A stretch of 64,000 nucleotides of DNA from positions 1,178,001 to 1,242,000 of the forward strand of contig NC_135250.1 of NCBI RefSeq assembly GCF_964204865.1, read 5' to 3'. The translations under genes were made by a program, and so were the position numbers. The stretch comes from Styela clava (taxonomy: Eukaryota > Chordata > Ascidiacea > Stolidobranchia > Styelidae). Positions 1-64,000 of the stretch are shown in pieces. The notes beneath the pieces were generated by a model. That model was given only the letters and a program-made list of their open reading frames with translations. It was not told the origin of the DNA and made no database searches. How positions within the stretch are numbered: the stretch's first letter is position 1; each line of letters starts with the position of its first letter.

Positions 1-1748
1 ACAAAAGTGGGCCACGAAAGAAGAAAGTTCGAGATCCATTTTACTATAATTTAGTACAGTATTCTAGTAACTAGTAGGCTATCGCCATTTGAACAACTGT
101 GAAATTGTAGTAAAAATACCGCGCGGACCAGGCAGCAGACAATGCGCCAGCTAATTCTGTTTGAACTCTCTCTCGTCCCCAAATAGCGTGACACAGCGTT
201 CTCGAATGACATAATTCCCATTAAACAAGCATTTTACGATGCATTAACAATGTTTGTTTTGTGTAACATACAGCATTCTTGTGGTTTTATGGCATCACAA
301 TGCAATATGATTTATGATCTCATAATGCCTTTAAAGTTGCCTATGACAAAAGAGTCTGCCCAGCACAAGATTAATTATTTATCTGTATTCTTTGGCTTGG
401 CCAACGATAAATTGATTCTATTTTATAAATCTTAAATAATTTTTATAGCGATGATACTAAAGCATTTTCTTTTTAAAAAAATGTGTGAATAAATCTGCAT
501 TTTGAAAAGATCATTCGAAATTTAGGGATTTTGTTTAAAATTACCCAGGTCGTAATAGAAACAAATCCTCTTCTGGGCGATGTTCCAAGTGTTTCGCCTA
601 ACGCTATTTCTATCGCAGTAATGTATTCATACGAGATCCAGAAGTTGGTTAACAGTTATCAAAATATAAAAAAAGATATAAATCTTATATTTGGACAAGC
701 TTACACGGTAGTAATTGCTTGCTACTCTTAGGAAAGGGTTCTTAAAAAAGAATGCAGAATGACAAAATAAAGAGTTCGTTTTTTTTTGCTAAATGCACTT
801 TAGGTATAGGCCGTAATTATTTAATTAAATTAATTAAATTCAGAATTTAATCAAATCAGAATTATTCCGAATTGCGGATGGGAAAATTAAAAAACAAAAA
901 ATAGCACAATTAGGAAGAATAAGGGGAAAAAATGGGGGCAGTTACGCGGAATAATCTCTAACACGCAGAAATACTATATATGTATAGATGGGCCCCAGTC
1001 CTGACCTATTATCGGTGAATATCATGGGATAAACAGCGAAAGTTAGTGAATAACGAAGCATTCTAGGCGTTTATTATGTTTCCTTGTTTTTATGGTCATG
1101 GAGTTTTATGGTTATGGATCTAAAAATCAAGAGACGACCTGACCAGACATATTTTTCACACAGGATTAAAAAAATATTAGAACATGCATATTGATGGGAT
1201 TTTGCCATTATAATATCGACTTATAATAACTAATTGGGAAACAAAAATACTGGAAATGAAAAGACATCTTCCTCGATTGAATTCACTTTAAGGATGAGGG
1301 GATATCGAGAAATCTCAACGTCCCCTCAGTCGAACTTAGTAAGGGAGGGAGAGAGAGAGAGAAAGGGGAGATGTCACCGACCTGAACCAATAAAATCTTT
1401 TAAATATGATTATAAAAAATAATTATAACATATGTATATATATATCAATGGGACTCGTTCTGGCCACTATCACCTAATAATAAGTAAAATGAGAGAAATA
1501 TCATGGGGTAAGAGAGAGGTCACGCGCCCGACCGAACATAACCTTTCAGAATGGCATCGTCATGTTCGCGTGGTAAAATATAACAAAAGGAAAACTAATA
1601 TTTGTTTTTCTCGGATTTCTGTCAAACGGCCTTGCGAGCCGTAATTTATCTTTGTAGTGTAACAATTTATTGAAATTTGATGCTGTTACTCAATAATATG
1701 ATGTACAGCGTGTTCATGTAGTCATGTAATAGATAAAAGAACTTCAAT
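1..1748. other. Intergenic DNA, no gene recognised
   Basis: Only short open frames without domain features are present here, and none has convincing splice context. There is a short GA-rich run near 1348-1366. Nothing else is recognisable before the inverted-repeat element at 1749. Confidence 0.5.
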
Positions 1749-1975
1749 GGGTACTCCTGTATTATGTGAACCAAGATGGCGGACACCGGAACGTAGTATG
1801 TGTACCACGTTAGGGTTAGGCCATAATTTCAGGTACAAATACTATGGGAGTCACTTGGCTAGTTCATAGAACTAAAATACGAAAAATTGGAATATATTTA
1901 TAGCCTGACCCTAACCTGGTACACATATTACGTTCCGGTGTTCGCCATCTTGATTCGTATACTACAGGAATTCCC
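1749..1975. mobile_element. Inverted-repeat MITE, copy 1
   Basis: The two ends are long inverted repeats. The left arm reads GGGTACTCC, then GTGAACCAAGATGGCGGACA, then CGGAACGTA; the right arm carries the complement (TACGTTCCGG, CGCCATCTTG, GGAATTCCC). The interior has TTAGGGTTAGG and, inverted, CCCTAACC. Seven further copies occur in the window. No coding capacity, so it is non-autonomous. It lies about 400 bp upstream of the phospholipase gene. Confidence 0.85.
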
Positions 1976-2345
1976 ATTTGATGTGTTTATTGTAACTAAT
2001 GTTGGGAATTTTAAGATAATTTAAATGGAGTCGACTAGATATCTTCGTACCGCAGGTGTAAATAATATCGTTTTCAAACCACTATATGTTCGTCACGTAT
2101 CCTGAAAGTAATAAATGAGGCAGCCATTAATGAACGGGAAAGTTTTGCCAGAAGGGTCGCCAGAGGAGGGGAGGCGCGAGTGAGGGTCGGACATCCCCCT
2201 CCCCCGATGTGAAATGTAAACAAAAAAGCGTTTTCTGTATCATATATAGCAATTCGTTTTTTTAGCTGACGCTTTCAGAAAACGCACTATGTGCGAACAC
2301 CAGAAAACAGCAAATACATTAATATCAAATTTCCATTTTTTTCTC

Positions 2346-2347
2346 AG
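2346..2347 (+). promoter_or_regulatory. Splice acceptor in the 5' leader of the phospholipase gene
   Basis: A pyrimidine tract (TTTCCATTTTTTTCTCAG) ends 41 bases before the ATG at 2389. It looks like a strong 3' splice site. It could close a 5'-UTR intron, or it could be a spliced-leader trans-splice site. Sequence alone cannot separate the two. Confidence 0.5.
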
Positions 2348-2388
2348 AAAATTTAATATTAATACCAGATAGCCATTAGATTTTAAAG

Positions 2389-5300
2389 ATGAAATACTTG
2401 ATTGTATCCGTATGCTTCTTTGTTGCTGTTGCAGAACTCGTCTTCGGGACTGGATCAGGTAAGAGCAGCTTTAGGAATGAAATTTAATCACTATGACTGG
2501 TTTTTAGAGCAGAGTTCCTTTATTTGGGGTTGGTGGACTTCTAGGGCTCATGGGTAGAAAAGCAGAAGTTTAATTGTACGAAAATGAGGAAAGGGGTTCC
2601 ATGGAAAAATTTCCAAAAGAACTTGAATATTAGTATAGTTATGTATAGCATATTTTGTGCTCCATGAGAAACCTGGGGGCTCTGCGAGCTATTCGTTTAC
2701 TTCTTAAAATACTGACTTGACTAATTTTGTCTAACTGTTCAAAGAAGCAATAATGGTATTCATTTTAAATTTGAATAATAACGGGTAACGCAGGCTCAGA
2801 ATAAAATAGATAGCGACATAATGTAAAAAAAAAATTTAAATTGACTAAATTAAGTTTAATTAATATTCAGTATATTGTGATATCACATTTGTAACTCTCA
2901 CAGGTGCTAAAGAATTATGGCAAAAGCAAATGCAAACGTTGGACGAATTAATCGCGAATAACAAAGTAAGTTTTAATGCATGTTGTCATTTTATTGTCGG
3001 AGTGAAACACTCCTCGTCAATAGCGACTGAGAAAATGAAACAAAACGTAATCTATTTCCCAATGGCAATTATACGTGAGCTAAGCTTGTATGGTCCGCGG
3101 TCTGCTACAGACAATTCATTGCGAATTAGTTTCTGTTCAAGCAGTCGCTGCTAGACAAGAATCTACTATATCATCTTTATATATTATCTATAATATTTCC
3201 GGATCGCCACCATCCACCCTAGTTCATTACACTTTGGGTGAGGTGAAGGGCAAGAATTACAACTAAATAGTTTTACCTTCAATTCCAGCAAATCAAACGC
3301 AGAAAGGTATAAGTTGTTTTCATGACAATGTGCAATAAATTAAAATGGTGTTGTTCTGCTAGGTTGTGTACTTATTTTATATCTGGCTTTTTAGAATGAG
3401 ATAGAATTTATATATTTATCCCGGCAGAGAGGAAAGCCGATAACACGACAAGCCGATAATACTTGCCAGGTATTTGTTTTCGACAGCATATATTTGGATG
3501 ATATCTGGCTATTTCGAATAGCACCAAGTACTGATTCACGATTCAGTGTATTGTATTGCACACACGACGCTCGACGAACATAGAAATTTCTGGCCAACTT
3601 AAGGATGACCTTTTATCCTAACTGATAGATAGTTGTCACATATTACAACAGGCGTTGTTTTTTCTTCCAAAAAGGTGTATTTTCAAATACCAGAAATCGC
3701 TTGTACTGGGCCTTGTTCGAAGGGATGAAAAAAAATCTAAAAATAAATAAATGGCCTAATCAAGCGTTGTTAAGCGTTCTGTCTTGGTATTATGAAAACG
3801 ACCAGGTTTTACTTTGCTTTTATTACAGATTGAAGCACGGGATTCACCGAACACTAGAAAAATTGGTTTACCGTTTTTTGACATTGCTTTTGAAGATGAA
3901 ATTCCGGTCGATAAAACAGGTACGTGATGTTAGGCGTTGTCTAAAGATAGCAGTGGAGGTGCCCGGAACTATCGTCTTAGGCCGCTTGACCGCAATGATA
4001 AAAATTAAATATATTCAATATCACATTCTGCAGAATATGGCCCTGGTATATACCGAATCTTTGTCGCATGAATTCCCTCAAATTTTGGATCAGAAACTAT
4101 ACCAAGTACAGGGTCTATATCTGGTACGTTCTTAAATACCAGTGATCCTCTAGGACCAGCATTGGTAATAATATATATGTATTCAAATTCGCTCGTGGGT
4201 AGAAACATAGGCGGCCCTAATTTCCCTGGAATAAACAAGACTGACCTACAGACCTGCAACTTACCAACTTACGTTTACTTTTCACAGTCCACACACTTCG
4301 GCCACAGGACATCGACATAGTTGGAGCGATGGGCGATTCGATTACGGTAAGCCTGGTTTATATTTACTTTTATACATATTCCTATACACCGTGTTATGTC
4401 TTTCAATCTGAACAAGACAATTTGCAAGCGTTAGTGGTATTTACATACTTACCCCGGAGAGAGGAAAGTCGATAAAGTGGCTTACAAAGTTTGAGAACCA
4501 CTGGTCTATCAAGTAATTAAAAAGTTCGCGATCATGATGTACCGGTAATTAGTAAACCCCATAAATCCATACGAATAATCTCATACTGTAATCGGAGTAA
4601 TGATCCGCAAAACATAAAAATGCGCCATGGCAATTATTTTCCAAGGAAATTATTCCGAAGCAAGAATAAAATGAGATTTGTATATTGAGCTGAAGAGCCA
4701 ACAAATATACCGTTGCCCTAACTCAGAAATAAAGGAGAATTATATCTGAATAAGTTGAATGAACGAACAACTACTCAAATGTCATGAGCTACAGAGAATA
4801 TGGTCAAATATAGCGTCAAATTGCGTGTTGGTTACTACTGAGAGACGCGTATCACGATGTGCCAATGATCTCCTAAAAAAGGAAAAACTTTCCAATACTA
4901 CCATTATTTTCACATTTCCAGGCAGCCAACGGTGCAGGGGCGGACACCGTCGCAGGATTGGCGATTGAATGGGTCGGGATATGTTACAGCATTGGAGGGG
5001 ACGACTCACTGGAGCAGTCGATCACTTTGCCAAGTAAGAATTTTAAAAATGTAAAGTTTTGAAAGTGAAGGTATCCACTGAGACACTAACGATAAAGAAT
5101 TTAATAAAATTGCAAAGGTAATTAATTTATCGATGCCATATATTGTTTTGGCCTTCACAGATGTATTGAATGAAACAAAAACAACAAACCTGGTTAAGAT
5201 ATATTGAGAACTGACTTCATAACAAAATCGAAATTGTAAAAGGACTTCATGCGCGCCCTCTATATTTGTTATATACAAGTTCTCAAAGTAAGACCCCAAA

Positions 5301-8300
5301 CTCTTAAACAGTGTGCTGTTCCAAAGATTTTCACAAAAACGCAAAAGTCGGTTCGCAAGCCTTGTCCGAATGACAGATATTGAGTTATATGCGTAGGTCA
5401 TATTTTCTGCCCCACCTCATCTCATAGCAATTCATGGCCATCGCATCGTCGATTTATATTAGGTATGAAGTTGCTTGATCATTCGTTTGAAGCGAACATA
5501 AAGAACTAAATCTATTGGTCAGTTTGCTAAATTCTTGGGGTTATCCTTGTAGTGGTGATTAGAGTTGGTATTATTTAAGGGCACACCTCCATATGGCATT
5601 CGGTACAATTCTTTGGCGGTAATTTCTTGGCCGTATATTTCATTATTGCTCACTTATTCAGATATATTGAAAAAATTCAATCCAAGACTCGACGGCTATT
5701 CTGTAGGCAACGGACCTTTGGTAAGAAAGTATCCGTATGGATTCAACGTCGCTATTCCTGGAGCAAGAGCGGAGTAAGTATACTTTTATGGCATATATAT
5801 AACGAGCAAACAAGAGCAACAATCTTAACCCAGACACTGAACTGGTCCTCAAATTCGTTAGACGCAACATTCTATGAAAACTGAGTGCAAGTAACCGTGG
5901 CGCGTGGGACAATATTTGTCTATTATCGTAGTTAACCTAAAAACAATACAGGACTCATTCCCATAAAATGAATAAACTTAACACAGTTACTGGGGCACGT
6001 ATGCATCGTCGCGTACGAGAAAGGGAACCATAGGCATAGCTGGAGGGCGGGAGTTTGAGGATAGGAACACCCCTTTGAAATGTAAAAAACAGCCTTTTGC
6101 TGTATCATACATTGCAATATTTCGTCAAGACACTTGAAAAACCACATTTCCGGCCGCCGGCTGTTACGGTCTGACCTGACAATAAAAATTCTAGACTCGT
6201 AACCATAAACCACCGTAACCACCGTAACCGAAACATAAGAACACACAATGCTATACACCCACTGATTCCAATCGATACCGTCCTATACACAGATAGGAAC
6301 GAATGCAATGAAACAAATTGCCGCACGGCTATCACCATTGATTACAATATAAACAAAGTCGCAATAATGAGATGTAAACAAAACAGCGCCGAGTGCAATT
6401 AAAACCAGAGATTACGGCATCTCTCTCGGACCATTACAAATTTATAACGTTACATTCTGTTGTGATATGACCTCACATGCTGTAATATGACGTCATTTCT
6501 TTTTCAGCGACATGTTGGGACAAGCAGAAGTTCTGATAGATCTACTCAAGACAGATAACGTGAGTTTTTTTCATCATATTACTTGACTCTGCATAAATCT
6601 TGGATCATTCGTACAAAGCTCCCGCCAAACAAAAACCAACAAAAAGTATATTTAAACATAAATGCCTTAACTTACTCAATATCCAACAGATTTACTCAAG
6701 CACTAACTCATATTGTGCGCATAAAGCGTTATTTAATTTCCAATTGCATATACTGAAGCCTTATACATATATGGTAGTGTTTTTAGCGCGAACTCACACA
6801 GTTTGTTGTTCCAACAGAGATCAAATTACCACGATGACTGGAAGATGATCACTTTATTCATCGGTGGGAATGACCTCTGTGCAATTGGACGTGACCCGGA
6901 AGGGACGACCCCGGAAGTTTACGTTGCGGAGATCAAGAAAGCGTTGGACCTGCTGCATTCAGAGGTAAGAACTAGAGTCTCTCAAATCCGAGAGTTTTTA
7001 TAATTAAATGGATATTGTTTAAATATAATTAAATAGTTTAATGCATGCGTATGCAACAGGCGGCCTGCGGGCCACAACTCGACCGGCCAAAGCATTTAGT
7101 GTGGCCCTAAATGAAATCCTAATCCGACAGTTTATTTTTTCACGTGGACAAAAATGCAATATGATAGTTGTTATTTTCGCTGCGTTAAATCTTTCGCCGT
7201 TTTATCCGGTGCATTTGTTACTGTAAGGCTGAGCAATAGTGGCATTTTATTATCCTTGCTTTCCCGCTAAATTTTTCGTATGGCACGGCTAAATGTCTCA
7301 GGTTGGGTATATGGCCCCATATATGTCTAATATATTTGTTTCACATTTTTAATTGGCATATTCGAAGATCCCTAAAACAATCATAAAATCAAATATAGAA
7401 ACTATTGCACAGAGGTTCCTATATCCTCTGGAATGTTTCATTAGGGTTACGCCCCACCGAAAAGGTTGTAAGCCACTCGACTAGCAGAGTCCTAGTTGAA
7501 CTTTTGTTTTTCTTTGCTTATATGGGAATCTGCGTCTAATTTTTTTTAATCGCGGGGGTACGGAAAAGTAACTGAAATTTGAAGGAAGTTTTACGGAAAA
7601 CCGCATGCAAACTTCAAAATTGCACTTCGATTCAATTAAAAAACCCAGTATTTCGCAGATCAAATATTTTTTGCCGTTTTGTTTCAGGTGATACAAAAGG
7701 CAACCTTTACATTTAATTAGCATGTATTCTCTAAAATAGACAGTTTTGTTGCTTTTGTCGAACCAAACTCTCCCATTTTATGTTTTACAGGTGGTATAAA
7801 ATACTAGAAATATCATATTTTTGCAATTTTTATTCACTAATCTTTTTTAACAGGTACCTCGCATGTTTGTGAACCTCGTCGACATATTAGACATCTACCT
7901 GCTACCGTACGTTGGATATGGCTACGGGAGCACACCTCAATGTCGGGCGTTGCAAAGTAGTTTCTGTGGTTATGTCGTCGATACCATGAACGATACCGTA
8001 CAAAAGGATTATTTGAGGGGTATTAACAGACAATATCAAGTGAGTATATATATGTATTACTGATATTGAGAAATGTTGAAGGCCCTAGTGAACATATTGG
8101 CATTCGAGCATTGCTCTGTGGTATATTTATTGAGTAGTAAACACTAGTTATTTACCATTTCAGATGCAACTTCAAGCACTGATCGATTCTGGGATCTACG
8201 ACACCAGAGATGACTTCACTGTTATTGTTCAGCCTTTCCTGAGAGACGCCGTTCTACCTTATACGGAGGTGGGTTCATATAATCACGGTAAAAACCTTGT

Positions 8301-10861
8301 GCTATTCCCTTAATCAGCTTTCCTTCGCCAATCTAATTTAAATTTCCGTGTACTTAGAAATGACAGGAAGTTTTTTTTTATTTTCTCTTAGTTCTATGTT
8401 TTGCCTGTTTCATTTTATTAAAAAAGAAAGAGTTTTGATCCGTATTGTTTAATGACTTCAGAAACCGACATTTTCAACAAATTCGATGCCTTCAGCAGAG
8501 CTATGGATCCGCAGTTTGGCAAATTTTCACTGATGTCGAATTTCGGGATAATCGGAGTCAAATTTTTTTGATCCGGATTCGACAGTCGGAGCCGTTTTTG
8601 AATCTATAGCCCTTATTCTTAGGCCTTACCTAACCGGTACTAATGTAAGCCATTCGTGCATTGCTCTTTTGCTTTGAATATGTATTTCATTATTACAGTA
8701 CGGTGAAGTTGACGCGACTTACTTTGCGCCAGACTGCTTTCATTTCAGCGATATCGGACATGCTATGGGAGCCATCAATCTATGGAATAACATGGTAAGT
8801 GAGAGGTTACGAGTCTTGGCAATAATACCAAGGTTTCCATTCGACAGTTTGGAATCGAAAATTGAAGTAAAATTTTTCCGATCAAGAAATTAGTAACCGA
8901 GTCAAATTTGGCTGTTACCCGAAGTCGGAAGCTGGTGTTGGAGTTAAATTCCGTTTTACCTTTTATCCAAATTCGAAAACAAATTTGAGCCGACAAAGTC
9001 AAATTTGATTTTTAATCGTATTTGAAATATGTAGTAGTTGGATCCGGAGTCTTATTTGGAATCGGGTTCCACCTTGATTTTGACTCTAAGTTCAAGTGCA
9101 GTTTCTTTTATACCCCGAGTACTTATTCGGGGTCGGAGTCAATAATTGTCCATCCGGATTCCCTGATTCCATAGTCGAGTATCGAATGAATCGAGAATCG
9201 GATAGACAATAGACAATAAGTTTATTTCGTCGTGCAAGAAATCACAACACAAATTCGAAATGGGAAAGTAATTATGCGTTACAGTAACGGATTTCATTGC
9301 AATTGACTGAAAGTCGCGAAGAACCAGAGATGGTCATCATAAGTCTGCGACACCAAGATTAAAAACGAGTTAATAAAAATTGAAATGAATGAAAGCAATA
9401 AGCACAAAGAGAAACTTATTCAAAAATTAACCAACAAGATAGATATGAATCATCATATATGATTTGGAAGAGAATGTAAAAATAAAAGTCGGGGAAAATG
9501 CAGGATCCAGATTTTATTTCAAAAGCGCTCTCCTCAAAAAGTCTAACATTTATGTTTATTTCAGCTTGAACCCGTAGGTCAGAAAACTACAGTTTGGAGC
9601 ATCACTGATTTGAAAGTTCCTACAAAGGTAAATGTTGCTAATGTTTTCATTTGTGCTTTATTGTTCAACAGTTCTTGAGTTAGAAGGGAATACAGTAATA
9701 CGGGATTCTTTATTATAAAACCTTGAATACTTTTGTAAACCTTGATTGCGCGCACTCCATTAGACGAGTACAATTTAAAAAAAATGATGTAACTACTATT
9801 AGAAACGCTGTTTTAGCAGCCACTGACTAATGGCAATGTTTTGCGGGAATTTTTGTCGCTTCTCACATTTTAATTCACGAAGTATCCGACTTCCAATCTT
9901 TCTTTATATGACATTACTTTCTTTGTATATTTCGAAATTTTCCATACCAACCACGCTATGCATTTAAATTAATTGAAAAACGCGAGCTTTGCACGGAATA
10001 AACTTTTTTCTCCGTACATAAACTTTTGTTATTTTTTTGTTATATTTCAGGAGCACCCGTATATCTTCACATATAAGAACAGTGGACCGGCAATACCGAC
10101 AACAACTAAAGCGCCCGAAGTAAACGCAACCTCTGTGCCGGTGTGGGTCATAGTACTTGCTGCGATATTGTTGGTAGTCTTAGCAGGTATGTGAATATTG
10201 CTCTTGCTTAAACGATCAAATCGGTTGTCCGTATGTAGGTTTTTTTTTAAATAAGTTTTTTTCGTCTGTTTTGTTTAAAATGGCTGTGTTATTTGATTTT
10301 TTTTGTCTTAGATAGAATAAAATTAAAACAAGAAAATTGAATAGACTGTGTTATTTGACTTTTTTGAGTTAGATAGATTAAAATTAAAACAAGAAAATTG
10401 AATAAAAACTTGCCAATTACTTCTTATTCGCAAAAAAAACTTCCAAATGCCACAAATATCGATGACCCCGCCTCCCTAGGCTGTAGCGCTATGCGTCCAC
10501 AAGCGTGGTTGTCTGTCTCAATGTATGACAGCTTAATAGCCCTCTCAATTGCCCCGTTCACGTCGTTCATTTCGGACAACATCTTGTAAAGCAGACCCGA
10601 ATATTTGAGAAGTTGGTATTTTGTAAGAATGCTTAAATTTCAATATAGGCCGAAGAGCCTGCTTATGAAAGTGCGTGTCAAGCCTTATCAAACCAAGCAA
10701 ACCTAATTTATACTGAAACAATTTGTGTGAACTACATTTCAGGCGAAGCATTTATGCTGGTCTACCTCTTGAGAAAGAAGTCTTCGAAAGGAGAAAAAAG
10801 TCAGACTATGTCCGAAAAGGGAGGACATGTCAACGAAGGAGCATACGTTGAAAAAATGTAA
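2389..10861 (+). CDS. PLB1: Phospholipase B1-like lipase, single SGNH/GDSL domain, membrane anchored
   Basis: Exons: 2389-2458, 2904-2965, 3829-3919, 4288-4346, 4922-5033, 5662-5773, 6508-6559, 6818-6964, 7854-8039, 8164-8268, 8699-8794, 9565-9627, 10051-10186, 10743-10861. All junctions are GT-AG and stay in frame, giving 469 residues. Residues 1-20 form a signal peptide. The GDS block (about 90-92, nucleophile Ser92), an AANGAG block, the GGND block (202-205) and DCFH (344-347, acid and base of the triad) are the SGNH catalytic signatures. The segments around [20 protein letters not shown] and [13 protein letters not shown] match PLB1 closely. By family, it removes both acyl chains from glycerophospholipids at an extracellular surface. 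After a Thr-rich stalk, residues about 414-431 form a transmembrane helix with a short basic cytoplasmic tail. Vertebrate PLB1 has four tandem lipase units; this gene has one. Confidence 0.93.
3289..3306 (+). other. Possible 18-bp micro-exon of the phospholipase gene
   Basis: CAAATCAAACGCAGAAAG is preceded by TTTTACCTTCAATTCCAG and followed by GTATAAG. It would insert six residues (QIKRRK) in frame between exons 2 and 3, whose junction is phase 0. The reading frame is intact with or without it, so only transcript data can decide. Confidence 0.3.
5116..5270. repeat. Dispersed repeat, copy A
   Basis: A stretch containing ATATTGTTTTGGCCTTCACA, CAACAAACCTGGTTAAGATA, TATTGAGAAC and CTTCATAACA recurs near 62000-62160 and in shorter form near 62918-63040. 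It sits in intron 5 of the phospholipase gene. No coding content or terminal repeats were recognised. Confidence 0.7.
8560..9190. repeat. Low-complexity GTCGGAGTC / TCGGAGTCAAATT-rich intron sequence
   Basis: Imperfect short repeats of GGAGTC, GTCGGA and TCAAATTT fill much of intron 11 of the phospholipase gene. Similar wording recurs near 42030-42180. This is a degenerate simple-repeat family; no gene is seen in it. Confidence 0.5.
10283..10403. repeat. Two-copy tandem repeat of about 60 bp
   Basis: The unit TGTGTTATTTGA...TTAGATAGA(A/T)TAAAATTAAAACAAGAAAATTGAAT occurs twice back to back with a few mismatches, in the last intron of the phospholipase gene. Confidence 0.75.
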
Positions 10862-11012
10862 AATTACAAAACTCTGACCGGGTACTGATAGAGAGGACGT
10901 TTAAATCATTATATGCAAAAAAAAACGTGAATCTCACACGCATTTCACTGTAATTGTCAGTTGTATAATTGATCGAGGCTATTGCAAATAATGACACCGC
11001 GTCTTCTTCAGA

Positions 11013-11018
11013 CAATAA
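11013..11018 (+). terminator. Poly(A) signal of the phospholipase gene
   Basis: AATAAA lies 152 bases after the TAA stop codon and is the first canonical hexamer downstream of it. Use is inferred. Confidence 0.55.
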
Positions 11019-12365
11019 ATAATTTTCTTTTCAAGAATTCAGTTTTGGGGAATCAAATACATCATAGCTGTTTTTCCAATTGCTTTGATCCAAATTGTTC
11101 CCGACAATCGTAAAAACTGACACATTTTCAATATCCGCATCACCTTCCCCTCTCCAATCATTACATTTACCACTCAGTAATAAATCACGTATATACGATT
11201 TTGTTCATGTACTTTTCAATAAAATAAAAGCAAATGTGCAAGATTTTGATTGGATGAAATTGGAATGCGATAACAAGCACCAAGGCTATAAATTATATTA
11301 TTTAGGAATTAGGGCACCGCTATCCGGGCAAAGGTTTAGCCGGAGTAAGAGCAGTACTTCCAAATTACTCATATTTTATCTCAAGTTGGGAGTAGGACTT
11401 GAAATTTTTGTAATCTTGAAATTTGGAGATGCACTCGGAATGCGGACGATTTTGGGTCTCTAACTTGTATTATATTGACTCATATCTGTATTTACAGTGC
11501 TCAAAATCAAACTCGAATTAGCTATTGTACTTTAAATTTGTACTTTTCGTAGTTTGGAAAGTTACCCGGACCATAATACTTCACAGCTTTTCATCTTAGG
11601 GGGATATTTCAAAATTTAGGAGGTGATAGATATTTTGCTATTAGGGGTGAAACTATAGGTTAGTTATAGAAATGTGTTATGTATGCGCTTACGTATGCGC
11701 CACTTTCTGGACGCTCAATTACAATTATATTCAAATTAGGAGTTGATGTCACACCTCAAAATTAGATGAAGGGGGGATTTGTAGTTTCAAGGGATTTTAG
11801 TTTTAGGTCATCCTTCTATAGGTGGAGTAATCACTGACACGGACTTTCTAAAAGCTAGTGTTTAGGTTGTCGGGTTTGAATTCTGATTCAAATTTTGGTC
11901 TACTTGGAATTACGTCACATCGCAACTAGAATTTTACCTAGTAGGGAGAGAAAGTTCAAAAAACGTATCAAACCACCAAAAACACGTTAACACCTGCAAA
12001 ATCGTTGGACGTTTAAAAACTGTCTAACTCTAAAACCACCAAAAAACACGCTGACGATTTTCAGAATGACTCGGCGTTGGGACAAATGAAACATTTTACC
12101 GACAAGTCCGCTCCGCAAACTATATATTTATATTTCGATATTTCTTGAAAATTAAATTCAAAGAGATTATAGTTTTGAAGTTTTTTTTATGGAGAAAGGT
12201 TTATATGTTGCTTAAAATTCACAATTTGATAAAAAAAACATTATTCCATTTATATTGACAGAAAAGCCGATTTTAATTCGAGTTGTAGCTGTGATAACTA
12301 GTCATTACGGCTTTTTATAGAAAAGTGATATAAAATGGGTATCTAAAAACCTTTAGATAATAAAA
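11019..12365. other. Intergenic DNA between convergent genes
   Basis: The phospholipase gene ends from the left and the LDLa gene ends from the right. An open frame of 122 codons at 11095-11463 has no recognisable domain, and I do not call it a gene. On the minus strand an ATTAAA at about 12271 could serve as poly(A) signal for the LDLa gene. Confidence 0.45.
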
Positions 12366-15300
12366 TCAGAATAAGAGCACAAGCGTATGCGTCATCAGTG
12401 AAATGGCAATTAACGTCATAAATGACCATGACGTCACGCTAAATGCGTCATCTTCTCCAGCTTGACCTTTTTCATGTTCTGCGTTACCTTCAGTTGGAAC
12501 GATTGTTTCTTTAGTTACTGAATTTATAACAAATTTGGGTGACATCGTTTGTTTGTTTGGTAATTTGATGGCGTCATCATTGGTGGTGACTTCACTTTCA
12601 TCCATTCCTCCATCGCTGATAGTAGTGCCACCGTATGCTTCATAATAATCACAGTCTCTTTCGTCGTCGCCATGAATACAATCGATGACGTCATCGCATA
12701 CTTTTTGATCCCGAATGCATGTACTGTTCAGGCAAAAGTACATGTCGTGGGTCTCAAATTCACTGTAAAGAAATAAAAATGTCAAGGCAATAGGCAATAA
12801 ATTGCATCTCAGATCAGGTTTTGGGTGGAATTTATCTACGATCTTTATCTCGTATATGGGGCCATTCCGCTTACAGTGTATTAGATAGCGATTTGAAATT
12901 TTAGATTATCAAAATACAGAAAGATTGAAAAGCTCGAAGATTTGAGAGTTGGCATATCGACATGTGACCGGAAGAAAAGCGTGGTTTGACAGTTAGGTAT
13001 ATTGTATTTTCTCACTCTGGGATAAATGAGAAAAAATCCTATGATCTGTACATACTTTATACTTGAAGCGCAGTCTATTTCATCGCTGCAATCTCCACAG
13101 TCATCAACATCGTCGCAAACTTGATCTTTCATGATGCATTTTTCATTCTCACACTCGAAGCTGGAACAAAGAATTATAAAATTGTCATTTCAGTGAACAT
13201 TTTATCCTCAAACCAACATTTTGCAAAGTTTAACAGATATAATTTATCTAAAATATCGCGTCTCGTAGGATTCGGTGGAAATAATAATAGTAAGAGCCTA
13301 TTTATTGCCTCATTCATCTCTAAGAACTGAAAATTTGAAATCGATTGGTACATAAGTTGTGGAGAGATGCGATTTGTATAACAAACGAATAATACAAACA
13401 AAAACACTTTAAACGACAGATCAGTACGTTCGAAGTATGTGAACCAAGATGGCGGACACCGGAACGTATTATGTGTACCAGGTCAGGCCAATTCATCCTT
13501 ATTTTACTTCTATTACGAGTTCGGGGATTAGTCAAGTGACTCCCGTAGTATTTGTACTTACAATTATGGCCGCACCCTAACCTGGTACACATACTACGTT
13601 TTGGTGTCCGCCATCTTGGTTCACATACTTCGGGAGTACCGACAGATCTACAGTGGAAGGACAGTGGGTTCCCAAACTCATTCGTTAAATTCCTTCCTAC
13701 CCATATTTTCGAACTTCCAATCTTTAGAGCATCGATGCAGTGTTATGCGCAAGACGCACTCCCGTTTTTGTGCAGCTTAAGTAGCCTATGATGTGTTCAT
13801 GAATAAGTAATATAGTAAAAATAAAAAACTAATGAATATTAGTGATGCTACAGAGCACAATTGCTCCGCCGAAGCGCGGGGTAATCTCTCCTGGTTAGGA
13901 AACGTTGCGTTGAGTTAATTACTGAGATAGATTTAGCACAAACCTATCCGCACAGTAGCATTCGTCGCTTCGAAATCCATCATTGCAATCGTCTTTGCCA
14001 TCACAGAGAAACTCTTGCGCCACCATGCGTCCGTTTCGACATTTGAAATCTTCGGAACATTCGGGAGCACCGGGGGCCTTGAAAGCCAAAAGTGTATTTT
14101 GATATGAGTTTGACGTATTTAAACAAGTGAGGAATTCTTAAATAAATGGACACGGAAGTTTAATGACTAACAATGCCAAATATAAGGAAGCCCCTTACTA
14201 AACGTGAGATATCAGTGGTACATGTCATTGTTCGGAACGAAAGGTGAAATGAGCATCTTTTTTAACAATAATATGGTCATTGTAACGTCAGTCGAATTGC
14301 GGCATAATGTTGAAATGAGCATCTTTTTTAACAATAATATGGTCATTGTAACGTCAGTCGAATTGCGGCATAATGTTAAAAAGTTGTATCGAAGATGTGA
14401 TTAGCAATATTAGGGGTAAAATGTTGTCTCCCGTTCAACCTTAGGAAAATTACAAAAGAAATAATCATCTAAAACTTTGAAATTCTTTTAACAATAGCAA
14501 TTCCAACAATAGAAATTTACAATATTCGCCAGGAAACCAGGCGACAAAGTGCCTGTCTTTCGCCTCGCGTTGTTGCACATTCCGCATATGACCTGGGGTA
14601 GAACAATCACTGTAGTTTTTTGTGGAGTCAGTTGGGTCATGGACATTAAAGTGCATTAACTGTACCGTCGTGAAATATTATTGGATTGGAAAAAAAAATT
14701 TATGAATTCATAAATTAAATATGGCGTCATTAAATAATGACATCATCTGATTACCTCATCAGAATTATCGCCACAGTCATCGTATCCATCACAGATTGAA
14801 GTATTATCTACGCATTTCTTTGTGACGTCACAGATGAAAGTTCCCGCGCAACCGCACTCGTCAGAGCGGAACCCATCATTACAATCGTCTCCTCCGTCAC
14901 AGAGTAGGTCGGACACAATACATCTAGTATGACCTGAGAGAGATAGGAGAAAATTTTATATTAAAAGGCATATTTTTAGTGGCATTTATTGATAGCAGTG
15001 GTACCAAGAGGGTCGCTAGTTTGCGGAGTCGGAGCAGAAGTCATATACATGTATTCCCCGGAGTCAACATTTTGTTCTTCCCGGGTTAGGAGCTGAACCA
15101 GCTTATGAACATCAGAGTCACGAACCGTAGTTTGCTTATTCATGGTCAGGGATTGCGAGACATGTGGAACTTTACTCGGACTTATGACAAATACGCGTCA
15201 CCGGGTTCATTTTAGTTTTTCCTTTCTCGACAGGCAAGTATGTTTCGATGTGCCAAAGCGTCTCAGATCGTTACATTTTCAATTAATTTAAAAATTCACT

Positions 15301-18300
15301 ATACCTTGATATTCTTTGCATTTAAATGTGTCGTCACAATCACACTCATCGCTTCTATATCCATCCATACAATCATCTATTCCGTTACATAATAATGACG
15401 TCATAATTATTTTCCCGCCAACGCAAGAAAAATTCGAATACTTTGATGTTGTGATATCGCTCTCAGGGATATCGGTCGATACATCAAAAATTGCCCCAAA
15501 GTCAGTAGTTACTTCAGGCAATGCTTTTATTGTCGTTTGCTCAGCTTTTTTCCTTGTTTCTTCCGTGGGCATTACAATGGCTGGTTGGGTAGTATTTTGA
15601 AATACAATGTTGACGTTAGGTGTGACGTCATTAGTACTACCTTCCGTAACTTCTGCCCGTGTCGTCATGTAGTTGGTTGTCGGTGAAACGATTGTTTCGT
15701 CACTATTGTCTTTGCAATCGTCGATTCCGTTTCCTTCAAAACATGATAGATTTTGGATGTTGAATTATGAATAGTGGTGATCTTATCAAAAACAAGAGAG
15801 CGATGCTCAAATATATGGACACGAATACTAAAACGAAGAAGTATGGGTCTGCAATATGTCACAATAGACTACCTACAGGTACCGCAGTCTTCACGATTTC
15901 GTCTGACCACAAAACGCGAACGCGGAACCTCCACAAGGTTCGTGATTTTTGATGAAGTCATCACACACAAAAAACTAATCCCATATTGTTCACAGGAATT
16001 TTTGAATGTGATAGCCTTCTAGCCATGAATACAGTCTTCAACCGCTGGAAATTCCAAAGCAAATAGTCTAGCAGTTAGTGCGAAACAATATAAACAACAA
16101 CAACAATATAATAACAAACCGATCCATATGTACATTTTGTGTTCAATTATTCAGACATTCAAGGGCATTCAAAATGAAAATATAGTCGATATATATAAGT
16201 ATTGAAATATTGATTTTTTTGTGAATAGTAATTAGTTTGAATAATAATTTTAATTTAAAACGGTATCTTTTAGGCTAACATTGGGAAGCAACAAACAGGC
16301 GGAAGATATATATAGTAAATGCCCCACCTTCTAATTATCCTAAGTCTACACTTGAAAAACAGAATTAAGAAAACATTCAATCTTCTATAACAGGATAATA
16401 CCGCATTTAGAAATTTTATGAACTTATTTGGGGCAAAATCGCTCCTGATAACGTGTTGATTATTTTTTTTAAACATTTTGACCTCTGCACCAGGGTTATG
16501 TCACGTGTCAGTTAATCACTGCTCCGAATTATGTCGTCATACACGCGCCAGACCAGGAGCCGCGCATGGTGTTTCGTGGCTTCACAGCCCTGACTGTGAA
16601 TTTGCGTTCATGATCTGGTTTTTCATGATCAGTAGGCGGTAGGTCTTAGGTTGGATCTAGTTTAGTGGGATTAGACCTCAGCGTAAAACAGGAAACAATA
16701 AAATGGAAACTATACGAAGCATCAGCACTTGTCCGTTAGGGTGACATTATTCCGATGAGTGCCGGAAGATGAAATACAGTGAACACTCGTTTTCCACAGA
16801 TAGCAGTCTATGTTGTATCTGATCTAGTACTGTGGAATTATACCTTTTACGTAACACGGTAAACAAGGGCCAAAATACAAGTGCCGGCACTCGCTGGTTA
16901 GTGTGGATTGGTTACACGCATGGATTACATACATGAGTGACGTTAGAAGGATTCCTGTTTCCGGAGGATTTGGGAACGTACTGACGAAGACCAGTTCAGG
17001 TTAGTCATTATTATCAATATATCTCTGTTACATTGTAACTAGGCGTGTTCATTATTACACGACCATACCCTTATTTGTACTCGTTTACGCATGTTTATAT
17101 TGTACTGCCGTCTACACGGTAGAGCGGTAGGTAAGGCGAGAAGGCAGTTCGTGAAGACTCATTTTACAAAAATTAAGCCCGCCAAGTGCTGATATAACTA
17201 TTTTTTGAGCGTTGGGTTGGAAGATAAGATACAATTTTATTGCAAGCTGATAACCTATATTCTACAGAGCTGATGCGGGGATTTTTGACCGAAATAACAT
17301 AACCTAGTTTATCCCAATCTCGTATAAATAGAATATATAAAACCCAAAATAAGTATTGAGGTATACTGTTTGGTGACGAAGTGGTGTAGCTAAATTTCTT
17401 ACTGAATTAAAATCATTTCAGCAAAATTTTAGCTTTTTGCACACTATTGTCGGGTTTGAATTATAGTGTCGCAGGTTCAGTCAAATATTGAATACTAAAT
17501 GATATATATTTGATTTGACACATCTCCGTCATAAGTACTGGTATATTTATAAATCTTCTAGTGCACGAGTGTTGCTTGCGAGTTTTCTATCAATATTCTT
17601 TCAAATGAGGTGACGCTACTTTGAGCAGACTTCTGTATATAAGATAATAACTACCTGTTAGATTACGATTTATACACATGCCATTGTTACATAAGAATGT
17701 ATGTTCACATCCACATTCGTCACTTGTGTCTTCACAATCATTCTTGCCATTACACAATTGGTTGTTCAAAACGCACCTGTGATGTGATAATATGCATGTT
17801 AGCCAAATGTTGTTATTTTTGGTTGCTAAATTATATGAACACGCTCGTCTTTGCTCAGTGCCTCAAAAATGTCGTGTCCCACTTGTCTTCTTTTCAGAAA
17901 ACTCGTCCCAATTTGCTACACTTGCTTACTGTTATAAGTTGGGGTAGATATATATTGTGCGGCAAATTTTCAAATTAATCATATGAAATAGATTTTATGT
18001 TGTATTCTGGGTTATGATGAATATAATACAATTTGGACAAGTGTGAGACTGAGTGGGACAAATGGGACACGCAATTATTTACAACTTTAAGTTAACTTCG
18101 CCCGTGAATTTTATTTTCTCGGGTTCATGTATACTGTTTATTAATTTATTCTTTTCAGTATGATTGTCGCGATCTGTATTTCTCTTGCGTGGGTGAGTGG
18201 ACATAAACGCTAATCACAGCGTTTGCTATGAACATTTCTCTAGATTTTGCCCATTTCCAATCTTTCGCCCTTGCATGTGTTTTTTATTCGTGTTCGGTGT

Positions 18301-21300
18301 TGTAGACAAGAGATCGAATAAAATTGTATTGTCGTGTATTGAATTTGTGAGACAACTTCTTTTGTAGCATCAACAGAATACGGATGTCGTTGCTCGATAA
18401 CCAGTAATAGTGTCTCGCCTCCCATCACCCTGAACTTGTTACTTATCGATTTTAATAGGTAAGTATGTTGATAGGTATTTGTCTGTCTGTGTGTTTGTCT
18501 GTCTGTCTGTTAGATGCATGCGATATCTCACGAAAGCGAGATTGAATCTGTTCCAGATTTTGCATGTGCATTTATTATATGTTGAACCAGAAGCCTATTG
18601 ATTTTGGATGATTAATGTCGTATAATAAGCGAGTTATTAATTAATTAGTGATAGGACACAAGGTGCCACTATGGAGTAAGAGCGCTGTTTTGGGGGATCC
18701 CCTAACTTTCGATCGATAAGTCTTCGGTCTCTGATCGATATTCTTGTTTTTGTATTGTTTATTTATTAGAGTGGAATTTAGTATGGTGGAAAAATAAATT
18801 ATTGATTACTGACTCGGATTCGAATTCCATAAATGCATGTGCAAAAAGTTTTTCTGGATTCATTAGGGGTTTTTGGAAAATGCTGTTTAGTTACGCTCAC
18901 TACTCTGAAAAGCGTCCAAAACGTGTTAGCCATTTAAATATTTAAATTTTTGACATTGTTTGGGGATCAGACCATGGAAGTGCATATTTCAAGTAGACGA
19001 AAGTTTGCGAAAAACTTGAAAATAAACTATCTTATATTTCGTTATTGCTCAGATTGTGGCCTTACTCTTTAAAGTTTAGTAAAATGTCGTCACAACTAAC
19101 GCATAAATTAATACATATTTTTGTAATGTAATGTACACCATATATCAGTGGTTCCCAAACTTTTTTCATATCGTTACCCATAAATCGGATTATCATTAAC
19201 TCAATTCCCCTTTTCATAAAAATACAGTAGTCATACCGTTATCACTTTTTCTTCAACCAAAAATGGCGATAACCCCAAGTCCCAACACTTTAAGATGCAT
19301 ACCTGCGCTAGCTCACATTTTAGTCTACAATCTATACGGCGAAGTATTGGTATCATGTCCCTACGAACCGCTTGACTAGGCTTATCTACTAAATGCGAGC
19401 ATTGCATGCCCAGCTTTTACGCAGTCTAGTCAGGGTCGGGAATTACAACAGAAAATGTTAAAACAGTGAACGTCTGGAATTCCCCCTAAAGTGAGACAAA
19501 TTAGTTTTTAGAGGGGAATTACCCTCAGTTTGGAAACCACTGCTCTATATCATGCTACTCCAATACCTTCCATTATTACAAGTGAAACTATCATGGCAAA
19601 CGCATTCGTCCGAGGAATCTCCACAGTCGTCTCGACCATCGCATTTCTTGGAGGTTTCGACTCTGTTACCATTGTCACACCTAAACAAATGAATTAAATA
19701 AATTCAATTCCAGCTTATGCACAGTTTTATCCCTAGGTTTATTACTCCCACTAGCAACCTAGTTACTCGTATGGATATAAAACGTTAAGCAATTCTTATT
19801 AGCAAGACAATGTGGTGACATTTATTTGTAATGATATTTAGATTTCACTGTAGACTTCACGCTTCACGTTCATCAAATTTGAAAAAATAATAGAATATAG
19901 CAATTTTTCATCAATTCTTGTGCAGAACACCAAAAGGGAAAAATTATTTATAAGGCAGTGTAATGCCCCAAAGTAGGCCGTTTTACACTAAATTCTTTCA
20001 AGACTTATTTTTTCTCAATCCATGATTCGTATGTCTACAAGTACAAGATGTCGGCCCATAGACTAGATAAGCATCACTTGGCTGGGATAAAGTTTAGTGC
20101 GTTGCATTTAACTATATTTACACCGCAATATAAAGGTTTTCGGTCTGATTTCTATGACCTTACCCAGGATGCAATAAATTAGACAGACAATGCCGAAGAT
20201 TGTCTCATTACTGGTTGATCCTTACGTATCAGTGGCCGCTTGCTATAGAGCCTTGTTAGAAGTGAAAGTGTCACAAGGCCCCAAATAAAATTGTTTTCTT
20301 GCGCTTCTTGTTCCCTATGCCTATGCCACGAAGACGTAATTAAATTCGCTCATATATTTTTTTAAAAAAACGTTCAGCCAAGGTAACTATTTTCCACTTG
20401 GGCTGTGAGAAAAACGAGTTTTTCATTAAACGATCGGAACTTCTGCTCATAACGCGAATCGCAAGCAGCCGGTCATAGGTCATACTATGTTGCTAAGGGT
20501 AGAGAAGCGTTTTTGCACCCTGGGCAGATAAATTACGTGCACAACGCCGAAACAGTAAGATTCCGATTTTTCCCTAAATAGTTAATCTTAATGTAGTTGT
20601 GGCCGCTTGTACATAGCCTTGTTTTGGGCTAATAAGTGACAATCCACCAGAAATTTGTTTACGCCCTGTTTACATGAAATACCAAGATTGTATTATTCAC
20701 CTGAAACCATCGCAGGAGAGCTCGTCTGTGCCATCCCCGCAATCGTCGTTTTCATCGCAAATTTTGAACGAATCGATGCACCTAAAAAGTTATATGCATG
20801 TGAGATATTGTTGATGTGCCTTTCTTTGAGGCAAGCATAAATTGAAATGAAATTGAAGAATACCAAATGTAAGCATTGAATTTATAAACTGGTTACTTAT
20901 TTGTATATTTCCAACTATAATTCCTTCTAGGAAAGCTAGGGTTGCTAATACAGGTTACAAACCATAAACGAAACTCACAAATTTGTTGGTTACTTCTACG
21001 AACAGAAATTAAAATTAGTTTAACACAACTTCTTTTTTCCTGTATGACCATTTCTAAAAGTTTTAGTAATTCAAGACACTTTGAAGTGCCAAGAAATCTG
21101 AGACTATAAATATTTGTAACGCAGAAAATACCGATTGAACCGAGTCTTTCCATGGCAGGTCAAGGTTAATACGATCGGAAAAACAACCACAAAATTTCAA
21201 ATAACTGAAGTTATAGAGAGGCATAAAAACTTCTCCCAGTTCAATGTCTGAAAACTTTTTTTGAGGGACAAGTTTTTGTGTTTTTTTTATGTTAGGTCCA

Positions 21301-24300
21301 GTCCAGTATCAATATTCGTACATGGCATCGCTACAAAACTTACATGCCGTTTCCACACGTAAAAGAATTTGTGCAGTTGCATTCGTCTGAGTGGTATTTG
21401 TCATAACAGTCGTCCAACCCATCGCAGACAAGCTTCTGGGAAATCTGCAAAATAGTGGTAGATGATAGATTTATTCAAGAAAAAAAGTTTGTACATAGAA
21501 AGATTAGTCCCTAACTGATAAAGTGACTTATATTTATTGGTTTTCCGTGACGTTGGAAAAGGTATAAAACATGAGCCAATATCTACAGTAATTTGTGGAT
21601 TCATGGTATGTTTTGGGTATAATGGCTATTAATATTCAATCGAATATTCCAAGTCTTTATAGAATGTTGGTTTAATTGAATGTTTTTGATTAGGATATAT
21701 ATAAAACGTAGGCATATGACTCCAGTATTCACAGAAAGTTGGAAAGTTTGTGTGTAAGGTTTTATAGCGAAAGATAACCCATCGTATATTTAATCGAAGG
21801 TTTTCAAGATCCGTGTATATCTAATAGAGCTAGTTGCGACCAGTTGCATTTGCAAAATGTTTTGGGTTTTAAAACCAATTCATCCAATTATAATCAGTAT
21901 CCCAAATTCAGGTCATTTGCATGTATGTTGTTTCATTGAATATCAGCAATCAATTCATTCTTAAATCCTGTTCAAATTTAATTATTGTATGGAGCAGTGG
22001 TTTCCAAACCACGGCCCGCAAGTGAATTACGGCCCTCGTAACAATTTAATATGACCCGCCGAACTTGAGGGAAATAGTTTAACTTTAACACCTTATGTTT
22101 TTTTTTTTCTGAATACCGCAAAATGATACGCCATTATCACAGGTCAAGCACGTGCATATTCTTAACAATTCAATTATACCGGTATCTCAATTATACGTAC
22201 AGATAACGGCCCCTTGCGAACACTCCCCTCTCCTGGCCCGCGAATATTCTTCCGCCCCCAATTTGGCCCCCGGTCAATCAACTTTGGGAACCACTGATAC
22301 AGAGAGTTGAACTAAGTTGTAATAAATTGGGTAGGCATTGCTAAATCGAATGAAATGTCGCTGCTTACATGTCGGTACCTTCGTATGCAAAGCCTTGTTC
22401 AGTGTGATAAAGCATATATTTCATGTGAGTTGATTGTTGATAAGTGAACTGAATTTAAGTCGAAAGGACAAATTATTAGCTTGCATAGAGTGTCAACACA
22501 AAAAGTACAGAAAGATTGTGAATTTCCAATCTAGCAGACCGTTGTTTCTTTTAAAAGCCCTATTTTGATTAACAATACTAAGTAATATATAGACTTGTTA
22601 AAAGAATTACAAATAAAAACTCCCGGATAAAACAATATAAATTAATACCTTCACGCCATTTGAACATTGAAACATCGTACAATTCGCCTCCTCTTCGCTT
22701 TCATCTGATCCGTCTGCACAGTCGAAGAAACTGTCACAAACAAATCTAAAACAAAAACTTCAACTTTTAGCGAAATAATAAGCCCAATGTATTTTTAAAA
22801 AGAAACTATCCTTGGACCTCCTGAAGTATGCGCACCAAGATGGCGCACAACCTGAACTCAGGTTGTGTACCAGGTTAGGGTTCAGGTTATGCGACATCTT
22901 GGTGCGCATACTTCAGGAGCACCCTATCCTTTCTATGCGTCCAGGCGATGTAAGAATTCCGTGTGTTATAGTTTTGAATTAAACGATGAGCTTCTTAGAA
23001 CTTTGTAAGCATATTTGTAGCGTTTGATACGTGTCTGCCGTGTCGGGCACAGCCGATTTGATTATTACAAAACTACACCGGAAATTATTCAAATGAATCG
23101 GTATTTAAAAATATTGTACAATTCGGAACCTTTGCGAAGTTATACGAGCAAAGTGGTAGTATTCTTTAAGGTGTTAAAATGTTTGAATATGAAATAAGAT
23201 GGCGTCAAATATAAAACTGACGTCCTAATGCGTAAGTATGACTCCGTAATACCATTCGAGGTAGGTAAATTCTCACCATAACTCCCACCATCAAAACTCC
23301 AGTAGTGAATAAAATGACAGTTTCATACGACGCTTACTCACGACATCGCTCGGAAAAAGTTCCAGCAATGGCAACCACTAGTATGCAAGGAGCGACCATA
23401 AAATAACAGTAAAATTCCCGTTTTAGCATTGCTTATACAATTTATTACACCATGCAAGAGGCGGTGTGTATGGGTTTTGAGCACAAAATTTGTGATGCTA
23501 TCGTAGTTAAGTAAGAAAGCTTTAACCATGACACTTGCCTGGAACTAATTTTTCTTCCGTCGTTGCAATTAAAAAATACGCAAGAATCCGATTCATCGCT
23601 TTGGTCAGCACAATCGATAATTTCATCACATTGTTGGGACTCCGGGATGCATTTCAGCCCATCGTGACAACGAAACTCGTACGATTTGCATTCCTGTAAC
23701 AAATATTCAATAAATTTGGGAGAATATGAAAGACTGTTTTTGTATGTTAGTGTTTTAATTGACCTCTTCGTTCAATTTCACCAAGACCTATTCTGAGAAT
23801 TCTGACCTATGTAAAAATTAAATTATTCCTATTCTGGCCGGTCATGAACCGGTAACTCCCGCCAAAAATCAAAATTACACATTTAATTTGGCAAAATTCA
23901 GGCTCGACCTAACCTGGGAAAAAGTGGGAAATAGCGGAAACAAAACATATGCGTTTAAAATAATTTAATAAATATAGAAAATTAATTAACCCGTTTACTG
24001 TAAGAGTGCCTATCAAACAAAGAAAGTTATGTCCAAAGGAATTTTCCAACAACTTCAGCAAAAATTCTTTTCTAAATAGCCGTTTTCTTAATTGTATTGA
24101 CCTGAACTGCGCGGCCTGTACTGTCCCTCGCACCAATCGGCAATTATTGGTGCATAAGTCTATGTTTCAATGTAATGTATGTACGCGATTCAATAGCAGA
24201 CAATTCAATTTAATGAGAAATTTGCTGCTATCATTCTTGATATCAAACTTGATATCAAACGTGTTGGTTCGCGTTTCCAATGAAGTTTCTGAGAGCGTTG

Positions 24301-25611
24301 ACTTTCACACGAATTCTCTGATTGGTCTTGACACTGTCAAATTACGAAACGTGCGAGCTTCTCAGTCAGTTTAACTTTAACGAGGCAAATACTATGTCAT
24401 CTCGAAGTCCTCCATTAGGATGTTTGCCGTTGTGGGATATATTAATTAAGGTATTATATTGAAATATATATTTGCCGACACGGTAGAAAGGTTGGCGCCG
24501 ATCGGCAGCATAGCACCATTAATATATAGTCCCAGTGTCTCCTAGCACTCCAGTGATCGCCTGTAAGTTTGCTTAGAGATGAGTCACCTTTATTTCTGCG
24601 TGACTGCGAGTAACATTACTAAAATTTCCTCAAAAAACTTTAAACTACCCAAGTCCTAAACGGCCTATTTATTCATCGATGCGCACACATTGCCACACAC
24701 AGTTCAATCATTTATTTAATATATCTGAAACTGAAGCTTACGTTCGACCATAAAGTAGTCGGTTCCATTGGAAAGTTAGATACAGTGTTAAATCACTTTT
24801 TTATTCACGTAGAAGTATTTGAGATATTAATAGGTCCTAATTGAGACATAACACGCGCTACAAATTCAATAGTGCGTATTGGCTTGGTTAGGACAGAAAT
24901 GCTAGCGTCCACCGTATATAATTTTGAATTTAGTTTTAGACAATTTGTCGACGTTCCTATAGTATACCCACCAAGCTTGTCGCTCGTTCAGTCCTAATTC
25001 CGTGATTTTCTGTTTCGCAATTGACAAAAATCGCTGTAAAAAAAAACTAATTTTCATTCGGCATCAAAAATGATAAGAGAAGTAATATACAAAGTCGTGG
25101 TATATTTTAGTACGGATTCCTATGCTATTTGGGCACTAACAGAAACGCTGTTCAATCAGTGAGGTAGTTTGGTTATTCATAAAAAATTGATTTTCTATAT
25201 ATAGAGCTTAGACTTGGAACGTTTCCGCATGACTAAGAAAAATCGAACAAGAGCCAATAGTAGCACTATTCACTGTATACAGTATTAGAAGACTAAGAGT
25301 ATAGATTGCTGGATGAAAGATAGTCGCTCAACATGAACTACTCAATTAATTAGCTATAGACTAGGAGTACCGCTTCATGATACTCCCCAACCCAGGCCAT
25401 AAACCTTCGATTTGACAATAAATCAATTGGACTCTAGCTCTATGCTCCATTTCCGTAGTTATCCGTGAGTTTGTTTAACTTTTACTTTTGAGTTAGTACG
25501 CGTGAAGTTGCTTTAGGAAAATTTATTGAAAATCAGTAATTTGAACTTACCATAAAGCAGAACAATGATTAACGATGTAGAAATATAGCTATTCCCTAGA
25601 TTCAACATCAT
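12366..25611 (-). CDS. LDL-receptor class A repeat protein, 13 modules, membrane tethered
   Basis: Exons, 5' to 3' on the minus strand: signal exon 25611-25551; candidate micro-exon 24009-23999; then 23693-23539, 22745-22649, 21444-21344, 20781-20701, 19680-19567, 17776-17655, 15733-15305, 14933-14755, 14077-13944, 13160-13056, 12762-12366. From 23693 on all phases agree and give 637 residues plus stop. The protein has 13 LDLa modules (Cys..F.C..G.C..C[DN]G..DC.D.SDE..C). A Thr-rich insert of about 90 residues separates modules 7 and 8. The tail is an acidic linker followed by a terminal hydrophobic stretch (TLIAISLMTHTLVLLF), suggesting a GPI signal or a short membrane anchor. LDLa modules bind calcium and basic ligand surfaces; the ligand here is unknown. 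Intron 1 after 23539 begins with GC. The link to the signal exon is the weakest part. Confidence 0.85.
13424..13639. mobile_element. Inverted-repeat MITE, copy 2 (intronic)
   Basis: The arms AAGTATGTGAACCAAGATGG and their complement (ACCAAGATGGCGGACACC inverted at 13605-13624) bound about 215 bp. The interior has CCCTAACCTGGTACAC. It lies in the intron between LDLa exons 14077-13944 and 13160-13056. Confidence 0.85.
14246..14377. repeat. Exact 66-bp tandem duplication
   Basis: The 66-bp unit starting GAAATGAGCATC and ending CATAATGTT occurs twice in a row with no mismatch that I can see. It lies in an intron of the LDLa gene. Because 66 is a multiple of three, an accidental open frame runs across it. 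Confidence 0.9.
15877..16044 (-). pseudogene. Decayed LDLa exon inside the LDLa gene
   Basis: On the minus strand a good acceptor (GGAATTTCCAG) is followed, in the phase that fits the upstream exon (17776-17655), by residues VEDCIHG and then an in-frame TAG. Farther on comes CEQYGISFLC, which resembles the start of an LDLa module (compare CEHTFLC in the preceding exon), and near the end NREDCGTC. The piece ends at a possible GTAGGT donor. Joining it would stop translation, so it looks like a dead exon. Its loss would explain why module 7 of the active gene lacks two cysteines. Confidence 0.45.
18470..18520. repeat. GTCTGT microsatellite at the edge of an interspersed repeat
   Basis: A (GTCT)n/(GTCTGT)n tract is followed by AGATGCATGCGATATCTCAC and further sequence to about 18760 that has the look of a dispersed repeat. 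It is intronic in the LDLa gene. Confidence 0.5.
19146..19542. mobile_element. Non-autonomous hAT-like element
   Basis: It starts CAGTGGTTCCCAAACTTTTT and ends AGTTTGGAAACCACTG, an inverted pair. The flanking octamers CCATATAT and CTCTATAT agree at six of eight positions, compatible with an old 8-bp target duplication. No transposase sequence is seen. Located in an LDLa intron. Confidence 0.75.
21995..22296. mobile_element. Non-autonomous hAT-like element with GGCCCGC ends
   Basis: CAGTGGTTTCCAAACCACGG at the left pairs with CAACTTTGGGAACCACTG at the right. Next to the ends are GCCCGCAAG and GGCCCGCG/GGCCCCCGG blocks, typical of abundant short hAT derivatives. Intronic in the LDLa gene. Confidence 0.75.
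22818..22919. mobile_element. Inverted-repeat MITE, copy 3 (compact)
   Basis: This is a nearly perfect hairpin of about 100 bp: CTCCTGAAGTATGCGCACCA at the left and its complement TGGTGCGCATACTTCAGGAG at the right, with AGGTTAGGGTTCAGG in the middle. It is a short form of the family, in the intron that follows LDLa exon 23693-23539. Confidence 0.85.
23999..24009 (-). other. Candidate 11-bp micro-exon of the LDLa gene
   Basis: On the minus strand GCACTCTTACA is preceded by ACTTTCTTTGTTTGATAG and followed by GTAAAC. The signal exon ends in phase 1 and the first LDLa exon starts in phase 0, so an exon of 3n+2 bases is needed. This 11-mer fits and would encode G-T-L-T between the signal peptide and the first module. 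It is the only candidate I found; a larger missed exon remains possible. Confidence 0.3.
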
Positions 25612-28025
25612 TTTTTTATTGATACCTATATACTATTATTAGTTTGAAAATAAAAACAAATAAAAATTTGGACTTGAGGGCAATAAAGACCTTATAATAA
25701 ATTTCTTCTCGTAGATAAGGTTTTCGTATTTAGTTGTAAAGGTGCACTGGTACGCCATGAAAATTAAATGAATTGTGATAGAATTTTTCATATTTATATT
25801 GGGAAAAACTGATAATGCGAATTAATCGGTGTTGGGGAGGCTCTAAATCAGGAGTGGGCAAGGTTTTTGGACCAGGGTCCACCTAGAATGACGGACCATG
25901 TAAGTTTGAAGTAGAAAGTTTTTGGGTCTCCTTTATTTCTGATTGAGTGAGCGTGATCTTGCTCTGAGCAAATTCTCTTAAAAATAAAAATTTATAATCA
26001 TATCTTCTACTCGTATTTCACGACTTGGTAAATATTGATCCAACACAGGCTTGCAATCTCACTCTCCAACTTGAGTTTTCATGTAACACTACCTGCCAAT
26101 ATACCTGATCTCCCTTTTTTTCGAAATTATTTCCATCGCTCATTCTGCCGGATTTTGGCTGAAATTACTTTTAGGGGATAATTTGAGACGGGAATCATTG
26201 GTTGCATGCGAACTTTCTCACCGTGATCATTCCACTATTACCGAGCTATCTTCACATTGCTTTAGGCAAATCTGCACATATCTTTTTTATAAAAGTAAAG
26301 CTCAAATTTTCAGTGTGTTACGTTACTTTTCAGGTGTTTTCTTTGTCAAGGTTCTATATAAACTGCACACCAAAAAACCACATTTAAAACTGCCTTGTTT
26401 TAATACAAGTCAGAATGTTCCTACTTCGGAAAAATTTTCTACGCTTAGATGGGTAATACTCGTTTCCGATAACCTTCCTATTTGAATAAAATTATTCTAA
26501 GACACCTCCACTATACAACCCTACGTATTTCCGCTAATTCAATCGGCGACGACACCCGCGCAAAACATGTCTTCAACTGAATGGGAAATGTTACAATGAC
26601 GTCATCCTCGAGTTTTGATTTCTGTTAACCGCAGTTAACATGTGGTACTTTTTCAACGCTGTCTTGCGAATCTTACGAATTACACACAGGATTTTTAAAA
26701 TATATATAATGGTTTTTGAGTAATCCAATTTTTCTTGTTACTTTGTGATCACACGTAAAAGCATGGGTTTCAAGATACTGTATGTTTCAAATATAAAACT
26801 AAAAGATAATTATCTTTTAATGTAATGAAATACCGACGGATGAACAAATTTGTTGTTTTTATCCAAATATTTCTGTAAGCGAACCTGTAAATCCCCCGTA
26901 CTGATCATTATGTTTTGCCAAGAAGAAATAAACGTTGATGTGTACCACTTGCGATTTTTTTCTACGTTTTATTATCTCCGAACAATAATTTGTACAAGCA
27001 GCCTCATGTAAGCAGAGACAATCATTATTAGGATAACCGAAATCTTTTCCAATTTAATTTAATGCACATAGAAGTGGTAGAGATCGCCGGAATCGAATAT
27101 CTGGTTATTCTGAATAAATTCAAAAAAATATGTTTGAATATGGAATATTGAGTACATTCTAAATTGGAGGCAAGTTTTTCTGGAAAATTACATAAATCAC
27201 TATATCTTTATGCTGATTATATCTAAACGACATAAGTATAACTGTATTGCATTTTCTGTGTTGTTTGTGCGCGCACTGTCACCCAATAATTTTCACAATC
27301 TATACTTTGGAAATAATTTTCTAAACAAACTTTCTGGGAATACGAAGAAGATTGCATACGGCCAAATTAAGTTTCCAATCATTTTAATATTAATCTATCA
27401 CTTCTTTTTTCACTTATTTTATTTAAGCAATTTTAAAATTAGCAATATAGATATGTCCCAACACTTGAAAAAAATACAAATGAAAACTGGTTTTAAATAT
27501 ATTAGAAATCGATTCAGAAGCTCCTAAATATAACAATATCCCGCAATGTTTCTTGTGCTTCATGATTGATCAGGAAATTTGGATAAAATTGTGAAAAACC
27601 TACGATCAAATATATATGTATGTTGCTGTCAAGAGAATTCGATATTTATATATCATTTTTCTGGTCTATATTAGAAATCGTGCATTGCTTTGTAAGTAAC
27701 AATATACACGAACATCAAATGACCAACTAGATGTCGACAAAGTTTCAGTCATATGGAAAAATTGTGCCGAATATCATATCCAGGTGTGCCCGTGAAATAC
27801 AAAGCCTTTGCGGGCTTAGTAGGACTTCAAGAAAATTTAAAAAAAAGTAATAGTTTTTAATGGTATTTTGTGTAGTGGAAATTTGAAATCTATTGGTTGC
27901 AGACAATAGCTTGTTTTAAAATAAGAACAGCGTATTTGAAAAACGAATTATACAAAACGTCTTGTCGAATAATGGGGTAAAATACACTTATTACAGAATC
28001 AAAGTCGGCAGTATCGTCCTCCCTT
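25612..28025. other. Intergenic DNA between the LDLa and CUB-sushi genes
   Basis: AT-rich, without recognised genes. A phrase GAGTGGGCAAGGTTTTTGGA near 25852 resembles one end of a hAT-like element, but I found no partner end. Open frames up to 105 codons (26183-26485, 27210-27527) have no domain features or splice support. Confidence 0.5.
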
Positions 28026-31000
28026 TTATGAAAATATGTAAATGGCGTGAAGGCAACGAGCGCTCTGACATTTGAAGCAATGTTTCATTCTGCGCTTTCC
28101 TGAAATTGCATAAAAGATGTTTATTCGTAGGGAAACATGAAATCAGAAACATTTAGTTAGAATATTTAGCGCTCCCGTAGTATTCGTACCAAGATGGCAC
28201 ACAACCTGCTAACCCTAACCTGGTACACATACTATGTTCAGGTTGTGTGCCATCTTGGTACGAATACTACGGGAACACCGAATATTTTTGTGAATATCAT
28301 TTTCTTTTCTCTACATTTATAATATTTATACATTTCTTCTCGATTTTTATCTTTTTTTTGAACAATGTTGAACAATAATATTCAACCATTTTGGTATTGC
28401 TATCTTTTTATTCAGCTGAATTTATGAATTTTGACGCAATGACGAACACAATAAATATATATATTCATCCGGCGACTATGTTATATATAGGACTGTCATA
28501 TATGTAATTGTGACTTTTGTATTTTGATCGGTACTCCAGACACATGAATCAATGAAAACTTAAAGTCCATAACTCCATATAAAATTGAGGGATTCACCTT
28601 TGGCAGACAAAAAAGATGGCGGCGATGCGAAATTATCGTCCGAATCGATTCGAATAATTTACTACTCCAATATTGTCCACAAGGGACAACATGAGATAAT
28701 GGATGGATGAGCGTTATGCATTCAAATTTTGTAACCATACTGACTGATTTCCCTTCGAAACTGGAGTGATTGTAACTGTCAAATTAACAAAATTATTCCT
28801 CTTACGTTCTGCGTCTGGAAATTTATATCTCTTCTGTAGATTTCTTGAAAGCGGTTCGCATTGATAATAAAATTTTCGGGTTGACCTTCGGATCTGACAT
28901 AATTTTTTGGAACAACGGTACATTGCTCCATCAACAGATTTCCCCGTCTGAAATATGTTAATATTATGCAAAATGGCCAAATAATATTTTTTCAAATACG
29001 ATGTTTTATACGTCTTTCCCTCCGAACAAAGGTCTTTACAAGCATCTATTTTGAGGTTGGTTTTTTCACGTGGTTTTTATATTCCTTTCCCCCAAGATAA
29101 AGGCTTGATTGAAAGTCTTAAAATTTAAGTTATTCGCCTTGTAGTCATGAATATTCGCGGTAATCAGTTGAATTTAACTCAACTACGAATTAAATTGCTT
29201 ACCAATAACGGCGTTATATTTTCCATTTCTTCGAAAAAGGCTTCTTTAAACTGCTCCGTTTCTTCACGAGTAAATAGACAAGAGCTCTGAAATAAGAAAT
29301 GGTATTTATAAATGTTGAAACAGCGAATCATTGGGAAGACTGGTGTATATGAATGCATCAGGTAATGTTTCAGACGTTCGCTCTAGATTTGGTTAGTTCT
29401 ACACAATTATTAATTTTCAAGTTTACTTATCCATACTCGATTATTGGTATCGGTGTTTAAGGCAAACGTATATGATAAGTAACAAATGAAATCGATCAAT
29501 CTCTGCAAACCCTAATTACTTGAGTATGTCAGTTATATTACTACCAGTTCTGAAGAGTTAAATTTTCATTACATTTTCTTGGACAGAAACCTCAATTTAC
29601 CAGTAAATATAGTTTAAGTTGATTGAAGTGGCCGACTATTGCTATTTTTCATCGGCTTTTGTGCGAATGAATCCGAATGCAATGATCGCAAGGATACTAT
29701 GTCAAAAATCAAAACGCCCATGTTGAGTAATCGATTAAAGTATATTAAAACTAACTACTTTAACTTGAATCAAAACGTCTATATTAAGTGGTCCCAAATC
29801 CCACTTACACTATTAAGATTTCATTCTATTACAGAGTTGTTGTGAACTGTTTGTTCCGCAAGACCTTGGAACCACTCAACACTACTAAAATTATCCCATT
29901 GTTAATCTTACGTTATCTGGGTTGTCTTCACAAACGTGTAAGACATCCGGATCCGGAGTGCATTCCGGAATTTGACTCCATTCGCTATCGTCACATGTCA
30001 TCGTTTCGTTCCCAAGAAGAACATAAGGATGCTCACATTTAACCTTGCACCCGTTCACGCGACCGGTCTCTGGATCTGGGAATAATTTTTACGAAATTAA
30101 TTGTGCTTTGTAGTGTATAATGCAGTATTCATAAAACGCTCATGATTCAAGCCTCCCAGACCCTGCTTTTTAAAAAAAATACTTATTTTAGCTTTAAACG
30201 AGACATCAGTTCTTTCATTCGACACTTTTAATAATAAGAAGCCAGCAAACGAAAGCAAAATAATTACAGTAATTAAGTTAATTACAATAAAATTACTTTA
30301 ATGAAATCACCGCAAATGGTACATAATAAAATTAATGCTCATGGCCCTCCAGAGAACTGCTGCATGCGACGAGGGTCCAATTTATTGAACTCTAGCTTAG
30401 TGTATGGATGGGAACCAGCAACAGAACTGGTTGACCGATCGAAATATTTTCGGGGAATGAAAACAAAGAAGACCAAATTCTGTTTTAATATGTATAAAAT
30501 TAGCAATTGATTTGCCACAGCATTTCGATGACCGGAAAGCTTTTGTTAATTCAGCATATCTTAGACTAATATATTTGTTTTCGAGTTTGACCAGAGTGGT
30601 TTGGAACAAATGAAGCGCAACAGAACGTGAATATCTAAAACAGGGTGGTCCAAGGTTGTCGCCTCCGCGGGCCACAAAATTATTTTTGCATTGTTCGCGG
30701 GCCACAATAGTGCCAAGGATAGGTAAACAGTGCAATACAAAACAAACGCTTTTATTGTGCAAACACATAGTTATCAGTCATAGCCATTCTAAGCTAATAG
30801 AATCCGCATTCGTTTTTCAGTTTTCTATGATGCCTATATTGTTAGGTTATATTCTCGACCAAAAAGTTAGAAAGCCAGATAACAATTTAGACTGCCAAGC
30901 ACATCATTCAATTTTGCTAGTTTTCCCAGCTAGCCATAACACTATTTAATTCAATGACATTAGTGATAACAATATGTCAAAAGATTTTTCTGATTAATTT

Positions 31001-33715
31001 TATGACGAAACAACACGAAATGCGATTTTTTGAAAACTCTGCGAATGTGACGCGGGCCACAGATAATAAAGCGGCGGGCCATATGTGGCCCGCGGGCCTG
31101 GATTTGGACCACCCTGATCTAAAACATCGAAAAACGTAGATATTTATTGATTACGTCGGATGTTTGCATAACTCCATCTTACCTTGTGTACACGTTGCAT
31201 CAAGATTTTCTAGTTTCCTCATGTCACAATGGTAGGCGGGGTCCGGTTCACATGTGGGCGGAGCAGCAAATTCACCGTTGGAGCAAAACACTTTAGCCAA
31301 TCCGTGAAGAGTGTAAGTATCGTCACAAGTCACCTGACAGCTTTCAGCCAATCCAGATTCATCTGAATTACATTCAACGGTCCCATGTTCAACTTCAAGC
31401 TTTGATTGATGACACTTTGTGCGAGGTATCACTGTATTGAGAAGATAGATTTTTAGTGTGTCAATGTTTTATTGTTAAGTCGTCTTCACACAGCCTTTAG
31501 TCTGCGACTCTTACATTTTTTCAAGATAGTATCACCACATAGTAAAGTGCATTTGGGGTTTGTTCGACTATTCATTGATTTTAGTTGAAAGGACTTTTTT
31601 GAACAAAGCGTTGCAAACAAACTTGATTTTATATACATGTCATCTAGTAACGCATTTCATGAAGCGAAACATATCAATGTGAACAATCACATTTAATCAG
31701 AAAAATATCTTTCAAATACCTTCAAACATAATAGTCTTGCGTAAATGGGTTAAAACGTTTTTTATTTGATAAAAGTTTTCCATGACTATTGCAACTTACT
31801 TCTATATTTGGCTTCAAACCCGCTGAAGCCGAAATCACCATTGCTGACAAAATTGACGGTAACTCTACCAGTTTTGGAAATAAATTTGAACGGCGTTTCC
31901 AAAGTACCTTCATAATAAACTTCTTGCTGACGATTTTTCGACCTTCCATCTAATATCTGTGAAAGTTTAATCATCTTATTATACTGTTGCTATAGTAACA
32001 GTGTTTAGTGTAAGTCGATAAACTGCGAGTCACTCTAGTCGAATCAATCACTAAGTTAAGTTAATAGCGAGACCGAGTCATACCATTTGAATGACACAGT
32101 CACACGAGTCACCTCGAGTTCTCGATAAACGGGAACTCGAGTCAAGTCAATACCTCGAGCCTCCCAAACACAATATTGCAGGGTTTGTAACCTTGAATAC
32201 AGAGGACCAGATACCACTAACTGGGTGAAACCGCGGGTCGTACCTTCATTTAACACAGGCTTTTTAGTTATTGTTATTTTGGTTATTGATCTTTTGACAT
32301 GTGTTATTCGATTCGCACAAGCTAGGTGTTAGGGAGGACACTGTAACGTCACATGCAGAATAAATTGCACTCGTGTGCTCTGCAACGCAAAAGGATTCGA
32401 ATTGCTGGCACAAACCAGTTAACACTAAGTTAAAAACTCGTTTCGCGGGCCGCACAATATTCAAAATCGAAACTTCTCAACGGACCGCACAAGTTTTTCT
32501 TGTGGGCCGCAAGTCGCACATCCCTGCTATATTGTAACATGTATATACCAGGGTGGTCCAGTCCCGGGCATGCGAACTTGGTTGTTCTGATAGCACTAGG
32601 CCTACTAACGCTGCAATTTATAAATTAGTCAAATAAAATAATTCATTATAAAATGAATGTCAAAAGAAAGATGACAGAGGAAAATAATGACAGAGTTTAA
32701 TGCTAACTTGGAGAAAACGTAATTTTTCGCCTACAACAATGGTAAACTGTCTGGTGAGCTTTCAAGTAATTTCCGTTACTGAAAGTGATGCAGAAAAATG
32801 AAGCAAGAAACAAATAATTGCTTCGTTATTTGTTTGTTGCTTTACCTTCCTTGAAATATGAAAACGCCACCCATGCAACATAACAATAGTCTGGTTAGAA
32901 CGGTGAACTTTCATTCTTTAAAGTAAGTAAACTCGCGGTATTTTAATCACGTATGACGGTATGCGTTTTCTCAACTGTGGCTCAAAAGACCTTCTCAAAA
33001 TTTTTAGCGGCCGTTCATTCTCTCAACTTTTTACCACCCTGGTATATGTCAATTTAACGAGCTTTACGAATTACCTGGACAAAATCAGTCTTTTCCTTGT
33101 CACCTTTATATTCCAGTTTAAATTTTGTGAAAGTAATTTCCACGTAGTGCCCAGATATTGCCTTGATGAAATATTCGCATTTTGCATTATCTGGATACGC
33201 TCTTGGGTGGCGAGGGCTTGAAAATGTTCCGGATTTCGATGTGAATTTTTCGTCCTTGCATGTGTATGCTTCTGCATATACTGAAAGCAAACAGAAAATA
33301 TAAAGTCAAATATTGGCGACTTACAAGGTATCAGAGGGCCTCGTCATTCATTTCCTATTATTTCGTTTAAATGTGGTCAGGTGAATAATAAATGAACTGT
33401 TTGTAAGAGATTTTTATTGCATTCATTTTAAAAATAGATCAATTTTATGGCAATAAACAAACTTTTCTGCAGCTCAGGCCCCTCAACAACCAACTCGAAT
33501 TGATAACCAAGTGATTATGAAATATATATTACATCCGAAGCGCTTAGCACTAGTTGCACAGAGAATCTTTTTCCAAGCAACTGGAATCGCTCTTTAGATA
33601 GATTATTCGGAATTAAACTATTAGGTTTATCAAATTTTAATAAATTAACCATAATGAACTTACCTTCAAGTAAAATTATCAAAACATATACGGCAATGAA
33701 AGGTATCGCTTTCAT
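28026..33715 (-). CDS. Secreted CUB-CCP-CCP protein with C-terminal eight-cysteine module
   Basis: Exons (minus strand, 5' to 3'): 33715-33664, 33280-33075, 31956-31800, 31431-31183, 30075-29912, 29286-29203, 28947-28806, 28099-28026. All junctions are GT-AG and in phase; the product has 375 residues. A signal peptide (MKAIPFIAVYVLIILLEG) is followed by one CUB domain (exons 2-3) that keeps the first cysteine pair but lacks the second. Two sushi/CCP domains follow, each with six cysteines as in selectin-type CCPs. The last three exons encode a module with cysteine pattern C-x8-C-x36-C-x4-C-x12-C-x24-C-x2-C-x4-C and an acidic amphipathic helix near its start. No membrane segment is present, so secretion is inferred. 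CUB and CCP domains mediate protein binding; the partner is unknown. The gene at 42.4-46.7 kb is a paralogue through its signal exon and this module. Confidence 0.87.
28171..28276. mobile_element. Inverted-repeat MITE, copy 4 (compact)
   Basis: The arms GCTCCCGTAGTATTCGTACC and GGTACGAATACTACGGGAAC are inverted, each next to AAGATGGCACACAACCTG or its complement. The centre is CTAACCCTAACCTGG. It lies between the last two exons of the CUB-sushi gene, 72 bases from the final exon. Confidence 0.85.
30641..31116. mobile_element. Non-autonomous hAT-like element with exact 8-bp target duplication
   Basis: It starts CAGGGTGGTCCAAGG and ends TTGGACCACCCTG. The octamer ATCTAAAA lies on both sides (30633-30640 and 31117-31124). 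Subterminal GCGGGCCACA blocks occur at both ends in inverted orientation. No transposase is seen. It sits in the intron between the two CCP exons of the CUB-sushi gene. Confidence 0.9.
32179..32526. mobile_element. Probable hAT-like element
   Basis: A left end CAGGGTTTGTAACC and right end GCGCACATCCCTG-like sequence (GTCGCACATCCCTG) are flanked by CAATATTG and CTATATTG, seven of eight identical. GCGGGCCGCAC and GTGGGCCGCAAG occur near the right end. The terminal repeats match only over the outer CAGGG, so the boundaries are less sure. Intronic in the CUB-sushi gene. Confidence 0.5.
32549..33041. mobile_element. Non-autonomous hAT-like element
   Basis: CAGGGTGGTCCAGTCC at the left pairs with TTTTTACCACCCTG at the right. 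The flanking octamers GTATATAC and GTATATGT match at six positions. It lies 23 bases after the previous element and 34 bases before CUB exon 33280-33075. Confidence 0.75.
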
Positions 33716-33745
33716 GATTAAGAATATTCTTATTAACTCTGTATC

Positions 33746-33747
33746 TG
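33746..33747 (-). promoter_or_regulatory. Splice acceptor in the 5' leader of the CUB-sushi gene
   Basis: On the minus strand ATATTTTTACAG ends 30 bases before the ATG at 33715. Like the site before the phospholipase gene it could end a 5'-UTR intron or accept a spliced leader. Confidence 0.4.
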
Positions 33748-34229
33748 TAAAAATATAAAGTTAGTATGATTCAATAACATAGTTGGGATTTTTGAACTGC
33801 GGGCTAACAATATGGTATTCGAATTCCAATAGTAAATTGCTAAACAGACATTTGTAATCATCGTACGGGCTCTTGAATTCTGCTATCTATTAAAAAAAAT
33901 CGGAAATGTGGAATTCAAGTTTTTCCTCCCGAATCGGATCTAAAATCTTCGACTCGTTAAACTTCGTAGTAAATATATATATATATATAATTGAAAGAAA
34001 CTAGAAAAAATTATATAATTCGGGATTAGGAATGTTACAAAACTTTTTTCTAACGTTCCTTTCCCTATTGGTTCTTCTTAGTTCTGGTTTTACCGGTAAA
34101 TATATACGACTCCAGGAGGTTACTTTTTGACAAATTTGAAAATCGATTTTAGGGAAAATTAAAACCTGCGAGAAATAAGAAATTGCTATGTTGATTACGA
34201 TTATATAAGTTTCGTTGGTATAAAGTTTC

Positions 34230-35350
34230 GTCTTAGTCGACGCCAAACTTCCCCGTCACCTACAGCTATGATTGTTACTGCATCACAAATTAATCATTTT
34301 ATCTAAAATCTAGCTAGTTTTTTTGTCTAATAGTATATATTATCTATATGTCATTTTTGTTCACGCAATACACCTCACAACAAAAAATTCCCAGTACCGC
34401 AGAGCAGTTTCGGTATACTCTATTACCCAGTCACTTCGCGATGACAAGCGAGAATTCCCCGTTTCGATAACCTGTTTTAGATAAGATTCAAGTTATGATG
34501 TACATTTGTCCACCTTGGGACACCCACATCATACTCATATATTGCCGTACTCATTTACAAACCACAAATGGCTAAAAATGTATTTTCCAAAATTGCTTTG
34601 TTTATGCAATACACCTCACAAAAAATTACTTCGAAAAATTTCTAATACCACAAAGCAGTTTCAGTATATTCTATTACCTAATCTCTTCGCGCTGACAAAC
34701 GAAAATTCCCTTTTTCAAAGCAAGGTTTTTTGCAGATAAGATTCAAGTTTATTTAATGATCAGATCATTTGCCAACCGTGGGGATTTATATTTCACTTAT
34801 ATATAATGTCTTAGCTCCACATCACCTATGTCTATATTACCCATGCGTGGCCAGAAGTGTATTTTTCCTAGAATTGCTGCGATACAAATGTTATTAATAG
34901 GTAATGACGCTTTATCTTACTGAACCTGCACATCACCAACAGCTGCGATTGTTATTGCATCTCAATTGAACTATTTGTCATTTTTTATCGTAATTCCAGC
35001 GAGTTTTTCAATCAAATAGTTTTTCCTCAAAATATATTATCTATGGCATCTTTGTTTGCGCAATACATCTCACAAAAATTTTGCTTCCAAATATTACCCA
35101 TTCCACAAAGACGTTTCGGGATATTTTTTAATCTTTTGCGCTGACAAGCGAAAATTCCCCTTTTCAGAAACGAGGTTTTTTTTTAGATTAGATTCGAGTT
35201 TTAAGTTCAGTTAAAAATCCGATCACTTGCTAATCGTGGGGAACGTATATCTCACGTCTATAATGCCTGAATTCTGCATAATCCACGCATGGTCAAAAGT
35301 GTATTTTTATAGAAGAGCTCTGATACAAATTGATAAACAGTCTATGCCTT
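34230..35350. repeat. Array of about three divergent tandem units
   Basis: Blocks recur in the same order: GTCACCTACAGCTATGATTG / CATCACCAACAGCTGCGATT; CAATACACCTCACAA at about 34366 and 34606 and CAATACATCTCACAAA at 35061; CGCTGACAAGCGAAAATTCC-like; AGATAAGATTCAAGTT-like; and AAAAGTGTATTTTT-like. The units are degenerate and of unequal length. No open frame spans the array. Confidence 0.7.
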
Positions 35351-37766
35351 AAGGCTTAAGACGTTAAATGCCACGATTGTTGACACTAAATATACCCACA
35401 AACAGCAAATAATACGTGCTTGGTGTAGTGAACCTTAGTTGTTCATTATAAATTCTTCATATTAAATTTATGTATGCTAACTCTTGACACAGCATGTATT
35501 TGAATTATTGTATTTTTGAAATAAGCATTTTGTGCAAGAATGTATGTTGGAAAGACAAATCAGGAAGTATATGTCATACACAATAAGATTACTAATCAAA
35601 TTCTTCATATTAATCTCAAGGATGGAAAACACATATTTGAAATTTGATGTATTTAAATTACTGTATTTAATTAATTAAACATTTGTGTGGAAATCGGACA
35701 GTATACATCATACATATTCAAATTCCTAATCATACAGTGATGGAATTCGAAATTCTAGGAACAGGCTCGCTTTATTATTGAATTCAGTAACAACATGTTC
35801 CCTCGTTTTAGGAACCCATGCGGAACATAAAGCTACAAAAAATAACGCCAGTTTCGCTGATTATAACGACAATCCTAGAATGTATTTTCACGAACCCTCT
35901 GAATCCCACTAGTGCCTGCATAGAATCGGGTGAAATAAATATGCGCATAACAAAAATCAAAACCTTCTCGGAAACTAAGAGTGAGATACAATAATGTACA
36001 TAAAAGACAGTCTTAACTTTTATGTTTACCGTATTCATAGACAGAATATAATGGCAACGAGAGCCTTCTCGGTGACTACTAGTGAGCTATAAATTATACC
36101 TATATATAACAGATAACTGTATGTGTTTTGTTTATGCTCGTTGCCGATTTTTGTTCACATTATGCATAAGAAAAATATAGCAAGAAAATTCTCGGAACTT
36201 GAAAGTAACCTTAAACAAAACACATTGCACCTTTACATTACCTACCTGGATAAATCTTAAACTTTCCTACCCTATAATACTCATGACCAATTTCAAATGA
36301 AGCTGTCTCTTCCTAGGTATAATTCAAACATAACGTAAATACGACGCACAATGAATAAAATGTACGACAGCGGAAAAACAATTATTACTGCGAAAAGTGA
36401 AGCTGGTTTATTTTTTATTTTATTTCAGAAGACCTGTCTTCGGCGAAATTAATTTCACGTTACAATGTCAAAATTCACTAATGTGCCATTCTTTCTTGTC
36501 TTATCAAGAAAAAAAAATCACCCAGTGCCACATTTACCGTGTACATGATTTTCTTTGGCTCAAGTGATTTTTAAATTCTTCAGCAGATTATGATGCTATA
36601 ATGCCCCGGGATTAATAGCAATTATGACGAATCGATACTTGACTTTATTTTGTCACAAACAACTGCGATGACTAAGGCTTTCGTCATGTGCGGTTGCCAA
36701 ATCACACGTAGGTATGAATGGATCGAGTGACCAAGTTCCAACGTAAACATTGTACTCGCTTAGCAGTACACATGTTGGGTAGCTGACCCACACAGTAAAC
36801 TAACTTTTTATATGAGCCAGTCAGATCCCCATGTAGTGGATATAATAGCTCTATAACTCTCTACTTGAGAGGCTATTTAAATACCGATTGGGTCCATGTA
36901 TCCATCCTTACTCATAGTCTTACTGTCAAATGGCAGCTCACTCGCAAATTATGGATAAGGCTAATCAAAAGACGATTGGAGTCATGTATTCACAGCCATT
37001 CCCAACTTGCTATATAAAAGGCACGTCGATAACTCTCCACGGGTTCGCCATTTAAGTGATGATTAAGTTCCCATATTTCTAACCTACTGCTCATGAGCGT
37101 TGCAAGGAATTTTCAAAAATGGGGGGGGGGGGGGGGCTTGAGGGCTTAAAAGCGTTTCGAGCTACGAAAAACTGCTATGTATGATACCATAAATCCAACC
37201 ATGTTCGTAACCTGTCTATATAGCACCTCAATAGCCCGTTACGACATAGCTAGCGTCTCCGAATTTCAAAGACATCCGAGGGTGGGTTCTGACAGATTCA
37301 GTAATTAAAATAAATGATTTGTCGATCTGATATAATTGCAAAGGAGTATTTTTAAATAACTTTTTTCGAATATAGTTTTTCTGTATTTGTATTTTACAAA
37401 CCATATTTACCGATGATATACAACCTAAATACAGATATTCGAAGTATCCCAAGCGAACAATTATTCTGATAACCAGATTCCTGAATAAGTGTGGCTCTGC
37501 TCAGGAATTTGAGTTTAAAAATATCTCCAAAAAAAGTCATACCTTAAATAAATATTAATCAGTTAATAATGCAATTGATTACATTTCCTTACAATTGGCT
37601 AAATAATCAAGTTACATCACGCCTCAACAAAATTGAAACGAAAAATTTGAACTTCCAAAAGCGTCTTCAAAATTAAAACCAGGTGTCAAAGTCAATTGTC
37701 AAGCATCTGTCAGTCGGGGTCGGGAACCTGGGATCTGATGAAAATGCTCCTTATACCTGACTTCAA
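35351..37766. other. Repeat-rich intergenic DNA
   Basis: Shorter degenerate repeats continue here: AAATTCTTCATATTAA at about 35451 and 35600 with ATGTATTTGAAT or similar following, and TTCTCGG..ACTA..AGTGAG at about 35965 and 36070. A run of 16 G occurs at 37121-37136. No gene is recognised. Confidence 0.5.
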
Positions 37767-37771
37767 AAATA

Positions 37772-38008
37772 GGTGCCCCCGAAGTATGCGAACCAAGATG
37801 GCGGACATCGGAACGTAACATGGGTAACAGGTTAGGGTAAGATGATAATTTTTTTCCAATTTTCCTCATTTTAGTCCTATTATCAGTTCGAAGACTAGCC
37901 AAGAGCCTCCCGTAGTATTCATACCTAAAATTATGGCCTAACCCTAACCTAGTACACATATTACATTCCGATGTCCGCCATCTTGGTTCGCATACTTCGG
38001 GAGCCCCC
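37772..38008. mobile_element. Inverted-repeat MITE, copy 5
   Basis: The left arm GAAGTATGCGAACCAAGATG and right arm CATCTTGGTTCGCATACTTC are inverted. The outer ends are GGTGCCCCC and GGGAGCCCCC. The interior has CAGGTTAGGGTAAGATG and CCTAACCCTAACC. It is intergenic. Confidence 0.85.
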
Positions 38009-38150
38009 AAAAATAATTATAGATGTTGGTATACATGAGAATAAATAATTTAAATGGAGTCAAATGACTGTGAAATGTTTGTATGTTTATTTGAATCGTC
38101 AAACTATTTAGCTATAACGTGCTGCTCGAGGCCGCTGCCGCATGACCCTC

Positions 38151-38158
38151 CTCTAGAC
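38151..38158. other. Target-site copy CTCTAGAC (first of three)
   Basis: This octamer is followed immediately by an element end (CAGGGGTTCTCAAAC). The same octamer recurs at 39211-39218 and 40446-40453, between and after two hAT-like elements. Confidence 0.9.
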
Positions 38159-39210
38159 CAGGGGTTCTCAAACTTTTTGTGTTGCGGAGCCCTTGAAAAA
38201 GTTAACTATTATTCACGGAGCCCCAAAATAAATGTTAAAATAGTTACTTTCCGAATAATATTCCTGAGTAAATTAAAAGTACTGTACTTATTTTAAATGC
38301 TAGACCTCTTTTAATAGGGTTAATACAAGTCATAAATGAATCTAAATGTCAAAGATAAATTATATATACTAAAGCTGTAAATTTGACACTTGACAAACAT
38401 GTTAATAAATTAGGGGTCGGATCTTTTCCCTTTAGACATTTTTAAAAGGCCGCTAATAACATACTCGATTGCATTTTGTTACGATCGCCGATTGTTTTCG
38501 TCAGCATGGCGGTGTTTATTCTCCCTAAATCATAAATTTCCCTCGACAACAATACATGTATTGTTCCACAATGACGACGAGTATTGCTTTTTTGGTCTCG
38601 TGGGGAATTATGAGTTTAATGTGAAAAACACGTTAGCATATCATAGTCATGGAGACGAAATGCTAAAAATAATAAAAAATAAAAAGGTAAATCCGCAACT
38701 CAAATTTCTTGATTGGAAAGCGCATTCTGAAATATCAAAACTAAACCTTAAAATGGAAGATAACACTATAAGTTTTGTTTCAGCAGACTCACGTCAGATT
38801 AAAAACGTTTTCATAGACATTGTAAATCACAAAATTTGGTGTTATGTTGGGTTTTCTTCGGTTATTCGTCGTAGTAACTGCGAAACCGAAACACAGTCAA
38901 TTGTGTGCGCGATGTTCCTATTTTTCCATTCAGAAACTACCGACGGAGCCGCATGCAATGAAATAAATTTTAATCTTTCGTTTTTTGCCCCGACCTCATG
39001 ATTTTTCAAACGGCGATATCTTGCTCGTGAGTGCGAAAGAACAAAATCAAGCTTGACAAATCACAAGATCGCAAAAATACGATTGCAATTTGTATAGTTT
39101 ATGTATTAGCCAATTCAGTATTTTGAAAAGTAATCGAATAGCTCGCGGAGCCCCTGGTTTTTTTTTCACGGAGCCCTGGGGCTCCGTACGGAGCACTTTG
39201 AGAACCTATG
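38159..39210. mobile_element. hAT-like element A with internal open frame
   Basis: It starts CAGGGGTTCTCAAACTTTTT and ends GAGCACTTTGAGAACCTATG, an imperfect inverted pair, with CGGAGCCCC blocks inside both ends. It is flanked by CTCTAGAC on both sides. An open frame of 169 codons on the plus strand (38492-39001) fills much of it. That frame has no hAT transposase motifs and I do not recognise it; it may be cargo or chance. Confidence 0.8.
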
Positions 39211-39218
39211 CTCTAGAC

Positions 39219-40445
39219 CAGTGGTTCCCAACCGCCGGTCCGCGGACCGGTACCGGTCCGCGAAGCTTTTTTGCCGGTCCGCGAGAAATTTCGTTTTATG
39301 TCGTCTCAATCCCATTACCGTAGGTTGCGTTGGTTTATTACGCAATTTCTCTTCCGCCGTCATATTGCGACGTCATTCGCGACATCGTGGCGCCGAGTAA
39401 TCACACTTTTCGCTTTTTCTTCTCCGATTCATCGCGAATGCGCTCCATCAAATCTCGCAAGGTTCAGAAACCTAAAAATCGGCACGCGTGCTTTTTCTGT
39501 TCTGCGTGCTCATCGTGATTAATATGATCATCCATATAAAACGTTATGCATATTTCATTGTTCAAACCAGAAAACAGTCAAGGACAGTATAATATTCCAA
39601 TATGATATGAACTTGTTGCGATCCTGCAGGTGATCACGAGACGCGCAAAACAGCATGGGCGCAGAGATCTTTTTCAGTATTTTGAGCCTGGTAGCGACGA
39701 CTTTGTCATTGTATTGTAAACTCATTCCGTTTGAGGCATCGATCAACTGCAGAGGGATTAATATGATAAACCCGATGAAAAAGAAACCTCTTGATTAAAA
39801 TTGTGACTCTACCTTACAGTCCAGATTTAAAAAAGAATCACTGTCATTATTTTGGATATCTCTTGATAACGAATACCCATCGCTAAGTAATCGAGCAATA
39901 AAACTCTTGTTCGTATTATCAACCAGTTACTACATTATGCGAAAAAACATTTTCATCACTAGCTTTAATTAAAACGATGCAAAGAAATCGGCTGCACACC
40001 GCTGCAGAGCTACGTTTTGCAGAAACTTCTTTAAGGCCTCGTTTGCAATCGTGCATCGGAAACGAAACAGCAGCAAAATTCTCATCAGAGTTTGTACATT
40101 ATTTGGCATTTACATGTTTTTTATGTGAGATGTTTTACGCGTGGCCTTTTTTACGCATGATGGGTGCCCAGCACTGCATTTCATTACGCAAATATATGAT
40201 ATTATTTTATGTTTCACCCATTTCAATTTTTAGCCGGCACATTATTTAATAGTTTTTCTTCGTGTGAAATGTTTTTAAGTGTACCTTTTTTGTCTAGAAG
40301 CATATTGAGTGCCCGGCATTGCATTATATTACGCAAATAAATGTTATTCTTTTCTGTTCCGGTCATTTCAATTTCTTTGCCGGTCCGCGAGTACTTTTAT
40401 TTTAATTTTACTGGTCCGCCAGGGTAGAAAGGTTGGGAACCACTG
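39219..40445. mobile_element. hAT-like element B with decayed transposase
   Basis: It begins CAGTGGTTCCCAACCGCCGG and ends AAGGTTGGGAACCACTG. GGTCCGCGGACCGG and GGTCCGCGAG blocks lie near the ends. The octamer CTCTAGAC flanks it at 39211-39218 and 40446-40453. At about 39835-40090 (plus strand) the frames read NEYPSLSNRAIKLL, then after a frameshift FSSLALIKTMQRNRLH. This is the C-terminal dimerisation region of hAT transposases (Charlie/ZBED-like). It is too short and broken to be active. Confidence 0.85.
39835..40090 (+). pseudogene. Frameshifted C-terminal fragment of a hAT transposase
   Basis: Two frames together resemble the conserved hAT C-terminal block: FWIS..NEYPSLS, then a short hydrophobic strand, then a CEKTFSSL-like motif, IKT..RNRL, and a final LR..L. 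The frame changes near 39935, and stops occur. It is a relic inside element B. Confidence 0.65.
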
Positions 40446-40453
40446 CTCTAGAC

Positions 40454-42388
40454 AGGCGACTGCTTGCAAAAACAGTTCGATTGCATCATCAGCGCCATCT
40501 GGCGTAGAGCTATACGAAAATGACACTAGTTTCCTGCAAATATTTGTCAAACTTCTATCATCCTGAGGCTACGAAACTATTTCTTGTGCCTGGATATTAA
40601 TTAAAAACCTGAGTGTCAAAATTTAAAAGAAAATATCACTCTCACTTTCAAGTACTGAAAATTTGCATGTAACTGTCAGTATATTAAAACATATATATAC
40701 ATAAAGTGGATATTTGCTGAGCAAATGACGATGACGTGAAAATATTTTGATTTGGAAGTCGAGTAATACTAATTTGTAGAACAACCCAAAGTCTACCTCA
40801 GCTCAAAAACATGGATTTGAATTCAAATTATAGCCTAGCTCTTAAAAGTAATCGTACAATTATTTACTGATTAGTTGGACAGAGAGACATAATCAACTGT
40901 AAAAAGTATATAATTAGAAGAGTTCTTGTGCTTTTTTGTGCGTGTTTCTTAAATTTGTTTATACCACACACAAATTAAATGTCTGGAATATGATTCAAAG
41001 TTTGGAAATATCCTGAATTTTGCCTATTTGCCTTGTACACGCGTTTCCCTTTGTCGATATAACTCGGTGGAACTTATGCCTTCCCGTGACTCACTGCCCT
41101 TGTTGTACTGAGAAAGTTTTCCCGTTTTGCTGTGTTTTGTTTAAATGTTTTGAATAAAATTTATTGAAAAAGATTTACATTATTGTGCCGTTGGCAGGCA
41201 GACGAAATGATAATTTATTGGTTATGGACAAACGCATAAACGTTTATAATATAATTTATCTTATTTTTTATTTTATCATGCTCTTTAGTCTGAATGACGA
41301 CGAATAAAAAACAACTCGAATGATTGATTCAAGTTAAAAACAAATGAATAACAGAATATCCATACCCGAATCATCATGCAAATATAAGATATAACAATGA
41401 TCAATATTTAAACACGAATAAAATTACACTTATACGGGTATGTCATGTAAAAGTGTTCTAAGAAATTAAAAATAAACAACAATATTTTGGGTGAAAATCG
41501 GGCATGTATGCTTGAATAAAAGTTAAAACCTTCCAGAGACTTCTTTCCTTCTTGAAAACAAAAATTGAAATTTATCGGACGATTCGTCAAAGTAAAAAGC
41601 GACTCAGTTCACAACAATGACTTAGCAAAACGATTCATGTGCATAATTTATGTCCAATAATCTGGAGAACGTGACATTAGTAACTGATGTTCCGTTTGTT
41701 TTGCGTCGAACTTTTGACCAATAATATTTAATTTTCGCGTTCCTCCGTTGCAGTAATAAACCTATAAATAGCACCCAGCGATATTCTTCTATCAGTATAA
41801 TTTTTAATTTTAGTTAAAAGCTGGGATTCTCGCTTAATTTGTTTATACTAAAATGTTTACGTTAAATCCGTGAGAACGAGTTGTAATCGAATCGTATATG
41901 ATTTTGCATCACCAAGCAGCCAGCTTTAAAGCGAAATGAATAAAATTTGTTGAGGTAAATATTGAGGTTATGCTGTTTTTAATGTTGAAGACAATGGGGA
42001 CTGTAATTTCTTACTGATTTTCGAGACAGAGTCGAAGCCATTTTCGAATTGTCAAATATTCTAAGAGTCGGGAGTTAAAGTCGAATTGTTTTTAATCGGT
42101 AAGCGGACCCCGGTTGCAATTTGTCAACACGGGGCCGGAGTCGAATTTTTGCATAACTCAAAATCGGGAGACGAAAGGAACTTTTCCCGGCTCAACGGCG
42201 TTCATTCAATAAACTCTACGATAATATGATGGTTCCTTGATATAAAATAAAAAATGATTGGGCATTAATCTCTACGATAAGATGAAAATTGAACAAGATA
42301 AGAAAAAATGATTATATAGATCAGAGGTGATGGAGGTTCGTTCCACTTGTCAGGTAGCGTCCTCGTAAATGCAGAAGAAATTTAAAAA
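40454..42388. other. Intergenic DNA, no gene recognised
   Basis: AT-rich sequence with only short open frames. Around 42010-42180 it contains GTCGGAGTC-like and GGAGTCGAA-like wording also seen in the phospholipase intron at 8.6-9.2 kb. Confidence 0.5.
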
Positions 42389-45300
42389 TCACAAATAATG
42401 AACAGATTCTGCCAGTTCACATTTACTCCGACATTTCAGGCATCCAAGCACAGCATTCCTCCCTGAAACAAAACGAGATTGAGTTTTGTGAGAATTTTTT
42501 GAAATAATATTGTACACGATTAGTTAGAGTGTTTTGCTAATTAGTTGAAATGAATATTTGATCGAATTTAAATTATTAGTATTAAAAATGATTTGAGCCG
42601 CTAGAAGAGCTATTGGTAGCATTTTTTTCAACTTTATTATTTCTATGGGATTCGACATTTCACCCAAAACTTTTTATTGTGATTGACATCTGATTTTCGG
42701 AACTGTTGATGCTATTAACACACCGATGTATTTGAAGAAACAATTGGGAGATGGCCAACCAGTTATACACTAAGATTGTTTTAAATAAGTTTTTCATAGA
42801 AAGACCCTAAACGGCCAACTAAACTGTAACGGCCATTGACGCAATAAGAGTTCAATTCATAAGCTTATCTCAGAGATAGAGATGCCAATAAAAGGGTTGA
42901 CATAGCACTTGGTTCACGCATCGCAAGGAAAACAATGGTATTAACGCCTCATTTAAAGACGTTAAAGTTTAACTTTGGACATTTCGAGTTCAAAGCCGGT
43001 CTCCAACATATTGCTAACGGCGTAATAAAGTTTGTAGGGCGTGTAGAAAATGATGAGGGTCAGGCGCTTCGAAACAAAGTGGCTCTTGTGAATGAGTTGC
43101 TGCTGCCTGATACTGTATTTAATAATTAGGGTTGGTTAGTTCCAAGAAAGCAAGATTATGGTCCAATAAATCTGGCAATCATCCTATTTTAAAATGTCAA
43201 GATTTTTTTGGCACAACATCGACATTTGAGCCATATGGGGAATGGCTACAAAAGATCTGACTTACTTTGGTAATGCCATTTTAAGGTTTCGTCGGTCAAA
43301 TAATCCTGACAGTCGATTACATAGTATCTCGTCTCTTCTGATTTACTACAGAAAGGAGAACAGGCCTTGGGAAGTTTCGATATACTTGTTGTCGTCTTTG
43401 CTGCAGTTCCAATGCCAATAATTCCGGGTATCTTTGTGGCTCCTATAGTCACCTCCTTCGTAGAAATTGAATTAGGATCGACAACAGGTCCAACAGATTC
43501 CCCCTGAAAACAATTGCATGAACTTAATTCTTGAATATATTTTTTGTTATCAGGTGAATCAGAATATATATTTTTGTTATCAGGCTTATCCAAGCCCTCC
43601 GCTTCGCTATTCGATAGTCACTGATATTTAACGACATGTAAGGACCTTGTTTAGAAAGACCGGAAGAATTCCGCTCCGGTGTTGCCCGCCCATTTTTTTG
43701 CATCTTGAGGAGGGGCTATGAGATTCAAATCAGATATGTGCAATCTGCAATGCCAACAAGGTTGGGTTTGGCGACCCTTAGCATATATTAGATCGATAAT
43801 GCGGTACTATTTTCGGCTCTCCAGAAGTATGTGTACCAATATGGAAGTAACTAATTTTGTTTGTCTATTTACATCAAGTTGTGTAAAGGAACGGAAACCT
43901 ATGGACAGGGGGTATATTCGCTTGGCTAGCACAGACAGTCCCAAACTCGTACTAGACTAAAATAAGGAAAATCGGAGTAAAAATATTTCCTAATCTGGTA
44001 CACATACTAAGCGAGTACTCTTAAGTAATTTTCTCAGTGTTGCTTGAGGTCACGCCAAAAACAACTGATTGGATCTCAGTCAATTACCGTGTAGCCTTAG
44101 GCAGCTCCCTTTTTAACAAATAAAACAATTTTACCTCCCCGGAAAATTCGCCTGTGTCGAATTTAAACAGTTCTTCCATTTTTTCTAAGAGTTCTTCCGC
44201 GGTCCATTCACATTTACTCTGAAATGGAAATTTCAAGTTGAAACAAATTATTGCAGAAGTTGTGTGATTATAGCTTAGATCTATCTAATTATTCAAGATT
44301 TGTCGGGTCAAAGAAGGACCTAAACAAAAATATCCCAGTAGCAGTGGCCATCTATGTATCTTGAACAACTGTAGCCTTATCGAATAATCGTCTTCTCGAC
44401 CCAGCTTTATAATAGGAATATAGTTCAACCCACAGATATCCAACATTTGGCGACAAAGAATTTCAGTTTAACCTGCTTACGGGTTTCGCCTGTTGAGCTA
44501 GGGTGCGAGAGCTAATTAAATGAAGTCTAATTCTAACTCGATTGTTGAACCAAATTTAGCGTGTTATTACTCAGCACGTACCTACAGATCATTTTACCCA
44601 AATCTCATTGTTTTCAAAGTGAAACAAATCAACTTCATTTAATCAGGGATCATTTACATATATTTTCCTAACCGATAACTTCACTGATTAGAAGGGTTTA
44701 AAACATGAACTTTTTCATAGTTGTGTTTTATATATATGTAAAATAGCTTTAGTATTAACAAATTAGTATTAAATCGTTCACACATAACAAGATGTTTGTT
44801 CATTTAACTACTTATCATCGATATCCGCTTCGTAATAACGCCTTTGGCAAAGCATTTCGAAGCCGAGTTTATATTACGAAACAAGGACGAAGCGTTAAAA
44901 ATAAATCACTTGTACTCAACTACGTGTTGTTTTCGTAAGTATGATTAACGAAAATCCAAATTTCAGTTTTGGAACAAATTTTAAATTTAGATATTTTAAT
45001 CGGTAGATGTTCATAGTTGTTTAGAATCCCGGTTTCGTTGTTAATTCTATTTTTGTGTTATTATAGATCAAGAAAATAAGTTTTGAAGTGAGGACACAAA
45101 TATGACGTGTAAGCTTGTTAAAATATACATGTCTTCTATATTAATTTTAACCTGTTTTTTTTCTCGCTAATCTGGTAAATATTTTGTCAAATCAGAGTAA
45201 GGATTATTCATATCTATCCCGAAAAACTGAGGATAATTATATGTGAATCACGGCCTCTAGTTACAATTGCAGTATAAAAATAGTTATCAATATAAACGAT

Positions 45301-46690
45301 GGAAATTCCACGAAGGAAAAAGCCTTAGCCGACCAGCGGCTTTGGATTACGTGTGACGACCATAAATATCATAACATTATACGGTGCTACTTGAGCGTGA
45401 GGCCTACCGCAATATGTAGCCTACACCTGACGTCTACCACGTGAGGGATTATACAGCGATATACGCTAAATTGCTAACGGGAAGGTAGCCCTCGCGCCAA
45501 ATTAGCACTCGTTATAATGAATCAAGCTTAAGGCCCAAGATATATTGACTAATAGTGCAGTGATAGTCGTATTCCACAACCCAGAACGTTCCGCTGGTCA
45601 TATGTAAACCATTATACCTTATAAGGCTTATATTACAGATTCTATATAGTTTATGACATACCATGCTCTCTAGACATTCGTCAATCATGAGTTCGTCTGC
45701 AGATTTTGGTTTAGGAGTCGTAGGCTCAGTCGTCGAAGGAGGACGCGGTGTAGTGGTCGTCGTAGGCGTCGTCGCTTTTGTGGTAACTTTAGTAGTTTTG
45801 GGAGTGGTCGGTATGTAAGGGAATTTAATCACTGAAGGGATCGTTCTGGGGATACCGAACGTAAATTTGGGAATTTTGATTTTGATCTTTAGTTTATCGA
45901 GGAATCCGCCTTCTGTGCCTGAAAGTAACAAAAACAAAATTGAGTGACATTTGATCCAAAGCGAAAATGCGTTGAAGGGACAGGATGTTCAAAAAACGCC
46001 ACACATCTGGCTAAACAAAACGGGTAATATTGCAAACAACCATTCATATGGAAGACATCGTTATCAAATATTAATCGATGAGCCGTTATTACCGATCAGG
46101 GAAACAAAAAACTCCTTAAAAAGTTTAAACGAAAACCGCCATTTAGTTTTTTATCTTAACAATGAGGAAGGGGTTTCAAGACACAGAATTGCGAATGATC
46201 TCCGAATTCTAGTCGAAGGTTTCAATCAATTTGAAATTATAACTTGAAAAATAATCTCTACAAGAAAAAGCCGTCACACCCAGTTTTATACGACGTCTCA
46301 TCTTTTTATAATATAACAAAATAAAATTTTTATGACAGTGTGATGTGTTACGGCCAAGGCTAAACAGCTGTACACTGGAGCTCCTGAATAAAATTAGATT
46401 TATCAGAGTCGCTGTCACTATTTTAAGAATCGGGAGTCGAAAACGATTGTAAATTTACAGTCCCGGTTGTGAACTTGTGTTACGAAATGCCTGTCTTCAG
46501 TTTTACGTATCTTGTACTGCTGGATACATATGGACGGAGCTTATGAAGTTGAAGTTCATAGCAAACCCTTATTCCACATAATACAAGTTTTACAGACTTC
46601 TTCTCTTTTAAATTAACATTATTTTTCGTTAAACTTACTTGTGACATAACAGAGCAAAAGTACGGCTAGAACTGACGTAAAAATCTTCAT
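42389..46690 (-). CDS. Secreted Lys/Ile- and Thr/Pro-rich protein with eight-cysteine module
   Basis: Exons (minus strand, 5' to 3'): 46690-46639, 45918-45662, 44218-44135, 43503-43266, 42462-42389. All junctions are GT-AG and in phase; the product has 234 residues. The signal peptide is MKIFTSVLAVLLLCYVTS. Exon 2 begins with an alternating basic/hydrophobic stretch (LDKLKIKIKIPKFTF), then a Thr/Pro-rich segment likely to carry O-glycans, then DECLESM. The remaining exons encode the module C-x6-C-x72-C-x3-C-x12-C-x21-C-x2-C-x3-C; the long gap is a Thr/Ser-rich insert in exon 4. Exons 1, 3 and 5 (52, 84, 74 bp) equal the matching exons of the CUB-sushi gene in length and phase. I do not recognise the module. 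It may bind a partner through the disulfide-rich end. Confidence 0.83.
43815..44022. mobile_element. Inverted-repeat MITE, copy 8 (divergent)
   Basis: The left end CTCCAGAAGTATGTGTACCA followed by ATATGGAAGTAAC is the complement of the right end of the copy at 59805. The right end has CTGGTACACATACTAAGCGA. The inner part (AAAGGAACGGAAACCTATGG) also matches that copy inverted. It lies between exons 3 and 4 of the Thr-rich gene. Confidence 0.7.
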
Positions 46691-46691
46691 C

Positions 46692-46693
46692 CT
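46692..46693 (-). promoter_or_regulatory. Possible splice acceptor one base before the start codon
   Basis: On the minus strand TCTGTTCAG is followed by G and then the ATG at 46690. A second candidate, ATATCAG, lies about 18 bases farther upstream. If used, the site would leave almost no native 5' leader, as occurs with trans-splicing. The evidence is weak. Confidence 0.3.
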
Positions 46694-48028
46694 GAACAGA
46701 CTTTGTAACAAACTGATATTTATCAATGTAAAAAAGTTCGTGAGATATCTGTTATAACAAGAGAACAATGATAAATTAAAGAGAGAAATATGATACTGTA
46801 AAAGAACTCTGTTCATTCAAATACTCAAATCTAGTCACCCGAATCCATTTTATTTTTTTCCTACCAGTTAAAATCAATCCTACATAAATTACTAGGAAAA
46901 GTTGAACTCAGTTTAACTTGGGGACGGGGAACAAGAGCCGGTTATTAAGTATCGGTGCCAAAGGATCTATTATCCAATTGAAAGTTTTGAAAAATTGGCT
47001 CGCTCCATATAATGGACTAAAAGGAATCCCTATTGCAGACGTGTTTTCTCTGTCACCAATATTTTTTTTTAGTAAACCACGGACTTAGAGAGTTGAAATG
47101 AATTAAAAAATGCTTGAGCCTGCAGAGACAACATATAAAAACTCGAAAGCGATTGGTACAGTAGTCGAAAGGATGAGACATTTCGTCTCAGTAACAACGT
47201 GAACTGTATCATCAGCAACAGCAGCTAATAAATAAATCCAAGCCCACTTTTCAATAACAAAATCTATCAATCTGTTTATTCCTTTCTTTTCAGTCAGGCG
47301 GGCCAGAATGAAGGATCGATCTGACAACGAAACATTCAACTGACTTCGAAAAAAGACTCCAACTACATCCTTGATCTCGATAAAATATGCGAGAAAAACA
47401 CTTTCGTGTACCATTATTAATTTACCAGTTATTATTGGTGAATTAAAAATACAAACGAACGAAGGATATAAGTATAACTAGGGCTTCAATAGCAATTTTT
47501 TTACCTCGGACGGCATTTTAAGTCAAGACAGCCCAAAATCAAACTCCTCTATATCCTACATTACTGGACAGAAACGTCTGCCTGCTTCCTATATAATACA
47601 ACTATCGACAACTCCTTTATTTTACCTCGGGTCAGCGAATAATAAGTAAATGATGCACACAAGTAATCATTTCAAAAGTAAGCGATTTCGACGTTTAAGC
47701 GCGAATTTTTATAAAGCCTTGGGCGAGTTATATACTTTCTCCTTAAAGTTGCTTACGACTGATGACGTTTAACAAAACTCCACGCATCTTTAATTGCTGC
47801 GTCAGCGTTATCGAGAAAGTGCGTGTGTTACGTCATGATTTTTTCGGTGTTAAATTTAGTTCCGATGACTGATACTGGATGTATTCTCAATTTTCAGTAT
47901 TACAGCAATAATTTTTGATCCAAGTTAGAATTTGTCACAGAAAATAATTACCTATATTCTCTCTCTATATAGTACCATAATACAGACATCCAAAGCGGGA
48001 TGCTTTTTTAATTCAGTATTACAAAATT
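46694..48028. other. Intergenic DNA, no gene recognised
   Basis: It contains a 103-codon minus-strand open frame (47414-47103) that matches no family I know and has no splice or start context worth calling. Otherwise AT-rich sequence. Confidence 0.45.
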
Positions 48029-48222
48029 GGGTACTCCCGTAGTATGTGAACCAAGATGGCGGACACCGGAACGTAATATGTGGCTAGTCCCCGCACTTGG
48101 CTAGTCCCTGAACTGGTAATAGAAATAAAATAAGAAAAAAAAACGTATGGCCTAACCCTAACCTGGTACACATACTATGTTCTGGTGTCCGCCATCTTGG
48201 TTTGCATTCTACAGAACTACCC
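48029..48222. mobile_element. Inverted-repeat MITE, copy 6
   Basis: The left arm GTACTCCCGTAGTATGTGAA plus CCAAGATGGCGGACACCGGA is repeated inverted at the right (TCTGGTGTCCGCCATCTTGG). The hexamer AAAATT flanks both ends (48023-48028 and 48223-48228). The interior has CCTAACCCTAACC. Confidence 0.88.
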
Positions 48223-48236
48223 AAAATTGTACTTTA

Positions 48237-48551
48237 CAGGGAGTCCTCGACTTACGACGTTGTTCCGTTCTTGAGAAGCGATGTAAGTCGGAACATTATA
48301 CTGTACAGTACATGAATTACTACATATCGTACTGTATTGTAAAGTATGGTACTGTAATAAAATGTACAAATAATGCAAAAAGTACGATGTAAATGAGGAA
48401 AACCAATGAGACCAAAGCACTGATTTTCTTGATCACAATTATCCAGTGTAAAAGGGCTTAAATATTACAGTACAGAATTCTATTTTTTGAAAGTGCGTTC
48501 GTAACCTCGAAACAGCGTAAGTCGCGACCGTCGTAACCCGAGGACTCCCTG
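48237..48551. mobile_element. Tigger/pogo-like MITE
   Basis: It starts CAGGGAGTCCTCGACTTACG and ends CGTCGTAACCCGAGGACTCCCTG, with a TA dinucleotide on each side (48235-48236, 48552-48553). The CCTCGACTTACGA terminal wording and TA target are those of Tigger-type Tc1/mariner MITEs. No transposase frame is present. It lies 14 bases after MITE copy 6. Confidence 0.85.
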
Positions 48552-48553
48552 TA

Positions 48554-49670
48554 TATATAAATTAAAATATGCTACAGACGTAAATGCCCGTCTTTGTTGT
48601 ATAAATATTTTCAAGTTTCTATGTACTGCTATGCTTTATTCAATTCTTTTTTTTTTGTCTCAACCTAACTATCGCGCAGATTTTCGAATTCCAATCTGCA
48701 TTGTTAGACTCGGATAGCAGTCCTTATACAAGAAAAATACAGTATATTTCTCTCCTTCCGTTCACTACGCTCGGACTGCTTTTTGTTTAAGTCTGTAGTC
48801 TTCACGCGTCAAGTTGCTTTTTTCAATAAACAAATCCGGAATTTCGGGTCTCCAGTTTCAACACACAATAACTTTTTTTTATTGAATACTAGTCTGTTAA
48901 ACGTGTTGCCCTGTTCTTCTTTTGATCAGTGGAACATATGCCTTAATGGCTGCTTGTGTCACAGATAGGTTTTTATTCTGTGTATTGAAAGAATCAGAAT
49001 ACTCAGATTCCGGATTTGTGGTTTATTAGGAGGCAGCTTCACAGTTAAAAACACTCAAAACAGAGAACACAGGAAAACACGTCCGACATCCAACAGAAGA
49101 GAGATCGAAAGACAGTATTTGCCTCGCATGCAGTGAGTGGTCGGAGTCCAAATCCGACAAAACAGCATTAAACAAGGGCCACCATAACAGTCTATTGATA
49201 TAAAAATATATATATACACACAATATAAACACGGACACTTTAGTTCGCGGCACTTGCATGACGCTTTTTTTTCTGAGAAATGGGCATAAATGAGCGTTGT
49301 ATAAAAATATATATACGCAACTCTTGTAATGATATTTTCTCGACTTTTGGCTCCGAATTATTTCTATAACGTATTATTGCAAAAATACTGTTGCATATTT
49401 CGAAAGTATTTTCGCGTGTTGTTGGCGTACAAGCCGGTTTATTTATTCGAATCAGAATATTTATTCACCTGCTGTTTCATAGTAGCTTACTAATAGATGA
49501 TATTATTCTGGCCTATTTTGCGGGGCTAATTTATGAATACTGCAACTGCACTAAAACTTCGCAGAAGACAAAATCACCTTTCGATAAGTTGATTTTAAAT
49601 CCAAATTTCAGAATCCGATCAAAAACTGGGAACAGCATAATCACGAAAAGGACCGTATTTAAATTTTGTA
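48554..49670. other. Intergenic DNA, no gene recognised
   Basis: AT-rich, with T-runs near 48648 and 48876 and a TATATA tract near 49208. Open frames are short and featureless. Confidence 0.5.
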
Positions 49671-49672
49671 GG

Positions 49673-49765
49673 GTGGTTCACGTACTCGCTGGTCGGTTAC
49701 GCCTTCCTCTACCATCAAGTCTATGCATCTGAAAACAAACAAGAGAGCAATGCTCAAATATATGG
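49673..49765 (+). mobile_element. Truncated tRNA-derived SINE fragment
   Basis: GGGTGGTTCACGTACTCGCT, GGTCGGTTACG, CTTCCTC and ACCA.CAAGTC.ATGC match the middle of the fuller SINE at 51054-51400 but lack the Pol III promoter part. It is followed by AACAAGAGAGCAATGCTCAA, which recurs at about 15788-15812. Confidence 0.7.
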
Positions 49766-50628
49766 ACACGAAAGCTATTGATATTAATTGCAACACGCTG
49801 TTAAACCAGCAAATATTTTTTGAATTGATAAAACCGCAACCACCATATTTCATAAAATGTTGAACACTATTGAAACATTGTAATGCTTCTTTATTGGCAT
49901 ATTTGATGTTGTTTACCGCAAAACTGTAATGAAAAAAAAAAAAGATGAGCATAAACGTGGCAGCTGTGCAAGAGAGAGAAAGAGTTTATTTGTTTTGTCT
50001 TCCAGATAACATATACACAACAAAAACATAATTAATAAAAAGCGAAACAGTTCTCGGTATAGACTGGGTGGCAACGATACGACCATGCGGTCATCGGAGT
50101 CTGTTACCACCCAACATTAATATCAATAAACATGAATAAAAAATGCTTCAGATATGTTTTAACATACTTTAGGTGTGTCCAGAAACAACATTAAGTTTCC
50201 ATGGAGAGAAAGAAAAATTAATAAAAAATTTACATATACACAATAGGCAATAACATATAGGCGTTTAGAGTTAAAAAAAAATTCGGTCATGTTACACACT
50301 TGATCAATTGTGGTATTGGTCAAATTTTACATGAATATGTATTTTTGAGTATATGGATGCATCAATTGTGTGGAATCGGGTATTTAAAGTTGAAGAATAC
50401 ACAATAACATTTTGTGTAAATGGTGAAAGACTTTAGGCAGTATATATATATATAAAGACATTAAACAAAATCATTACAAAGTAACAAAATAAATTTGAAC
50501 AGTTTATAGAGGACTTGCACGGGTCACGTGACATTGTTTACTGGACGGCAATAAAAACAAAAACGTCCATTTGGCTCCTGTCAGTTGAAAGTCGGATTAG
50601 ACGTTTCCGTTTTGTTTGGCTGTTGAAA

Positions 50629-50826
50629 ATGGTTATTTCGTATTGTTCCATTGGCTGTACGTATAGTATATAGACAACAAAATGGATCCTCAGTTATATT
50701 CCACTGTTTTCAGAAAATCCGGACCGTCGCGCAATGTGGATATCATCTATTGGCAGGACTGCTTGGTGTCAAGTCCATAAGTCATCTCGCTTGTGTTTCA
50801 CTGTTTGCGGACAGCACTTCGTTGAT
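50629..50826 (+). pseudogene. Decayed THAP-domain exon
   Basis: In frame 1 the ATG at 50629 reads MVISYCSIGCTYS and then a TAG. A second frame gives YRQQNGSSVIFHCFQ. Frame 1 resumes as ENPDRRAMWISSIGRTAW, then CGQHFVDG and a GTGAGT donor. Together these cover the THAP zinc-finger pattern (C-x3-C ... W ... C-x2-H, then F). The frame changes and stop show it is broken. THAP domains occur in host DNA-binding proteins and in P-element-type transposases; which source applies is unknown. A GC-rich leader with CACGTGAC lies just upstream. Confidence 0.6.
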
Positions 50827-51053
50827 GGTGAGTGATAATGTGCCGTTATCAATTTTTCAATCAAATATTCATAAGCCCCCTCATTTCAATGGAAAGCAGA
50901 TGACAGACTTGTTATTGTGAGGCCTAGGCGTAGGCCTACTTGCAGACTTGACTTGTGTAAGGAATTAATCATCAATTGCCATAAGGTCGCCGGTCCGCAG
51001 TAAGGTGACACAAAAAAACGGACAAGGCCGTAATAAAACCTCTACAATCTAAC

Positions 51054-51400
51054 CGGCGCGGCGGTGTGGCTCAACGGGCCAAGTGTTAGGAATACGCTCG
51101 CCATCGCACCTCTAATTACTCTGCGTGAGTTCGCAGGTTCGAATCCCATGCAGGAATGGTTATGTGCGAGAGGATTGCTGGACTCCTCGCCGTCGTTGGG
51201 TGGTTCACGTAACCGCTGGTCGGTTACGGCTTCCTCCACCACCAAGTCCATGCTTCCGAAAACAAACAATACAGTAAAACTAATCCCATACCCGACTTGG
51301 AATGTTAACCGGACGAGAGGCCGTGGTTCGCCATATGGATAAGCCGTCTTATCGGCTTTCCTCTCCCCCGGGATAAATATGTAAATCCTATCCTATCCTA
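51054..51400 (+). mobile_element. tRNA-derived SINE
   Basis: An A-box-like GTGGCTCAACGG (51065-51076) and a B box GGTTCGAATCCC (51136-51147) are spaced as in a tRNA gene. A non-tRNA body follows, and the tail is TAAATCCTATCCTATCCTA. Fragments of the same family occur at about 3408-3460, 4440-4488, 49673-49765, 52340-52370 and 61344-61425. Confidence 0.85.
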
Positions 51401-51572
51401 ACCACAAACACAACTAAAAATCAGCACCCAGCAGCAAACCAGACAAACATAACGCATTTGAGCAGCATGTCTGACTTCACAAACAATTGAAATGTCAGTA
51501 TGTCGTAATAATGCTGGGTCAATTGTTTCCACTACGCCCGTATAAGACTGTTTATCATCAGTCCGTATAAGA

Positions 51573-51872
51573 CAGTGGTTCTCAAACTTTTCAATCCGCG
51601 CCCCTTTTTAAGAATTTGTGGAGTCCCGCGCCGCACCTCAAATAATAACTAGCTGGCAATAAGCTACAAATAGTAAGGCGAAAGTATGTTTTATTCAAAA
51701 AACACGTTGGAAATACGTGAATGGAACGTAAACATCCAATATAAAGAAATATAGATATCCGAAATGAGGCGGACAAGATGAAATCTAACAATTTTTTTTC
51801 ATTTTTAAATAGCTTCACGCCCCCTCAAATTATGGTCTACGCCTCCCTTGTGGGGCGCGCCCCACTGTTTAA
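51573..51872. mobile_element. Probable non-autonomous hAT-like element
   Basis: It starts CAGTGGTTCTCAAACTTTTC and contains CGCGCCCCTTTTT near the left and TGTGGGGCGCGCCCCACTG at the right. The flanks GTATAAGA and TTTAAGAA agree loosely. The right boundary is uncertain. Confidence 0.55.
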
Positions 51873-52370
51873 GAAGAAGTTTTTTTGATGGAAGCTTTAT
51901 TAAAGGGTTTATGTTGAAGGCCTGTGAAGTAATAGCAGCATTATTTTTGATTCAACAATTAAAGTTCACAAATGAGCCTTTCGCTCACGACTAACATACG
52001 GACGTTTGCATGGTGCCTTAAGACTAGCAAACCAACGTAACATCGAGTCTGTCATCTCTACAAAACGGTGCCAAATTTTTTTAATAAATTTTGGCGATGT
52101 ACATCGTGTTGAAAATTTCATCATGTAGAAATATAGTTTTTGTAGTGTAATTTGTATTGTAGTTCTGTCAGTTTCTTAAAATAAGTTCTGTGCGATTCTT
52201 ACATCAGAAACTTTTATAATAAAAATGAGCATCGTTCTTTTTTTCATTCAACTGTTCAGCGATCACAGGTTTAAATCACTCAGTTAGGATCATACAGCGA
52301 TGGAACTCTGATGTCACACAAGCGCTTATAACGTTAGGGGATAGGATAGGATTTACATATTTATCCCGCA

Positions 52371-52610
52371 ATGCATGTCCTCACTTGCATGTCCTGGATT
52401 TCAGTACCGACCGCCGTCGCGTGCGGACGTGGCTACCTCGAGCCGAAGATATGCATTCGAGAAGTGAATCCCAGACTTAGTGACATCAATAAACAAATAA
52501 CAGAAATAGCAGATTTTTTAATGATGGACTGGAAATGTGCAACATGGGTGCAAAATGGAAGATTTTGTGATGGACGAAATTATGCTCTGCTCAAATAGGG
52601 AGAAGACCTG
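52371..52610 (+). pseudogene. Fragment resembling an SGNH-like domain of a retroelement or unknown gene
   Basis: The frame reads CGRGYLEPKICIREVNPRLS, then DINKQITEIADFLM, then QNGRFCDGRNYALL followed by a stop and GEDLIY. The layout (N-x2-I..I near the middle, then DGR and a downstream G.DL) recalls the C-terminal part of SGNH hydrolase-like domains carried by some retroelements. It starts next to a SINE tail. Short, no flanking exons; identity is tentative. Confidence 0.25.
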
Positions 52611-52699
52611 ATATACAAATGGTAAACCGTAAATATATACTTCTACGGTTAAACCAGAGCCATTAGATAATGGTGGTGGTATATATTTACGGTTAAACT

Positions 52700-55015
52700 G
52701 CACGAACTGAAATTTGAAAATTCACAATCGATTTTTACATTGGTGTGTTAACGTTTTAGTAGATTTTACTAGATATATGTTTGAGCATGGAACGGAAACA
52801 TGCATTCGCACCTCATTCTAGGATTTTTCGGACTGTTTGTTTACATGCCGCATCACACGCACAGCGGATATTTAATTCACTGTTTTGTCTTTGAAAAGAT
52901 TGCACGCAACCTGATTACCAAGTGAAACGCCTGAGTAATGACTGCCGTCAATATTCATGTTTATTTGTTTGTGTTTGTGACTCGTTTTCTTTTTTCTTTG
53001 GTAAGTGAAGCGTTTAATACGTTTTAAACCTATTTTATTAGGTTTTGTTCACTTTCCAGATTCTTCGCCTTAATCTTTTGTGTATATGTGTTTATTTTGT
53101 TTTTGCGAATGAATCGAAATAAAATCTTATCTTATCTTGTGTTAGAGTCACTTTGTGTGCAACCAAACCTTTTTTCTAAGCAACCCAAATTTTGTAAAAA
53201 TGTAAATTTCGTAAAATCTCGCGACCAAGGATATGCGCAACCACATAGCCGTCTCACATTGTTTCTTTTTCCCATGGAAAAGTATGTCAATTTTCATCTT
53301 GCGCTTATCCCCTGTAGCGACTGCATTGATGCGTAGTGGTCGTCTCGGTAACTAGAATAGTTTGTTTATTCTGAGATGACGCGTTTTACGTCATATCGTA
53401 CGATCCAAACTGCAAAGAGGCGTGTCTGCATCTGCATTGCGTGATATCGATGTATTTATTATTGATATGCTAAGTAGGTCAATCATAAAGTCGATAAAAG
53501 ACTTCGCGCATTCGGCTTTGTTTCGCGATTGTCATTTTTTGATAGATCATTGTCTGCGCGTGTCGGCATCTGCTTGATTTAAAAAATAAATTAGTGTCAT
53601 ACAACATATGCATGCGGTGAACTCGTGGGCCAAAAATACAAAAGACAAAAAGAGGATTAAATAATAAATGAAGTACAGTGCAGTACGTTTCAGCCAATGA
53701 CATTAAACAACATGATGCGCAACTCCGGCATTTTTGTCCGAAGATCGTATTCGATAGCACGCTCCAATGCACATACTGAAAACGAGCGGATGTGTGCTGC
53801 TTTCAAGGCGTAGCACGAATGGTGTTCGTGCCTGCTTTGACAGTTGTTGTCGATTTTAATGATATTTTTGAAAGTTGGGGTAAAAAGAAATCGGTAAAAG
53901 GTAAGGTGAATACTATTGTTGTATATCACACCCGGGCATCGCACTATTAAGTACATGTGGGAAAGCCAGCCTTTGTCAAATACCACGAAGTTATTAATTC
54001 AGTACGGTACGTAGTTGCCCATTTGCCGAAATTACATATTTACTTACCCCTTATGGTTTCAAATAGTTCATGCACCTCCAGTTAGATTTTTTTTAATCAG
54101 TGAGGATATATACTCATTGTTGATTGCTGCTCATTGTAACATACTATTACGCATTCACTTTTATTTGCGTATTGAATCAAAGTGTTAACAAGTTCAACTA
54201 ACATTTCACTCATACCGGTCTATATTGTATAGTCTGATTTCTCAAGTATTTGGAGCCACGAATGCTTGTAATTTTCTGACTAAACCCTTTTATTAGTTGG
54301 TTTATATACCAAATTCAGTAAAATATTTTTTAAATAAAACATGAGATGTTGGATTTATTAGCTTTTCCATTCTGAATCATATAGACTGCTTTATTTATTC
54401 TTAACGAAAATTAATAAATCTCCTCTCTTTCTTCAGATGTGAAAGTTGTGGACAAACCTGTCTAAGCATTGTGAGACTCTTGCAGCACAAGAGGCAATAG
54501 CAGAAATAGTAAGTATATCAATCAAGAAATTAAGTCGACATAAAGCAAAACTTTCAACTATTCGTCTAATCTCAATTTCCTATTATTTGTTCACAGGACA
54601 ACTATAGCAGACGGGGAGATATCAGAAGTCTGGCGACATATCAGTGACAGTGTGATTCCAAGAAATATAATGCAATTGAAAATAGAAATTTGCAATAGAA
54701 AAACAACCTATGGAGGCATGCAAAGGCATTTGACCCTCCGGTAGAGTTGTGTATGGCCCCCACATCCTGCAGGGCTTGAGGAAAATAACTAAAAATTCCA
54801 AAGCGTAAGATTGCATAAGCGGTCTTATTTGTAAAAGGGCACAAAACACGCCAGACATACTTAAAACAGCTTTGGAAATGAGGATTACGGGTACCTCACT
54901 GCACCTGTGTTATATTTGGTTCATCAACTTTTGGTAGTACTATAGAAGAAATTCCGGAAGGGGTATAATCATCATTCATGATAAAATACTATCATATATT
55001 TTTTGAACAACTTCA
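52700..55015. other. Repeat-derived intergenic DNA without a recognised gene
   Basis: It holds coding-looking minus-strand pieces (53986-53690) that recur inverted near 57385-57480, and short open frames around 54622-54858. I do not recognise a protein family. A small GTAAGT/AG-like pattern near 54430-54600 does not assemble into a convincing exon. Confidence 0.4.
53685..53770 (-). repeat. Inverted partner of the repeat at 57385-57480
   Basis: On the minus strand CATTGGAGCGTGCTATCGAA through CATCATGTTGTTTAATGTCA and ATTGG matches the plus strand at 57385-57480 (CATTGGAGCGTATCATGAAA ... CATGTTGTTTAATGTCATTG) with scattered differences. The minus-strand frame is open here, so the repeat may derive from an element ORF. 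Confidence 0.65.
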
Positions 55016-55023
55016 ATCTAGAC

Positions 55024-56199
55024 CAGGAATCTCAAACTCGCGGCCCCAGAACCAGTGCGGCCCTCGAACGCTTAACAATAATTGTAATAGTATTTTGGAA
55101 GTTTTTTTTTTATCTAAATGTAATAGATTTTTCAAACCTTCTAAAGTGAAATTGATTATTCACACAGAAAACAATTTACTGAAAGTAGTTTTGGAATATT
55201 AATTTTTTTTGTCCACATTTTGACCCAATTAAGAATACACATCACGCTAGCAAAAGAATACTTGAATAAAACACTTGAGTAATTAAATTAAACGCAAAGT
55301 ACATGAAGAAGGTGGCATTTTCGAAGAAAATGGGAGTTGTAACATTTCTGCTCTTCACAAAATTCTGAAGCACATTGTTTAATTTGTCATATTTCCATCA
55401 ATACAATCAAAAAACACAATAAGCTCAGCAGTCAATATGACAAATTCGAAGAACAACTTCGAACAGAAAATTTCCATGTGTTTGTATATTAATATAATTA
55501 TACAACAACTTAGTTACTAAATATCAATAATAATTCAAGCAATCCTATGCCACGCAATGTAGTGCGAAATGTCTTGTCGAAAAAATCTGTCATTTGTTTT
55601 TTTACTGATCTATACATGAAATGATAAAAGTAACTTTTTTGCATTACTGGAATTAATTAAACATTCGTAAAGATCCAGATAAACCCATGATCATGTGGCC
55701 TCGTTAGTTAGAGTTGGTACTATAAAATCATTTCAGACTGGCCTTAGTATGCTGGTGACACAAAAAAGATGCCAAACGCCAGGACAAATGTAATTATTAA
55801 AACATTGAGTTTATACTGTAGTATTTTTGTTAATTTTAGGTTCATATATTTAGATTAAGTTATTTTTAGTGTATGTATTATTCTTTCCTTATTCAAAGCT
55901 TGTTCAAAAATTATTTTGATGGTTGTACATAGAATTTTACGATTTTTTATAATAAATACTGTAACTTGCAAATGTTGCAATAATAGTGGAATGCAAATAT
56001 TAATATGTAATTGCATTTGAAATTGAAGAAAATAATAAAACTTAATCCAACTGTTTAGTTGCATCACAATATATGTCACAAACTAAAACTATCTTAAATA
56101 TATCTTTTGAGTATACATTATCAAAAACTGTTTGCGGCTCTTTTTACAATTTTCAAAATGCAATGCGGCTCTCGAAAACCCATGAGTTTGACACCACTG
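55024..56199. mobile_element. Long non-autonomous hAT-like element
   Basis: The left end CAGGAATCTCAAACTCGCGG with GTGCGGCCCTCGAACG is paired with the right end AATGCGGCTCTCGAAAACCC and ATGAGTTTGACACCACTG. The flanks ATCTAGAC and ATCTATTC match at six of eight positions. The interior of about 1.1 kb is AT-rich, with no transposase that I can read. Confidence 0.75.
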
Positions 56200-57384
56200 A
56201 TCTATTCTAGACGATTCAAGCATTGCTTTGGGAAATTATATCACTTCAATTAAATTGAAATAATCTCGCTATATTAAATACAAAATCGTTGCTATCATAA
56301 AGGTAAACCAATTCAGCCACTCGAAATATATTGGCCTTCACAAAGCAATGGAGGCAAAATTGAGAGTTCATGAGTTATGAACATTTGTTATTTTCTTTGT
56401 CTTGAACTTTCCATACTCCACAGCCCCTATTAATTTTTATTAATTTTAATTACCATGTGATGGTCATACATACCTTTAACTTGTATTTTCTGTCATGATG
56501 TATTATCTCAATGTGCCAAACTATTAATTAGTGTGCATATTTTGCTTCCAGATGACATAAATGTATTGTCATGTTTATTACCTCAGCTAGGAGTATTGAC
56601 AAGAAAAAGGTGCCAGTAAATTAGGTAAAAAAATTTCAACTCATTGTTATAATCAGAATTCACAATCAATAGGAATTATAAACAGCCAACAATCAGTGAG
56701 AATTATATGCGAAATCCCTCAGAATAAATTTGTCTAAAATCGGAGGAAGGCAAAAAATATAGGTAGTTTCCATTTCAAGAAGAATTGCTCGAGCCAAACT
56801 AAATGAGCATCGTCAGGTGATCGGTAAGGCTGCAAGTTGAATTCAGCCCTGCAACCTCCTGCATAGAAGATAATATTAATTAGTGGGCTATGAGCTAAAT
56901 TCCTAAATTTAAACAAACCTATCTACGATGCATTATGTACCAGCAATGTTACCTACGATTAACTGAATATGTAATATGTCTAATAAATTCACCTACAAAA
57001 GCAAGTTCGATAGGTGCAAACTTTGTGTTATGGAATTGTATCGCAGCACAGTTTTGTATGACACCCTCTTTAAATGAAATTTCAATGATTAAGCGCAAAC
57101 ATTAAAATTACTAACTTTGTCATTATCTGCAAAATGTTCCACACAAATCTTTCCGCTATCGCGTTTGTAATCTTCTCTGATAAAAAAAAAAGTCTATGAT
57201 GTCCAGAATTGCTCTTTACAGCTTGCCTGTTATTCCAGCTTTCCAAGTAAGCAAAACTTCTTAGATATAGAGATTATTTTGTTTCGTTACAGACGCAAAA
57301 AGGCAGTTACTACACGTAAAAAAGACGCCGAGTAGCAAAAGCGAGCGGAAAACGGACGCGAAAGGCGACGAGAAATATGTGCAT
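56200..57384. other. Intergenic DNA, no gene recognised
   Basis: AT-rich, with only short frames. Nothing recognised. Confidence 0.5.
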
Positions 57385-57480
57385 TGGAGCGTATCATGAA
57401 ATACAATGTTTTGCCTGTAGTCTTATGGAGTGACGTCAGAGTTGCCTATCATGTTGTTTAATGTCATTGGTTTCAGCGTA
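57385..57480 (+). repeat. Inverted partner of the repeat at 53685-53770
   Basis: CATTGGAGCGTATCATGAAA, a diverged centre, then CATGTTGTTTAATGTCATTG. The open frame seen in the other copy is not conserved. Confidence 0.65.
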
Positions 57481-57856
57481 GACTGGGAGATGGCGATACC
57501 ACCATATAGCCATAGGTCGTTGAAGTCAGCTGTTCCTGAATTTAGACAATTTTTTTGTGATGAGAAAGAAAAGTAAAATTGATTCAGACCAAGGTATGTG
57601 TGAAGGTATACTCTAGTACGGTAGTAATTGTATACAGATTGAAGCTAGGCTTGTTCTGTAGTTAGGGTATTAGTGTGTAAACATGTGAATTCTGGAATTA
57701 CAGAAATTCTCAGCCTTATCAAGCAAAAAATGAAAGTAAAAGAATTATTGATATCAGTGTGGGAGGGGATAACTGGAAAAGTGTATGTGAATCACATTAC
57801 TTTGATTACTGCATTAACAAAATATATTATTCAGATATTGCTGTATCAGTCTACCA

Positions 57857-57950
57857 CAGGGGTGGGCAACATTCGGCCCGCGACGAGATTTTGACTGGCC
57901 CGCTGACTGTACATCAGTACACTATGATATTACATTATTACAATTTTAGT
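57857..57950. mobile_element. One end of a hAT-like element
   Basis: ACAGGGGTGGGCAACATTCG followed by GCCCGCGACGAG and TGGCCCGCTGAC is a typical left end of CCCGC-type hAT derivatives. A matching right end was not found; TCCGGCCTGCCAAGAACTTC near 58112 may be a remnant. Confidence 0.5.
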
Positions 57951-58431
57951 AGGTCTACATACTGACATAATGATAAATTCATTATGTGTTTTTTGGTCTT
58001 TATTTTTTTGTAGTTTAAACTTCACTTTGAACGCGAATTATAATTTTCTTTCTTGCATTAGCGAATAAATAAGTGATTAAGATATTGAATAATGAATACT
58101 ATTCATGTCATAATCCGGCCTGCCAAGAACTTCATTTTCCTTGATTTTTGCTATAGCATTCTTGCGTTATACGCATAAGGATCCACCTGCGCAAAGGCAT
58201 AGAGCAAGGAAAGGTAGTTTAGTTTCACGCAACCCCAACTGTTAGAATTGATATTTTTATTACCATTTTTTTTATTACTTGTGTCGGTATAATATTTCAT
58301 GCCAGACAGAAATAAAATATCTGAATCTAAAATTTGAAAACTAGTGAGACTAAACTCAGTGATTGAGTTGATTTCGCCCATGGACTGTTGGATGACTTTT
58401 GACTGGACTTCATACCTAGGCCAATAATTCA

Positions 58432-58450
58432 CCCCCCCCCCCCCCCCCCC
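58432..58450. repeat. Run of 19 C
   Basis: A homopolymer of C, the mirror case of the 16-G run at 37121-37136. Length may be uncertain in sequencing. Confidence 0.9.
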
Positions 58451-58803
58451 ATATTAGTTGGTATAGTAATAATGTAATGTTTTAATCCTCTAGTTTGTTT
58501 ACTGGTTAAATACAGGGTTCTAGTTTTTCGAAGGTGACCCATACTTGACACCACCTGGCCCATACCTTGCGTGATAATTTATTTTTAAATGACATTTTTG
58601 TTGAAAAATTCACTTTTTCCCAAAGCTGGTTCTAATAACCCCCAAAAAATGCTGGAAATGATTAGCTATTATGTTCAACTTTCAGTGAGTAAAAGAGTCA
58701 TTATTTAGAGCAAAGGACGAAAATGGTATACTCTACCAAACTTTGGTGGCCCATCCATACCTCTCCACTTTCCCCTATGTACAAGATCACCTTTTTTATT
58801 TTC

Positions 58804-58805
58804 AG
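58804..58805 (+). promoter_or_regulatory. Splice acceptor in the 5' leader of the sphingomyelinase gene
   Basis: CCTTTTTTATTTTCAG ends 92 bases before the ATG at 58898, a strong 3' splice site consensus. Either a 5'-UTR intron or a trans-splice site. Confidence 0.45.
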
Positions 58806-58897
58806 GTTATATTATTAGATAGGAATTAATATGAAAGATATTAAAGTTTAATAAAAAATTATTCAGACTGAAAAAATCAAGAAAACTTAAAAGTATA

Positions 58898-61800
58898 ATG
58901 GAAAAGAAAACAATTTCATTATTTATAATATTTTTCGTCATCGTGACAAAAAAAGAATTTTCTTCTGCGCTACCAACAAACATTTCTGAAGAAGCAGAAC
59001 TAAGATTTATAAAAAATGTTTACGAAGGCGAAGACAGTCGAACACTTTTTATGGAAAAAGTGCAGAAATTAGGACGAAATAACACAGACGCGGAGTTGAA
59101 TATGCTTTTGCCATATAATAATTTAATGTCTCTTGGGTCCCTCAAGTGTTCCGCTTGCAAATTGACATTAGAGTACGCTCTGTGGAAGTTCAAAAAACCT
59201 GACGGAACTTATGATGGGTTGCCAGAGTTTGTTGAATCCGCCTGTAAAAGATTGAAAATAGAAACTACAGACGTCTGTGATGGGATTGTAACAACTTATA
59301 AATCTGTGGTAAGCACTTATTTTATTTTCCAAAAAAATTTGCTTATAAGCAGCCAGGGTCACATGTATTCCGAAGCAAAGTTTCCCGAAATGCAGAAAAA
59401 ATACTGAAACCAGGGATTGCCAGAACCACATACTTGACTATTTCGAATACATTCTAAAAAAATGTTTTTGAATTTGGAATTTTACTACATTCTAAAATAC
59501 CCCACATCTGCCATGTGTCATAAGCACTTCATGTCGGCGCTAATTGAAATCTTTTGAAATTGGCTGTAATTTATTGCACAAGTCTGTCTTCGATTACGAT
59601 GAAATGAAATGGCGCTAAGTGTGTGCAATATTTAATATTCTTATCAAAAGGATATTCGAATATTGAATTCAAATTGGCCATACCTGACTGAAACTATATA
59701 GATTTATGATGATGCATCATGTGCACTTATTCAGGAGATTGATTTCTGAGAGAAGCTTTTTACTGAAGTACCAAAAGACTAAAAAAAATGTTTTCAGAAT
59801 AAGTGGTACTCCCGTAGGGTGTGTACCTGGTTAGGGTTAGGCTGTAACTTTATTCCGATTTTCCTTATTTTAGTTCTATTTTGGGGACTGTCTGTGTTAG
59901 CCAAGTGGAATTACCCCCTGCCCATAAGTTTCAGTTCCTTTAGATGACTTCATGTAAAGTAGCCGAACAAAAATAGTTACCTCCATATTGGTACACATAC
60001 TTCTGGAGCGCCAAATAAGTGTAGTGTAGAATTGTCATAGTCGTTTTGCTAATTGTAATAGTTATCTTATCTTTTCAGGTTCTCACTTTATTGCATGAAC
60101 TCCAGTTAACAGGCGAACAAGTTTGTGGACTTATCCTTCCATCAACTTGTTACTCCGCAGATTTACCTTGGAATAAGATTAAATGGAACGTTACAATACC
60201 TGGTGTCATCCCCAAGAATGCCACATCATCATACACCAGAAATACTAGAGGCACAAAAAGCACAGCCCGAGTTTTACACCTTTCCGATATCCATATGGAT
60301 TTAAATTACAAGCTGGGTGGAAATGTCGACTGCTCTGAACCGTTATGTTGCAGGGACACTAAGAAAATGAAATCAGACTCAAGGCAAGCAGGGTATTGGG
60401 GCAGTTTAGGATATTGTGACACACCTTACTGGACTCTTGAAAATTTTTTACAGCAAACTTCAAAAAATACGTACGATTATATTATCTGGACTGGAGACTT
60501 ACCAGCTCATAATGACTGGAGTCAGAGTCGTGACAATCAGATTTCTGTCCTATATAATCTCACTTCTCTGTTAATAAAATATTTTCCGAAAACCCCAATC
60601 TACCCTTCTCTCGGAAACCATGAAAGTTTCCCGGTCAACAGTTTTCCTCCCCGGTATGTGGACGACAACAATTCAATAACATGGCTTTACAAGGCACTTA
60701 CAAAAGCATGGTCGCCATGGTTACCAGCCGATGCCCTTAAATCTGTGAGCCAATCAGGCTGCTACACGACCCTAGTGCGGCCAAGGTTCCGTATTGTGTC
60801 ATTGAACATGAACTATTGCAACCAACAAAACTGGTGGATGCTGATTAACCCTGTTGACCCAAATCATGAACTCGAGTGGCTTGTGAGTACACTTCTGAAG
60901 GCAGAACTCAACGATGAGAGGGTTCACATTCTTGGACATATTCCTCCAGGTGAATGAGTTTTATTGTAATACAGTTATTTTATTTTTTATACACGCAAAG
61001 TCGAGAACATCCAGTTTGTAAATATTTGTTACCAATCCATGTGTGGTATGAAAATAGTTTACCAGATACTCATATGGGATACATAAACTTAATAAACATA
61101 AATATATACCCAGATCAGACGAAACGTTACACAAATATATCAGTGTTAGTGTGCAGCTGGACGCACTAAAGATCACTTGGGTTAATTATTTTTACTCTTG
61201 CTACAGCCTCCTTGCATTATAACCATACTGATACACTAGCACAAAGGCATAGAAGAAAGACAAGTAGCTGAGAGAAAGCCCCACAGAAGACAAATTATAA
61301 TCTAGAAGGTTGTGAAAGCTGTAAGCCTATAATCAACTGACTAGGGGTTATGTAAACCACAGTACAGAGGCGAATAGTCCAGCAATCCCATCGCATATAT
61401 TTATATCCCACCGGATTCGAACGGCTCGATTAGATTTGAACCCACGACAAATGCACCTGCATACTCTTGCACCTATGGAAATTTGCATCTACAGATATTT
61501 GAACCCATACTAACCCTCTTCCATGGAAATTTGCATCTACAGATATTTGAACCCATACTAACCCTAATCCATGGATTTTAGCAATGATATATAGATTGAA
61601 CCCACGGATATACGGGTGCAAATGTGCGTGGGTTCAAATGTGCTGTCACCGATTCGAACATGAGAAATTGTTTAGGGTTTTGATGCACCAACCACGGAGC
61701 CATAAGTGACCTATTTTGCGATTCACAAATATGTGTGATATTATAGTAAAGCAAGAACAACTGATAGGAAGTCTACCAATAGTGCATGTAATAGAGAAAC

Positions 61801-62764
61801 GCCTGAAAGTGCTATATGATTACATTGTTGTTTTAATAACTTGATAAACCTCTTCGTGGTCACCTCAAACTATGTAATTTGTTACATACGAATGCTGTGT
61901 TAGATCGTGAAATACTCTTCATTAAAAATAAATTGTGAAACTAAGCAAAGACAGATATAGCGGCTACTATTCATAAAGTCTTGAAATTGAAAAGGGAACT
62001 TCTTGATACCATATTGTTTTGGCCCTCACAGATGTATTGAATGAAGTAAAAATACTTAAACAATTACTGATTAAAAAACAACAAACCTGGTTAATAAGAT
62101 ATATTGAGAACTTACTTCATAACAGATTAAAATTGTAAAGCGGCTTCAGGGACACCCTACCCCGTACATTTGGCTGTTCAACTCCAAATAAACAATGGAG
62201 TTGATCAATAATAATTCAATTACCATTAATTATTGATTATCGAGAACAGCTTGACATAGGAGTAAAGTTAATTACTATTATTTAATTAATGAGCGAACCA
62301 ATTAACATATGTCAGACAGATTGTAGCTACTAGTTCTCGTACTTTGTGGAATTTTCGTAGATGAATCATTTATGCAATTTTATTTGGACAAAAATATTTT
62401 ATACTAATTTCACAAAACTCTAAGCTTTTCATTAAGATTAGCCAGCCCGTTGTTTTGGATACATGGACTTGGTTGCTTAGTTTTGTAGATGGTTTCTTTC
62501 CGTGAGATAACTATAAAAACCCTATCATATTACTATAAAGCATTTGTCTTTAACAGGCAGCCCAGATTGTCTTCCTATATGGAGCCATAACTACTACAAC
62601 ATTATCAACCGTTTCAAAGACACAATCGTTGCTCAATTCTTCGGCCACACTCATTGGGATCAGTTGGAAATTTTCTATGATGAAAAGACCAAGTCCGTTC
62701 CCACTAATATGGCTTACGTTGCTCCGAGCATAACAACATATCCGAATATGCATCCTGGATACAG
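58898..62764 (+). CDS. SMPD1: Acid sphingomyelinase (SMPD1-like), 3' part outside the window
   Basis: Exons 58898-59308, 60079-60949 and 62557-62764 join in frame (phases 0 and 1; the last ends in phase 2), giving 496 complete codons. A signal peptide (first about 25 residues) precedes a saposin-B domain with CSACKLTLEYALW and later FVESACKRL and VCDGIV. The metallophosphatase domain shows all metal ligands of the family: SDIHMD (Asp207, His209), GDLPAH (Asp277, His281), GNHE (Asn317, His318), HILGHIPPG (His420, His424) and GHTH (His458, His460). The family hydrolyses sphingomyelin to ceramide and phosphocholine in lysosomes or after secretion, using zinc. The saposin domain separates it from SMPDL3 proteins. 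The remaining C-terminal region, roughly 130-150 residues in relatives, must lie beyond 64000, since no further exon was found. Confidence 0.92.
59798..60020. mobile_element. Inverted-repeat MITE, copy 7, with 7-bp target duplication
   Basis: The element proper is 59805-60013 (GGTACTCCCGTAG ... CTTCTGGAGCGCCA), flanked by AATAAGT on both sides (59798-59804 and 60014-60020). The left part has CTGGTTAGGGTTAGGC. The right part matches copy 8 at 43815 inverted. It lies in the first intron of the sphingomyelinase gene. Confidence 0.85.
61344..61425 (-). mobile_element. Inverted SINE fragment
   Basis: Read on the minus strand, GGGATTGCTGGACTATTCGC and GTGGTTTACATAACC match the body of the SINE at 51054-51400, and CGTTCGAATCCGGTGGG resembles its B box. 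It lies in the second intron of the sphingomyelinase gene. Confidence 0.6.
61475..61585. repeat. 48-bp tandem repeat, two full copies and a partial
   Basis: ATGGAAATTTGCATCTACAG followed by ATATTTGAACCCATACTAAC recurs with a period of 48 bases (61475, 61523), with a shortened third start at about 61571. Confidence 0.85.
62000..62160. repeat. Dispersed repeat, copy B
   Basis: ACCATATTGTTTTGGCCCTC, ACAAACCTGGTTAATAAGAT, TATTGAGAACTTACTTCATA and GGACACCCT align with copy A at 5116-5270. Intronic in the sphingomyelinase gene. Confidence 0.7.
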
Positions 62765-64000
62765 GTATGGGCATTGAAACTTGATAATATGATTATTTCG
62801 ATTCCATAATCAGCATAACAAATGACAGAATAATTGATAAAAATAAATAACAACTGATAACGAAATCAGGACATTATAGGGTTCCATGAAATCTTGAAAG
62901 CATTTAAAATTGCAAAGGGAATTTATCGATACCATATATTGTTTTGGCCTTCACAGATATTAAATGAAGTAAAAATACTTCAAAATACTAACTGATTTCA
63001 TAATCATAAGAATTGTAAAGAGACTTTATGGACACTCAATCAAAAACCTATATTATTATTATTCTTTTGTATAATAATAAGGAGATGGGTGTATGAACTT
63101 GAAGTCAGTCTTTATATACGATCAGACTGAAATGTCTTAACAAGGATTGGTGTTGTCTTTGTCAGAAAAATGAATTGATTGATTACCTGACATTTCAAAA
63201 TTACTTGAACAGATACCAGCAATACCTAAGGAAATTCCCTACTTTCTATTTTTTAAAACTGGTGTCACCAAAGATTCGTATTATACAAAATTCAAAAATT
63301 AGTGGGTCCTGATTTTTCCCAAAAAGATATTTCACAATGCCCCTAAATATATTTTAGATTTTTAGTATCTGTAACTTTGAGGTTAATAAAGAGTCAACAG
63401 AAAAAGCAATTAAGACAGCGTAATTCACATTGTTATTATTTTGATGTCGCAGTTCTTTTCGTATATTGTTAAGCACAGATATGTGCAAATGATACAATAA
63501 CATCTAAAACTATTATTAGGAGTTATGTAATAAATAGAAACCTTTAAATGGGCCAGTGCTACAAAATAAAGAGTCGCTTGGTTCGCAGTTCGTTGGTTGA
63601 ATAGCCCTGCTTCAGAATACAATTTTGGTTAGAGGGAAGTTTCTGCCCCCAGAAAATGCGTTATGGCCCCTCGTGAGGGCCCATTCAGGAAAATTCGACT
63701 TGGCTATTCAAGATCTGTTGGTGTGAGTGGGTTTTTCATACAGTATTTTGAAACAGAATTTAAATATTAAAGTAAGGATGTCTTAAAACTAGGGGGACCA
63801 TTGCTAACAGGAAACACTAGCAATTTATTTTTATCAGCCTGGGGTTAGGTTGAAACTCAGTCAATTGTGCATGGGATTTAACTTTTTATCTATTACTTTA
63901 AATTGCTTTCGAAAATTTTGTTTTAAAATTGTACGTTGGAAATGCAGCGAGTGCGTAATTGTGACGACTGTTTCAAAAAGGAATAGGAATTTCCGGATTT
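62765..64000. other. Intron of the sphingomyelinase gene running off the window
   Basis: After the donor GTATGG at 62765 no exon in the required phase was recognised. The segment 62918-63040 is dispersed repeat copy C (ACCATATATTGTTTTGGCCT ... GGACACTCAATC). Confidence 0.6.

Follow-up and report, generated by a model that had tools for sequence, protein, structure and literature searches.

An eight-cysteine module at the C-terminal end of secreted proteins in the ascidian Styela clava

The stretch of Styela clava DNA considered here, 64,000 nucleotides in length and termed the window below, is C1:1178001-1242000 of a 376.6-Mb genome that comprises 379 contigs. On its minus strand, in the same orientation and about 13 kb apart, are two genes whose ends are alike and whose middle parts differ. 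Gene 1, as read after splicing, extends over eight exons between 33715 and 28026 and specifies 375 residues, with a signal peptide, a CUB domain, two sushi-like domains and an eight-cysteine module in that order. Its first exon (33664-33715, 52 bp, ending in phase 1 with a GT donor) encodes what is by eye a signal peptide. The CUB domain is divided between 33075-33280 (206 bp, phase 1-0; Pfam CUB E 2e-19) and 31800-31956 (157 bp, phase 0-1), the first sushi-like domain and the beginning of the second are in 31183-31431 (249 bp, phase 1-1), and the remainder of the second, the larger part of it, is in 29912-30075 (164 bp, phase 1-0). Querying Pfam with the protein, in a version with one wrong residue at an exon junction, gave CUB (PF00431) at residues 25-137 with 70.4 bits against a cut-off of 21.4, and Sushi with 22.1 bits for the entire protein against a cut-off of 20.7, all of the sushi matches being N-terminal to the module and none within the module itself.

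The module is completed by the last three exons, designated a (29203-29286, 84 bp, phase 0-0), b (28806-28947, 142 bp, phase 0-1) and c (28026-28099, 74 bp, phase 1 to the stop codon). The initial annotation had proposed these three, with their lengths and phases 0, 0 and 1, and the canonical splice sites found at those positions, AG acceptors on all three and GT donors on a and b, bear it out. It had also placed in them the whole of the pattern C-x8-C-x36-C-x4-C-x12-C-x24-C-x2-C-x4-C. The spacing is exact, but only seven of the eight cysteines are where it put them, since the codon for cysteine 1 lies upstream, in the sushi exon 29912-30075; exon a contributes cysteine 2 and an acidic stretch, b cysteines 3-5 and c cysteines 6-8. 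The intron between b and c contains a foldback repeat (28161-28286) with 48-nt arms that are 92% complementary. It is present on many contigs, and of the 88 matches to the genome nearly all, the window itself aside, fall on it; a related core, CCAAGATGGCGGAC, has 11 copies in the window at two mismatches or fewer, where 0.14 would be expected.

Gene 2 is made up of five exons, the first starting at 46690 and the last ending at 42389, and its 234 residues comprise a signal peptide, a Thr/Pro-rich stalk and the module. The signal peptide, again judged by eye, is in 46639-46690 (52 bp, ending in phase 1), the stalk and cysteine 1 are in 45662-45918 (257 bp, phase 1-0), and the module continues through exon a (44135-44218, 84 bp, phase 0-0; cysteine 2 and an acidic stretch), exon b (43266-43503, 238 bp, phase 0-1; a long linker and cysteines 3-5) and exon c (42389-42462, 74 bp, phase 1 to stop; cysteines 6-8). 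Its cysteine pattern is C-x6-C-x72-C-x3-C-x12-C-x21-C-x2-C-x3-C. That this gene shares with gene 1 the order of the cysteines, the x12 and x2 spacings, and the 84- and 74-bp exons in matching phases had been pointed out at the start, and all of it holds. The two genes correspond in two further features: the signal-peptide exon is of 52 bp and ends in phase 1, and the exon with cysteine 1 is of phase 1-0.

Is the resemblance confined to these neighbours? When the genome to which the window belongs was searched at the protein level with the gene 2 module, there were four matches, three of them to its own exons and the fourth, to exon b (query residues 72-117), at C3:1288556-1288693 on the minus strand of another contig, one of chromosome size (E 4.8e-4, 35% identity). 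Around the latter match a third gene can be read, from C3:1290614 down to 1287981, with five exons (55, 266, 87, 244 and 74 bp) for 241 residues and with the phases of gene 2, exon by exon. Its module exons are in phases 0-0, 0-1 and 1 to stop; exon a is 87 bp, compared with 84 in the other two genes, and its end is the least certain because the donor, GTGTAG, is weak. The cysteine spacing is 6, 75, 3, 12, 21, 2 and 3, near-identical to that of gene 2. With phases as in gene 2 and so similar a spacing, the module is homologous, dispersed in the genome and terminal in position. As the gene was found via one exon and the remaining exons then fell in the right phases, it provides an independent test of the claim that the module is a shared one, a test which the claim passed, and homologues with the same exon phases, many of them, had been named beforehand as part of what would sustain it. 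Unused in any definition, this third gene is the strongest support for the module. Its second exon (C3:1289661-1289926) contains an additional C-x-C and a stretch very rich in Arg and rich in Tyr, to which nothing in genes 1 and 2 corresponds.

All three genes have their eight cysteines in one common order, the x12 and x2 spacings are invariant, the module exons have phases 0-0, 0-1 and 1 to stop with a last exon of 74 bp, and the signal-peptide exon is short (52, 52 and 55 bp). What varies is the linker between cysteines 2 and 3, twofold in length (36, 72 and 75 residues in genes 1, 2 and 3), and the part between signal peptide and module, which is CUB plus two sushi-like domains in gene 1, a Thr/Pro-rich stalk in gene 2 and Arg/Tyr-rich in the third gene. 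Conserved in a three-row alignment are E-E after cysteine 2, an Arg that precedes cysteine 5 by six residues, another where exons b and c are joined and, close to the C-terminal end, the C-x-K-C that had been picked out as a core from gene 1. Since cysteines 3 and 8 of gene 1 are wrongly placed in this alignment, spacing counts are relied on here instead. The acidic stretch after cysteine 2 is present as described in the initial annotation, but a shuffle test did not bear out an amphipathic helix in it, its helical moment being reached by 2476 of 5000 shuffles for gene 1 and 1062 of 5000 for gene 2. Two N-glycosylation sequons are in the gene 1 module and none in that of gene 2. The net charge of the module is +7, -7 and +4 in genes 1, 2 and 3, differences that speak against one conserved charged binding surface. 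A structural model of exon b of gene 2, made from its alignment with exon b of gene 1, is of low confidence (mean pLDDT 49.8) and represents a single exon and not the whole module; it shows three weak strands, beginning at cysteine 4 and continuing beyond it, in a block with pLDDT of 66-71.

The family has at least three copies, a number derived from genome searches with the modules of genes 1 and 2. Scans for the exon signature and with profiles gave no further copies in the window, nor in the 264 kb of contig C1 that surround it; the profiles were built from the copies in genes 1 and 2, both of which match them by construction. The next-best exon b match in the window (E 0.14), when read, was without the cysteines, and the plus strand of the 264 kb has look-alikes comprising one 81-bp exon similar to a and three similar to the terminal exon, two of the three being one reading frame. 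Pattern scans of viral contigs, three in number, gave 0, 162 and 23 matches, and of prokaryote contigs 507, with no confirmed relative in either, as expected because the module belongs to an animal gene.

The window has other occupants. From about 38151 to 40460 are two adjacent repeat-like elements with the ends CAGGGGTTCTCAAAC and CAGTGGTTCCCAACC, which we take to be hAT-like; the 8-bp repeat CTCTAGAC is before, between and after them, and a 169-residue open frame in the first (38492-39001) matches no Pfam family above its cut-off. On the minus strand between about 12366 and 23700 are several LDL-receptor class A repeats, probably belonging to one long secreted or anchored protein; two of the frames were scored by Pfam, at 24.1 and 23.9 bits against a cut-off of 24.1, and the rest were recognized by eye. 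On the plus strand at 58898-60957 a Metallophos frame (E 8.7e-14) is downstream of a cysteine-containing frame which is saposin-like by eye and has no Pfam match at E 0.1; together the two are reminiscent of acid sphingomyelinase.

To what, then, might the module be related? Its assignment outside known families has stood up to searches of Pfam with all three modules (nothing above cut-off; the weak matches, with a best E of 0.068 for gene 1, fall far short of the families' cut-offs), of NCBIfam with those of genes 1 and 2 (no match), and of PDB sequences, where the matches were of the chance kind with a best E of 0.28. A literature search directed at ascidians and tunicates, and covering for the most part papers outside subscription, found no description of such an eight-cysteine module. 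EF-hand, Kunitz, ShK, cystine-knot and Ly6 were considered by their spacings, and none fits. In small domains rich in cysteine, sequence similarity is often lost altogether, and a rather unlikely reading is that the module comes from a disulfide-rich family already described, from which it has diverged so far as to be invisible to profiles, and that it works in the same manner. The GDNF-receptor/GAS1 domain is an example of the kind. It is extracellular and cysteine-rich, with ten cysteines and a C-x-C before the last of them, and its C-x5-C-x10-C stretch and late C-x-C are loosely like parts of the module. Against kinship are the ten cysteines, the different spacing and the lack of a gap of 36-75 residues after cysteine 2, besides the want of any significant Pfam match for three modules or of a PDB sequence match better than E 0.28. 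With the limit set at E 10, none of the three modules matched the GDNF-receptor/GAS1 Pfam profile itself, a limit to be read with the knowledge that HMMER filters discard most matches above about 0.1.

Comparison can also be made with whole proteins. Gene 1 resembles CUB-sushi secreted proteins in its signal peptide, CUB domain and two sushi-like domains; unlike them it ends in a module that is neither CUB nor sushi, and which gene 2 and the third gene carry without either. The oikosins of the Oikopleura house are secreted proteins, about half without recognised domains and some with CUB or sushi (CCP) domains (PMC3390340), and the likeness of the module proteins to them is one of kind, by description and not by sequence. 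Ascidian vCRL1 is like gene 1 in being a secreted or cell-surface protein with sushi domains; it is unlike it in that the passage on it mentions no such cysteine module, this comparison too being by description and not by sequence (PMC9265791).

Just before cysteine 6, at or beside the b/c junction, all three genes have basic residues, RKRR in gene 1, RR in gene 2 and RK in the third, and the junction Arg is invariant. Could these mark a site of cleavage, so that the module would be a propeptide-like ligand, cut into two chains held by disulfides, with the released or exposed part signalling? The recurrence of the residues in three of three genes favours this, but a furin-like motif is in gene 1 only, and basic residues are frequent elsewhere in the gene 1 module; we consider cleavage improbable. 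A shade less probable still is the more ambitious proposal in which an undescribed secreted disulfide fold, with interchangeable N-terminal parts and a dispersed family, would be cut at the conserved basic site to give a disulfide-linked two-chain ligand.

There is also the question of whether gene 1 belongs with the other two at all. The score of gene 2 with the third gene is 10 to 14 standard deviations above shuffles, 0 of 2000 of which reach it. For the modules of genes 1 and 2, none of 2000 plain shuffles and none of 2000 with the cysteines fixed attained the global alignment score, and with another seed 1 of 2000 of each kind did so; BLASTP gives them only 18.1 bits (E 0.030). Exon by exon, c is clearest (24 of 5000 plain and 115 of 5000 cysteine-fixed shuffles reach its score), followed by b (172 and 239 of 5000), and a on its own is without significance (411 and 911 of 5000). 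A protein search of the genome with the gene 1 module gave three matches, all to its own exons, and found neither gene 2 nor the third gene, so that the link of gene 1 to the family depends on the structure of the exons, the order of the cysteines and the pairwise scores. Among these, the score of gene 1 with the third gene is 5 to 6 standard deviations above shuffles, 0 of 2000 of which reach it. The two parts of the signature, a splice-flanked 84-bp exon and a 74-bp terminal exon, each occur twice on the window's minus strand and not at all on its plus strand, and the totals for both strands of 40 Markov-resampled windows are 1 and 1, a control that flatters because the signature was written with both copies already seen. 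That the likeness of gene 1 arose by convergence or chance, leaving it outside the family, is thus the least credible of the readings, for all that the single shuffle in 2000, the low BLASTP score, the insignificance of exon a and the genome search can be cited for it, since the comparison with the third gene and the identical 52-, 84- and 74-bp exons, in the same phases and orientation about 13 kb apart, tell against it together with the signature count. The modules of genes 1 and 2 are, as first claimed, common by homology, on the evidence of alignment scores, exon phases and the third gene.

The gene family is genuine, yet of an ordinary kind. The most likely reading is that secreted proteins which otherwise differ are capped by the module as a disulfide-rich domain. 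More fully, the three exons and cysteine 1 would on balance constitute the C-terminal disulfide-rich domain of a small secreted family, where it might act as a cap for binding or assembly. Secretion, already part of the original claim, accords with the signal peptides recognized by eye at the start of the proteins, and these, with the CUB and sushi domains of gene 1, would place the module outside the cell. For a module there, four disulfides from eight cysteines are the natural inference, and the module may be a compact terminal cap suited to self-association or ligand binding. The proteins so capped would be of the extracellular, matrix or humoral-defence kind. How might the family have spread? 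In all three genes an intron of phase 1 follows the signal peptide and exon a is preceded by an exon of phase 1-0, which suggests that genes were duplicated and middle exons gained or lost, and not that a symmetric module was inserted.

Lineage-restricted secreted cysteine-rich families are common, and the find is correspondingly modest, of relevance chiefly to the study of extracellular proteins. If the favoured reading of a capping domain is true, a terminal disulfide-rich domain would join the building blocks of secreted animal proteins, and its exon signature, phases 0, 0 and 1 with a 74-bp last exon, would permit members to be traced where sequence similarity has faded.
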